A stretch of DNA of 33,204 nucleotides, from positions 1 to 33,204 of the forward strand of contig JACPGR010000012.1 of NCBI GenBank assembly GCA_016182415.1, given 5' to 3'. Under the pieces are notes generated by a model. The model was not told where the DNA came from and did not search any database. It saw only the letters and a list, made by a program, of their open reading frames with translations. A program made the translations under genes and the position numbers. Positions within the stretch are counted from its first letter, which is position 1. The number at the start of each line of letters is the position of its first letter. Source of the stretch: Candidatus Magasanikiibacteriota bacterium. Lineage in GTDB: Bacteria; Patescibacteriota; Patescibacteriia; Magasanikbacterales; UBA922. Of this stretch, positions 1 to 33,204 are shown in pieces.

Positions 1-21
1 GTTCGAATCCCTCGGCGTGTA
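1..21 (+). tRNA. 3' end of a tRNA, cut by the window edge
   Basis: The window opens inside a T arm: the loop TTCGAAT followed by the stem half CCCTC and seven acceptor bases GGCGTGT plus a discriminator A. The anticodon lies outside the window, so the isotype cannot be read. A CCA tail is not directly encoded after the discriminator, unlike in the next tRNA. It lies 12 bases before tRNA-Thr, so the two are probably cotranscribed. Confidence 0.6.
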
Positions 22-33
22 CACCGTCTACAG

Positions 34-109
34 GCCGTCATAGCTCAGTTGGTAGAGCGCATCCATGGTAAGGATGAGGTCTCCAGTTCAATCCTGGATG
101 ACGGCTCCA
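34..109 (+). tRNA. tRNA-Thr (anticodon GGT)
   Basis: A full cloverleaf is visible. Acceptor GCCGTCA pairs with TGACGGC, the D arm contains AGCTCAGTTGGTAGAGC, the anticodon stem CATCC/GGATG encloses loop ATGGTAA (anticodon GGT at 67-69), and the T arm is CCAG/CTGG around TTCAATC. The discriminator is T and the CCA tail is encoded (107-109). Its 3' part is repeated at 114-175, the pattern expected when an integrating element has used the gene as an attachment site. Confidence 0.95.
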
Positions 110-113
110 GTAA

Positions 114-175
114 GTCTCCAGTTTCAGCCCGCAGGCTGATCCGCCCGGTTGGAGGACAATCCTGGCTGACGGCTC
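114..175 (+). repeat. duplicated tRNA-Thr 3' end, interrupted by a 33-bp hairpin insert
   Basis: Bases 114-123 plus 157-175 repeat bases 79-107 of tRNA-Thr with a single mismatch (28 of 29). The copy is split in its T loop by a 33-base insert at 124-156, which is a copy of the small double-hairpin repeat. The duplicate is not a working tRNA. It looks like an attachment-site or tandem-duplication relic at the left edge of the accessory island. Confidence 0.7.
124..156 (+). repeat. small double-hairpin repeat (family 2), copy 1
   Basis: Two adjacent short hairpins: TCAGCC-cgca-GGCTGA, then TCCGCC-cggtt-GGAGGA. The same layout recurs at 13209-13239 (opposite strand), 14998-15029 and 17548-17577. 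Here the exact ends can be read, because the interrupted tRNA copy has an intact counterpart at 79-107. Confidence 0.7.
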
Positions 176-267
176 AAAATGAAAACTGTTTTTTATAGCA
201 TTTTTTTTAATTGACAATTAAATACTTGTATTTTTCTTCAATAGGTGTATATTAATTTTTTTAATTT

Positions 268-530
268 GTAACTACTCAGCATGCTTTACTTGTGAACACA
301 AGCCCTGCCTGCGACTCGACTAAGCTCGTCGAAATCCGACAGGCATGGTACTCGTCGCGTCTTTTTTTACTTTAAATTCTAGGAAGAAAGCGGAAAACGG
401 CTCTGTACAACACCCGTGAGGGTGTTCGTCTTCTCTAGAAACGCCCAAACACCCTCACGGGTGTTGTACTAGGCTAAGATAAGCTAAATTAAATTAGCTA
501 AATTGTTTGTCAAGAGGGGTGAGTAGTTAC
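268..530. mobile_element. 263-bp inverted-repeat element with GTAACTACTCA termini
   Basis: The termini GTAACTACTCA (268-278) and TGAGTAGTTAC (520-530) are perfect inverted repeats. The left end continues into a stretch (TGCTTTA, then GTGAAC) shared with the element at 30946-31104. The interior holds a long palindrome at 405-469 and no open frame worth calling. It looks like a non-autonomous MITE-like element. This element fills most of the gene-free stretch 176-780. Confidence 0.65.
405..469. repeat. 22-bp inverted repeat whose arms are themselves hairpins
   Basis: The left arm (405-426) and right arm (448-469) are perfect reverse complements. Each arm can also fold alone, as AACACCC-GTGA-GGGTGTT and its mirror. 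The 21-base spacer contains TCTAGA. It is nested within the GTAACTACTCA element. Confidence 0.7.
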
Positions 531-582
531 TTTGATTTTAACTTTATTCAACCATAACCGCTCAACAGTTATCAAAAAATAA

Positions 583-681
583 TTAAAGCAAGTTAGTATA
601 AATAAGGCAAAACGGCAGACTATTGAAGCATTTCAGGAAAAAGGTATTTGGAAAATTGGTGTTTACAAGAATGGTAAATAA
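583..681 (+). pseudogene. possible gene remnant, 32 codons without a start
   Basis: A short open frame ends IWKIGVYKNGK-stop and is followed 15 bases later by a rho-independent terminator, which suggests it is the tail of a former gene. There is no ATG, GTG or TTG between the upstream stop and the frame. No family is recognised. It may simply be noise. Confidence 0.2.
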
Positions 682-696
682 ACAGAATTGTAATGA

Positions 697-723
697 AAAA
701 TCCGCTAGATGAGCGGGTTTTTT
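697..723 (+). terminator. rho-independent terminator
   Basis: Stem CCGCT-agatg-AGCGG is preceded by AAAAA and followed by a run of six T (718-723). It insulates the methyltransferase promoter, which begins 2 bases later. Confidence 0.75.
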
Positions 724-725
724 CG

Positions 726-754
726 TTGACGGGGTGGGTGGGGTGTGCTATGAT
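726..754 (+). promoter_or_regulatory. sigma-70-type promoter of the methyltransferase operon
   Basis: A -35 box TTGACG (726-731) and a -10 box TATGAT (749-754) are separated by 17 bases. The -10 has a TGn extension (746-748). The expected start site is near 761, giving a leader of about 20 bases before the ATG at 781. Confidence 0.75.
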
Positions 755-762
755 TGAGTTAC

Positions 763-778
763 TTTTTCAATTGAAAAA
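763..778. promoter_or_regulatory. perfect 16-bp palindrome in the methyltransferase leader
   Basis: TTTTTCAATTGAAAAA lies between the predicted transcription start and the ATG of the methyltransferase. It is placed where an operator would act. It would also form a hairpin next to the start codon, where no Shine-Dalgarno sequence is seen. Either a repressor site or a translational brake is possible. Confidence 0.5.
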
Positions 779-780
779 AT

Positions 781-1854
781 ATGGCAAACCACAATCTCAC
801 CAATGCAAAAAAGGCAAAAAATGATGAATTTTATACGCAATATAGCGATATCCAAAAAGAAATTGATGCTTATATTGAGTTCAATTCGGACGTCTTTCGA
901 GGAAAGACTATTTTGTTGCCGTGTGATGATCCGGAGTGGAGCAATTTTACCAAGTTTTTTGCGCAAAATTTTGAGCGATTTGGGCTCAAAAAGCTCATTA
1001 GTACGAGCTATGCGGCGGATAGCAAAAACTACAAGACAAATTATCAGCCGACCTTGTTTGAAAAGAATGATCCGAAGTTTGATAAAAAGAAGACAGCGAC
1101 AAAAGGAAAGATATATATTCTCGATCATGACAAGACCGGGGATGGGAAGATAGATGTGGAGGATCTGGATTGGGAATATATGAAAGGGGATGGAAATTTC
1201 AAGAGTGACGAAGTTACGAAGCTTCGAGACGAAGCGGATATTATTATTACGAATCCGCCGTTTTCACTGTTTCGTGATTTTTTGGCGTGGATTGTGACGG
1301 CGGAGAAGTTGTTTGTGATTATTGGGAATAAAAATTGTATAACCTATAAGGAGGTATTTCCTTTAATAAAAAATAATAAAATGTGGGTTGGTTCAACGAG
1401 TTTTAACCAAGACATGCTATTTGTTTCTCCTGAGAAAATTGATCCGACAGAAAAACCTAGTACTGCAACTAGGACAGTGGATGGTATAGTCTATTTACGA
1501 TCACCCTCAGTTTGGTTTAGTAGTATTGACCATGGTCGTCGTCACCAAGCATTGCCATTAATGACTATGGAAGATAATATAAAGTTTAATACGCAAATTC
1601 AGAAAAACGAAAATAGTTATAAAAAGTATGATAACTATGATGCAATAGAAGTGCCGTTTACCAATGCGATTCCGAGTGATTATGATGGCGTGATGGGTGT
1701 GCCGATTAGTTTTTTGGATAAATATAATCCGGAGCAGTTTGAGATAAAGGGTATAGACAGATATGTTGAGGATAATCCGAATTATGGAAAACGTTTTACT
1801 ATAGATGGAAATGAAATTTATGCAAGAATTTTGGTTAGGCATAAGAAAAAGTAA
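781..1854 (+). CDS. EcoRI-type adenine-specific DNA methyltransferase
   Basis: The 357-residue protein matches the EcoRI adenine methyltransferase family, which transfers a methyl group from S-adenosylmethionine to the N6 of adenine. The N-terminus (AKNDEFYTQYSDIQKEI, from about residue 12) is typical of this group. ILLPCDDPEWSNF at 44-56 is the cofactor-binding region and NPPF at 158-161 is the catalytic motif. The length is close to M.EcoRI (326 residues). GAATTC is the family paradigm target, but specificity cannot be read from sequence. It heads a four-gene operon; the next gene starts 4 bases after its stop. No EcoRI-like restriction enzyme is adjacent, so it may be an orphan or may be paired with the GIY-YIG-like protein at 2246. 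Confidence 0.88.
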   Translation: MANHNLTNAKKAKNDEFYTQYSDIQKEIDAYIEFNSDVFRGKTILLPCDDPEWSNFTKFFAQNFERFGLKKLISTSYAADSKNYKTNYQPTLFEKNDPKFDKKKTATKGKIYILDHDKTGDGKIDVEDLDWEYMKGDGNFKSDEVTKLRDEADIIITNPPFSLFRDFLAWIVTAEKLFVIIGNKNCITYKEVFPLIKNNKMWVGSTSFNQDMLFVSPEKIDPTEKPSTATRTVDGIVYLRSPSVWFSSIDHGRRHQALPLMTMEDNIKFNTQIQKNENSYKKYDNYDAIEVPFTNAIPSDYDGVMGVPISFLDKYNPEQFEIKGIDRYVEDNPNYGKRFTIDGNEIYARILVRHKKK

Positions 1855-1858
1855 TTAT

Positions 1859-2218
1859 ATGATATTAGATATAAATTTTTTTTACTGGTTTACTAGCATA
1901 TTAGCAACAATTATTTTAAGTTTTATAACATTTAAATTTATGAACAAAATCAAGAATATAAAAATTTATCAAAAAAGTGAAAAAATGAAAGATGTTATCG
2001 GTGCTGATTTTGAATTGGGAGACGGAGAAAATATTCATATTAAGGATATGACGATATCGCAGGATGCTAAAGAAATGCAAAATGTAACAGGATTATCTAT
2101 TAACGCTAATGGCAAACAATCCGCTCGCTTACAGGGAGTAGAAATTAAACAGCCATCTAGGTATCTAAAAATTTCGGATGATTCAAACGGAAAGGTAATT
2201 ATCAATAAGCAAAATTAA
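1859..2218 (+). CDS. small single-pass membrane protein, unknown function
   Basis: The ATG at 1859 is chosen because it follows the methyltransferase stop by 4 bases. An upstream in-frame ATG at 1805 would overlap that gene by 50 bases. The product has 119 residues. Residues about 5-26 form one transmembrane helix rich in F, I and L, followed by a basic stretch (KNIKIYQKSEKMK). The rest is soluble, acidic and glycine-containing (FELGDGENIHIKDMTISQD), then ends in QPSRYLKISDDSNGKVIINKQN. I do not recognise a family. Its place between a methyltransferase and a nuclease-like gene makes a role in the same system likely, perhaps tethering it to the membrane; this is inference. Confidence 0.65.
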   Translation: MILDINFFYWFTSILATIILSFITFKFMNKIKNIKIYQKSEKMKDVIGADFELGDGENIHIKDMTISQDAKEMQNVTGLSINANGKQSARLQGVEIKQPSRYLKISDDSNGKVIINKQN

Positions 2219-2245
2219 GTTATTTTATGAAATTTAACAACTAAT

Positions 2246-2851
2246 ATGAAAGGAATCATTTACATCATGACAACTGCTGTTTCCGGTTTGGTAAAAATTG
2301 GACAAACCGGTACGAAAAATTATCAAGAGAGAATGCGAAACCTGGAGGCAAATGGGTACTATAATGTTGCAGGATTAAAAAGATTTTTTGCAATTGAATT
2401 GGAAGATTATGATGATAAAGAATCTCTTTTACATGATATTTTTAATAAACATCGTGTTGGTGAAAGTGAATTATTTGCACTCGATCAAGAATTGATACGG
2501 CAACTCCTACTCTCGTTTAAGGGTAATATTATTTATCCCGAAAATATTGACCAAGAAAAAGAATTTGACAAGGTATCACAGGTAAGAAAGCAAAGTAATT
2601 TGTTTAGTTTTTATAAAAAAGGTTTGAAAAATGGTGATGAAATTATTTTTAAAGGTGACAAAAATGTACTGGCAAAAGTCGTTGGTGAGCGTGAAGTGGA
2701 ATATGAAGGTCAAGTCTGGAAATTGTCGCCACTTACATACAAATTATATGAACAACGTGGAAAATTGAATAATTGCGGAGCATATGCTGGCGCTGATCAT
2801 TTCACGTATAGAGGTACAAAACTGCGAGATTTATCTGATATCGTTACATAA
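2246..2851 (+). CDS. T5orf172/GIY-YIG-type nuclease-like protein
   Basis: The 201-residue protein starts MKGIIYIMTT..SGLVKIGQTG and continues with R30..L33, the pattern of the T5orf172 (MUG113) branch of the GIY-YIG superfamily, whose members are DNA-cutting or DNA-binding. The domain covers about residues 1-90. The C-terminal 75 residues (YEGQVWKLSPLTYKLYEQRG, then YRGTKLRDL) resemble the small modules such as DUF4357 or RAMA that often follow nuclease and methylase domains; that match is tentative. It is the third gene of the methyltransferase operon, 27 bases after the membrane protein and 6 before the DUF3800 gene. It is the best candidate for a restriction partner of the methyltransferase, but this is not shown. 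Confidence 0.7.
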   Translation: MKGIIYIMTTAVSGLVKIGQTGTKNYQERMRNLEANGYYNVAGLKRFFAIELEDYDDKESLLHDIFNKHRVGESELFALDQELIRQLLLSFKGNIIYPENIDQEKEFDKVSQVRKQSNLFSFYKKGLKNGDEIIFKGDKNVLAKVVGEREVEYEGQVWKLSPLTYKLYEQRGKLNNCGAYAGADHFTYRGTKLRDLSDIVT

Positions 2852-2857
2852 AATTTT

Positions 2858-3595
2858 ATGCGTTACCATTTTTTTCTAGATGAAACGGGAGACCATGGAT
2901 TGAATTATGTGGATTCTAATTTTCCATTATTTTTATTAGCCGGTTGCTTATTTTCAGAAACGGAATTGACGAGGTTGGAAAAGGAAGTGTATAATTTCAA
3001 AAGAGAATTTTTCAACACGGAAAAGGTCATACTTCATTCGAGAGAGATACGAAAATGTGAGGGTTCTTTTCAAATCCTATTTGATTTGGAGTTGAAAAAA
3101 ACATTTTACCAAAAATTAAATAGTATTATGTTGGGAGCGGATTTCATTATTATCGGTGCCGGAGTAGATAAAAAAGAATATGTCAAAAAATATGGATGCA
3201 ATGCCAGTAATCCGTATAATATAGCTTTGGCATTTATCATAGAACGCTTGATATTTTGTTCTGACGCTAATTCTGTAGAAAAAATTGACATTAAAATTGA
3301 AAAAAGAGGTAAAAAAGAAGATGCCCAGCTATTGGAACAATATAATAGGATTAGAGATTTAGGTACTTATTATGTTTCTACTGAAAGATTTAAAAATAGG
3401 ATAGGAAAATTTGAATTTTCTCTTAAAAGAGATAATCATTTAGGCTTGCAGATAGCCGATTTGTGTGCGTATCCCTTGGCAAGGCATATTCTTAATTCAG
3501 AAGAACCATATATTCCATTTAATATAATTAAAGATAAAATATATTGTGATCAGAAAGGAGAATATAAAGGTTATGGTCTTAAAATTTTTCCATAA
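2858..3595 (+). CDS. DUF3800 domain protein
   Basis: The 245-residue protein begins MRYHFFLDETGDHG, the hallmark of DUF3800, with acidic residues D8, E9 and D12. It ends with the second hallmark GLQIADLCAYPLARH (about 196-210, D201). DUF3800 proteins are thought to have an RNase H-like fold with a metal-binding acidic centre and are frequent in phage-defence islands and mobile elements; their biochemical activity is poorly known. The start is 6 bases after the previous stop, and a terminator begins 2 bases after its own stop, so it closes the four-gene operon. Length is normal for the family. Confidence 0.85.
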   Translation: MRYHFFLDETGDHGLNYVDSNFPLFLLAGCLFSETELTRLEKEVYNFKREFFNTEKVILHSREIRKCEGSFQILFDLELKKTFYQKLNSIMLGADFIIIGAGVDKKEYVKKYGCNASNPYNIALAFIIERLIFCSDANSVEKIDIKIEKRGKKEDAQLLEQYNRIRDLGTYYVSTERFKNRIGKFEFSLKRDNHLGLQIADLCAYPLARHILNSEEPYIPFNIIKDKIYCDQKGEYKGYGLKIFP

Positions 3596-3597
3596 AA

Positions 3598-3622
3598 CAA
3601 AAAGTCCGTATGTGGACTTTTT
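3598..3622. terminator. bidirectional rho-independent terminator
   Basis: AAAAAGTCC-gtatgt-GGACTTTTT is a symmetric hairpin with A and T tails, so it can stop transcription in both directions. Rightward it ends the methyltransferase operon. Leftward it would end the transcript that starts from the promoter near 3744-3771. Confidence 0.8.
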
Positions 3623-3737
3623 GCCGACCGGGGACACCCCGATCCAATATTCTGATTGTTGTGTAGACCTGAGTACTGGCAAAAGTATTAGCGATAGTTG
3701 AACAGATTTTCAACATCTCCTCTTACTACTCTGACCT
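3598..3737 (-). ncRNA. candidate small RNA (or tiny gene) on the minus strand
   Basis: A good minus-strand promoter (3744-3771) and the bidirectional terminator at 3598-3622 bracket about 140 bases. The predicted transcript includes a GGGG-TGT-CCCC hairpin near 3631-3641. It also holds AAGAGGAG directly before an ATG at 3716-3714 that opens a 45-codon frame to 3579. That frame runs through the terminator into the DUF3800 gene, so a protein product is less likely than an RNA. No known RNA family is recognised. The function is unknown. Confidence 0.4.
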
Positions 3738-3743
3738 AATGTT

Positions 3744-3771
3744 AGTATAACATAAAATATTATGTTGTCAA
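3744..3771 (-). promoter_or_regulatory. minus-strand promoter with an operator-like inverted repeat
   Basis: Read on the minus strand: -35 TTGACA (3771-3766), a 16-base spacer, -10 TATACT (3749-3744). The spacer is almost filled by a perfect inverted repeat AACATAA-aata-TTATGTT (3749-3766), a position at which a bound repressor would block RNA polymerase. Confidence 0.6.
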
Positions 3772-3833
3772 GGTTATCCACAGAAATGAAAAAAGTGAGT
3801 AATTGAGGAATACTCGATAACTGTTTTTGAAAA

Positions 3834-3858
3834 GAAAAATCGAGAATTCCGATTTTTC
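3834..3858. promoter_or_regulatory. hairpin in the leader of the DUF262-HNH gene
   Basis: GAAAAATCG and CGATTTTTC pair around the loop AGAATTC. It lies 46 bases upstream of the ATG at 3905. It could act as an attenuator or terminator. The loop contains GAATTC, the paradigm target of the methyltransferase family found upstream, which may be chance. Confidence 0.45.
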
Positions 3859-3904
3859 TACAAAGACGACCAATTAACCACAATAAAATTATAATTTTTA
3901 CACT

Positions 3905-5068
3905 ATGAAAACAACCCTTAAAACATCTATAACCGTCAAAGACATCTGCAAAGGATTTGTCTACAATGAATATGAAGCTAAAGGACTCTTTGGTTTGTCT
4001 GGAAAATTAACTATCCAACCCGAATACCAACGAAACTATATCTACGCTGATGGAAAAAGAGATGTCGCCGTCATCGAATCTATTCTCAAGGGGTATCCGA
4101 TTGGGTTGTTATATTTTGTAAAAATAACGGATGATAATCTCGAAGTACTTGACGGACAACAGCGTATCACCAGCATCGGGCGATTTGTTACCAATAGATT
4201 AGCGATTAAAGATGAAAATGGCATGGAACAAAACTTTGATAGTATTGCCAAAGATAAACAGAAAAAAATATTAGAGACAACTCTTCTGATCTACGAATGT
4301 GAAGGCAGTGAAAGTGAAATAAAAGAATGGTTCAAGACGATCAATATTGCCGGTGTACCACTCAATGAACAAGAATTATTGAATGCGGTCTATTCCGGAC
4401 CATTTGTTACACGCGCCAAAGAAGAATTTAGCAATAGCCAAAATGCGAATGTGCAAAAATGGAGCGCGTATATAAAGGGAAGTGCAAACAGACAAGATTT
4501 TCTCGCACGTGCACTCGATTGGGTGAGTAAGGGGAATATTGGGGACTATATGAGTAGTCACCGCAAAGATAGTAATATTACCGAACTAAAAAATTATTTC
4601 AATAGTGTCATCGACTGGGCATCGAGTGTGTTTACTGACGTAGAAAAAGAAATGTGCGGACTCGAATGGGGGAGACTGTATGAAGCATATCATAAAAAAG
4701 CTTACGACCCGGCAAACGTATCAAAAGCAGTACAAAAACTCTATGCTGACCCTTATGTCAAAAATCGTAAAGGTATTTTTGAATATATTTTGGGTGGTGA
4801 AACAGATCAAAAATTACTTGATATTCGCATCTTTGATGAGGCTACTAAAAAATCTGTGTATGCAGAACAGACAGAAAAAGCTGAGAAGAAACATATATCA
4901 AATTGCCCGCTTTGTACTATGGGTCACGATGCAAACAAAGACAAAATCTGGAGTATCAGTGATATGGATGCCGACCATGTGACCGCGTGGAGCAAAGGCG
5001 GAAAAACTCTGGCAAAAAATTGTCAGATGCTTTGTAAGACGCACAATCGGGCAAAAGGGAATCGGTAA
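3905..5068 (+). CDS. DUF262-HNH endonuclease (GmrSD-like)
   Basis: The 387-residue protein joins two domains. The N-terminal DUF262 (ParB/Srx-like) domain has IQPEYQRNY at 37-45 and the nucleotide-binding motif DGQQR at 83-87. The C-terminal HNH domain has a zinc pair CPLC (334-337), DADH (355-358), N372 with C373 and C377, and H380-N381. Fused DUF262-HNH proteins such as GmrSD are modification-dependent restriction enzymes that cut DNA with modified bases, using a nucleotide-binding domain to control a nuclease. Both domains look complete. The start ATG follows an AT-rich leader with no clear ribosome-binding site. DUF2130 and SEC-C genes follow on the same strand at short distance, forming a second defence-like group. 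Confidence 0.85.
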
Positions 5069-5096
5069 AATGTGAGAAATATTATGCAGGTCTACT

Positions 5097-6605
5097 ATGG
5101 ATAACACGGAACAGAAAATTAAATGTCCTAAATGCGGAGATTCAATTTCTATTGACGCTGTTTTAACGCATCAAATTGAGGAAAGAATAAAAAAAGAACT
5201 TAGTAATGAAAATAGTCTCAAAGAAGCTGAGATAGAAAAACGAAGAAAGGAGTTGGGGGAGCAGAAAGCCAAGCTTGATGAAGTCCAAAAAAATACGCAG
5301 ATTGAAGTCAACAAGAAAGTAGCTGAAAAACTTATTATAGAAAAAGGTATTTTGTGGAGACAGGCACAAATAGAAGCAGACAAACAAAAGGCGGGTGAAT
5401 TGAAACTTCTGGAGGAGCAAATAAAAAATAAAGATGAAAAATTATCAGTAGCAAATTCTGAGAGTTTAAAAGCACGAGCAGATAGACAAAAGCTTGAGGA
5501 AGAAAAGAAGAGCTTTGAACTAGAAAAGATAAGACAGATTGAAAAAGAGCGTGCAAAGATAGAAGAAGAAGCTTTTGCGCTGGCAACAAAACAACATGAG
5601 ATAGACTCAATAAAATTGCGCAAGCAGATAAAGGATTCAGAAAAAGAGATGGAAACAGAAAAGAAAATACTCGAGGAACAGCTCGTCGAAAAAGAAAAGA
5701 AATTAAGAGAAGCATATCAAAAAGAACTAGAAATACGCAAGGAAAAAAATAAACTTGAGGAAGATAAACAAAATTTTGAATTAGAAAAACAACGTCAGCT
5801 TGACGAGGAACGGAAGCAGATAACAGAAGAAGCCAGTAAAAAAGCAACCGAGGATCAAAAATATATTATTGCCCAACTAGAGAAGCGTTTGACTGATGCT
5901 ACAAAAGCAAAGGATGAGCTGGCGCGTAAGCTTGAACAAGGCTCACAACAAACACAAGGTGAGGTATTGGAGCTTGAACTAGAAGATGTGTTAAGAGCTG
6001 AGTTTCCTTTTGATGAAATCATGCCTGTGCCAAAAGGAGTGAATGGCGCTGATATTGTTCATAAAATCATTGATCGATCCGGTCACGTATGTGGTCAGAT
6101 AATTTGGGAATCTAAAAAGACCAAAGCATGGAGCGACGGATGGATCCAAAAACTTAAAGATGATCAGCGGGCGATCAAAGCCGATTTGGCGGTGATTGTA
6201 TCTGCTGTTTTGCCTGAAGGGGTAAGAGGTTTTGTGTTTCGTGATGGTGTCTGGATTTGCGATATCAAACTTATCTCAGCCTTAGCCATGGCGCTTAGGT
6301 TGAATTTGGAATCAGTCGCTCGTGAAAAAACAATGTCAGTAGGTAAAAATGAAAAAATGGAAATTCTGTATATATATTTGACTGGCGTGGAGTTCAGGCA
6401 ACGAGTAGAAGCAATTGTAGAGGCATTTTCCAGTATGGATGACGGATTGAAAAAAGAGAGAATGGCGTATGAAAAAATTTGGGCAGAGAGGGAAAAGCAA
6501 ATTAGAAAAGTGATGAATAACACAATCGGCATGTATGGAGATTTGAGTGGCTTAGTCACCTTACCACAGATAAAAACTTTGGAATTGGGAGCAGGGAAAG
6601 AATAA
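5097..6605 (+). CDS. DUF2130 protein: zinc ribbon, long coiled coil, nuclease-like domain
   Basis: The 502-residue protein begins with a zinc-ribbon half (CPKCG, residues 10-14). Residues about 20-290 are a highly charged coiled coil rich in E, K and Q. The C-terminal DUF2130 domain (about 295-495) has an acidic start (LRAEFPFDEI) and a PD-(D/E)xK-like core: D319 in GADIVH, then E338 and K340 in IIWESKK, the pattern of restriction-endonuclease folds. Predicted function is a DNA-associated nuclease with an SMC-like arm; no reaction is established for the family. It lies 28 bases after the DUF262-HNH gene, with AGG 6 bases before its ATG, and is probably cotranscribed. Confidence 0.8.
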   Translation: MDNTEQKIKCPKCGDSISIDAVLTHQIEERIKKELSNENSLKEAEIEKRRKELGEQKAKLDEVQKNTQIEVNKKVAEKLIIEKGILWRQAQIEADKQKAGELKLLEEQIKNKDEKLSVANSESLKARADRQKLEEEKKSFELEKIRQIEKERAKIEEEAFALATKQHEIDSIKLRKQIKDSEKEMETEKKILEEQLVEKEKKLREAYQKELEIRKEKNKLEEDKQNFELEKQRQLDEERKQITEEASKKATEDQKYIIAQLEKRLTDATKAKDELARKLEQGSQQTQGEVLELELEDVLRAEFPFDEIMPVPKGVNGADIVHKIIDRSGHVCGQIIWESKKTKAWSDGWIQKLKDDQRAIKADLAVIVSAVLPEGVRGFVFRDGVWICDIKLISALAMALRLNLESVAREKTMSVGKNEKMEILYIYLTGVEFRQRVEAIVEAFSSMDDGLKKERMAYEKIWAEREKQIRKVMNNTIGMYGDLSGLVTLPQIKTLELGAGKE

Positions 6606-6640
6606 CTTACCCGTGTACTATGATTATAAAAAAATAATAT

Positions 6641-7601
6641 ATGACCGACAACAAAATTGGGCGTAATGATCCGTGCTACTGCGGATCGGGACGAAAATAT
6701 AAAAAATGCTGTTTGGAAAATGACGAGAAAAATAAGGGGCAAGCTTTTGTTGACGAGTATTATGAACGGATGAAGAAAAAAGATAATTTGACCGACAGCC
6801 AAGTGGCTACCAGAAAAGCTCTGGATTGGATTTTGGAAAAACACGAGGACCTTGTTATGAATGCGATCGTGCATTTTGTCGGGAGCCCCCGATCTAGACG
6901 AAGTCAAAAGAGCTTTTCCCGGAGACGAAGGTGGTGGCATTCTCTCGCAACTTCTCAATGAATACGCGCTTGTTGATTTTGAAGATGAAGGCTTAGGTAT
7001 GACGCTTCTGAAACTCTATTTGAAAGAAAAAGGGAAAACAATTAGTGAAAAAGAAAAAGAATCTTTGTTGATTAAGCTAAACACATTCAAAACGCTGTAC
7101 GAAGTGCAAAAAATAGTGAAAAGTCGCGGAATGTTTTTGAAGGATTATTTCAAGGGTGAGGAATATTGGATAAAAGAGAATAAAGCGACGGAGAGCGTGA
7201 AAAAATGGGATATAATTTTTGCCCGGGTGGAAACATATCCTGATGGGACGAAAAAGATGACCGGATCGGTGGTAGTCTTTCCTCGAGAATCGGAGTATGA
7301 ACTTGATGAACTCAAAAATCAATATACGGAAGAGGAATATTTGTCCAAGAATAATCAGGAAATACGGCTTTTCAATTTCCGACAGCTAATGACCCCGATG
7401 ATTTTTCAAAGCATTATCAGATATTATTCAGATTATGCCAAAAATTTTATGTCCCGATTCGAAATCAAATTGAGGATAGCCTCACCACATGCTTGGATAC
7501 TTGGAGGCAGAACACCATGGAAAAATACTCTAATACATATATTCAATTTCTACTTTTCTCCAAAATTTCTCTATACACAGCAAATACACAGCAAATATTG
7601 A
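6641..7601 (+). pseudogene. SEC-C zinc-motif protein, frameshifted
   Basis: The N-terminus has a perfect SEC-C motif, [19 protein letters not shown] (C12, C14, C23, C24), a zinc-binding module also found at the SecA C-terminus. The frame breaks near 6886-6890, a run of five C; removing one C joins the first frame (..[10 protein letters not shown]) to the second ([13 protein letters not shown].., open to 7601). The joined product would have about 319 residues. The rest of the protein is not a family I recognise. The last 30 residues are odd (NFYFSPKFLYTQQIHSKY) and are coded by a tandem CAAATACACAG-like repeat, so the original C-terminus may be lost. The break may be real or a sequencing error in the homopolymer. 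Confidence 0.65.
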
Positions 7602-7626
7602 CAAAATAACATAAGTATTGTATTAT
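7598..7626 (+). promoter_or_regulatory. promoter of rpmG
   Basis: The -35 box TTGACA (7598-7603) is a perfect consensus, and the -10 box TATTAT (7621-7626) follows after 17 bases. The ATG of rpmG lies 31 bases downstream of the -10 box. Confidence 0.8.
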
Positions 7627-7656
7627 TTGGTGGCTTAATAAGTTCAAAATAATGAT

Positions 7657-7824
7657 ATGGCATCAAAATCAAAAGAGCGTAAAAATCGTAAAAAACTCAA
7701 GTGTACTGAGTGTAGTACTATCAACTATTTCACTCGAAAAAATGTAGCCTTGCAAAATAGACTTGAGCTCTCCAAACATTGTAAAAAATGTGGAAAACAT
7801 GAATTGCATAAGGAGACAAAATAA
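7657..7824 (+). CDS. rpmG: 50S ribosomal protein bL33
   Basis: The 55-residue protein begins [19 protein letters not shown] and has two zinc-binding pairs (C16, C19 and C42, C45) and the family ending KHELHKETK. bL33 is a small protein of the large ribosomal subunit near the E site. Length and motifs are normal for the zinc-binding form. A strong promoter lies just upstream and a terminator 26 bases downstream, so it is transcribed alone. tRNA-Trp follows, as in the common bacterial order rpmG/trnW/secE/nusG, but secE is not the next gene here. Confidence 0.93.
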
Positions 7825-7849
7825 GATAGTATAAATTGACTGCGATATT

Positions 7850-7881
7850 AAAATCAAGCATAGTTCATCGCTTGATTTTTT
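7850..7881 (+). terminator. rho-independent terminator after rpmG
   Basis: AAATCAAGC and GCTTGATTT pair around a 10-base loop (atagttcatc) and are followed by a T run. Confidence 0.85.
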
Positions 7882-7899
7882 AATTATTTCTGATATACT
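7872..7899 (+). promoter_or_regulatory. probable promoter of tRNA-Trp
   Basis: The -10 box TATACT (7894-7899) lies 14 bases before the tRNA. The best -35 is TTGATT (7872-7877), 16 bases upstream, and it overlaps the right arm of the rpmG terminator. Confidence 0.45.
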
Positions 7900-7913
7900 A
7901 GTTCCGTTATCAT

Positions 7914-7987
7914 GGGCGCGTCGTATAATGGTAGTACTTCGGTCTCCAAAACCGAATGCGTAGGTTCGATTCCTACCGCGCCTGCCA
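7914..7987 (+). tRNA. tRNA-Trp (anticodon CCA)
   Basis: Acceptor GGGCGCG pairs with CGCGCCT (one G-T pair). The anticodon stem TCGGT/ACCGA encloses loop CTCCAAA (anticodon CCA at 7946-7948), and the T arm is GTAGG-TTCGATT-CCTAC. The discriminator is G, as expected for Trp, and CCA is encoded at 7985-7987. Confidence 0.95.
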
Positions 7988-8093
7988 CCGTGTAATGACA
8001 GAGTATAAAAGCTCTGTTTTTCATCAGTTCAAATAGTTATTTTGGGTATAAAATTTTGTATGATTTTTATTATCATGATAACATAAAGTCATA

Positions 8094-8908
8094 TGGAACA
8101 AAGTCATTTAGAGCTTTTGGCAAAAACTTTAGACGATGTAAAACACCAAAATGGAGTTGAATTTTGGTATGCTCGAGAGCTTTTCTTCATACTTGGCTAC
8201 TCCAGATGGGACAGTAATTAGACGTGCTAAAGAGGCGTGTGAGAATGCTCGTGGTAGCGTTTCAGACCATTTTCAGGACGTGACGAAAATGGTCAAGATT
8301 GGCTCAGAAGCACAACGGGAGATGCAAGATATTAAGTTGACTAGGTATGCGTGCTATTTGGTTACAATCAATGGTGATCCACGAAAAGAGGAAATAGCTT
8401 TTGCACAGGCATATTTTGTGACACAGACACGGAAGGTAGAGATTTTGCAAGAACGAATGGCAGAGTTTGAGAGGATCGATGCAAGAGAGAAGCTCAAAAT
8501 AACAAAAAAAGAGTTTAACAATATTGCCTTTATTCGTGGAGTTGATGGCAGAGGTATTGGTGAGATTCGTGCGAAAGGCGATGAGGCTCTTTTTGGTGGT
8601 AAAACCACAGACGAAATGAAACAAAAATTTGGTGTTTCACCAAAAAAACCTTTGGCAGATTATTTACCTAATGTAACATTGAAAGCAAAGGACTTGGCAA
8701 CAGCGATGACGATAGAAAAAACTAGACAACAAATCTTTCAGGGAAAAATGAGATCTGCGATGAACATGTTGTCAATAACACAAACGTACGTGGTGCTTTG
8801 ACAAAAACGGGGATTTATCCGGAGAGTCTACCTCCTGCGGAGGATATAAAGAAAGTAGAAGCGAAACATAAAAAAGAAATGAAGGCACTACAAAAAAAAA
8901 CAGCGTAA
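8094..8908 (+). pseudogene. dinD-like DNA-damage-inducible protein D, two frameshifts
   Basis: Three frames joined give a DinD-family protein. The ATG at 8094 opens the first part (NGVEFWYARELFFILGYSRWD), which ends at a stop near 8224. The second frame carries VIRRAKEACENARGSVSDHF, VTKMVKIGSEAQREMQDIKLTRYACYLV, NGDPRKEEIAFAQAYF and GDEALFGG, all typical of the family, to about 8740. The third frame carries DEHVVNNTNVRGALTKTGIYPESLPPAEDIKKVE and stops at 8908. The first break (about 8209-8213) seems to have lost a few codons; the second is one base short in an A run (about 8745-8749). DinD is SOS-linked in E. coli. Here it is probably inactive unless both shifts are errors. Confidence 0.8.
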
Positions 8909-8973
8909 GGAGTTGAATAATGCATTAAAAAATAGGTTGGATATAAAAATATTATAGTTCAATACCTCAACGT

Positions 8974-10182
8974 ATGAAGATTTGTCTCATCAACAATTTA
9001 TATCCTCCCTACGCACGAGGAGGGGCGGAGCAGGTGGTACATCGGACTGTTGAAGGATTGCGTGAAAAAGGGTATGAGGTGGTTTTGGTGACAAGTATGT
9101 CTGGGGAGAAAGAAATTGAAGAAAAACAAAATTTGAAAATTTATCGCATGTATCCGCGAAATATTTTTTTTTATACAGATGCGCATCGGCATAATTTTTT
9201 CATGCGTTTTATTTGGCATGTGATTGATATGTTCAATAGTTCAGTATGCAAAGAAGTCAAACATATTTTGAAACAAGAACAGCCTGATATTGTACATACG
9301 CATAATTTGATGGGGCTTAGTTTTTTGATTCCGCGTGTAGTTAGAAAATTACAGATTAAACATGTACATACGGTGCACGACGTACAGTTGGTCGAGCCAA
9401 GCGGAATCATTCTTAAGACTAAAGAAAATTCATGGCGATACACGGGATTTCCTACCAAGTTCTATACCTGGGTAATGAAACAACTGATGGGGTCGCCGGA
9501 GGTGGTGATTTCGCCATCGCAGTTTCTATTAGACTTTTATCGAAGTAGAGGATTGTTTCAAGGTACTCAAACGATACTTCTTCGTAATCCATTAACATTA
9601 AATTTTGTACGTCGAAAGTCCGCAGTTAAACGTCGAAAAGATTATGGTGAATTATTTAATTTTCTATATTTGGGACAGATTGAAGAACATAAGGGTGTAT
9701 TTTTACTCGCCGAAGCATTTGAGAAAGTTAAAAATGCGAAATTGCATATTGTGGGGGATGGATCGAAGTTGGATGAGTTAAAAAATATTGTTACTGAAAA
9801 TAATTTGGAAAATATCGAATTTTATGGTCGCGTAGATCGAGACAAATTACCAGAGCTTTTTTCGCATATTGATATGACGATTGTCCCATCGCTATGTTAT
9901 GAAAATTCTCCGACAGTGATTTTTGAAAGTTTGTATTTTGATGTACCGGTACTTGCAAGTCGTATTGAAGGGATTGCAGAGCTTATTGAAGAAGGGAAAA
10001 ATGGGTTTACGTTTGAGACAGGGGATCTTGAGTCGCTTCAAGAAAAGATGGAGTGGTGTATAGAGCATGTTGTTGACATCAAAAAAATGGAACTTAAGAC
10101 TCCGACTTTGATGAGGTCAGAGGGTGAATATGTGACTTCGTTGATCAGTCTATATACTGGGCACACGGATGACACCCTGTAA
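8974..10182 (+). CDS. GT4-family glycosyltransferase
   Basis: The 402-residue protein is a GT-B-fold transferase of family GT4. It opens MKICLINNLYPPYARGGAEQ, the acceptor-domain motif with GGAE at about 16-19. The donor-domain motif ENSPTVIFES followed by VPVLASRIEGIAELIEEGKNG lies near residues 310-350 and gives the E-x7-E pair that binds the nucleotide-sugar. It should transfer a sugar to a lipid-linked or surface glycan at the inner membrane face. It is the first gene of the polysaccharide locus. A gene on the other strand converges on it with 33 bases between stops. Confidence 0.88.
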   Translation: MKICLINNLYPPYARGGAEQVVHRTVEGLREKGYEVVLVTSMSGEKEIEEKQNLKIYRMYPRNIFFYTDAHRHNFFMRFIWHVIDMFNSSVCKEVKHILKQEQPDIVHTHNLMGLSFLIPRVVRKLQIKHVHTVHDVQLVEPSGIILKTKENSWRYTGFPTKFYTWVMKQLMGSPEVVISPSQFLLDFYRSRGLFQGTQTILLRNPLTLNFVRRKSAVKRRKDYGELFNFLYLGQIEEHKGVFLLAEAFEKVKNAKLHIVGDGSKLDELKNIVTENNLENIEFYGRVDRDKLPELFSHIDMTIVPSLCYENSPTVIFESLYFDVPVLASRIEGIAELIEEGKNGFTFETGDLESLQEKMEWCIEHVVDIKKMELKTPTLMRSEGEYVTSLISLYTGHTDDTL

Positions 10183-10215
10183 AAAATACGAGACAGACAT
10201 GATGGAATAGATTTA

Positions 10216-12333
10216 TCACGGATTTTTGTTATAGATAAATATATATATTTTTTCTTCGTTATGTATATTTTTTATAATCTGCCATGCATCGGCAGTTTTT
10301 TTTGCGCCTTCGACAATCTCGTTGAAATGTTTCCAATATGAATTAATGACTAGGTACGCGGTTTTCGTGTTGGTTAATCGCATAACTTCTTGCATGACGT
10401 CAGGTTTTTGTCCATCATAGAGCATACGTTGGTAGTAGCTATATAATGGGCCGCCGCTTGGTATTGAGTAATAAAATAATTCACCTTCTACCGTATCAAA
10501 ATATTTTGCAAAACTATAGTGTTCGAGTGCAGCGACCGCCGTAATCGGATTTGATAAGACGACGTAATTATATTCTGTATGTTGATTGTGTATCCATGTG
10601 ATTGCTTCTACATCGTATCCCGTCACATTGAATCCTGGGAAATATACTTTTTGATTGTTTTGTGGATAGGCGAGATAGAGCGAAACCATAAGTAATAGTG
10701 ATACAAAAATGATGAGTAGTATTTTTACAAATGACGTATAGCTGAATTTTTTGAGTATTGCATTACCAATGATATATATACCATAGATACTCCATGGTAT
10801 GAGAAACAACATACCGCCAATCAATACACGTAATGGATAATTTGTTTGTTCATCATCAATGACATTGGGAAATACGATCCACGTACGTAGTAGCCATGCG
10901 GAGATCCAAAAGCCAAGAGTTGTGATAGGAAAGAGCCAATCGAGGGCTCTCTTTTCTTTTTTTACAAAAAAACCGATTAGTGCAAGCATAACTATGAGTG
11001 GGCTAATTAGTCGTTGCCAATTGTAGAGTGTTTCAAGAATGATGGAATCTGTAGCTGTGTACCAATATGGTCGGCGGAATATGTCGATCATGTTGTCGAT
11101 ATGCACGAAGGGGTTTGCAAGCTCTGGGAATTCATGCCCGCTCAAGATAAGCCGTGTGCTAAACATAGTCGCAGGAATGACTGCAAGTAGTATTGCAAGA
11201 GCGATTAGGTAAATCCATTGTAATGCGGGTTTGGTGCATCTTCGAATTAGAATTGCACCAAGCACAAAGACAAAAAGAGGTACACCGAGTAGTGGATGTG
11301 TAAGTACTGCACTGAGCGCAAGAATGAGTGGAATAGGTGTGGGGATTTGTCTATAGATAAATCCGAGCGTACTAAAAATGCACAGAATTACAAAGAGTAA
11401 TACAAGATTGTGTGGGGTGGTCAGGTGCAGTGAGATGTAAAAAATAAAGGGAATCAACCATACCAACACGAGTGGTGCATTACCTGCTAATTTCCATGAG
11501 CGTTTGAGTGTATCGTGTATGACAAAGGGAATGAAGATACTTGCAAGCACAGGGACAAGAAATATATCAATGTAATGAATTGAGATATTAGTTATATGTG
11601 AAAGCCAGACGACAAGGCCATATTGGCCCATATAAAATGGTTCTTTGGGTAAGATAAATCCGTTTGTCTTGATCCAAACTTCTGTCGCACGGTGGATGAA
11701 ACCGTCGTAGCCGTAGCCGAGTTTATAGATAATCGGTGCGATGGAATAGGTGATAAATAGATGGAGTGAGGTGAGTGCAAGATTGCTTGTTTTTTGTCCG
11801 GAATTGCCGATTATCCATAGTAAAAAAGCAGTGGCAAGCGCGTAGATAATAAAAAAACTTGCATTGAGTGTCATCCACGGAGATTGAAGCACCTCTGTTG
11901 TTTGATTTTTGAATACTAGATGAAGCAGTATAATTTCAAGTATCAAAAAAATACTTGTTCCAAGCACAAAGGAACGTTCTAGATACTCGTCTATTTTTTC
12001 AAAACTGATTTCATGTTTTTGTGTTAAGAAAAATAAGAGTAATGGGAGTATCAAAATAATTGTGCTCGTTATTTCTGTAATTTTGTATGGATAATACACT
12101 AAGACATTGAGAAAAGAAATCAGACACACTATGAGTAATACTCCCCAAATCTTTCTCCCGCGTTCACCCATATAGGTTGGCAAAAGCGCTCCGACCCATG
12201 TTCCAAGTGATAGTATATATATCAAAAAATTTATTATTCCAACGACGCTGTTTTTGAGTACAAAAATATTGAGTATTCCAATCGAGGTACTTAGGAATGA
12301 CCAGAAGAGAAGGGATTTTTTGTTGGTAAACAT
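10216..12333 (-). CDS. large multi-span membrane protein, GT-C-like
   Basis: From the ATG at 12333 the product has 705 residues. About a dozen hydrophobic segments fill the first 560 residues, and a soluble C-terminal domain follows (GYDVEAITWIHNQ onward). The loop YGYDGFIHRATEVW, an acidic residue followed by H in an early external loop, recalls the catalytic loop of GT-C enzymes that use polyprenyl-phosphate sugars. Function is not certain; a membrane glycosyltransferase acting outside is the best guess. The frame stays open to an ATG at 12411, adding 26 residues, but these come from a palindromic repeat (12346-12489), so the shorter start is preferred. It runs against its neighbours and is transcribed alone. 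Confidence 0.6.
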   Translation of the reverse strand: MFTNKKSLLFWSFLSTSIGILNIFVLKNSVVGIINFLIYILSLGTWVGALLPTYMGERGRKIWGVLLIVCLISFLNVLVYYPYKITEITSTIILILPLLLFFLTQKHEISFEKIDEYLERSFVLGTSIFLILEIILLHLVFKNQTTEVLQSPWMTLNASFFIIYALATAFLLWIIGNSGQKTSNLALTSLHLFITYSIAPIIYKLGYGYDGFIHRATEVWIKTNGFILPKEPFYMGQYGLVVWLSHITNISIHYIDIFLVPVLASIFIPFVIHDTLKRSWKLAGNAPLVLVWLIPFIFYISLHLTTPHNLVLLFVILCIFSTLGFIYRQIPTPIPLILALSAVLTHPLLGVPLFVFVLGAILIRRCTKPALQWIYLIALAILLAVIPATMFSTRLILSGHEFPELANPFVHIDNMIDIFRRPYWYTATDSIILETLYNWQRLISPLIVMLALIGFFVKKEKRALDWLFPITTLGFWISAWLLRTWIVFPNVIDDEQTNYPLRVLIGGMLFLIPWSIYGIYIIGNAILKKFSYTSFVKILLIIFVSLLLMVSLYLAYPQNNQKVYFPGFNVTGYDVEAITWIHNQHTEYNYVVLSNPITAVAALEHYSFAKYFDTVEGELFYYSIPSGGPLYSYYQRMLYDGQKPDVMQEVMRLTNTKTAYLVINSYWKHFNEIVEGAKKTADAWQIIKNIHNEEKIYIFIYNKNP

Positions 12334-12345
12334 AGGTTTTGGTGA

Positions 12346-12489
12346 AACGCAACTCACCCCCGCCCTCTCTTGGGAAGAGAGGGAGACACGTGAGTTTCCC
12401 CTCTCTATCAAGCTTCGCTGTGAACTCAGCTGGTTCCACTGAGGTCATCACGAAGTGAACAGAGAGGGGCGAGAGGGGTGAGTTGCGTT
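12346..12489. repeat. palindromic repeat family 1, copy A (with a nested insert)
   Basis: The ends CGCAACTCACCCC and GGGGTGAGTTGCG are inverted repeats. The left hairpin CCCTCTCTT-GGG-AAGAGAGGG is present. The right part is longer than in other copies because a second palindrome (about 12418-12469, CTTCGCTGTGAACTCAG against CTGAGGTCATCACGAAG) is lodged inside it. The element lies between two divergent genes and codes the optional 26-residue extension of the minus-strand gene. Confidence 0.75.
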
Positions 12490-12500
12490 GGCAATTATCC

Positions 12501-12529
12501 TTGATTTTTTGGCTAAAATTCGCTATACT
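12501..12529 (+). promoter_or_regulatory. promoter of the CDP-alcohol phosphatidyltransferase gene
   Basis: The -35 box TTGATT (12501-12506) and -10 box TATACT (12524-12529) are separated by 17 bases. The predicted start site lies about 30 bases before the ATG at 12568. Confidence 0.65.
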
Positions 12530-12567
12530 TCCACGTATCTAATTTGGTATATAGTGTATCTCAAAAT

Positions 12568-13191
12568 ATGGGATTTATCAAACGCTTCAAAGAACGGAAT
12601 GCAGATTTATTTGAATACCTTAGGACAGATGAAATTCATCCGCATGACCATTTCATCAATCGAATATTTTTGCGTTTTCTCCCACACACTATTACGCCAA
12701 ATAAAATTACCTTCTTTCGGATACTCACGACTCCGCTTGTTTTTTTTACAATTTTGTTCGGGCAGTATAATCTGGGGGTAGTGCTATTTATCATAATCGC
12801 TTCAACAGATGTGCTTGATGGATCACTTGCTCGGACAAAAAATAAAATTACTCGATTTGGAATGCTTTTGGATCCTCTTGCAGATAAATTTTTGATTGGT
12901 TCTATGGTGTTACTTCTCGTATTTCGGTATCTAAATGCGATGCTTGGTCTTCTGGTTTTACTTCTTGAAATTACGTTTATCGTGACTGCATATATCGCAC
13001 GCATAAAATTTCATAAAGTAGTTATGGCAAATGGTTGGGGTAAATTCAAAATGTTTTTGCAAGTTTTCGCAACCTGTATTATTCTTATGGCACTCGTATT
13101 TGAAATACCTGTTTTTTTCAATATCGCGACTGGGATTTTGGGTTTGTCTGTGGGGTTTGCGCTTATGAGTTTGTATAAGCATGGGATATAA
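12568..13191 (+). CDS. CDP-alcohol phosphatidyltransferase family membrane protein
   Basis: The 207-residue protein has the complete family signature: D81, D84-G85, A88-R89, eight residues, G98, D102, D106, read as DVLDGSLAR then GMLLDPLADK. These residues hold the metal and the CDP-diacylglycerol diphosphate. Four to five transmembrane helices follow the amphipathic N-terminus. Such enzymes swap CMP for an alcohol; phosphatidylglycerophosphate synthase (PgsA) is the likeliest, though the substrate alcohol cannot be read. ATG 12568 is preferred; a TTG at 12544 in frame would add eight residues. A promoter lies just upstream. Confidence 0.82.
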   Translation: MGFIKRFKERNADLFEYLRTDEIHPHDHFINRIFLRFLPHTITPNKITFFRILTTPLVFFTILFGQYNLGVVLFIIIASTDVLDGSLARTKNKITRFGMLLDPLADKFLIGSMVLLLVFRYLNAMLGLLVLLLEITFIVTAYIARIKFHKVVMANGWGKFKMFLQVFATCIILMALVFEIPVFFNIATGILGLSVGFALMSLYKHGI

Positions 13192-13208
13192 AAGTACATA
13201 CAAATTAC

Positions 13209-13239
13209 TCCGCCACAGGATGGATCAGCCTTGGGCTGA
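13209..13239 (-). repeat. small double-hairpin repeat (family 2), copy 2
   Basis: Read on the minus strand: TCAGCC-caa-GGCTGA, then TCCATCC-TGT-GGCGGA (one mismatch in the second stem). It lies in the 109-base gap between the phosphatidyltransferase and GT-C genes. That gap also holds a tandem pair of TTGCATGTAAAT-like units (13269-13292). Confidence 0.65.
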
Positions 13240-13300
13240 AAATGGTACAAATGTACAAATAATAGGAATTTGCATGTAAATTTGCATGTAAATAATTTTC

Positions 13301-14971
13301 ATGAAACATTTTTTCCAAAATAAACAAAATCTAATACTCCTGATTTTTTCAGTAGTCTTTTTTTTCATCTACAATTTTTTAAATTTCTCAATTCCATATC
13401 AGTTTAATTCACCTGATGAAAATGCGAATTTTGTGTTTACAAAACAAGTCTCGGAGTATGGGTTGTTGCTTTATCCACTCGATTCGCTCAAATATGGAGA
13501 GCTAGTCGAATTCATTCATCCGCGAAGTGCATTTGTAGAAGAAGGAGTTGGATCGAGTATTTTGCCGGTTGGGTTTTGGGGATTACCGCTTGTCTATGGC
13601 ATGATAGGAAAAATTATTGGAGTGTTTGGGACCTTGCTTATTACGCCGCTGCTTGCAATTTGTGCGATCTGGGGATTTTATGGAATTTTGAAAAAAGTTT
13701 TTGATGAACAGATTGCATTTTTTTCTGCATTACTTTTATTTTTCCAACCGGTCTTGTGGTACTACACAACACGAAGCCTATTTCCAAATGTGCCATTTAT
13801 TTCTCTCATTTTGATTGGCGCATGGTTTTTGATATGCAAACCCATGTCGCGTGCATTGCTAAATGACGTAGTGGGGATGAGTATTTTTATGCTTGGAATT
13901 CTGATGCGTCCAAATGAAATAATGTGGGTAGCACTTTGTTTTGCAATTGTCGCGGTGTGGTATCGAGCAGAAATTTCGTTGAAAAGATTGCTCGGGTGGA
14001 TTGGTGTTGGATTATTTTTTGTTGTAGTATATGCATTCATCAATCACTCGCTTTATGGTAGCAGTGCCGGAAGCTATGTTAGCTCTCGGTCGGTCGAATT
14101 ACAAACTTGGTATGCATATATTTTTCCATTTGGCATTCATCCTCGGACAATCATCAAGTCACTTTGGTTTTTTATGTCAAAATTGACGTGGTGGTATGTG
14201 ATGCCTGCAAAAATTGGATTGTTGTTTTTTCTCTATGATTGGTACAGAAAAAAATTATCTCGAGCACAAAAAGTATCTGGTGCAGTGTTTGTGGTGATGA
14301 GTATGTTTTTGGTAACGTATTATGGAAGTCAGATTGATAATTTGTATAATCTCAAGACAATCGGTGTGGCATATACTCGATATTGGCTACCAATTTCGAT
14401 TGGGATGATTCCGTTTATCGTGTATGGATTTTTTAGAATTGCTGAATTGTTTGACCGCAACTCACCCCTCGCCCCTCTCTTACCGAAGAGAGGGGAAACT
14501 CACGGATCCGTGTCTCCCTTCTCTTCGGTACGAGAAGGGCGGGGGATGAGTTGCTTCATCGTCTATGGTTTTGGGTTAGTTTATCTTGTAGTAATGTTTA
14601 TTTTGAGTGTAAATTTGGTCTTTGGTGGTATGGATGGAATCACTGCAACACACAAAAATTTGCTACACACAGCAGAGGTTAAAAATTGGGTCTTGGCACA
14701 TACAGATGACGATGCTATACTAGTAACAGATTATGAAGATAAGTTTTTTTGGCCTGATAGGCAAGTGATGGTACGGTTTTTTGACCCACGAGTTGGTTCA
14801 GCAATAGCCGAGCTACTTGAAAAAAAACAGATAGACGTGTATTATTTTGGAATCAAATTGGAAGGGGAGAGTGAAGAAAAGGTAAAAGAATACATCGAGC
14901 AATTTAGATTGGAGATTGAGAGCGTTCAAAATTTTGATGAGCATGGGTTGTATCGGTTCATCACAAAATAA
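13301..14971 (+). CDS. GT-C-like membrane glycosyltransferase with an in-frame palindromic insert
   Basis: The 556-residue protein has about ten transmembrane helices. An early external loop carries NSPDENANF, the acidic pair expected of GT39/ArnT-like enzymes that move sugars from polyprenyl phosphate, so a glycan-modifying role at the outer membrane face is likely. Residues about 386-418 (NSPLAPLLPKRG to REGRGMSC) are coded by a complete copy of palindromic repeat family 1 (14456-14555). It sits in a loop between two helices and keeps the frame. The sequence FIVYGF occurs just before and just after the insert. Substrate is unknown. Confidence 0.7.
   Translation: MKHFFQNKQNLILLIFSVVFFFIYNFLNFSIPYQFNSPDENANFVFTKQVSEYGLLLYPLDSLKYGELVEFIHPRSAFVEEGVGSSILPVGFWGLPLVYGMIGKIIGVFGTLLITPLLAICAIWGFYGILKKVFDEQIAFFSALLLFFQPVLWYYTTRSLFPNVPFISLILIGAWFLICKPMSRALLNDVVGMSIFMLGILMRPNEIMWVALCFAIVAVWYRAEISLKRLLGWIGVGLFFVVVYAFINHSLYGSSAGSYVSSRSVELQTWYAYIFPFGIHPRTIIKSLWFFMSKLTWWYVMPAKIGLLFFLYDWYRKKLSRAQKVSGAVFVVMSMFLVTYYGSQIDNLYNLKTIGVAYTRYWLPISIGMIPFIVYGFFRIAELFDRNSPLAPLLPKRGETHGSVSPFSSVREGRGMSCFIVYGFGLVYLVVMFILSVNLVFGGMDGITATHKNLLHTAEVKNWVLAHTDDDAILVTDYEDKFFWPDRQVMVRFFDPRVGSAIAELLEKKQIDVYYFGIKLEGESEEKVKEYIEQFRLEIESVQNFDEHGLYRFITK
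14456..14555. repeat. palindromic repeat family 1, copy B, inside a coding region
   Basis: The ends CGCAACTCACCCC and GATGAGTTGC bracket the left hairpin CCCCTCTCTT-ACCG-AAGAGAGGGG and the right hairpin CCCTTCTCTT-CGGTA-CGAGAAGGG. It has no stop codon in the frame used by the host gene and does not shift it. Confidence 0.85.
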
Positions 14972-15099
14972 TCCGTTATAATCCGTTACAATCTGCTTCA
15001 GCCAAAGGACTGATCCGTCCTGTGGCGGATAATCTGCTGTTTGAAATCGTGATTGGAATAGCAGATTTTAATAGATTAAACGGATTAAAACAGATTAAT
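14970..15099. repeat. imperfect inverted repeat of AATCTG/AATCCG motifs
   Basis: The left arm (AATCCGTTATAATCCGTTAC, then AATCTGCT) is mirrored by the right arm ending AAACGGATTAAAACAGATT. The same type of sequence is found at 21679-21787. A family 2 double hairpin is lodged in the left half. It fills the gap between the GT-C and HIT genes. Confidence 0.6.
14998..15029 (+). repeat. small double-hairpin repeat (family 2), copy 3
   Basis: TCAGCC-aaa-GGACTGA is followed by TCCGTCC-TGT-GGCGGA. It is flanked on both sides by AATCTGCT (14990-14997 and 15031-15038), which could be a target duplication or part of the host repeat. Confidence 0.65.
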
Positions 15100-15111
15100 C
15101 TAACTCTAAAT

Positions 15112-15516
15112 ATGAAAGACTGTATTTTCTGCAAAATTATTGCAGGCGACATTCCAAATTACACCGTATATGAAGATGATCATGTACTTGCATTTCTTGA
15201 TATTCATCCACGCGCAAAAGGGCACACAGTAGTTATTCCAAAAATTCACGCAGAAAATTATTTTGATTTGAATGAAGAGCTACTTGAACATGTTGCGCGT
15301 GGAGTGCGAAAAGCTATGGAAAAAATAGAGCATGTGTTAAGTCCGGATGGATACAATGTTGGTTGGAATCAGGGTGAAGCGGGTGGGCAGGAAGTACCAC
15401 ATTTGCATGTGCATATATTTCCTCGATATGAGGGTGATGGGGGAGGGAATATGCATTCGATTGTGAATAATACGGGGGATACATCTGTCGAGGAATTTTC
15501 AAAATTATTTAGTTAA
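15112..15516 (+). CDS. HIT (histidine triad) family hydrolase
   Basis: The 134-residue protein begins MKDCIFCKIIAGDIPNYTVYEDD (zinc-site cysteines C4 and C7) and carries the triad HLHVH at 97-101 within EVPHLHVHIFPRY. HIT proteins of this HinT type cleave nucleoside phosphoramidates and adenylates in the cytosol. The histidine in the middle of the triad region forms the nucleotidyl intermediate. ATG 15112 is the right start, since the family begins exactly here; an upstream in-frame ATG at 15022 lies in a repeat. The next gene starts 6 bases after the stop. Confidence 0.92.
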   Translation: MKDCIFCKIIAGDIPNYTVYEDDHVLAFLDIHPRAKGHTVVIPKIHAENYFDLNEELLEHVARGVRKAMEKIEHVLSPDGYNVGWNQGEAGGQEVPHLHVHIFPRYEGDGGGNMHSIVNNTGDTSVEEFSKLFS

Positions 15517-15522
15517 ATATTT

Positions 15523-15783
15523 ATGGATGTAAATGAGGCAAAGGAAAAAGTAGTGGAGATGAACACAAAAATTGGTCAGGTTGATTTTGGTTTTGAAAAT
15601 CAAGTACTGGCACTACATGAATCAGCTACAAAAATTTGGGAAGCGAAAGATCTAGAACTTAAACAAAAAAGAGTCGTAAACGCGTTGATTTCTGTTTTGT
15701 TGCTTGCTGATAGTTTGAAAATATCTGATGTGAGTGGATTGTTGGAGAGACGACTTGTTGAGTTAGAGAAAGAGACTTTATAA
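15523..15783 (+). CDS. small MazG-like helical protein
   Basis: The 86-residue, all-helical protein reads FENQVLALHESATKIWEAKDLELKQKR followed by VNALISVLLLADSLKISDVSGLLERRLVELEK. The arrangement of an EE/ESATKIWEA-type helix, a second helix with LADSLKI and a terminal LLERRL recalls the MazG-like nucleotide pyrophosphatases. Several metal-binding acidic residues are not in their usual places, so this is a weak match. It follows the HIT gene by 6 bases and is probably cotranscribed, which fits a nucleotide house-cleaning role. Confidence 0.5.
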   Translation: MDVNEAKEKVVEMNTKIGQVDFGFENQVLALHESATKIWEAKDLELKQKRVVNALISVLLLADSLKISDVSGLLERRLVELEKETL

Positions 15784-15821
15784 TCGAAAATTTTTTTGTT
15801 AAATAAATTTCAGGTAAGAAA

Positions 15822-15865
15822 GATCCCTCGTCGCCCGCCGATTCGGCGGGCTCACTCGGGATGAC
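15822..15865. repeat. REP-like palindrome
   Basis: The core hairpin CCCGCCG-att-CGGCGGG (15834-15850) is enclosed by GATCCC and GGGATGAC (15822-15827 and 15858-15865). This resembles the dispersed palindromes common in many bacterial genomes. It lies just before the Nudix gene. Confidence 0.6.
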
Positions 15866-15874
15866 GAAACACCT

Positions 15875-16411
15875 ATGCCAAAACACCTCAAAAAAATCAG
15901 CGAAGAAATACTCCATGAAAATCCGTGGTGGAAGTATAAGCACGATATTTATGAAAGACCCAACGGAAGTGAGGGGGATTATTTTTATGCAGAAACACCC
16001 GGAGTCGTGATGATTGTGCCGGTCTTGCCCGATGGGCGGATTGTGCTTACCTTGCAACATCGTTACTTGGTTGACAAACAAAGTATTGAATTTCCCGGGG
16101 GTGGTATTCCAGAGGGTATGGCGCCATCTGAAGCAGCGGTGCAAGAATTGCTCGAAGAGACGGGATGTACGGCAAAAGAAATGGTGAAAATAGGGGAATT
16201 TGAGCCAGATGCCGGTTTTGTTCGAGATCGGTGTCATGTTTTTTTGGCACATATTATTTCTCAATCCAAGCAACAGCTTGATGAAACTGAAGAAATTGAA
16301 TTATTGTATCGCTTGCCGGAAGAAGTGGATGATATGATTCGAAAAAATGAAATTTGGGATGGAGAGACGATGGCGACGTGGTCACTCGTGTATCATTATT
16401 TTAATAAATAG
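15875..16411 (+). CDS. Nudix hydrolase, ADP-ribose pyrophosphatase-like
   Basis: The 178-residue protein has a Nudix fold with the box at about 76-98 (GGIPEGMAPSEAAVQELLEETG). The metal-binding core ELLEE is intact. Two consensus positions differ: the first conserved E is M82 and the conserved R is Q90. The preceding strand-loop GVVMIVPVLPDGRIVLTLQHRY and the IEFPGGG lead-in are typical of ADP-ribose pyrophosphatases, which split ADP-ribose or nucleotide-sugars. The neighbouring rhamnose genes make a nucleotide-sugar substrate possible but not certain. Confidence 0.82.
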   Translation: MPKHLKKISEEILHENPWWKYKHDIYERPNGSEGDYFYAETPGVVMIVPVLPDGRIVLTLQHRYLVDKQSIEFPGGGIPEGMAPSEAAVQELLEETGCTAKEMVKIGEFEPDAGFVRDRCHVFLAHIISQSKQQLDETEEIELLYRLPEEVDDMIRKNEIWDGETMATWSLVYHYFNK

Positions 16412-16415
16412 CTCG

Positions 16416-16507
16416 AAGATACAAGGTACAAGATACAAACTTAAATTCCAACAGATGATTTGGAAATTGTAATTTGAAATTTGTTTGTTACTTGTACCTT
16501 GTATCTT
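16416..16507. repeat. long inverted repeat between Nudix and rmlB genes
   Basis: The 25-base left arm (16416-16440, AAGATACAAGGTACAAGATA..) is mirrored by the right arm (16483-16507, ..ACTTGTACCTTGTATCTT) with one mismatch, around a 42-base AT-rich spacer. It occupies the whole intergenic gap. Confidence 0.75.
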
Positions 16508-16528
16508 AAAAAATCACGTAATATTATT

Positions 16529-17530
16529 ATGAAATTATTAATCACAGGAGGAGCAGGATTTATCGGGTCTAATTTTATTCGTTATTGGCTTGAGCATTAT
16601 CAAGACGAGATTATAAATTTTGATGCACTAACATACGCGGGGAATTTGGAAAATTTGAAAGAATTTGAAACGGATTTGCGATATAGTTTTGTAAAAGGCG
16701 ATATTTGTGATCGAGAGGCTGTTTTTGAGGCGGTAAAAAATATTGATGTAGTCGTACATTTTGCCGCAGAATCGCATGTAGACCGATCTATCATGGATCC
16801 AAGTGCATTTATCAAAACAAATGTGCTCGGAATGCAAACGGTTTTGGATGCAGTGAAAGAGTATAAGAAACGTATTCATCATATTTCTACTGATGAAGTC
16901 TTTGGCGCGCTAAAGCCGGATGATGCGCCTTTTACTGAAAAAACTCCATACGATCCACGCAGTCCCTATAGCGCATCAAAAGCAGCCTCGGATCATCTGG
17001 TTCGTGCTTATTATCACACGTATGGTATTGAGATGACGATTTCAAATTGCTCAAATAATTATGGCCCCTACATGTTTCCTGAAAAAATCATTCCACTCTT
17101 TATTTCAAATCTGATGGAAGGAAAGAAGGTGCCGGTCTATGGTGATGGACAGCAAGTACGCGATTGGATTCATGTGCTCGATCATGCGCGGGGTATTGAT
17201 ATGATTTTGAAACATGGTAGAATTGGTGAGACCTATTGTCTTGGAGGTGACGCAGAAATGGCGAATCTTGATTTGACTAAGTCCTTGTTAAAATTAATGG
17301 ATAAAGATGAATCGTATATTGAGTATGTGACTGATAGACCGGGACACGATAGACGATATGCGATAGATTTCAGTAAAGCAAAGAATGAACTTGGTTGGGA
17401 ACCACAAATTAAATTTGAAGAAGGGCTTAAAGAAATGATTGAGTGGTATCGGGAGAATCAGGAATGGGTGAGTAGGTGTAAGAGTGGGGAGTATCAGGAG
17501 TATTATGAGAAACAGTACGTCAGTAGGTAA
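16529..17530 (+). CDS. rmlB: dTDP-glucose 4,6-dehydratase
   Basis: The 333-residue protein is an extended short-chain dehydrogenase. It has the NAD-binding motif GGAGFIG at 7-13, the catalytic triad region STDEVFG (T121, D122, E123) and Y147-x3-K151 in SPYSASK. FAAESHVDRSI and SNNYGPYMFPEKIIP are also characteristic. It converts dTDP-glucose to dTDP-4-keto-6-deoxyglucose, the second step of dTDP-L-rhamnose synthesis. ATG 16529 gives the conserved N-terminus; an earlier in-frame ATG at 16481 lies in the inverted repeat. Partners in the window are RmlA (24359) and a RmlD/NRS-ER-like reductase (18011). Confidence 0.95.
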   Translation: MKLLITGGAGFIGSNFIRYWLEHYQDEIINFDALTYAGNLENLKEFETDLRYSFVKGDICDREAVFEAVKNIDVVVHFAAESHVDRSIMDPSAFIKTNVLGMQTVLDAVKEYKKRIHHISTDEVFGALKPDDAPFTEKTPYDPRSPYSASKAASDHLVRAYYHTYGIEMTISNCSNNYGPYMFPEKIIPLFISNLMEGKKVPVYGDGQQVRDWIHVLDHARGIDMILKHGRIGETYCLGGDAEMANLDLTKSLLKLMDKDESYIEYVTDRPGHDRRYAIDFSKAKNELGWEPQIKFEEGLKEMIEWYRENQEWVSRCKSGEYQEYYEKQYVSR

Positions 17531-17547
17531 GCAGAATAAGCAGAGTA

Positions 17548-17577
17548 TCAGCCATAGGCTGACCAGCCTGTGGCTGG
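17548..17577 (+). repeat. small double-hairpin repeat (family 2), copy 4
   Basis: TCAGCC-ata-GGCTGA is followed by CCAGCC-TGT-GGCTGG. The second stem differs from other copies at paired positions (TCC/GGA becomes CCA/TGG), so base pairing is kept. Flanks are AGCAGAGTA and GGCAGATTA. Confidence 0.7.
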
Positions 17578-17600
17578 GGCAGATTAAGCAATAAGTATGT

Positions 17601-17977
17601 ATGACTAAAATTGAATACAAAAGTTCTTTGATAAGCGACATTCCTTTTGCGATGATGTTTGTCTTATTTTCGGTTTTTCTTGTTAGTTTGCTTGCGGATT
17701 TTCTTAAACAGGGTTTTTCTTTAAGCATTATTCCACTTAGTATTGGTATTTTGGTGTCAGGGATAGTGAAATATTTTTGAAGTATAGCTTTGCTAAATAT
17801 ACGTTTACTTTTGATGAATTACAATCTGTTAAGATGAATGTATTCGGCGGAAAGGTGGGTGTGTACAGAATTTATTTTGTATCTCCACAAGGTAAAAAAT
17901 TTTATATTCCGCTGACTGGAGAAAAGGGGAAAGAAGTTTTTACTATTTTTAAACAAAATATCGAACAAGGCGCTTAA
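17601..17977 (+). CDS. two-part small membrane protein gene, probably one frameshifted gene
   Basis: The first part (17601-17780) codes 59 residues with two transmembrane helices (FAMMFVLFSVFLVSLLADFL and IIPLSIGILVSGIVKYF). It stops at TGA 17778-17780. The second part, in the -1 frame, can begin at TTG 17777 and codes 66 residues (YTFTFDELQSVKMN, VGVYRIYFVSPQGKKFYIPLTG) to 17977, a soluble beta-rich domain. Two helices followed by a small beta domain read naturally as one protein, and the switch is at a run of five T. It may be an indel, a sequencing error, or coupled translation through the TTGA overlap. Family unknown. It lies between rmlB and the reductase. Confidence 0.5.
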
Positions 17978-18010
17978 TCTGCATACTCTGCCTAATCTGC
18001 TTAATTCTAA

Positions 18011-18889
18011 ATGTCTATGAAAATTCTAATTATCGGCGGTGGCTACATTGGTTACAGATGTCACGACGCATGGCCAGATTCTGTGTTGTCAACCGAACAT
18101 ATCAATTCAAAAGAAGATGTATTCAAACTTATTGATGAATATAAACCTGATGCAGTTTTAAATGCTGCGGGAGTTCGAGGTAAACCAAATGTTGATTGGT
18201 GTGAAACACATCAGCTCGAGACAATTGTGGGGAATACCAAACTTCCAATTACAATTGCAGAAGCTTGTCAGGAGCGTGGAGTGTATCTGCTCCACATGGG
18301 GTCTGGATGTATTTTTTATGGAGACTCACCTCATGCAGACAAAAAATGGAGAGAAGGTGATATGGGAAATCCGATTGACGTAACTTACTCGCGCACTAAG
18401 TGGGCAGCAGATTTGGTATTGTCAACTTTGCCAAATATCGGAATCGCACGCATTCGTATGCCAATCGACTGGGTGCCATCTCCACAAAATATGATCGATA
18501 AGCTTGCGACGTACCCAAAAGTGATTGATGTAGAAAATAGTGTAACGATTATTGACGATATGCTTGAAGTATTTCGTCAGCTTATGGATAAGAAAGCTGA
18601 AGGTATTTTTCATGTCACGAATCCAGGTACTTTGAAGCATAAAGAAATAGTTGCGCTCTATGAAGAAATGGTGGATCCAACGCACATCAATGAGTGGATT
18701 AGTAATGATGATTTGGTCAAGCAAGGACTCGCGACAAAAGGAAGATCTAATAATTTTCTTGCGTCTGAAAATCTTGCAAAATTTGGGATTGAAATGCGTG
18801 AGGTGCATACGGCAATGCGCGATACGATGGTGAAATATGCGGAGGCGAAGAAAAATGGTGTGAGTAGTGGTGAGACGTTGGTGTATTAG
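18011..18889 (+). CDS. dTDP-4-keto-6-deoxyglucose epimerase/reductase, plant NRS/ER-like
   Basis: The 292-residue protein is an SDR with nucleotide motif GGGYIG (9-14) and Y126-x3-K130 (YSRTK). Its best resemblance, from memory, is to the plant bifunctional NRS/ER (UER1) enzymes rather than to ordinary RmlD. The shared blocks are NAAGVRGKPNVDWCETHQLETI (51-72), GSGCIFYGDS (97-106), ARIRMPID (146-153) and FHVTNPG. In NRS/ER one protein does both the 3,5-epimerisation and the 4-keto reduction that make dTDP-L-rhamnose. The equivalents of its epimerase cysteine (C100) and lysine (K164) appear present. No rmlC gene is seen in the window, which fits a bifunctional enzyme. RmlB lies upstream. Confidence 0.8.
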   Translation: MSMKILIIGGGYIGYRCHDAWPDSVLSTEHINSKEDVFKLIDEYKPDAVLNAAGVRGKPNVDWCETHQLETIVGNTKLPITIAEACQERGVYLLHMGSGCIFYGDSPHADKKWREGDMGNPIDVTYSRTKWAADLVLSTLPNIGIARIRMPIDWVPSPQNMIDKLATYPKVIDVENSVTIIDDMLEVFRQLMDKKAEGIFHVTNPGTLKHKEIVALYEEMVDPTHINEWISNDDLVKQGLATKGRSNNFLASENLAKFGIEMREVHTAMRDTMVKYAEAKKNGVSSGETLVY

Positions 18890-18921
18890 GGATTCACATG
18901 TCACATACCACGTAACACATA

Positions 18922-18948
18922 ACAACCTTTTTATGAGGGTTTTTTTTC
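18922..18948 (+). terminator. weak terminator-like hairpin
   Basis: AACCT and AGGGTT can pair around a short loop, followed by eight T. The stem is short and imperfect. It lies after the reductase gene. Confidence 0.4.
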
Positions 18949-19000
18949 TTGTCTTTTTCTTCATTTTAAGCTAAACTACATTCAAATATGACTAATATAT

Positions 19001-19589
19001 ATGAATGAACAAATTCCAATAAAAATTGTCCCAAAGCCCTGGGGTAAACCTGACTTCCGCAATAGGACACCTAAAAGCAGGAAAAAATAGAAAATTTTTC
19101 TAAAAAATGGCTTGGCTAAGATAATTTTTTTTAGATAAACATATAATTTAGCTCATTTCTAAGACACCCAGCAATAAAGAGACAATCGCAAGTGCGGAAG
19201 TCAGGAAAATTGTCCCAAAGCCCTGGGGTAAAGAAATCTGGTTTGCCTTGCAACCAGGGTATTGTGGTAAAATTTTGCATATCAAAAAGGGTCATCAATA
19301 TTCATTACAGTATCACGAGCGCAAGATTGAAACTCAATATCTACTTAAAGGTAAAATTAGATTTTTGCTTGGTTCTTCGGAAGATTCACTTGAAGAAATT
19401 ATACTAAATCCTGGGGAAAAACTTGACGTATATCCGGGTATGGTTCATCGCGCATATGGTCTGGAAGATTCTGAAATTTTTGAAGTGTCATCCAATGATT
19501 TGGATGATGTAGTAAAGCTCAATGATGATTATGGGCGGATTGGAAAGGGAAATGATCTTGAGCGTGATAAACAACTTTCGCAAGAATAA
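19001..19589 (+). pseudogene. cupin (sugar-phosphate isomerase-like), 5' end split by an insertion
   Basis: The original start appears to be ATG 19001: MNEQIPIKIVPKPWGK, then an insertion (19049-19205). After a 27-base repeat of the last codons the reading continues KPWGKEIWFALQPGYCGKILHIKKGHQYSLQYHERKIE. The rest (QYLLKGKIRFLLG, LNPGEKLDVYPGMVHRAYGLED) is a cupin beta barrel with histidine metal ligands, like the C-terminal domain of type II mannose-6-phosphate isomerases. The original start now runs into a stop inside the insert (TAG 19088-19090). A shortened protein from TTG 19248 or a non-standard start is possible. Its role would be in sugar-nucleotide supply for the locus. Confidence 0.7.
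19049..19205. mobile_element. 157-bp MITE-like insertion with 13-bp inverted ends
   Basis: The ends CCTGACTTCCGCA (19049-19061) and TGCGGAAGTCAGG (19193-19205) are perfect inverted repeats. The element is flanked by a perfect 27-base direct repeat (19022-19048 and 19206-19232), which is cupin coding sequence duplicated on insertion. It codes no protein. Long target duplications are known for the IS1634/IS1549 type of the IS4 superfamily; kinship is inferred only from this feature. Confidence 0.85.
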
Positions 19590-19590
19590 T

Positions 19591-20451
19591 ATGGATCTAT
19601 CAATCATTACCGTCACCTGGAACGCAAAAGAAAATATCTCTGAACAAATCGAGTCGGTTTTTCGTGGGTGCAAAAATATTAGGTGCGAAGAAATTATTTC
19701 GGATAATGGATCGCAGGATGATACCGTAGAAATTGCCGTAGGGACAGGTCGCGACCTGTCCGCACCTGTGCAGGTAATTGAAAATGGCGCAAACATTGGG
19801 TTTGGTTCTGCAAATAACAAAGGACTCAAAATTGCACAAGGTGAATTTTTGTTATTTCTCAATCCTGATATGCGCGTCGAAGAGGGAAGTCTTGATGTTA
19901 TTGTAGAATGGATGAGACAACATCCAGATGTAGGAATCGTGAGCCCAAAACTTGTGGATCAGTTTGGAAAATTCAATTGGGACGCATCGCCTCGTAGATT
20001 CCCAAAAGTATGGGAACAAGTATTATTACTGTTAAAAGTCCCTCATTTTGTACCGACATTACTTGATCGATATTTGATGAAAGATTTTAATCCTGAATTA
20101 GAACAAGAAGTAGATAGTGTGCGTGGATCATTTATGCTCGTGAGAAGAGACTTAATCAAAAAACTCGGCTGGGGATTTGATCCACGATATTTCTTTTGGT
20201 TTGAAGATGTGGACACATGTCGAGAATGTTGGAAAGCGGGGTATAAAGTCATGTATACGCCGATCATCACTGCAGTAGATTATGTGGGTCAGAGTTTCAA
20301 AAAACGAAAAAGTTATTGGAAACAAAAAAACTTTAGTAAAAGCATGCTCACCTATTTTCGCAAATGGGAGCCGTGGTATAAATGGATGTGGATTGCGGTG
20401 TTTAGACCGGTGGGGATGGGGGTGGCGTTTTTGGTGGATTTGTTTAGATGA
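19591..20451 (+). CDS. GT2-family glycosyltransferase
   Basis: The 286-residue protein has the GT-A fold of family GT2: SIITVTWNAKENI at the N-terminus, the donor motif FLNPDM near residue 92, and the catalytic-base region FFWFEDVDTCRECWKAGY near 210. It resembles rhamnosyltransferases of the WbbL group, consistent with the rhamnose genes. A C-terminal hydrophobic stretch may contact the membrane. Residues about 51-59 (GTGRDLSAP) are coded by a 20-bp perfect palindrome (19742-19761) and look like an in-frame insertion in the loop before VQVIENGANIGFG. ATG 19591 gives the conserved start and follows the cupin stop by one base. Confidence 0.85.
   Translation: MDLSIITVTWNAKENISEQIESVFRGCKNIRCEEIISDNGSQDDTVEIAVGTGRDLSAPVQVIENGANIGFGSANNKGLKIAQGEFLLFLNPDMRVEEGSLDVIVEWMRQHPDVGIVSPKLVDQFGKFNWDASPRRFPKVWEQVLLLLKVPHFVPTLLDRYLMKDFNPELEQEVDSVRGSFMLVRRDLIKKLGWGFDPRYFFWFEDVDTCRECWKAGYKVMYTPIITAVDYVGQSFKKRKSYWKQKNFSKSMLTYFRKWEPWYKWMWIAVFRPVGMGVAFLVDLFR
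19742..19761. repeat. 20-bp perfect palindrome inside a GT2 gene
   Basis: GGACAGGTCGCGACCTGTCC is fully self-complementary. It is much richer in G and C than the surrounding coding sequence and is followed by a second short palindrome-like stretch (CACCTGTGCAGGT). Confidence 0.8.
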
Positions 20452-20536
20452 TACACAGATATACTAATGGCGCGGATTTACAAATATTCGAATTCGCAAA
20501 TTTGTAAATTCGCGTCATTGGTAAATCTGTGTATAT
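20452..20536. repeat. imperfect palindromic intergenic element
   Basis: TACACAGATATACTAATGG and the following GCGGATTTACAAAT are mirrored by ATTTGTAAATTCGC and then CATTGGTAAATCTGTGTA, with the centre at CGAATTCG (20489-20496). It fills the gap between two GT2 genes and begins immediately after the first one stops. Confidence 0.75.
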
Positions 20537-20542
20537 ATTTTT

Positions 20543-21661
20543 ATGAAACTTTCAGTACATCTTGTAACTTGGAACGGCGCGAAATACATCCCGCATCTTT
20601 TTGATTCGCTCAAAAAACAGACCTGCAAAGATTGGGAATTGATAGTATGGGATAATGCGTCGACAGATGGAACTATTGATATTTTGAAAAAAGAGCTTTT
20701 GCATTTTCCAATACAATATACTTTTTTTGAGCATGATAAAAATATCGGGTTTGCAGGAGGTCATAATGAATTATTCAAAAAGACTGATTCACATTATTTT
20801 TTATTACTCAATCAAGACATGTACTTGATGCCTGACTGTCTTTTTAAAATGGTACATTTTTTGGATGTGCATCAAGACGTCGCGTCAGTGAGTCCGAGAT
20901 TGATGCGGTGGGATTTTAAAAACATTGATTTCGCAGATTTGCACACAGATTTCACAGATTCCAAAATGGATTCTATGGATAGAATACAAAAAACTTTTAC
21001 ACATTATATAGATTCATTAGGTTTGAAAGTATTTCGAAATAGGCGAGTGATAGAAAAATATGCAAGAAAAGATTGGAGAGAGCTTGAATCAAAAATGAAA
21101 ATGTCATTTCGAGCTGAGCGGTTTAATGGAGATGGTACGGCGCTTGAAGTATTTGGCGTGTCGGGTGCGTTTCCTCTGTTTCGTCGAGAGATGATCAGTC
21201 ATGTGTTGTTTTCTGATGGGAATTTTTTAGATACGCTCTATGGCTCATACAAAGAAGACGTAGATTTGGCATTTCGTTTACGTTCACAAGGATTCAAGTC
21301 GTATGTGTTGCTTGATACTGTCGCATATCATGATAGATCTGGAACAGGTCCTGAGCAGATGAGTGATGTCGCGGCGATAAAAAATAAACGCGCGCAATCA
21401 GCATGGATAAAATATCATAGTTACAAAAATCATTTGATGACACTCTATAAAAATGAGTATTGGCAGAATTATCTACTTGACGCAGTCTTTATAAAATGGT
21501 ATGAATTAAAGAAATTTTTTTACTTTTTATTGTTTGACAGGGCGGTGTTGAAGGGGCTTGGCGAAATATGGAAACATCGGGCAGAGTTGAAAGCAAAACG
21601 ATTTGATATAAAAAATAAACGGAAAGTGAGTTGGAAGGAAATGAGAAGGTGGTGGATGTAG
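20543..21661 (+). CDS. GT2-family glycosyltransferase
   Basis: The 372-residue protein begins MKLSVHLVTWNGAKYIPHLFDSLKKQ, with WDNASTDGT (37-45) and NIGFAGGHN, typical of GT2 rhamnosyltransferase-like enzymes. The donor motif is LLLNQDM (about 87-93) and the catalytic region is YKEDVDLAFRLRSQGF. Residues about 129-141 (DFADLHTDFTDSK) are coded by a CAGATTT-type repeat (20930-20965) and may be an insertion of repeat sequence. The C-terminus is basic. It should add a sugar to the surface glycan on the cytoplasmic side. Confidence 0.87.
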   Translation: MKLSVHLVTWNGAKYIPHLFDSLKKQTCKDWELIVWDNASTDGTIDILKKELLHFPIQYTFFEHDKNIGFAGGHNELFKKTDSHYFLLLNQDMYLMPDCLFKMVHFLDVHQDVASVSPRLMRWDFKNIDFADLHTDFTDSKMDSMDRIQKTFTHYIDSLGLKVFRNRRVIEKYARKDWRELESKMKMSFRAERFNGDGTALEVFGVSGAFPLFRREMISHVLFSDGNFLDTLYGSYKEDVDLAFRLRSQGFKSYVLLDTVAYHDRSGTGPEQMSDVAAIKNKRAQSAWIKYHSYKNHLMTLYKNEYWQNYLLDAVFIKWYELKKFFYFLLFDRAVLKGLGEIWKHRAELKAKRFDIKNKRKVSWKEMRRWWM

Positions 21662-21678
21662 TTTTTTAAATAATACAA

Positions 21679-21787
21679 TTACAATCTGTTAAAATCCGTT
21701 TAATCTGTTTAATCTGTTGTTTAAATTCGCACGTGAATTCGTAAACGGAACAGCAGATTAAATGGATTTGAACGGATTAAATTCTGT
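21679..21787. repeat. imperfect palindrome of AATCTG/AATCCG motifs
   Basis: The left half (AATCCGTTTAATCTG and AATCTGTTGTT) is mirrored by the right half (CAGCAGATTAAATGG and AACGGATT) about the centre CACGTG (21730-21735). It belongs to the same type as 14970-15099 and fills the gap between two GT2 genes. Confidence 0.7.
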
Positions 21788-21797
21788 CTGAGTTTGT

Positions 21798-22640
21798 ATG
21801 GTCGATATAAATATAGTCCTCTTAAATTACCTCTGCAAAGACGACATTACTCGAGCTGTCGAATCTTTGGTTGCAGATACAAAAGATTGTCCATATCAAG
21901 TGCAAATTACTGTAGCTGATAATTCAGAAAATAAAGATGGCATGAGAGAAGCTTTGCAAAAATTTTCTCAGGTCGTATATGTAGATTCTACTGGAAATGT
22001 AGGTTTTGGAAAGGGCAATGTAGTCGGTTTCAAAACTGCTGAATCTCGGTATTATTTTGCACTCAATCGTGATACAATTATTCCAGAAAATTCAAAAACA
22101 ATTGAGCGTATTGTCGCGTATATGGATGCGCATCCAAAGATTGGGTGTATCGGACCAAAGTTGCTCAATATGGACGATACTTTGCAGTATTCGTGTTATC
22201 GTTTTGATTTGCCGTCCATTTTGATAAAACCACTCAAACAAATAAATTTTGACAAAAAATACAAATGGGTCAAAAAGCATGCAGACAAACTTGAGATGAA
22301 AGATTTTGATCATCATGAAACTCGACCGGTAGATTGGGTGCTTGGTGCGGCGATGATTGTCCGCAAAGAAGTGGTAGACGAGATTGGGTGGTTTGATGAC
22401 AGATATTTTATGTATTTGGAAGATTGTGATTGGTGTCATCGGATGTGGGATGCTGGGTGGCCGGTGTATTATGTACATGATATCGAGATTATACATATGC
22501 ATGCCCGAGAATCTGCAAAAGTTCCTGGTCTATTTAAAGCCTTATTCAAAAATAAACTTGCTCGAATTCATGCCAAAAGTTGGATACAGTATCTGTGGAA
22601 ATGGCGTGGCAAGCATAAATATTATGCAACAAAAATTTAA
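21798..22640 (+). CDS. GT2-family glycosyltransferase
   Basis: The 280-residue protein reads INIVLLNYLCKDDI, VADNSENKDG and NVGFGKGNVVGF, the GT2 layout. The donor motif is FALNRDT, with R where P is usual (LNPD). The catalytic region is YFMYLEDCDWCHRMWDAGW. VDWVLGAAMIVRKEV is the usual acceptor-side segment. It probably adds a deoxy-sugar in the same glycan as its neighbours. A family 1 palindromic repeat starts 4 bases after its stop. Confidence 0.87.
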   Translation: MVDINIVLLNYLCKDDITRAVESLVADTKDCPYQVQITVADNSENKDGMREALQKFSQVVYVDSTGNVGFGKGNVVGFKTAESRYYFALNRDTIIPENSKTIERIVAYMDAHPKIGCIGPKLLNMDDTLQYSCYRFDLPSILIKPLKQINFDKKYKWVKKHADKLEMKDFDHHETRPVDWVLGAAMIVRKEVVDEIGWFDDRYFMYLEDCDWCHRMWDAGWPVYYVHDIEIIHMHARESAKVPGLFKALFKNKLARIHAKSWIQYLWKWRGKHKYYATKI

Positions 22641-22644
22641 CTGA

Positions 22645-22744
22645 CGCAACTCACCCCTCGCCCCTCTCTTACCGAAGAGAGGGGAAACACACGATACCGT
22701 GTCTCCTTTCTCTTCGGTAAGAGAAAGGCGGGGATAGAGTTGCG
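22645..22744. repeat. palindromic repeat family 1, copy C
   Basis: A complete 100-bp copy: ends CGCAACTC and GAGTTGCG, left hairpin CCCCTCTCTT-ACCG-AAGAGAGGGG, a linker AAACACACGATACCGTGTCT, and right hairpin CCTTTCTCTT-CGGT-AAGAGAAAGG. It fills the gap between two GT2 genes. Confidence 0.9.
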
Positions 22745-22759
22745 TTCATATCACAACCT

Positions 22760-23863
22760 ATGTCAAATTATCCCAAAATCGCTATCATATATCTACTCTA
22801 CTATCACAACGAGTCATATATCGACGACGCGATTTCAGCACTCAAAAAAATAACCTATCCGAAAGATAAGCTTGAATTTATCATTGTCAATAATCCGCAT
22901 CCAACAGATGGACTCATGGCACGATATGTGGACGAGACCGTGATGCCACTTTCAGGCAAAGAAATTCCGCATGTTACCTATTTGCCACAAAAAGAAAACA
23001 CTGGTTTTGCGGGTGGTAATAATGTGGGAGTTGAGTGGGCACTTCAACATAATTTTGATTATGTTTTTTTTCACAACAATGATGGATTTTTTGCAACCAA
23101 TGCATTTGAGCCATTAGTAGAAGCGTTTGAATCTGACCCGAAGATTGGTGCGGTACAAAGTCTTATGCTCTTACATCCTGAAACTGATTTATTAAACAGT
23201 GCGGGAAATTCTTTTCATTATCTTGGGTTTGGTTTTTGTGATCAATACCGAACTAAGGTCGAAGAGTTACATTTGCCAAAAATAAAGGAAGTGGATTATG
23301 CAAGTGGAGCCGCACTTATGATTAGGTGTGATTTGATACGGAAATTTGGACCATGGGATCCTGACTTTTTTATGTATCATGAAGATTTGGAGTGGTCGTT
23401 TCGTTTGCGTATGATGGGATACAAAGTTGTACTTGCATCTGACTCTACTTTTTATCATAAATATCAATTTGGTCGAAGTATTGAAAAGTTTTTTTGGATG
23501 GAGAGAAACAGACATGCAATCATGCTTATGTTTTTCAAAGTACCAACCTTAATTTTATTATTTCCCATTGCGTTTTTCTTAGAACTTGGACTATGGTTTT
23601 TTAGTCTTGTCAATGGATACGCGAGAAAACGAGTTGACGTGTATAAGTACTGGCTCAAAAAAGAAAATTGGAACTTGTGGCTCAAGAAGCGAAAATTTAT
23701 TCAAAAAAATAGAGTGATTAGTGATAGAGAATTGTTAAAATATTCAGTTTCTGAAATCAAGTTTCAAGAATCGGAGATGAAAAATCCCTTGCTTAAATAT
23801 GTGGGAAATCCGGTTATGAAAGTATATTACTTTTTAATCGTGCGTCTCATAATCAGATGGTAA
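22760..23863 (+). CDS. GT2-family glycosyltransferase with a C-terminal membrane segment
   Basis: The 367-residue protein begins KIAIIYLLYYHNESYIDDAISALKK and has ENTGFAGGNNVGVEWA. The donor site is FFHNNDG and the catalytic region is FFMYHEDLEWSFRLRMMGY. Near residues 255-285 lies a hydrophobic stretch (TLILLFPIAFFLELGLWFFSL) that likely anchors it in the membrane, as in dTDP-rhamnosyl transferases. The next gene starts 3 bases after the stop. Confidence 0.88.
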   Translation: MSNYPKIAIIYLLYYHNESYIDDAISALKKITYPKDKLEFIIVNNPHPTDGLMARYVDETVMPLSGKEIPHVTYLPQKENTGFAGGNNVGVEWALQHNFDYVFFHNNDGFFATNAFEPLVEAFESDPKIGAVQSLMLLHPETDLLNSAGNSFHYLGFGFCDQYRTKVEELHLPKIKEVDYASGAALMIRCDLIRKFGPWDPDFFMYHEDLEWSFRLRMMGYKVVLASDSTFYHKYQFGRSIEKFFWMERNRHAIMLMFFKVPTLILLFPIAFFLELGLWFFSLVNGYARKRVDVYKYWLKKENWNLWLKKRKFIQKNRVISDRELLKYSVSEIKFQESEMKNPLLKYVGNPVMKVYYFLIVRLIIRW

Positions 23864-23866
23864 TAT

Positions 23867-24298
23867 ATGACCGAGCCAATACAATTAAATATAGTCCGTT
23901 TTGAACAATTTATTCGAAAAAATTTGTCTGTAATTAATACATTTTTAGATTACTTAATGAAAGAGGTAATTTCCGTTCCGACAAATGAAGAATTTATAAA
24001 TAACTGTCTTAATAGTTTCAAGCGAAATAAACATTTTTTTGAAAACAAAATATATGAATCTGATACAAATGAATTATGTTTTCTGGGTTCTCAGATATTT
24101 TTACAGGAAATAAATAGACTATTGCCACGCACTGATCAATGGATTATTAATTCTGAAAGTACAAATAGAATTATCAGAGCAGAAAAATTGATTAAGGATT
24201 TGACCATTGCCTTATATTGTGAACATGGTCCTAAAGTACCGACTGATGGTAGAAACGCCGAACTAAGACCAATTAACCCTGAAGGAACAAAAAAATAA
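23867..24298 (+). CDS. hypothetical protein, 143 residues
   Basis: I do not recognise a family. The product is soluble and mostly helical, with FEQFIRKNLSVINTFLDYLMKEV at the N-terminus and a hydrophilic, proline-containing tail (GPKVPTDGRNAELRPINPEGTKK). There is no signal peptide or membrane segment. It starts 3 bases after a glycosyltransferase gene and precedes rmlA, so it is probably part of the glycan operon. Its coding sequence is more AT-rich than that of its neighbours. Confidence 0.6.
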   Translation: MTEPIQLNIVRFEQFIRKNLSVINTFLDYLMKEVISVPTNEEFINNCLNSFKRNKHFFENKIYESDTNELCFLGSQIFLQEINRLLPRTDQWIINSESTNRIIRAEKLIKDLTIALYCEHGPKVPTDGRNAELRPINPEGTKK

Positions 24299-24325
24299 TC
24301 AGTGAAATCCATGATAATCTAGCTT

Positions 24326-24346
24326 GCCCCGTGTTTTTTACGGGGC
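24326..24346. terminator. hairpin before rmlA
   Basis: GCCCCGT-gttttttACGGGGC is a strong seven-pair stem, but no T run follows it on either strand. It could be a terminator, a processing site or a small repeat. Confidence 0.45.
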
Positions 24347-24358
24347 CTAATCAATGTT

Positions 24359-25444
24359 ATGCGAATAAAAAAAGCAATCCTCACCGGAGGCGGCAGAGCG
24401 ACACGCTTGCAACCAATTACCACGACGATAAACAAACACTTAATTCCGCTTGCAAACAAGCCCATGATTTTTCATGCAATCGAAAAAGCGGTGGAGGCAG
24501 GTGTTCAGGAAATTTTTATTAACACGAATCCGGGTGAAACAGATTTGCAACAGGCCATTGGAGATGGCGGACATTGGGGTATTCGCATAGAATTTTTTGA
24601 ACAAACCGGCGGACCTCAAGGTATCGCACATGTAGTAAAAGAAGCCGAGCGTTTTATTGGAAATGACCCCTTTATGTTTTATTTGTCTGACAATGTCTTG
24701 CTTGGAAGTCTTACTGAAATGTTTGACAAATTTCATAGCGGAAAATATGATTGTATGCTTGCACTTTCAGAAGTGAAAGATCCTGAAAGATTTGGCGTGC
24801 CAAAATTTGATGTATCCGGAAAACTTGTCGACGTACTTGAAAAACCACAAAATCCACCAAACAATTTTGCCGTTACAGGTATATATGTATATGGACCAAA
24901 AATTTTCTTCGACGCATTTGATCATATCGAAAAAAGTCCCCGAGGTGAGTATGAAATTTCGAGTATTCACTCATATTTTTTGAAGCAGGGCAGAGATGTC
25001 GGGTATACAGAAATCACGGGGTGGTGGAAAGATACAGGAAAGATGGATGATTTGTTGATTGCAAGCCAATTACTCTTGGATCATATGGATGAAAGGGAAT
25101 TTCCACATATGGGTAGGGTCGAGGCGGGTGCAAAAATTAGCGGTAAGGTTCATATAGGTATCGGCTCGCGCATTGCACAGAATGTTGAAATTAAGGGGCC
25201 AGTAATTATTGGAGAGAATTGTATTTTGAATAATTGCCAGATAGGTCCGTATGTTACCGTGGGTTCCGGCACAGAGGTCAGTGGGGCACAGATTACAGAT
25301 TCTATTATTTTTGAAAATAACGAGATACAGACCGACTTACATATCACACATAGTATTATTGGGAAGAATGTGATAATACATAAAAAAACGGCCGAAGGCG
25401 GTCGGTCGCTCATCGTGGGAGACAAAACAATAATTGAACATTAG
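24359..25444 (+). CDS. rmlA: glucose-1-phosphate thymidylyltransferase, long form
   Basis: The 361-residue protein has a nucleotidyltransferase domain (about 1-240) and a left-handed beta-helix tail (about 250-361, hexapeptides such as ISGKVHIGIGSRI and VIIGENCILNN). The signature GGGRATRLQP (10-19) with K26 binds the nucleotide. FYLSDNVL and GWWKDTGKMDDLL are typical of the family. It makes dTDP-glucose from dTTP and glucose 1-phosphate, step one of dTDP-rhamnose synthesis. The long form with the beta-helix is also used for other dTDP sugars. It is separated from rmlB by seven genes on the same strand. Confidence 0.92.
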   Translation: MRIKKAILTGGGRATRLQPITTTINKHLIPLANKPMIFHAIEKAVEAGVQEIFINTNPGETDLQQAIGDGGHWGIRIEFFEQTGGPQGIAHVVKEAERFIGNDPFMFYLSDNVLLGSLTEMFDKFHSGKYDCMLALSEVKDPERFGVPKFDVSGKLVDVLEKPQNPPNNFAVTGIYVYGPKIFFDAFDHIEKSPRGEYEISSIHSYFLKQGRDVGYTEITGWWKDTGKMDDLLIASQLLLDHMDEREFPHMGRVEAGAKISGKVHIGIGSRIAQNVEIKGPVIIGENCILNNCQIGPYVTVGSGTEVSGAQITDSIIFENNEIQTDLHITHSIIGKNVIIHKKTAEGGRSLIVGDKTIIEH

Positions 25445-25492
25445 ATATAATAAACCAATTTATATGTACCACTCATTATACTGCCATTGTTT

Positions 25493-26815
25493 TTAAAATA
25501 AATTTTTGTATAACAAATTATCTTGAGCGCTTAAAAAAATAAGCTCTCGTTGTTTTATGTTCACATACATACCCGCGACAGTATATGGTAATAATTGTTG
25601 CCCGATATTATACCCGGGATTAAATATTGCAGTGTTATGTTCGGTCCTAATTAATATGGTTCCATATGGATCAAACAATTGTATGTCCACTATCTTTTCT
25701 CCGCCTCGATATATGAGGCCAATACTGCCATTTTTACGAATCGTGTATAATTCCCAGTCATTCCAAAACCACCACTCGCCGGTTTCTCTATTGAAATAAT
25801 ATTTCGTCGCGTCTAATATTTTTTTTTCTTCGTTTTCTCGATTGATGAGTATCGTGTACAAATCATTTTGTGCGATAATATGATTCTTCTCAATGTCAAG
25901 AATCCGGGTAATTTCTTCGGCTATATTGTATGAAGCATCTGACATGGTATCTTCAATCTGTTTTTCTCTAAAATTCCACACGCCACTTTTATTGTCGACA
26001 AACCAGACGCTTGAGGTGCTCTCAATTATATTTTCAAGATTATTGAGTCGATTAATTTTTTGAATTGTGTCCCCGTATTTAATAAATAGGGGTTCGGTTC
26101 GGTCATATATATTCCATTTTAATTCGAGATTTTGCGCAAAATCAAATGAAAAAATGTTAACGTTTTGAGGATCATCAAGTGCGATGAGGCGGACTGTTTT
26201 TTTACCATTTTGTTCGGTCACTGCATATGCACTATTGAAGAAGGGAGAAACGGAAATTTCAGGTGTATGTTGAGAAGATAGACGCACAATGGACAGGGTT
26301 GAATTTTTTATCATATCAAAAGCAGTTATTTCATAGACTCCATTTACCATGCTTAGTATGAGTATATTTTTGGCATAAGGCGAGCCTATAATTTCGACAA
26401 TGCCGCTTATCGTATTATTTATTTTCGCGGGATTTGGGGATTTTACGAGAATCACATCTTTGATATAGGTGGTTTGATTATTTGAGATCGTAATATCTTT
26501 TTCCCATGTGAGAAAACCCTCTTTTTCAATTTTAAGATGATATACTCCCGGAGGTCGATTTGAAAGGCGTAGGGGAAGATCTTTGTTACTATAAATTTCA
26601 TTAAGATATACACGCGCATCTTTTGGATGTGCATCAATGCTTAAAACCCCTGTATGAGTAATGCGATTATGTGTAATATCATAGCCAAAACCTGCGGTGT
26701 AGAGTATGATAATTGGGGCAATAAGGAAAAAAGATGCGATGAGCGCACTCATGAGTACGCGCCGAATTCGTCGTGTGAGAAGGAAATTTGTATATCTTAG
26801 ATGTTTGGTGTCCAT
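25493..26815 (-). CDS. PEGA-domain membrane-anchored protein
   Basis: From ATG 26815 the product has 440 residues. Residues 21-41 form one transmembrane helix after a basic N-terminus (TRRIRRV). Residues about 56-125 are a PEGA domain (GVLSIDAHPKDARVYLNEIY, LPLRLSNRPPGVYHLKIEKEGF), a surface carbohydrate- or wall-associated beta module. The rest, about 300 residues, is beta-rich and may be a propeller. The start is chosen from the promoter at 26844-26872; an in-frame ATG at 26953 would overlap the divergent murA. The function is probably structural at the cell surface. Family assignment beyond PEGA is not possible. Confidence 0.75.
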   Translation of the reverse strand: MDTKHLRYTNFLLTRRIRRVLMSALIASFFLIAPIIILYTAGFGYDITHNRITHTGVLSIDAHPKDARVYLNEIYSNKDLPLRLSNRPPGVYHLKIEKEGFLTWEKDITISNNQTTYIKDVILVKSPNPAKINNTISGIVEIIGSPYAKNILILSMVNGVYEITAFDMIKNSTLSIVRLSSQHTPEISVSPFFNSAYAVTEQNGKKTVRLIALDDPQNVNIFSFDFAQNLELKWNIYDRTEPLFIKYGDTIQKINRLNNLENIIESTSSVWFVDNKSGVWNFREKQIEDTMSDASYNIAEEITRILDIEKNHIIAQNDLYTILINRENEEKKILDATKYYFNRETGEWWFWNDWELYTIRKNGSIGLIYRGGEKIVDIQLFDPYGTILIRTEHNTAIFNPGYNIGQQLLPYTVAGMYVNIKQRELIFLSAQDNLLYKNLF

Positions 26816-26816
26816 A

Positions 26817-26872
26817 TTGATAAAATATGTCAAATGCGCTATAATTATAAAGTATTTGATACCCTTATGCAA
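26817..26872. promoter_or_regulatory. divergent promoter pair sharing one symmetric -10 region
   Basis: Plus strand: -35 TTGATA (26817-26822), 17 bases, -10 TATAAT (26840-26845), reading toward murA. Minus strand: -35 TTGCAT (26872-26867), 17 bases, -10 TATAAT (26849-26844), reading toward the PEGA gene. The two -10 boxes overlap in the palindrome TATAATTATA. Confidence 0.75.
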
Positions 26873-26936
26873 GGCTCGAAGAGTAGTTTTATTAATTTGC
26901 ATATACTTTTCTTGATATTTAAAATATGTATGTGCT

Positions 26937-28238
26937 ATGGCTAAATTTATCATTCACGGCGGGAAAAAATTGAGTGGCGCAATTAGTGTCAATACTGCAA
27001 AAAATTCAGCTGTCGCATTGTTGTGTGCGTCGCTTATGATTCATGATGAAGTGGTGCTCTATGACGTCCCTCGAATTGAAGAGGTTTTTCGAATTCTTGA
27101 GATTTTAGAGAGTATTGGTGTTGATGTGACATGGCGTGATGAGTATACCGTGCATGTGGATAGTTCCAAAAAACTCACGATGGAGCATATCCATAAAAAA
27201 GCAACAGAAGTAACTCGTTCATCTCTATTGCTTTTTGGCGCCTTAGCTGCTCGAGAAAGAATCTACAAAATATATAAATCAGGCGGATGCAGATTGGGCG
27301 CACGCACTGTTAAGCCGCATGTGTTTGCATTACAAAAATTTGGGGTGAGTATTGAATCAAAGGCAAAATATTATGAGGTCAAAAATGTTCCTCTTAAATC
27401 AGCAGAGGTCGTCATGTATGAATCCGGAGACACTCCAACCGAAAATGCAATTATGGCAGCCGTCCTTGCTCCGGGGCTTACGACGATCAAATTTGCATCG
27501 TCAAATTATATGGTGCAAGATTTGTGTTATTTTCTCAATTCTGCGGGAGCAAAAATTGAAGGAATTGGATCAACAACGCTAACAATAAGCGGAGTCAAAA
27601 AATTAACCACAATCAAAAAATATCATATCATGCCGGATCCGATTGAAGCAATGAGTTTCATCGCGCTTGCAGTAAGCACAAAATCTTCACTTACCATACA
27701 AAATTGTCCGCTTGATTTTCTCGAACTTGAGCTTGAAAAATTATCGGTCATGGGTCAAAAATTCAGTCTCAAAAATAAGCGTGTTTCAGAAAATGGAAAA
27801 TTTAATATCGTTGATATTGTAATTAGTCCATCACCATTGCGAGCATTGCCCGATAAAATATATGGTCGTCCATTTCCGGGACTCAATATCGATAATCTGC
27901 CGTTTTTTGTACCTATGCTTACCCAAGCAAAAGGCAGAACGCTGGTGCATGATTGGGTATATGAAAATCGCGCAATTTATTATCTCGAACTTCAAAAGCT
28001 TGGAGCGCACATTACCTTGCTTGATCCGCATCGAGTATTTGTCGAAGGTGCATCGCAACTCAAAGGAAACGAACTTATGTGTCCTCCTGCCATTCGTCCT
28101 GCTGTCGCAGTGTTGATTGCCATGCTTGCGGCAAGAGGCAAATCAGTGTTGCGCAATGCATATCCGATTGAACGCGGATATGAAAATTTGGCTCTGCGTT
28201 TGACTAAGCTTGGGGCAGATATTATCCGAGAAGAATAG
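26937..28238 (+). CDS. murA: UDP-N-acetylglucosamine 1-carboxyvinyltransferase
   Basis: The 433-residue protein is MurA, which adds enolpyruvate to UDP-GlcNAc in the first committed step of peptidoglycan synthesis. Key residues are present: K22-N23 in NTAKNSAVALL, the fosfomycin-target cysteine C118 in SGGCRLGAR, and D319 in PFPGLNIDN. TPTENAIMAAVLAPG and MPDPIEAMSFIALA also match. Length is near normal (E. coli 419). Some loops diverge from the consensus (NIDNLPFF instead of TDMQAQ), so it may be a lineage-specific form. A shared bidirectional promoter lies upstream. Confidence 0.92.
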   Translation: MAKFIIHGGKKLSGAISVNTAKNSAVALLCASLMIHDEVVLYDVPRIEEVFRILEILESIGVDVTWRDEYTVHVDSSKKLTMEHIHKKATEVTRSSLLLFGALAARERIYKIYKSGGCRLGARTVKPHVFALQKFGVSIESKAKYYEVKNVPLKSAEVVMYESGDTPTENAIMAAVLAPGLTTIKFASSNYMVQDLCYFLNSAGAKIEGIGSTTLTISGVKKLTTIKKYHIMPDPIEAMSFIALAVSTKSSLTIQNCPLDFLELELEKLSVMGQKFSLKNKRVSENGKFNIVDIVISPSPLRALPDKIYGRPFPGLNIDNLPFFVPMLTQAKGRTLVHDWVYENRAIYYLELQKLGAHITLLDPHRVFVEGASQLKGNELMCPPAIRPAVAVLIAMLAARGKSVLRNAYPIERGYENLALRLTKLGADIIREE

Positions 28239-28263
28239 TACACAATCCGAATTTTGATTTTTG

Positions 28264-28314
28264 ATTGCGAAAAGAAGGTCTTCAACCACCGACAAGCAAT
28301 ACCTTCCTCGCAAT
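28264..28314. repeat. hairpin-forming intergenic sequence between murA and ctpA
   Basis: ATTGCGA then GAAGGT (28264-28279) pairs with ACCTTC then TCGCAAT (28301-28314), around a 21-base loop. No T run follows, so it is not a clear terminator. Confidence 0.5.
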
Positions 28315-28339
28315 TTCATTTTAGAATTTATATATCAGT

Positions 28340-29590
28340 ATGTTTCAACATAAAACAACAAAAGTTATTTTTTTTCTAGGTGTCGCCGTGAGTATCTTTG
28401 TGGGTGGCATGTTTTTTGGTATGGCACGAGGTGTAGCACAGACTGTCTTAAATGAAGGCGGAGAGGTAGATATCGCAAAAGTCATAGAACTCTATAGTAA
28501 GACACGTTCATCTGAAGTAAGTTTCGATCAATATTGGGAAGTTTGGGATAAAATTCATACTAACTTTATCACGCAACCGGTGGATGATGTCGAGTTGTTT
28601 TATGGTTCAATTGAGGGACTTGTCAATGGACTAGGCGACCCATATTCTATATATTTTTCACCAAAAAAAGCTACTGAATTTGCAACAGATTTGTCTGGAA
28701 AATTTGGAGGTATTGGCGCAGAAATAGGATTGCGAGATAAAGAAGTTACGGTTATCGCGCCTCTCAAAGATTCTCCGGCCGAGAAAGCAGGACTTAAATC
28801 CGGAGATAAAATTCTGACCATCGACGGTGTTGATACACATACGCTTAGTTTAGAAGAAGCGATTTCAAACATACGCGGAGATCAGGGGACAGAAGTACTA
28901 CTTGGAGTTACCAGTAATGGATTTGAGACGCTTCGAGAAGTGAAGGTTGTTCGCGAAGTCATTAATGTGTCAAGTATTGATTGGACAATGAAAGAAAAAA
29001 ATATTGTCTATATACGCATTAGTTATTTCAATGAAAATACATGGAATGAATTTGATACAGCCGTAAAAGAAATTTTACTCAAAGCGCCTGCGGGAATTAT
29101 TTTAGACATGCGAAACAATCCAGGCGGCTATTTGGATGCATCGGTCAAAGTCGCGGCAGAGTGGGTAAAACGTGGTACTATTGTATCAGAACGATTTAAC
29201 GACGGAAAAGAAGATACCTATGACGCGAACTTGGGCAAACATCGTTTTACAGGTATTCCAACGGTGGTGCTTATTGACGAAGGTACTGCGTCCGGTTCAG
29301 AAATTGTAGCCGGTGCCTTGCAAGATTATGGAGTTGCAACGATACTGGGTCAGACTACCTTTGGCAAAGGATCGGTTCAAGAGTTTGAAATTTTACCAGA
29401 TGGCTCGGCACTCAAACTGACAATTGCTGAATGGTTTACCCCACAAGGCAGGCAAATAAACGAAATCGGCATTGAACCGGATCAAAAAATAGAAAAAATG
29501 TTTACACAAATTGAGGGTACTGATGGGACGAGAGAAGAGGATTTTATAGACAATGGGTTGAATAAGGCTTTAGAAATTTTGGAAAATTAA
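28340..29590 (+). CDS. C-terminal processing peptidase, S41 family
   Basis: The 416-residue protein has an N-terminal membrane anchor or signal (IFFLGVAVSIFVGGMFFGMARG, about 10-31). A PDZ domain follows (FGGIGAEIGLRDKEVTVIAPL, SPAEKAGLKSGDKILTIDG, about 115-200), then an S41 catalytic domain. The serine is S318 in EGTASGSEIVAG and the lysine K343 in TFGKGSVQ; their spacing of 25 residues matches known CtpA enzymes. MRNNPGGYLD is also typical. It cleaves substrate proteins outside the membrane. Length is normal for the family. It follows murA after a 101-base gap containing a hairpin. Confidence 0.93.
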   Translation: MFQHKTTKVIFFLGVAVSIFVGGMFFGMARGVAQTVLNEGGEVDIAKVIELYSKTRSSEVSFDQYWEVWDKIHTNFITQPVDDVELFYGSIEGLVNGLGDPYSIYFSPKKATEFATDLSGKFGGIGAEIGLRDKEVTVIAPLKDSPAEKAGLKSGDKILTIDGVDTHTLSLEEAISNIRGDQGTEVLLGVTSNGFETLREVKVVREVINVSSIDWTMKEKNIVYIRISYFNENTWNEFDTAVKEILLKAPAGIILDMRNNPGGYLDASVKVAAEWVKRGTIVSERFNDGKEDTYDANLGKHRFTGIPTVVLIDEGTASGSEIVAGALQDYGVATILGQTTFGKGSVQEFEILPDGSALKLTIAEWFTPQGRQINEIGIEPDQKIEKMFTQIEGTDGTREEDFIDNGLNKALEILEN

Positions 29591-29612
29591 AAAACTAGGG
29601 AAAATAATATAA

Positions 29613-29660
29613 AATTGAGATACAGTTGAGATATTGTTGAGATATTTTTTGTATGTGATA
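29613..29660 (+). repeat. short TTGAGATA-type repeats
   Basis: Three loosely repeated TTGAGATA units occur in the gap between ctpA and the riboflavin kinase gene, with a partial inverted counterpart TGTATCTCG downstream. They resemble the long array at 31733-31850. Confidence 0.5.
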
Positions 29661-29685
29661 TGTATCTCGTGTTATGTGATTAAAT

Positions 29686-30030
29686 ATGTTCGGTGGTATT
29701 GTAATAAAAGGCGAGGGTATTGGACGGCAGTATGGATATCCTACTGCAAATTTGAATTGTTTGAAAAAAGAAGTCAAGATTTCCGAAGGTATTTATGCAT
29801 GTTATGTATATGTTCGAAAGAAGAAATACCCGGCAGCTTTGGCAGTTCAAAGCGATCCATGGAAAGTAGAGGTTCATATTTTTGATTTTAATGAAGATTT
29901 GTATGGTTCATTTATCGAGGTGGATCTGGTGCAAAAGGTGAGTGAATTTGAGATGTATACCAATACTAAGGAATTGATTGAAAAAATTGGGAGAGATGTA
30001 CAGATGGTAAAGGATTTGCTGGGGGTTTAA
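29686..30030 (+). CDS. stand-alone riboflavin kinase
   Basis: The 114-residue protein consists only of a flavokinase domain, the C-terminal half of bifunctional RibF. It has GEGIGRQYGYPTANLN with the ATP/metal motif PTAN at 19-22, the catalytic glutamate E62 in VEVHIFDF, and DLYGSFIEVDLVQKV. It phosphorylates riboflavin to FMN. No FAD synthetase domain is attached, so FAD would have to come from another enzyme. The gene ends 10 bases before the convergent era stop. Confidence 0.85.
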   Translation: MFGGIVIKGEGIGRQYGYPTANLNCLKKEVKISEGIYACYVYVRKKKYPAALAVQSDPWKVEVHIFDFNEDLYGSFIEVDLVQKVSEFEMYTNTKELIEKIGRDVQMVKDLLGV

Positions 30031-30040
30031 AATTATGAAT

Positions 30041-30889
30041 TTACATATTTTCTACCCAATGTGTATCTATCTCGACTTCTAACTTCAAAAAGACTTTTTT
30101 GTTGAGCGCTTGCTCTAGTTCTCGGCGTGCCATCTTTCCGACTTCTTTTATTTTAAGTCCACCTTTGCCAATAATCATTTTTTTGTATCGTTTTTCACTG
30201 GTGAGTACGTTTGCTTCAATTACAAATAAATCAGGTTTATCTTCAATTTTTTCTACGTTTACCGTAATTGCATACGGTACTTCCTTATCAAAAACAGAAA
30301 ATATTTTTTCACGGATAATTTCAGCAGTCCAAAAATAATCATTGACATTGGTTATTTGTGCACCCTCGTAGACAGGTTTACCTTCGGGCAGTAGTTCAAT
30401 TACTTTATCTCTGAGTGGTGCTACATGTCGAGCACCTAATGCTGAAAGTGAAAACATCGCATCAAAATCTTTTTCCCAAAGCATGTATTCTGGTTGGTGT
30501 GTTCGTTCTTCTTTTGGAAGGTCACTTTTATTTATTACAAGAATTTTTGGGATATTGATATTTCGGATAAGTCCATAGGTGTAGCGTTCCTCATCCCCAA
30601 TTTCTCGAGATGGATCTACTACATACAAAATGATGTCGACTCCTTGGAGTGCATCTTTTGCCTTTTGGATGAGTTTGGCAGTGAGTTTGTCTTTTTTGTG
30701 TTTGAAGATTCCGGGGGTATCAACAATGACTGCTTGTCCTTGGGGGAGATTTATTACTCCATGAATAATATCTCGAGTCATTTGTGCGCGAAAAGACGTG
30801 GCAGCTATTTTGGTGCCTACAAGTGTGTTTAATAGCGTAGATTTACCTACATTTGAACGTCCGATGAGGACGGCGAATCCTGATTTCAT
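30041..30889 (-). CDS. era: GTPase Era
   Basis: The 282-residue protein has a GTPase domain with P-loop GRSNVGKS (10-17), switch threonine in AQMTRDIIHG, DTPG (57-60) and NKSD (120-123). It ends in a KH domain with IIGKGGLKIKEVG (about 238-250). Era binds the 3' end of 16S rRNA and helps mature the 30S subunit. Length is slightly short of E. coli Era (301) but complete. Its upstream region carries a nested palindromic element. Confidence 0.95.
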   Translation of the reverse strand: MKSGFAVLIGRSNVGKSTLLNTLVGTKIAATSFRAQMTRDIIHGVINLPQGQAVIVDTPGIFKHKKDKLTAKLIQKAKDALQGVDIILYVVDPSREIGDEERYTYGLIRNINIPKILVINKSDLPKEERTHQPEYMLWEKDFDAMFSLSALGARHVAPLRDKVIELLPEGKPVYEGAQITNVNDYFWTAEIIREKIFSVFDKEVPYAITVNVEKIEDKPDLFVIEANVLTSEKRYKKMIIGKGGLKIKEVGKMARRELEQALNKKVFLKLEVEIDTHWVENM

Positions 30890-30945
30890 GTGTTAGAAAG
30901 CTTACGAGGCTTACAAGGCCTTTATATTAAGATTTTATCTTATTT

Positions 30946-31104
30946 GTAACTACTCACCCTGCTTTATTCGTGAACGCAACTCTCCCCTCGCCCCTCTCTT
31001 ACGGAAGAGAGGGGAAACACACGTTCACCTGTCTCCTTTCTCTTCGGTAAGAGAAAGGCGGGGATAGAGTTGCGTTCACCAGACATAGGGTGGTGAGTAG
31101 TTAC
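30946..31104. mobile_element. 159-bp element with GTAACTACTCACC termini
   Basis: The ends GTAACTACTCACC (30946-30958) and GGTGAGTAGTTAC (31092-31104) are perfect inverted repeats, as in the element at 268-530. The left flank inside the end (TGCTTTATTCGTGAAC) is also shared. A complete family 1 palindrome is nested in it. Confidence 0.75.
30975..31074. repeat. palindromic repeat family 1, copy D (nested)
   Basis: Ends CGCAACTC and GAGTTGCG, left hairpin CCCCTCTCTT-ACGG-AAGAGAGGGG, right hairpin CCTTTCTCTT-CGGT-AAGAGAAAGG. It matches copy C almost base for base. The inverted flank extends to TGAACGCAACTC / GAGTTGCGTTCA (30971-31078). Confidence 0.9.
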
Positions 31105-31121
31105 TCTTATTTTAGCAGATC

Positions 31122-31150
31122 TTGCACAAAAATCAAGGGTGGGCTATACT
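31122..31150 (+). promoter_or_regulatory. promoter of rplI
   Basis: The -35 box TTGCAC (31122-31127) and -10 box TATACT (31145-31150) are 17 bases apart. The -10 starts inside a perfect palindrome CTATACTATAGTATAG (31144-31159). Confidence 0.65.
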
Positions 31151-31220
31151 ATAGTATAGTGATTTATTTCTAGCCTTGTAAGCTTTGTAAGCCGAGTAGG
31201 CCTCGTAAGCCTTTTTAAGT

Positions 31221-31667
31221 ATGAAAATAATCCTCACAAAAGATGTCCCAGGAACCGGCAAAAAAGGTCAGGTTCTTGAGGTTGCGGATGGTTTTGCGCG
31301 AAATTTTTTGATCAAAAAAGGTTTGGCTGAGGTGGCGACCAAAGATGCGGTTTCAAAGCTTGAACAACAGAGTACTAAGTTGAAAAAAATTGCTGAGGAA
31401 GAATTGCAGGAAAATCAAAAATTGGCGCATACTTTAGATGGCGCAGAAATTGAGATCTCTGCAAAAGTCAATGATGAAGGTACTTTATATGCAGGTATAA
31501 CTCCGCAAAAAATTGTGCAAGAGATAAAAAAACAAGTAGGAGTTGCAATTTCATTCAAGCAAGTCGTCATCCCCAAACCAATCAAAGACACCGGGGAACA
31601 CGAAGTCAAAATAAAGTTTTTACATGGTCTTGAGTCCGACCTGCGAGTCAGTGTCTACCAAGGATAA
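31221..31667 (+). CDS. rplI: 50S ribosomal protein bL9
   Basis: The 148-residue protein begins MKIILTKDVPGTGKKGQVLEVADGFARNFLIKKGLA, the conserved bL9 N-terminal domain. A central helix (KLEQQSTKLKKIAEEELQENQKLA) follows, then a C-terminal domain (GTLYAGITPQKIVQEI). Length is typical. bL9 bridges ribosomes through the L1 stalk region. Several CPR lineages lack bL9, so its presence narrows the lineage. It has its own promoter and a terminator just after its stop. Confidence 0.96.
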   Translation: MKIILTKDVPGTGKKGQVLEVADGFARNFLIKKGLAEVATKDAVSKLEQQSTKLKKIAEEELQENQKLAHTLDGAEIEISAKVNDEGTLYAGITPQKIVQEIKKQVGVAISFKQVVIPKPIKDTGEHEVKIKFLHGLESDLRVSVYQG

Positions 31668-31692
31668 ACCGCCGATTCATCGACGGTTTTTT
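31666..31692 (+). terminator. rho-independent terminator after rplI
   Basis: ACCGCCGA-ttca-TCGACGGT has one mismatch and is followed by a run of T. It begins at the stop codon of rplI. Confidence 0.75.
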
Positions 31693-31732
31693 ATTTTTAT
31701 GTTTGTGGTATACTGTTGGTGTTAAAAATAAA

Positions 31733-31850
31733 ATTGAGATACATTGAGATACATTGAGATACATTGAGATACATTGAGATACATTGAGATACATTGAGAT
31801 ACATTAGATACATTGAGATACATTGAGATACATTGAGATACATTGAGATA
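31733..31850 (+). repeat. 10-bp tandem repeat array, about 12 units of ATTGAGATAC
   Basis: Seven perfect units (31733-31802) are followed by one unit missing a G (31803-31811), three perfect units and one partial unit. Downstream, 31870-31916 holds several ATTATCTCAAC-like units on the opposite strand, so the array and this stretch could pair. It ends about 80 bases before the pyrG start. Confidence 0.95.
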
Positions 31851-31932
31851 GGGAGATATTAAGAGTAAAATTATCTCAACATTATCTCTATCTTATCTCA
31901 ACATTATCTCAACATATTAATTTAAATTTTGT

Positions 31933-33204
31933 ATGCCAAAAAAGAACAAAAATCGTAAGTTTATCTTCGTAGTTGGTGGAGTACTCAGTGGCGTAGGTAA
32001 AGGTGTTACCGCAGCTTCTCTTGGAGCTATTATGAACGCAAAAGGTTTTTCTGTTACCGCACTCAAGATTGACCCATACGTAAATGTGGATGCAGGTACG
32101 ATGAATCCGGTCGAACATGGTGAGATGGAGATGAAACAGATCAAGACATGGGAAATTATGAACGTTTTTTGAATGTTGAACTCAATTCCGAAAACTATAT
32201 GACCACAGGTCGTGTATATCAAACGGTGATTGAAAATGAACGCAGTATGAAATATAAAGGACGCTGTGTGCAAGTGGTACCGCATATTCCGGAAGAAATT
32301 ATTGGCCGAATTAATAATGCCGTACAAAAACACGATGCAGATATTGCCATTATCGAAATTGGTGGGACTGTGGGTGAGTATGAAAATATTTTGTTTTTGG
32401 AAGCTGCACGCATGATGAAACTTGCCAAACCAGATAGTGTTGCGATTGTACTTGTGAGTTATTTGCCGGTACCAGCGCATTTGGGAGAGATGAAAACGAA
32501 GCCGACTCAACATGCGTCTAGAATGCTCAACCAAGCTGGGTTACAGGCTGATATTATTGTCGCGCGTGGACGTATGGAGCTTGATGCGCCCCGTCGTGAA
32601 AAATTAGCAGTATTTTGTGGTGTACCCAAAGAAAATTGTATTTCAGCCCCTGATGTTGCGTCGATTTATGAAATTCCTTTGCATATGGAGGGGCAACAAA
32701 TTGGCAACAAAGTCTTGAAGCGTCTTCAACTTACTGCACGGAAAACTGATTTGACTGCATGGACAAATTTAGTTAAAAAAATAAAAAATGGAGAGCGAGA
32801 AATAAAAATTGCAGTTATTGGAAAATATTTTGGAACCGGAAATTTTACATTGGCTGATTCATATATTTCAGTAATTGAATCGATTAAACATGCGTCGTGG
32901 AATAATAATGTGAAGCCTAAATTGGAATGGGTAGACTCCGAAGAATTTGAAAAGAATCCTGCAAAACTAAAAGACCTCAAAAATTATGATGGTATCATCG
33001 TTCCCGGTGGGTTTGGAAAGCGTGGAGTTGAGGGGATCATCAAAGCGATACAATTTGCGCGTGAAAATAAAAAACCATATTTAGGACTCTGTTATGGTAT
33101 GCAACTTGCAAGTATCGAATTTGTTCGCAATGTCCTTGGTAAGAAACACGCAAATACCGTAGAAATGGATCCAAAAACTACTGAACCGGTGATTCATATC
33201 AATC
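31933..33204 (+). pseudogene. pyrG: CTP synthase, frameshifted, cut by the window edge
   Basis: The N-terminus ([23 protein letters not shown], then [20 protein letters not shown]) is a normal CTP synthase start with P-loop. The frame then breaks at about 32120-32126 and the first frame stops at 32172. In the next frame the protein resumes as [20 protein letters not shown] and continues unbroken to the window end. It includes GGTVGEYENILFLEAAR and the amidotransferase motif GLCYGMQLA with its cysteine. The usual residues between HGE and DGDE (VFVTxD) are missing, so about 16 bases are lost. CTP synthase makes CTP from UTP and glutamine and is normally essential, so an assembly error is as likely as real loss. 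Confidence 0.88.

Follow-up and report, generated by a model that had tools for sequence, protein, structure and literature searches.

A 33-nucleotide double hairpin in the T loop of a spare tRNA-Thr copy and its relatives as putative mobile mini-elements

The window analysed here is a 33,204-nt stretch that makes up an entire contig (C47) of a Candidatus Magasanikiibacteriota bacterium, whose own draft genome comprises 1.11 Mb in 99 contigs. Close to its start lies an intact tRNA-Thr gene, and 4 bases after that gene begins a partial second copy, in which a 33-nt insert separates GTCTCCAGTT from CAATCCTGG (Table 1). Alignment with the 3' end of the intact tRNA-Thr required a single 33-column gap and one substitution near the gap, and this alignment revealed no target duplication at the insert. 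The insert starts with T, whereas the next base of the target is C, and it ends with A, whereas the target has T just before the site; neither end can be slid, and the unit is therefore exactly TCAGCCCGCAGGCTGA followed by TCCGCCCGGTTGGAGGA. The insertion point follows the second base of the 7-base T loop (TT^CAATC, where the caret marks the junction). The insert folds into two adjacent hairpins (z = -2.4, with 4 of 200 shuffles equally good), is matched by model R1 at E 1.4e-4 in a search of the window, and has a 22-nt core that is unique in the window, where shuffles gave 0 expected occurrences. An earlier note on this DNA had described a clean 33-base insert with fixed ends in a T loop, free of target duplication and accompanied by an empty original at 79-107. 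All of its sequence points were correct: the ends are confirmed by the single gap and cannot be slid, the coordinates of the original fall within the intact gene, and both the absence of duplication and the use of hairpin loops as targets recur at many further sites.

Table 1. Element copies and associated tRNA features in the window
Feature	Position	Strand	Evidence
Intact tRNA-Thr(GGT), empty site	34..109	+	ARAGORN; Rfam RF00005 64.4 bits
Degenerate second tRNA-Thr copy, left part GTCTCCAGTT	114..123	+	Identical to intact tRNA in alignment
Element hairpin 1, TCAGCC-CGCA-GGCTGA, 6 bp perfect	124..139	+	Fold; model R1
Element hairpin 2, TCCGCC-CGGTT-GGAGGA, one mismatch	140..156	+	Fold; model R1
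Degenerate tRNA copy, right part CAATCCTGGCTGACGGCTC	157..175	+	18/19 identical to intact tRNA 3' end
Third element copy, 31 nt, within TTTGTAC...GTACAAA palindromic repeat	13209..13239	+	Model R1 27.3 bits, E 6e-6
Second element copy, 32 nt, within AATCCG.../AATCTGCTGTTT repeat	14998..15029	+	Model R1 49.9 bits
Weaker 30-nt double hairpin, TCAGCCATAGGCTGA + CCAGCCTGTGGCTGG	17548..17577	+	Model R1 15.5 bits, E 0.01

Pattern and covariance searches returned about 28 places in the organism's own genome that match the element; the surveys covered targeted stretches of genome. These copies are 30-33 nt long, apart from a few exceptions that carry an additional nested insert, and they end alike, with two complete hairpins and nothing extra. 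The earlier note had held that copies with different ends would refute its proposal, and this did not come about, as the copies share one type of end, two complete hairpins, at lengths of 30-36 nt. The repeat that hosts the second copy in the window is present in exact empty form on contig C60.

Several other structured sequences were observed in the window. At 301-349, a palindrome (CCTGCCTGCG...CGACAGGCATGG) has its tip occupied by a small hairpin (CGACTAAGCTCGTCG), again a hairpin in a hairpin, and a related sequence, CCTGCCTGCCGGACAGGCAGG, lies within the element copy at C87:3126-3178. At 405-469, two perfectly matching inverted arms of 22 bases (GTACAACACCCGTGAGGGTGTT) are separated by a 21-base spacer. 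A 105-base palindromic repeat (ACGCAACTC...CCCCTCGCCCC) is present in three copies (14455-14559, 22644-22748 and 30974-31078) and also occurs on contigs C80 and C71, and positions 31717-31910 consist of tandem 10-base TTGAGATACA units and then 11-base TTATCTCAACA units in the inverted orientation.

To look for empty sites, the sequences on either side of filled sites were fused, and the available DNA was searched for the fused sequence. For many filled sites an uninterrupted version was found, with no base gained or lost, and the filled/empty pairs amount to clean insertion of 30-33 nt at several loci, in agreement with the tRNA-Thr locus. Exact empty sites exist for TTGTACAATTT^GTAATTTGTAT and TTTAATCCGTT^TAATCTGCTGT, and exact or near-exact empty forms were identified in other phyla for CCTCCCCCTT^GAGGGGGGAGG, GGTCGTCT^TTAGACGACC and GGAAACCTT^CAGGTTTCC. 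On contig C80, a Y1 transposase gene is located between two copies of the palindrome GGCAATT^TATTGCC, of which the one upstream of the gene is empty, while the one downstream has 32 nt in its tip. Target duplication was absent from the filled/empty pairs, the tRNA-Thr locus included, and because of this absence a classical MITE of a DDE transposon was ruled out.

Judged by its sequence matches, the element is dispersed across several phyla. Among 84,980 species genomes scanned, 19 contained a total of 54 exact copies of TCAGYCNNNNGRCTGATCCGYCNNNNGRCGGA; the hosts belong to the Omnitrophota, the Planctomycetota (including Brocadiaceae), the Calditrichota and the Bacteroidota and, within the CPR, to Nomura-, Yanofsky-, Uhr- and other Parcubacteria. 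By our own calculation from pattern length and equal base frequencies, about 0.03 exact copies would be expected by chance. With two mismatches allowed, some genomes contained 22 to 38 copies, and reversed-pattern controls of the same search gave zero matches. Occurrence is patchy, with 4 of 379 same-phylum genomes matching at one mismatch or fewer; the model matched in 25 of 59 relatives, and no exact match to the element was found in viral contigs. It could be argued that the repeats are chance palindromes or an assembly artefact, since the own genome is a 99-contig draft, several copies on C82, C83 and C85 sit at contig ends or gaps, and draft assemblies may misplace repeats. However, the excess of exact copies over the chance expectation is drawn from independent assemblies, and together with the empty reversed-pattern controls it leaves such an explanation scarcely credible.

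Across 43 distinct 32-mers, 92% of the cells of the two-hairpin structure are paired, and its covariation (0.250) exceeds both the shuffled value (0.102) and that of slid controls (at most 0.098), with 40 cells changed on both sides. The outer stems vary independently between the hairpins (TCA/TGA, TCC/GGA, TTC/GAA and TGC/GCA). At the level of the alignment, compensatory change demonstrates conservation of the two hairpins and selection on the structure. One long hairpin in place of two gave 0.182 versus 0.142 shuffled and was rejected on this weaker covariation, although it may matter for the palindromic subtype. In this common 32-nt subtype, the inner core of hairpin 1 (GCCNNAGGAC) is the reverse complement of the core of hairpin 2; the subtype is nearly palindromic overall, which leaves one long hairpin possible as its active form.

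Copies of tRNA genes are a recurrent target. When 55 loci were taken from the model matches in listed order, with tRNA proximity disregarded, 11 lay within 100 bp of an intact tRNA, compared to 0.76 expected at an assumed density (our own assumption) of 45 tRNAs per Mb (binomial P ~2e-10). At most of these 11 loci, a partial tRNA copy harbours the element in one of its loops, either the D loop (GTAGTT^CAATGG, CAGTT^GGTTAG) or the T loop (GTT^CAA, GTTC^GA), and one further case has it in the anticodon loop (GTTTT^CAACC). More cases in the own genome involve tRNA-Arg (C68 and C71), tRNA-Pro (C82), tRNA-Ile (C78) and tRNA-Thr (C65), and tRNA-Asp on C38 has degenerate copies on both sides. Some tRNA-loop inserts are of unrelated sequence, such as TCTCCCGATTTAATCGGGAGA + CCAGCCTATGGCTGG, and still fold as two hairpins. 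Degenerate tRNA copies also exist without any insert, as indicated by the uninterrupted copies of tRNA-Gly on C58 and tRNA-Ile on C98. A group I or archaeal-type tRNA intron was rejected because the host copies are broken, being truncated or having mispaired arms, and usually have an intact gene beside them. The 3' ends of tRNA genes are classic attachment sites, and the interrupted fragment starts 4 bp past an intact tRNA; it is conceivable that the fragment is the attachment-site remnant of an integrated element, with the hairpins part of its end and no mini-element involved. This is made very improbable by the occurrence of inserts in three different tRNA loops (D, anticodon and T) and in 5' and 3' tRNA fragments alike, by identical units in palindromes unrelated to tRNA, and by the lack of an evident integrase-type ORF beside 114-175 (from inspection of the ORF list by eye, with no family search).

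Some tRNA loci have a more elaborate arrangement. The intact tRNA-Thr at C65:360-432 (L314) is enclosed by two mutually complementary arms, TTATCCCGATAG and CTATCGGGATAA. These arms resemble the anticodon stem of a degenerate tRNA-Thr that surrounds the intact one and has a double hairpin in its D loop, giving a tRNA inside a tRNA copy. The degenerate copies that flank tRNA-Asp at C38:5429-5502 (L300) have the anticodon arm replaced by CCCGACTGAGTCGGG or CCCGATTGAATCGGG and double hairpins in their loops. The D arm of tRNA-Pro at C82:358-442 (L315) contains an 11-base duplication (GGCTAGAGCAT), and a second tRNA-Pro copy at C82:23 has the element in its D loop. In the relative G011, a tRNA-Asp copy (L231) holds two different double hairpins, in the D arm and the T loop. 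An apparent tRNA-Arg(CCT) copy in the Omnitrophota genome G064 (L198), for which neither ARAGORN nor Rfam made a call, has hairpins in its D loop and, in its anticodon loop, a set of nested hairpins about 90 bases long.

The preference for loops was quantified over flank types rather than copies, because some host repeats have surely been copied with the insert inside. For 50 distinct flank types, the mean stem gain from flank pairing was -5.17, compared to -1.87 (sd 0.31) for mispaired flanks, and none of 300 shuffles was as low; a gain of -5 or less was reached by 22 of the 50 (44%) but by only 11% for mispaired flanks. The loop sequence before insertion is usually TT, and in the exact set T at -2 and A at +2 were each found in 22 of 32 flank types, the target logo being dyad-symmetric. 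REP-like palindromes are among the targets, the element nests in loops of other element copies (L098, L114, C38 and C78), and some AT-rich CPR sites have no flanking stem. Structured RNAs that have been entered include a c-di-AMP riboswitch, in its first hairpin loop, a class A RNase P RNA, in its P3 loop, and a second RNase P RNA, in another stem region. A c-di-GMP-I match in L092 merely abuts the element and was excluded from the target count. It is important to note that, in functional RNAs, the position of inserts in loops could partly reflect selection, because only loops tolerate inserts, although such selection should not act on repeats or on dead tRNA copies. Several host repeats were probably amplified after gaining the insert.

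The presence of structured RNA genes (tRNA, RNase P RNA, riboswitch) among the targets would also fit a route through RNA, in which loops of folded transcripts receive the insert and the product is reverse-transcribed and recombined next to the parent gene. Such a route would account for duplicated tRNAs next to intact parents as well, and is said to have been proposed for some of the small dispersed repeats (SDRs) of cyanobacteria. However, most targets are repeats that look untranscribed, and no RVT_1 match was found in 15 of 26 host genomes, including the near-complete G017, G031 and G054 and the copy-rich G062, G066 and G067, so that insertion through RNA appears quite improbable.

In our interpretation, to which we assign a probability of roughly 0.72, the 33-nt insert is a copy of a mobile mini-element that is dispersed, encodes no protein, measures 30-36 nt, consists of two adjacent hairpins and inserts into the apical loops of hairpins. 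The precise ends and the preference for tips are established by the comparisons above, while a folded single-stranded substrate is inferred; the evidence for movement is entirely comparative, and movement itself was not seen. This goes beyond the earlier note in recognising a family that crosses phyla, tRNA copies as recurrent targets, and the two-hairpin architecture, rather than one sequence, as the invariant. The element would move as a precisely bounded two-hairpin unit and would enter the apical loop of a hairpin, usually right after TT or TTC, with the target neither duplicated nor lost, converting the tip into a three-way junction. Folding brings the two terminal bases of the element together, so a free unit would be a nicked dumbbell. 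Substrate and target alike are inferred to be folded single strands, either replication-exposed DNA or a cruciform, and by this inference the T loop of the tRNA-Thr copy would have been single-stranded and folded when insertion happened. Joining may be accomplished by a trans-acting enzyme, as yet unidentified, or by host hairpin processing.

The most attractive candidate for the joining enzyme is a Y1 transposase. In this more specific form of the joining step, the element would be a REP/REPIN-like unit whose folded strand is nicked by a Y1 (HUH) transposase of the RAYT/IS200 kind, which would then join the double hairpin into a hairpin loop. Insertion into single strands without target duplication suits this enzyme class, and REP hairpins are strand-specific (PMC8266576); the own genome has seven Y1_Tnp matches, one of them in the gene at C80:1962-2306 between the empty and the filled palindrome, and the element resembles two inverted mini-REPs with the conserved core GCCNNAGGAC. 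Nevertheless, outside C80 no relaxed element match was detected within about 1.5 kb on each side of the Y1 loci surveyed (8 in relatives and 30 in host genomes), and Y1 matches are absent in host genomes G035, G059, G060, G072 and G075 and in the near-complete relatives G017, G031 and G054. The element also lacks a GTAG guide, and its logo, with T and A equally frequent at the two mirrored positions, is symmetric. Action by a Y1 enzyme thus remains possible, with considerable doubt.

Alternatively, host replication or repair may suffice, if tips are opened (e.g., by an SbcCD-type activity, for which there are no presence data) and small folded DNA is ligated in, or if a polymerase switches template at the tip. 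Tips are targeted whatever the host sequence, the target is symmetric and not duplicated, a shared enzyme was not found among the host genomes, and sequence-unrelated double hairpins occur at the same tRNA loops. However, the TT preference is strong, and the same 32-nt sequence recurs with exact ends across phyla, for which random repair of tips is insufficient without a dedicated donor; an origin by host processes alone is rather unlikely.

A wider view can be put forward tentatively, at somewhat under even odds: the class may be defined by architecture (two hairpins with meeting ends) and not by sequence, and its members may enter loops of folded single strands and fill several arms of one tRNA copy, so building nested cloverleaf-like structures beside the parent gene. 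The element is among the smallest candidate mobile elements known, its size is near the lower limit for mobility, and there is no established mechanism for elements so small. With fixed ends, empty sites and a structural target of oligonucleotide size, the mechanism is open to direct tests. Should the substrate be folded single strands, the inserts would mark hairpin formation in vivo and would represent a simple route to new stems in RNA genes, including those for RNase P, riboswitches and tRNA copies.

No description of this element came up in a search of the available papers, although this does not show that none exists. By analogy, its apparent behaviour resembles that of the cyanobacterial SDRs and of mitochondrial double-hairpin elements. 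The SDRs are reportedly 21-27 nt long. As described (SDR1-SDR8, Elhai et al. 2008, as cited in PMC3116915), they are, like the element, tiny, dispersed and structured, with compensatory changes, clean insertion, and nesting in other repeats and in themselves; the element meets these criteria as a tiny structured repeat with clean insertion and self-nesting. It differs from them in being longer (30-36 nt), in having two hairpins and in occurring in other phyla, and it targets hairpin tips and tRNA loops, whereas the reported SDR targets are heptamer arrays or HIP1.

The mitochondrial double-hairpin or repetitive hairpin-forming elements (RHE) of Allomyces, other fungi and sponges likewise consist of two adjacent hairpins and are dispersed and non-coding, and they also insert at variable positions of rRNA genes (PMC2800124). 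The corresponding criterion, two adjacent stem-loops as the mobile unit, is met here by covariation in both hairpins and by the folds. In contrast to those organellar elements, the element resides in bacterial chromosomes, and its preference for hairpin tips and tRNA loops has been quantified.

REP/REPIN elements with their RAYT (TnpA-REP) transposases (PMC3116915, PMC8266576) share with the element short palindromes, inverted doublets and a spread in trans, and the RAYT-like gene in the own genome that is flanked by an element-carrying palindrome is a further parallel. Unlike REPs, the element has equivalent strands, is not consistently associated with a Y1 gene, inserts within other REPs and lacks their GTAG (or CGTC) tag, with no GTAG at its exact ends; the GTAG that precedes some inserts is tRNA D arm sequence. 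Palindromic units are also targets of the insertion sequences IS1397, ISKpn1, IS621 and ISPsy8, which insert into REPs, ISPsy8 doing so at the symmetry axis with a 3-bp target duplication (PMC1525189). These are, unlike the element, full transposase-coding IS (PMC1525189), and the fact that they aim at REP centres indicates that the centres of palindromes can be recognised as targets.

What the first reader, a model, noticed from the sequence alone, without database searches (positions are those of the whole stretch)
781..3595. Candidate defence operon: EcoRI-type methyltransferase, membrane protein, T5orf172 nuclease, DUF3800
Four genes lie between one promoter and one terminator with gaps of 4, 27 and 6 bases. 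The methyltransferase has no recognisable EcoRI-like nuclease beside it; the GIY-YIG-like protein is a possible effector. DUF3800 is a frequent but unexplained defence-island protein. The small single-pass protein could place the system at the membrane. I do not know this combination as a named system.
Basis: partly seen in the sequence, partly recalled or inferred. Interest (0 to 1): 0.72.

Follow-up and report, generated by a model that had tools for sequence, protein, structure and literature searches.

The report
Restriction-modification operon carrying extra nuclease genes
A bacterial DNA-cutting immune system, in which one enzyme marks the cell's own DNA and a second probably cuts unmarked DNA, carries three extra genes between its two parts; one of them, a small nuclease with a DNA-binding tail, turns up almost unchanged inside unrelated immune systems of this kind in related bacteria.

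Summary
The four genes are real and placed as described, but the boundary was drawn one gene too early. The EcoRI-type methyltransferase's partner is the gene 309 bases downstream (3905-5068), a DUF262-HNH protein, which follows the methyltransferase in 73 of 80 homologous loci. The locus is thus a restriction-modification (R-M) pair with three genes lodged between M and R. That junction holds other cargo elsewhere (12 of 119 loci: CBASS cyclase plus Cap15, Fic, AAA_13, a NucC-like protein, unknowns); p119 and DUF3800 occur there in none of the 119. The T5orf172 gene recurs: M-T5-R in four other genomes, and 18 of 28 relatives in or beside R-M operons of type I, II or III. It is a GIY-YIG nuclease with a RAMA-like C-terminus. 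In one clade it is 90-94% identical across type I, type III and EcoRI-type loci, while flanks fall to chance level and dN/dS is 0.03-0.07. Best reading: a portable accessory nuclease that plugs into R-M operons; its action (second cut, methyladenine reading or guard) is inferred, not shown.

The parts
726..754 (+). promoter-like site before the methyltransferase; an overlapping 19-base string occurs twice in the genome
   Evidence: 10 of 12 matches, TG before the -10; the string only at 718-736 and at G000:C82:8600-8618
781..1854 (+). M: EcoRI-family adenine methyltransferase, 357 aa, NPPF motif kept
   Evidence: PF13651 384.9 bits; 69 of 71 near-invariant family residues kept (2 conservative changes, L134M and D139N); about 40% identical to the methyltransferase beside the annotated EcoRI enzyme on an E. 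coli plasmid
1859..2218 (+). p119: small protein with one N-terminal membrane helix and a possible small beta domain; no relative found
   Evidence: no relative with support; model poor (pLDDT 57.7; helix 2-47, strands 76-117); hydrophobic peak from residue 7
2246..2851 (+). T5: GIY-YIG nuclease domain (about aa 1-99) plus C-terminal RAMA-like domain (aa 117-201, bases 2594-2848)
   Evidence: model pLDDT 79.6; VIA-align Z 9.3 to CcrM RAMA, 8.1 and 7.8 to MPND, 6.2-7.6 to HIGLE/Slx1; Y6, R29, E75 identical in 32 of 32 aligned proteins
2858..3595 (+). DUF3800 protein (predicted RNase H-fold nuclease)
   Evidence: PF12686 61.9 bits; fold statement from PMC10910872 and PMC12669027 (passages)
3598..3623 (+). 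terminator-like hairpin between DUF3800 and R
   Evidence: -12.9 kcal/mol, z -5.3
3905..5068 (+). R: DUF262 (GmrSD_N, DGQQR motif) + HNH protein, the methyltransferase's usual partner
   Evidence: PF03235 74.3 bits, PF01844 26.1 bits; REase_II 298 bits; partner of M; near-invariant residues incl. D83 G84 Q85 Q86 R87 and H358, N372, H380, N381 present

Best explanation
The locus is a two-part R-M system (M = EcoRI-family 6mA methyltransferase, R = DUF262-HNH nuclease) with accessory defence genes lodged in the M|R junction. M marks the host DNA; R, using the NTP-binding DUF262 domain and the HNH domain, cuts DNA lacking the mark (inferred from families and gene pairing). The T5 protein is a portable R-M accessory: its RAMA-like domain binds DNA, probably in a way that depends on adenine methylation or on what the R-M enzymes do to DNA, and its GIY-YIG domain makes an additional cut, giving the R-M system a second nuclease that phage must evade. 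DUF3800 (RNase H-fold) and the membrane protein p119 are locus-specific additions. Shown: the M-R pairing, the embedding, the recurrence and mobility of T5, the conserved GIY-YIG residues, the RAMA-like model. Inferred: every activity, the cooperation of T5 with R-M, and the role of methylation.
For: M-R pairing: R downstream of M on the same strand in 73 of 80 loci of genome contigs (63 within 260 bases, many overlapping by 4), and 4 of the 7 misses run off the contig; in the phylum sample 35 of 39 loci. Embedding: 12 of 119 loci have foreign genes between M and R. T5 recurrence: 18 of 28 non-window matches in two genome samples lie in or beside R-M operons: 8 with this M family, 4 type I, 3 type III, 3 other type II incl. 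EcoRV and a MutH-like one. T5 between M and R in L228, L231, L232, L234. Portability: the window's T5 is 84% identical to that of L231 while M is 46% and R 39%; L148 (type I), L229 (type III), L232 and L228 (EcoRI-type) share 92-94% in T5 with flanks at chance level apart from one pair; dN/dS 0.026-0.072 in that clade. RAMA-like fold. Intact residues.
Against: No activity is measured. In the 119 loci gathered by M, T5 lies between M and R in none and beside M-R in 5 (L043, L054, L155-L157); the four M-T5-R loci came from a T5-directed search. 10 of 28 T5 matches are not at an R-M locus (3 of them truncated, partial or a fragment, and 2 weak hits that are probably not T5). Pfam's RAMA model did not hit any of 14 T5 proteins, and Foldseek alone gave E = 0.1 for CcrM. 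MPND's RAMA showed no 6mA preference in PMC9963953 (passages). In this window R is parted from the rest by 309 bases and a hairpin, so co-expression with R is not assured.
Confidence: 0.6

Rival explanations
1. The four genes 781-3595 are a self-contained new defence system: methylation marks self, T5 and DUF3800 are effectors, p119 anchors them at the membrane.
For: Tight spacing, one promoter-like site, hairpin after the fourth gene.
Against: The quartet was not found in 119 other M loci, nor in the 28 loci fetched around T5 matches or the 4 around the best DUF3800 matches; M's constant partner is R.
Confidence: 0.07
2. T5 is an independent type IV enzyme that cuts foreign DNA carrying 6mA in particular contexts, and rides in R-M operons only because they are kept and expressed.
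For: RAMA-like domain; PMC11037411 notes GIY-YIG-RAMA fusions and suggests 6mA-dependent restriction (passage); no relative of two C5 methyltransferases in any of 36 T5 loci tested, although C5 methyltransferases pass the cut-off in 17 of 92 genomes of the phylum.
Against: It would risk cutting DNA marked by the four methyltransferase families (PF13651, PF01555, PF02384, PF02086) with which it shares operons; RAMA of MPND showed no 6mA preference.
Confidence: 0.2
3. T5 (and the other embedded genes) are guards of the PrrC kind: silent while the R-M complex is intact, triggered when a phage inhibits it.
For: PrrC embedded in a type IC locus is the known precedent (PMC12707154 passage); an AAA_13/PDC-S06 protein, CBASS and Fic occupy the same M|R slot elsewhere.
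Against: A guard should fit its R-M complex, yet near-identical T5 proteins serve type I, type III and EcoRI-type loci with unrelated subunits.
Confidence: 0.13
4. T5 is a selfish free-standing GIY-YIG endonuclease gene that spreads from junction to junction.
For: Best PHROG hit is a homing endonuclease family; the moving unit is one ORF with flanks at chance level; some copies lie in phage contigs.
Against: Preference for R-M operons of unrelated sequence (18 of 28), strong purifying selection (dN/dS 0.026-0.178 in all pairs where dS could be computed), a RAMA-like C-terminal domain, no shared flanking sequence.
Confidence: 0.1

Closest known systems
EcoRI R-M system
   Same: Methyltransferase of the same Pfam family, about 40% identical.
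   Different: The nuclease is DUF262-HNH, not the EcoRI fold, and lies 3' of M.
GmrSD / SspE / BrxU (DUF262-DUF1524 enzymes)
   Same: R has the DUF262 domain with the DGQQR motif and an HNH domain.
   Different: Short (387 aa), HNH PF01844 and no DUF1524 hit, and constantly paired with a methyltransferase.
GIY-YIG-RAMA fusions and wH-GIY-YIG 6mA-dependent enzymes (PMC11037411, passages seen)
   Same: T5 has a GIY-YIG domain and a RAMA-like C-terminus; the paper also saw EcoRI-like methyltransferases near wH-GIY-YIG genes in four cases.
   Different: In the passages seen the RAMA fusion is only noted; here it is tied to R-M operons of three types.
PADLOC candidate PDC-S57
   Same: T5 matches this single-gene defence candidate.
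   Different: No paper naming it was found, so its function is not described there.
Defence genes embedded in R-M operons (DarTG2 in type I, PMC12255303; PrrC, PMC12707154; Payne et al. 2024 preprint, title only)
   Same: Foreign defence genes between or beside modification and restriction genes.
   Different: Host here is an EcoRI-M/DUF262-HNH pair, with a different cargo list.

Membership tests
Type II-like R-M system (EcoRI-M/DUF262-HNH pair) | Methyltransferase gene with a linked nuclease gene | tested here: met
   73 of 80 and 35 of 39 loci have R downstream; the window has both, motifs intact
Type II-like R-M system (EcoRI-M/DUF262-HNH pair) | R cuts unmethylated sites that M protects | not testable with these tools
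   needs enzymes or a methylome
EcoRI R-M system | EcoRI-type methyltransferase | tested here: met
   PF13651 384.9 bits
EcoRI R-M system | EcoRI-fold endonuclease next to it | tested here: not met
   Pfam scan of the next nine genes downstream shows no EcoRI endonuclease; no ORF of 60 aa or more lies between 199 and 747 upstream
GmrSD type IV family | DUF262 (GmrSD_N) domain | tested here: met
   PF03235 74.3 bits
GmrSD type IV family | DUF1524 C-terminal nuclease | tested here: not met
   one search shows HNH PF01844 and no DUF1524 at E up to 1
GmrSD type IV family | Cuts modified DNA only | not testable with these tools
   biochemistry needed
GIY-YIG-RAMA fusion nuclease | GIY-YIG domain with catalytic Y, R, E | tested here: met
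   PF10544/PF13455; Y6, R29, E75 in 32 of 32 (that these are the catalytic ones is recalled); Slx1/HIGLE fold Z 6.2-7.6
GIY-YIG-RAMA fusion nuclease | RAMA domain | tested here: met
   by fold only: Z 9.3, 8.1, 7.8 to the RAMA structures of CcrM and MPND over residues 117-201; no Pfam sequence hit, Foldseek E 0.1
GIY-YIG-RAMA fusion nuclease | 6mA-dependent activity | not testable with these tools
   biochemistry needed
PADLOC PDC-S57 | Match to the PDC-S57 models | tested here: met
   181.4, 113.7 and 69.8 bits
Embedded defence genes | Foreign genes between the R-M genes, same strand | tested here: met
   window; 12 of 119 other loci; CBASS, AAA_13 and NucC-like cargo named by PADLOC

The most novel reading that the evidence does not exclude
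GIY-YIG-RAMA proteins are a universal second nuclease of adenine-methylating R-M systems: one conserved protein that works with type I, II and III systems alike because it reads only the adenine-methylation state of the DNA, or a nick or end that every R-M system makes, and not a sequence. It moves between operons as a single ORF.
Probability: 0.3. Interest if true: 0.78.

Novelty: new variant of a known kind. Interest (0 to 1): 0.56.

Why it matters
Restriction systems are thought of as self-contained. A nuclease that is swapped as one ORF among unrelated R-M types, under strong purifying selection, would mean that these systems share a common helper. It also gives a natural system in which to settle whether RAMA domains read N6-methyladenine, which is disputed (PMC9963953, PMC11037411; passages seen). 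The M|R junction as a cargo slot also offers a way to find new defence genes, some of them with no known family.

Tried and rejected
Rejected: the quartet as one conserved system. Tried without result: relatives of p119 in 286 genomes of the phylum (only E 0.007-0.01 hits), in viral contigs and plasmids; its model is too poor to search with. Solved-structure sequence searches for T5, R, M and DUF3800 gave nothing relevant. No Rfam DUF3800 motif in the window or, at a lax threshold, in 1-5100. The DUF3800 relatives read in context (4 of 13 other matches: L159-L162) are not in this R-M type; one (L159, 52% identical) directly follows a PF01555 methyltransferase. T5 relatives in viral contigs: 10 loci by profile, of which L184, L185 and L187 lie beside R-M-like genes by phmmer. 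Absence of C5 methyltransferases from T5 loci: only two C5 queries were used, and from the frequencies I reckon roughly that about 3 of 18 would be expected, so this is weak. The genome is probably that of a small-genome CPR/Patescibacteria-like bacterium, an inference from size and relatives, not looked up. VIA-align rows below Z 8 were not used except the HIGLE/Slx1 rows, which agree with the sequence families. Print: searches for DUF262 with EcoRI methyltransferase, T5orf172 (46), DUF3800 (47, 66), embedding (18, 72), RAMA with GIY-YIG (52, 94), PDC-S57 (93); in their listings and the passages read I saw no account of this locus or of T5 as a general R-M accessory. The Payne et al. 2024 preprint is not held; I recall, from no call, that PADLOC's PDC candidates come from that embedding approach, so part of this may already be known there.
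Full report
WHAT IS THERE. The window holds M (781-1854, EcoRI-family methyltransferase), p119 (1859-2218), T5 (2246-2851, T5orf172), DUF3800 (2858-3595), then, after 309 bases with a hairpin (3598-3623), R (3905-5068, DUF262 plus HNH), all on the + strand. M and R look intact: in alignments with about 59 family members each, M keeps 69 of 71 near-invariant residues, the two changes being conservative, and R carries the DGQQR and HNH residues.

With profiles for M and R, 63 of 80 have R within 260 bases downstream on the same strand, 10 have R after a longer gap, 7 have none, of which 4 run off the contig (L006, L017, L065, L079) and 3 do not (L051, L067, L074). In the window's phylum 40 of 379 genomes have M (38 over the cut-off); of the 39 loci from the 37 other genomes over the cut-off 27 are direct, 8 have a gap, and 4 lack R (2 at contig ends). 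No locus of one set matched the other at 90% or more DNA identity. So R, not T5 or DUF3800, is M's partner; both match PADLOC's type II models.

THE SLOT BETWEEN M AND R. Of the 18 loci with a long gap, 6 hold a further M or pieces of M (L020, L031, L040, L070, L071, L178) and 12 hold foreign genes: L008 (CBASS cyclase 284 bits, Cap15 effector, Fic), L037 (ORF6N), L038 and L039 (unknown), L080 (one-helix protein and Fic), L164 (DUF6602, NucC-like in PADLOC), L165, L166, L168 and L169 (unknown; L169 strongly hydrophobic), L167 (DUF2806), L170 (AAA_13, PDC-S06 778 bits). The window's cargo of p119, T5 and DUF3800 is one more case. Embedding of defence genes in R-M loci is known (DarTG2, PMC12255303, passages; PrrC, PMC12707154, passage; Payne et al. 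preprint, title only).

T5 IS A GIY-YIG-RAMA PROTEIN. The N-terminal part matches T5orf172/MUG113 and folds like HIGLE and Slx1 (residues 1 or 2 to 99-116); residues 117-201 of the model (block pLDDT 89-92 over 121-160, 82 at 161-170, 57 at 171-180; pTM 0.48, so the two domains' mutual placing is open) match the RAMA domains of CcrM (Z 9.3, rmsd 2.6, 77 aligned) and MPND (Z 8.1 and 7.8), the three best of 995 chains aligned. Foldseek's own E-values were weak (0.1) and no Pfam RAMA hit was seen in 14 proteins. Y6, K17, G19, T21, R29, E59 and E75 are identical in 32 of 32 aligned proteins; that Y, R and E are the catalytic GIY-YIG residues is recalled knowledge.

WHERE T5 LIVES. In 379 genomes of the phylum there are 14 other matches (12 full-length; G020 and G237 weak and probably unrelated); 9 lie in or beside R-M operons: type III (L147, L151), type I (L148, L150, L158), type II with DUF6997 (L153), and this M family (L155, L156, L157); L149, L152 and L154 do not. 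In 380 genomes of the class there are 14 further matches; 9 lie at R-M loci: L226, L228, L231, L232, L234 (this M family), L229 (type III methyltransferase, cut by the contig end), L230 (type I), L227 (EcoRV), L224 (MutH-like); L225 (AAA), L233 (Bro-N), L235 (truncated), L236 (partial) and L237 (27-residue fragment) do not. Together 18 of 28. Assignment rests on Pfam for the key genes and on phmmer or my own profiles for the rest; genes were called by a simple longest-ORF rule. Among the loci gathered by M outside the phylum sample: L043 (Prevotella, M-R-x-T5) and L054 (Bacilli, T5 just before M, weaker profile hit). A Prevotella plasmid, as annotated, has HTH, GIY-YIG and WYL genes and, four genes on, a type I methyltransferase and S gene.

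T5 MOVES AS ONE ORF. Window and L231: T5 84% identical, M 46%, R 39%. T5 of L148 (type I), L229 (type III), L228 and L232 (EcoRI-type) and L233 (no R-M) is 90-94% identical; the tree groups them irrespective of host operon (support 98/99 for that five-row clade, 95/93 for window plus L231; deeper forks uncertain, long branches flagged). Gene DNA is 83-90% identical in that clade, while identity falls to 22-38% beyond 20 bases upstream, except for L148/L229 (65%, where the sequence before T5 is alike), and to 18-48% beyond 20 bases downstream. dN/dS is 0.026-0.072 within the clade; over all pairs where dS could be computed it is 0.026-0.178, and for 10 pairs dS is saturated. So the moves are old and the protein has stayed under strong purifying selection whatever its host operon.

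IN THE SAME GENOME. Contig C82 carries a remnant: the 3' end of a T5 gene (35 codons, 83% identical) followed by an antirepressor-like (RhuM-like, by eye) reading frame in pieces, and before it the only other copy of the 19-base promoter string found at 718-736. So a related cassette has been here before, with different cargo after T5.

MECHANISM. M protects, R cuts unmarked DNA, T5 adds a nuclease whose RAMA-like domain binds DNA. As T5 serves unrelated R-M types, it cannot easily depend on one recognition site or one subunit; it would have to read something common: adenine methylation as such, or the DNA damage made by restriction. DUF3800 proteins are described as RNase H-fold nucleases found as accessories of some CRISPR types (PMC10910872, PMC12669027, passages). 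p119 may place a complex at the membrane; nothing here supports or refutes it. All activities are inferred.

NOVELTY. The kind, accessory genes in R-M operons, is known, and GIY-YIG-RAMA fusions were noted (PMC11037411, passage). New, as far as the searches listed in Tried and rejected go: the EcoRI-M/DUF262-HNH pair as a cargo site, and one near-identical GIY-YIG-RAMA protein spread over three R-M types.

Noticed in passing
window 34-109 and 157-175: A tRNA-Thr gene, 19 bases of whose 3' part (89-107) recur with one change at 157-175; the defence genes start just after it and a tRNA-Trp lies at 7914-7987, so the stretch may be an island between two tRNA genes.
   Followed up: partly
window 405-470: A strong inverted repeat (-44.5 kcal/mol, z -9.4) with relatives at three other places in the genome (C5, C60, C97): a small dispersed palindromic element.
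   Followed up: partly
window 1129-1164 (M, aa 117-128): An EF-hand-like loop (DKTGDGKIDVED) in the methyltransferase; a loose EF-loop pattern is present in 54 of 80 relatives, and PDB parvalbumins give a weak hit there (E 0.33).
   Followed up: partly
G000 C82 (locus L163) 8600-9600: Decayed T5 3' end plus a RhuM-like frame behind a copy of the window's promoter string.
   Followed up: partly
window 8151-8801: A DinD-like protein (NCBIfam 204 bits, below its cut-off; PADLOC PDC-S13 228 bits), another defence candidate near the R-M locus.
   Followed up: no
window 5097-6605: DUF2130 coiled-coil protein directly after R (28 bases between them); a relative is near M-R in only 1 of 80 loci (L081).
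   Followed up: partly
L178 8176-8883: By eye, a DUF3800-like protein 10 bases after R in a genome whose M is broken by stops; not hit by my DUF3800 profile.
   Followed up: no
L008 5910-8731: A CBASS cyclase-Cap15 pair plus a Fic gene sitting between M and R of a Moraniibacteriota genome.
   Followed up: yes
L229 5200-5886 and L230 5687-6346: RadC-family genes directly after T5 in a type III and a type I locus (Pfam for L229; L230 by likeness only), perhaps another shared accessory.
   Followed up: no

Follow-up and report, generated by a model that had tools for sequence, protein, structure and literature searches.

REPIN-like hairpin repeats in a Magasanikbacterales genome, their IS66-type MITE carriers and an association with DUF559 nuclease genes

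Described systems and the four window copies

REP-like palindromes are abundant in many bacterial genomes; a partner is known solely for those with RAYTs. REPINs with RAYTs are known from Pseudomonas and E. coli (PMC3116915, PMC2817692). CGTC-tagged REPs, which form palindromic head-to-head dimers, some of them intragenic, and are found in several phyla, among them the alphaproteobacteria and Neisseria, have been described without a dedicated transposase; RPE-4 and RPE-6 of Rickettsia are reported as CGTC REPs (PMC3733652). IS66 elements have inverted repeats starting with GTAA and 8-bp target duplications (PMC3281130, PMC12888890), and the E. coli protein YcjD has been placed in the PD-(D/E)XK group (PMC1189080).

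The 100-bp repeat considered here comes from a 33,204-nucleotide stretch of a Candidatus Magasanikiibacteriota genome (contig JACPGR010000012.1; the window). It is a REPIN-like core made of two inverted REP-like units, each with a CGCAACTC lead and a C-rich hairpin. As in REPIN/RAYT systems, inverted unit pairs form a putative non-autonomous element, a nuclease gene lies between inverted units in the putative autonomous form, copies occur between and sometimes inside genes, and stems carry paired changes. Unlike those systems, the candidate partner is a PD-(D/E)XK (Vsr/homing-like) DUF559 protein rather than a Y1 tyrosine transposase, and no GTAG head adjoins the hairpin. The head-to-head dimers, intragenic copies and occurrence in several phyla recall the CGTC REPs, but neither a CGTC nor a GTAG/GTGG tag is found beside the hairpin in the core units. 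Copy B, in frame inside an ORF, resembles the Rickettsia palindromic elements in position but not in sequence. Hairpins of this type lie beside DUF559 genes in many bacterial phyla, which suggests that REP-like hairpins and a homing-type nuclease form a partnership that had gone unrecognised, in what looks like a REPIN system with such a nuclease in place of a RAYT.

All four copies reported in an earlier note on this DNA are present at their reported positions (Table 1), with copy B shortened by the absence of its final G and the core of copy A slightly narrowed. A 44-nt covariance model of the unit (R1), which includes a 24-nt hairpin, recovers both units of each copy with E-values of 2e-11 to 5e-21, and chance is excluded as their source. 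The left and right halves of the core are 81-86% complementary; in copies C and D the long palindrome is mismatched where the local hairpins are perfect, as the earlier note described. Copy B contributes about 33 residues (RNSPLAPLLPKRGETHGSVSPFSSVREGRGMSC) to its ORF, and homologues lack them.

Table 1. Coordinates of repeat copies and MITEs within the window
Feature	Position	Strand	Description
Copy A core	12348..12487	+	Extra palindrome of ~50 nt in loop of right hairpin
Copy B	14456..14554	+	Core only, 99 nt, in frame within ORF 13301-14971
Copy C	22645..22744	+	Core only, without IS66 arms; flanked by two glycosyltransferase genes
Copy C hairpins	22661-22684 and 22705-22728		
Copy D core	30975..31074	+	CGCAACTC lead, hairpin, linker, hairpin, GAGTTGCG lead
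Copy D core hairpins	30991-31014 and 31035-31058		
Copy D, complete IS66-type MITE	30946..31104	+	159 bp, GTAACTACTCACC...GGTGAGTAGTTAC, core in middle
Copy D left 8-bp target-site duplication	30938..30945	+	TCTTATTT, perfect
Copy D right 8-bp target-site duplication	31105..31112	+	TCTTATTT, perfect
Second IS66-type MITE	268..530	+	263 bp, same ends as copy D, different interior

Further copies exist: the 1.1-Mb genome contains about 40 loci by blast and 96 hairpin units with the layout CGCAACTC..CCCCTCTCTT-loop-AAGAGAGGGG. The same units are also present in relatives that have no IS66, and single units occur in relatives. The exact core pattern has no match in GTDB r220. These short hairpin units, dispersed and often in inverted pairs, are of the REP/REPIN type, in the 20-40 bp class. 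The paired stem changes noted earlier are real but small. In the unit stem, 99.5% of alignment cells are paired and the covariation score is reached by 0/500 shuffles, while in a register-fixed count only 2 of the 10 stem pairs carry changes in both partners (C-G to T-A), a number of double changes not above that in shuffles (225/500). The pattern corresponds to one or two old events and is not decisive; a claim of strong covariation was rejected, with only two stem pairs doubly changed. Besides two tRNAs, nothing in the window matches Rfam above the gathering score, so the alternative of a structured RNA is left without positive support.

IS66-type MITEs as carriers

The 100 bp originally delimited are the inner core only: most complete copies, copy D included, are centred in an element of 155-161 bp whose ends are GTAACTACTCACC. 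Perfect 8-bp target duplications flank 13 of 27 elements (shuffled mean 0.5, maximum 5), and every other duplication length occurs at 0 or 1 element. The sole IS66 transposase gene of the genome, now broken (G000:C64:49059-50472), has the same GTAA-starting terminal inverted repeats as the MITEs, which measure 47-263 bp and have no transposase of their own. A 127-bp MITE with these ends lacks the core yet moved, interrupting a sequence of known empty form with exact duplication of AATAATTC; the MITE at the start of the window is flanked by TTTAATTT and TTTGATTT, identical at 7 of 8 positions. From the 8-bp duplications and the ends common with the IS66 gene, it follows that recent copying in this genome is IS66-MITE transposition with 8-bp target duplications, not Y1/RAYT activity.

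In their ends, their duplications and their match to the genome's IS66 gene, these elements resemble IS66-family MITEs; they differ in holding a REPIN-like core and in nesting inside MITEs with other ends. The core is carried by three TIR families, the IS66-type and two further ones. Among relatives, one other genome of 59 has IS66, with other ends. A candidate autonomous element between C64:36739 and 39663 was rejected, as the two TIRs are separate and enclose ordinary genes.

Hairpin units beside DUF559 genes

DUF559 genes and hairpin units are associated across phyla. A unit lies within 250 bp of the gene at 47 of 49 DUF559 loci and on both sides at 31, of which 24 have the units in inverted orientation; the median distance from hairpin to gene is about 50 bp on both sides. 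Such a unit lies near 0/59 control genes (0/18 Y1, 0/24 pyrH-like and 0/17 membrane-protein genes, the last being homologues of ORF 13301-14971) and in 23/3000 random 250-bp windows. Upstream and downstream hairpins of one gene resemble each other more closely (0.73) than permuted pairs do (0.52+-0.02; 0/5000). Co-occurrence of units and DUF559 across 86 genomes is 28/8/9/41 (Spearman 0.70; Fisher p=4e-8, which overstates independence because the genomes are related), and 8 of the 36 unit-bearing genomes have no DUF559 match. In the genome studied, a DUF559 gene (G000:C38:13926-14291) sits between nested cores, and the pattern recurs in other phyla, including at E. coli ycjD, where the units are of the CCCTCACCCC type. 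Co-evolution of hairpin and DUF559 protein across loci was tried and set aside: co-variation is weak (Mantel r=0.14, 5/2000) and not significant below 70% identity.

The DUF559 protein matches PF04480 and has a nuclease fold with conserved catalytic-type residues of the PD-(D/E)XK kind; D62, E73, D75 and H79 are invariant in 39 sequences. The predicted fold is nearest to a DUF559 structure (3hrl) and next to the Vsr-like homing endonuclease I-Bth0305I, the latter a modest match (TM 0.52-0.62). I-Bth0305I is intron-encoded, whereas the DUF559 gene is bordered by hairpins with no intron identified. In the one paper collection searched, 15 of 5.39 million papers mention DUF559, and among those listed no title or abstract deals with its mobility.

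Within one genus, a DUF559 element is present upstream of a pyrH-like gene in two species (G008 and G083) and absent from that site in two others (G033 and G085), and in-frame insertion is seen in HsdR and MetH. Neither the core nor the DUF559 elements yielded a clean target duplication or an exact empty site. In genus g9, as in E. coli, the element stands in the place of an existing hairpin and does not interrupt it cleanly. The E. coli tktB-ypfG site was rejected as a clean empty site, since there the unit replaces a REP, and so was UTI89, where ycjD is missing but sapF has other genes next to it.

A proposed origin and its alternatives

Taken together, we consider it probable that a REPIN-like core with DUF559 as partner and mobiliser was later captured in IS66-type MITEs. 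Both the mobilising role and the cut-and-repair mechanism are inferred. A small element, consisting of a unit, a DUF559 gene and an inverted unit, would encode a Vsr/homing-type PD-(D/E)XK nuclease whose cuts fall at or close to palindromes, and repair of the break would copy in the hairpin-bounded sequence. The gene-less core would be the non-autonomous form. In the genome studied, IS66-type MITEs then captured the core, nesting brought it into the two further TIR families, and transposition of these carriers with target duplication produced most present copies. Cutting at palindromes followed by break repair would explain insertion in mid-palindrome, concentric nesting and the replacement of existing hairpins. 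Evenly balanced, in our estimation, is the broader proposal that YcjD-type DUF559 proteins are the missing enzymes of REP-like hairpins across bacteria, the nuclease with two inverted units being autonomous and gene-less pairs being REPIN-like parasites, which spread when repair follows the nuclease's cut, into palindromes and also, in frame, into genes such as hsdR and metH. If true, this would give C-rich hairpin repeats an enzyme and DUF559 a function, provide a non-RAYT route to REPINs, explain the short peptides, similar to PLAPLPEGEG, that these repeats introduce into proteins, and open the system to testing in E. coli via ycjD.

The REP/BIME reading of the earlier note stands in its anatomy (inverted pairs, as in BIMEs and REPINs, many copies, paired substitutions), but the idea that a Y1/RAYT transposase moves the repeat in single-stranded hairpin form was rejected and appears very improbable. 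RAYT-like Y1 genes are indeed present in the genome (C51, C80), and two Y1_Tnp genes lie about 200 bp or less from a copy; these genes, however, bear their own, different hairpins (GTCCCGTAGGGAC) rather than flanking units, and the nearby copies are MITE insertions adjoining the gene, the one at C80 having inserted independently, with GAAATATT duplicated at its flanks. Among relatives, no strong R1 unit occurs near Y1 genes (best 17.7 bits), a generic hairpin scan of Y1 loci returned 0/18, and Y1 was not found in two unit-bearing genomes (G025 and G031); the gene regularly found with the units is DUF559 rather than Y1. In the other direction, unit presence shows a weak correlation with Y1 (p=0.02). 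Nor are these IS200/IS605-derived elements (PATEs), given the 8-bp duplications of complete elements and the differing Y1 flanks. Somewhat more credible, though still unlikely, is that the core is nothing more than the inside of a MITE derived from IS66 and that the link to DUF559 has no bearing on the window copies. The 8-bp duplications, the IS66 ends and the movement of the core-less MITE agree with this; the missing IS66 arms of copies A, B and C, the three TIR families, and the same units flanking DUF559 in relatives without IS66 do not.

Template switching during replication, copying one arm onto the other with no nuclease, could have made both palindromes and paired changes, and is consistent with the two doubly changed stem pairs and with the concentric, accordion-like nests. 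It leaves the dispersal, the DUF559 association and the within-genus presence and absence unexplained, and we regard it as the least plausible of the alternatives. Rather improbable, too, is that the units, instead of bordering a mobile element, are recognition, regulatory or terminator-like sites retained beside DUF559. They might, for instance, be cut sites of a selfish nuclease, or sites protected from it, with recombination or other elements having spread the copies. The short, two-sided spacing of hairpins around the gene would suit such sites, as would the terminator-like position of the G008 element; against this, units occur in frame within ORFs and most lie distant from any DUF559 gene, with 31 units against 2 DUF559 genes in G078.

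Repeat units, cores and their carriers

The four repeats of the window lie, with minor corrections, where the earlier note had placed them; copy B is 99 nt long, copy A has an additional palindrome within one hairpin loop, and copy D forms the centre of a larger element. The draft genome to which the window belongs, as contig C47, spans 1.11 Mb in 99 contigs. In this genome, blast identified about 40 loci, and a 44-nt covariance model of lead plus hairpin identified 96 units. Each unit is composed of CGCAACTC, a C-rich lead, and a hairpin of 10 bp with the sequence CCCCTCTCTT-NNNN-AAGAGAGGGG or one of its variants, and two units in opposite orientation form a core. The compensatory stem changes described earlier are indeed paired on both arms (variants CCTTTCTCTT and CCCTTCTCTT); a formal count of 19 distinct units gave 99.5% paired cells, and the covariation score was reached by 0 of 500 shuffles. 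However, only two pairs in these units vary on both sides, so maintenance of the local hairpins is supported by few events.

In most complete copies whose flanks were read, the core is centred within GTAACTACTCACC...GGTGAGTAGTTAC. Scanning for these ends recovered 27 distinct elements of 47–263 bp, 13 of which, including copy D (TCTTATTT), are bounded by perfect 8-bp direct repeats (shuffled control: mean 0.5, maximum 5); other repeat lengths were found at 0 or 1 element. One 127-bp element with IS66-type ends interrupts a sequence of the terminal-inverted-repeat family TIR3, duplicating AATAATTC exactly, and the uninterrupted form is also present in the genome. The genome's sole IS66 transposase gene is bounded by the same ends, and published IS66 elements have 8-bp repeats and GTAA ends. 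The 8-bp duplications, together with ends common to the IS66 gene and the MITEs, therefore identify the recent copies as IS66-type MITEs. No intact helper for them now exists in this assembly.

The core exists independently of this outer layer. Copies A, B, and C lack IS66 arms, and the same core lies within an element of TIR2 (CTCACCTTACGCGATTTTTAAAAAT; target repeats TTAAGTT and TAATATA), a further inverted-repeat family, and within one of TIR3 (TATACTAACTTGCTTTAATAATTCC; TA flanks); nesting is also concentric, with cores inside cores. Copy B lies in frame within a membrane-protein gene whose homologues are without it; the reading frame stays open through its 99 nt, and a canonical 100-nt copy in its place would halt translation at codon 415. 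The TIR2 (7-bp duplications) and TIR3 MITE families are nested in each other on contigs C12 and C38: locus L012 has a TIR2 element inserted into a TIR3 element, the empty TIR3 sequence being present in L151. No transposase was identified for either family. A core of a second type, also with paired hairpins (CACCCCCCTGCCCCCCTCAAGGGGGG...), occurs within IS66-type and TIR3 carriers (L098, L151, L163).

Association of the hairpins with DUF559 genes

Hairpins of this kind are strongly linked to DUF559 (PF04480) nucleases. Across 86 genomes of the order, units occur in 36 and DUF559 genes in 37, with both in 28 and neither in 41 (Fisher p=4e-8; Spearman 0.70). Reading of the flanks revealed C-rich hairpins with a CCCC lead adjoining nearly every DUF559 gene, and an objective scan detected units no more than 250 bp away at 47/49 DUF559 loci, counting either side, and on both sides at 31/49, as compared with 0/59 control genes and 23/3000 random windows. 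Upstream and downstream hairpins of the same gene resemble one another much more closely than do permuted pairs (similarity 0.73 vs 0.52±0.02 permuted, 0/5000) and are mutually inverted at 24 of the 31 two-sided loci. In the window's own genome, a DUF559 gene is flanked on either side by a block of nested CGCAACTC cores. The link between hairpins and DUF559 appears to be absent from the literature searched, in which DUF559 is mentioned by 15 papers and coverage of which was incomplete.

The arrangement extends to Elusimicrobia, Edwardsbacteria, UBP2, and Bacteroidota, as well as cyanobacterial plasmids, Azospirillum, Deinococcus, Sphingomonas, and Sinorhizobium; sites of the gene among the cyanobacterial plasmids, Azospirillum, Deinococcus, and Sphingomonas include paaD-paaZ, sufB-sufC, and the space between transhydrogenase genes. 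E. coli ycjD lies between sapF and fabI and adjoins CCCTCACCCCAACCCTCTCCC hairpins. Two metagenomic genes carry the element internally, in HsdR between HSDR_N and SWI2/SNF2 and in MetH between the two B12-binding domains of the protein.

DUF559 proteins share the invariant residues D62, E73, D75, and H79. The predicted structure (pLDDT 88) most closely matches a Neisseria DUF559 structure (3hrl), followed by the homing endonuclease I-Bth0305I; earlier work had placed YcjD, as a protein similar to Vsr, in the PD-(D/E)XK superfamily.

Mobilisation of the units

Mobilisation by a Y1/RAYT-type transposase, one possibility raised in the earlier note, is not supported. Seven Y1_Tnp matches exist in the genome, but the Y1 genes on C51 and C80 have hairpins of their own (GTCCCGTAGGGAC-type); a copy does lie near the C80 gene, bounded by its own GAAATATT repeat. 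Among relatives' Y1 loci, the covariance model found no strong unit, and a generic scan found units near 0/18 Y1 genes. The RAYT-like genes and their hairpins constitute a second, separate REP-like system.

We infer instead that DUF559 mobilises the hairpin units. Within genus g9, two genomes (G008, G083) carry unit-DUF559-unit directly upstream of a pyrH-like gene; two others (G033, G085) have a short spacer and terminator-like hairpin alone at this position. In the tktB-ypfG spacer of E. coli, strains E17 and 300444 have a DUF559-type unit where each of the remaining four strains examined has a REP. Neither comparison yielded the exact insertion point. DUF559 may cut palindromic targets, with copying occurring during the ensuing repair; such a mechanism would fit insertion at palindrome centres, hairpin replacement, and the homing-endonuclease-like fold. 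The system would work much as REPIN/RAYT does; however, it has neither the GTAG/CGTC tag nor the Y1 partner that define REPIN/RAYT, and we therefore do not class it as a member.

Feature coordinates

Positions of repeats, elements, and genes (L, extracted locus; C, contig of the host genome, G000)
Feature	Location	Remarks
Copy A	window 12348-12487	
Copy B	window 14456-14554	
Copy C	window 22645-22744	
Copy D	window 30975-31074	
DUF559 gene	C38:13926-14291	host genome
DUF559 element in hsdR	L281 1897-5769	Elusimicrobia MAG; in frame
DUF559 element in metH	L287 607-4824	BMS3Abin03; in frame
DUF559 element	L331 1390-1880	Deinococcus proteolyticus; between arms of 15-bp inverted repeat GGGCCAGCGTTGCTG/CAGCAACGCTGGCCC
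RAYT-like Y1 genes	L046 1250-2150; L047 1330-2150	C51, C80; hairpins GTCCCGTAGGGAC, AGGCAGGCA..TGCCTG
IS66-like transposase gene	L093 201-1614 (G000:C64:49059-50472)	broken by stop and frame change
Second IS66-type MITE	window 268-530	263 bp; same ends; target duplication 7/8; interior differs, with strong palindrome
Direct repeat	window 19022-19048 and 19206-19232	27 nt, identical, 184 bp apart
Palindrome	window 20451-20534	84 bp; two arms of 42 nt each (86% complementarity), without spacer
Short array	window 29614-29647	related to ATTGAGATAC array
Tandem array	window 31717-31870	10-bp unit (ATTGAGATAC); downstream of L9 gene
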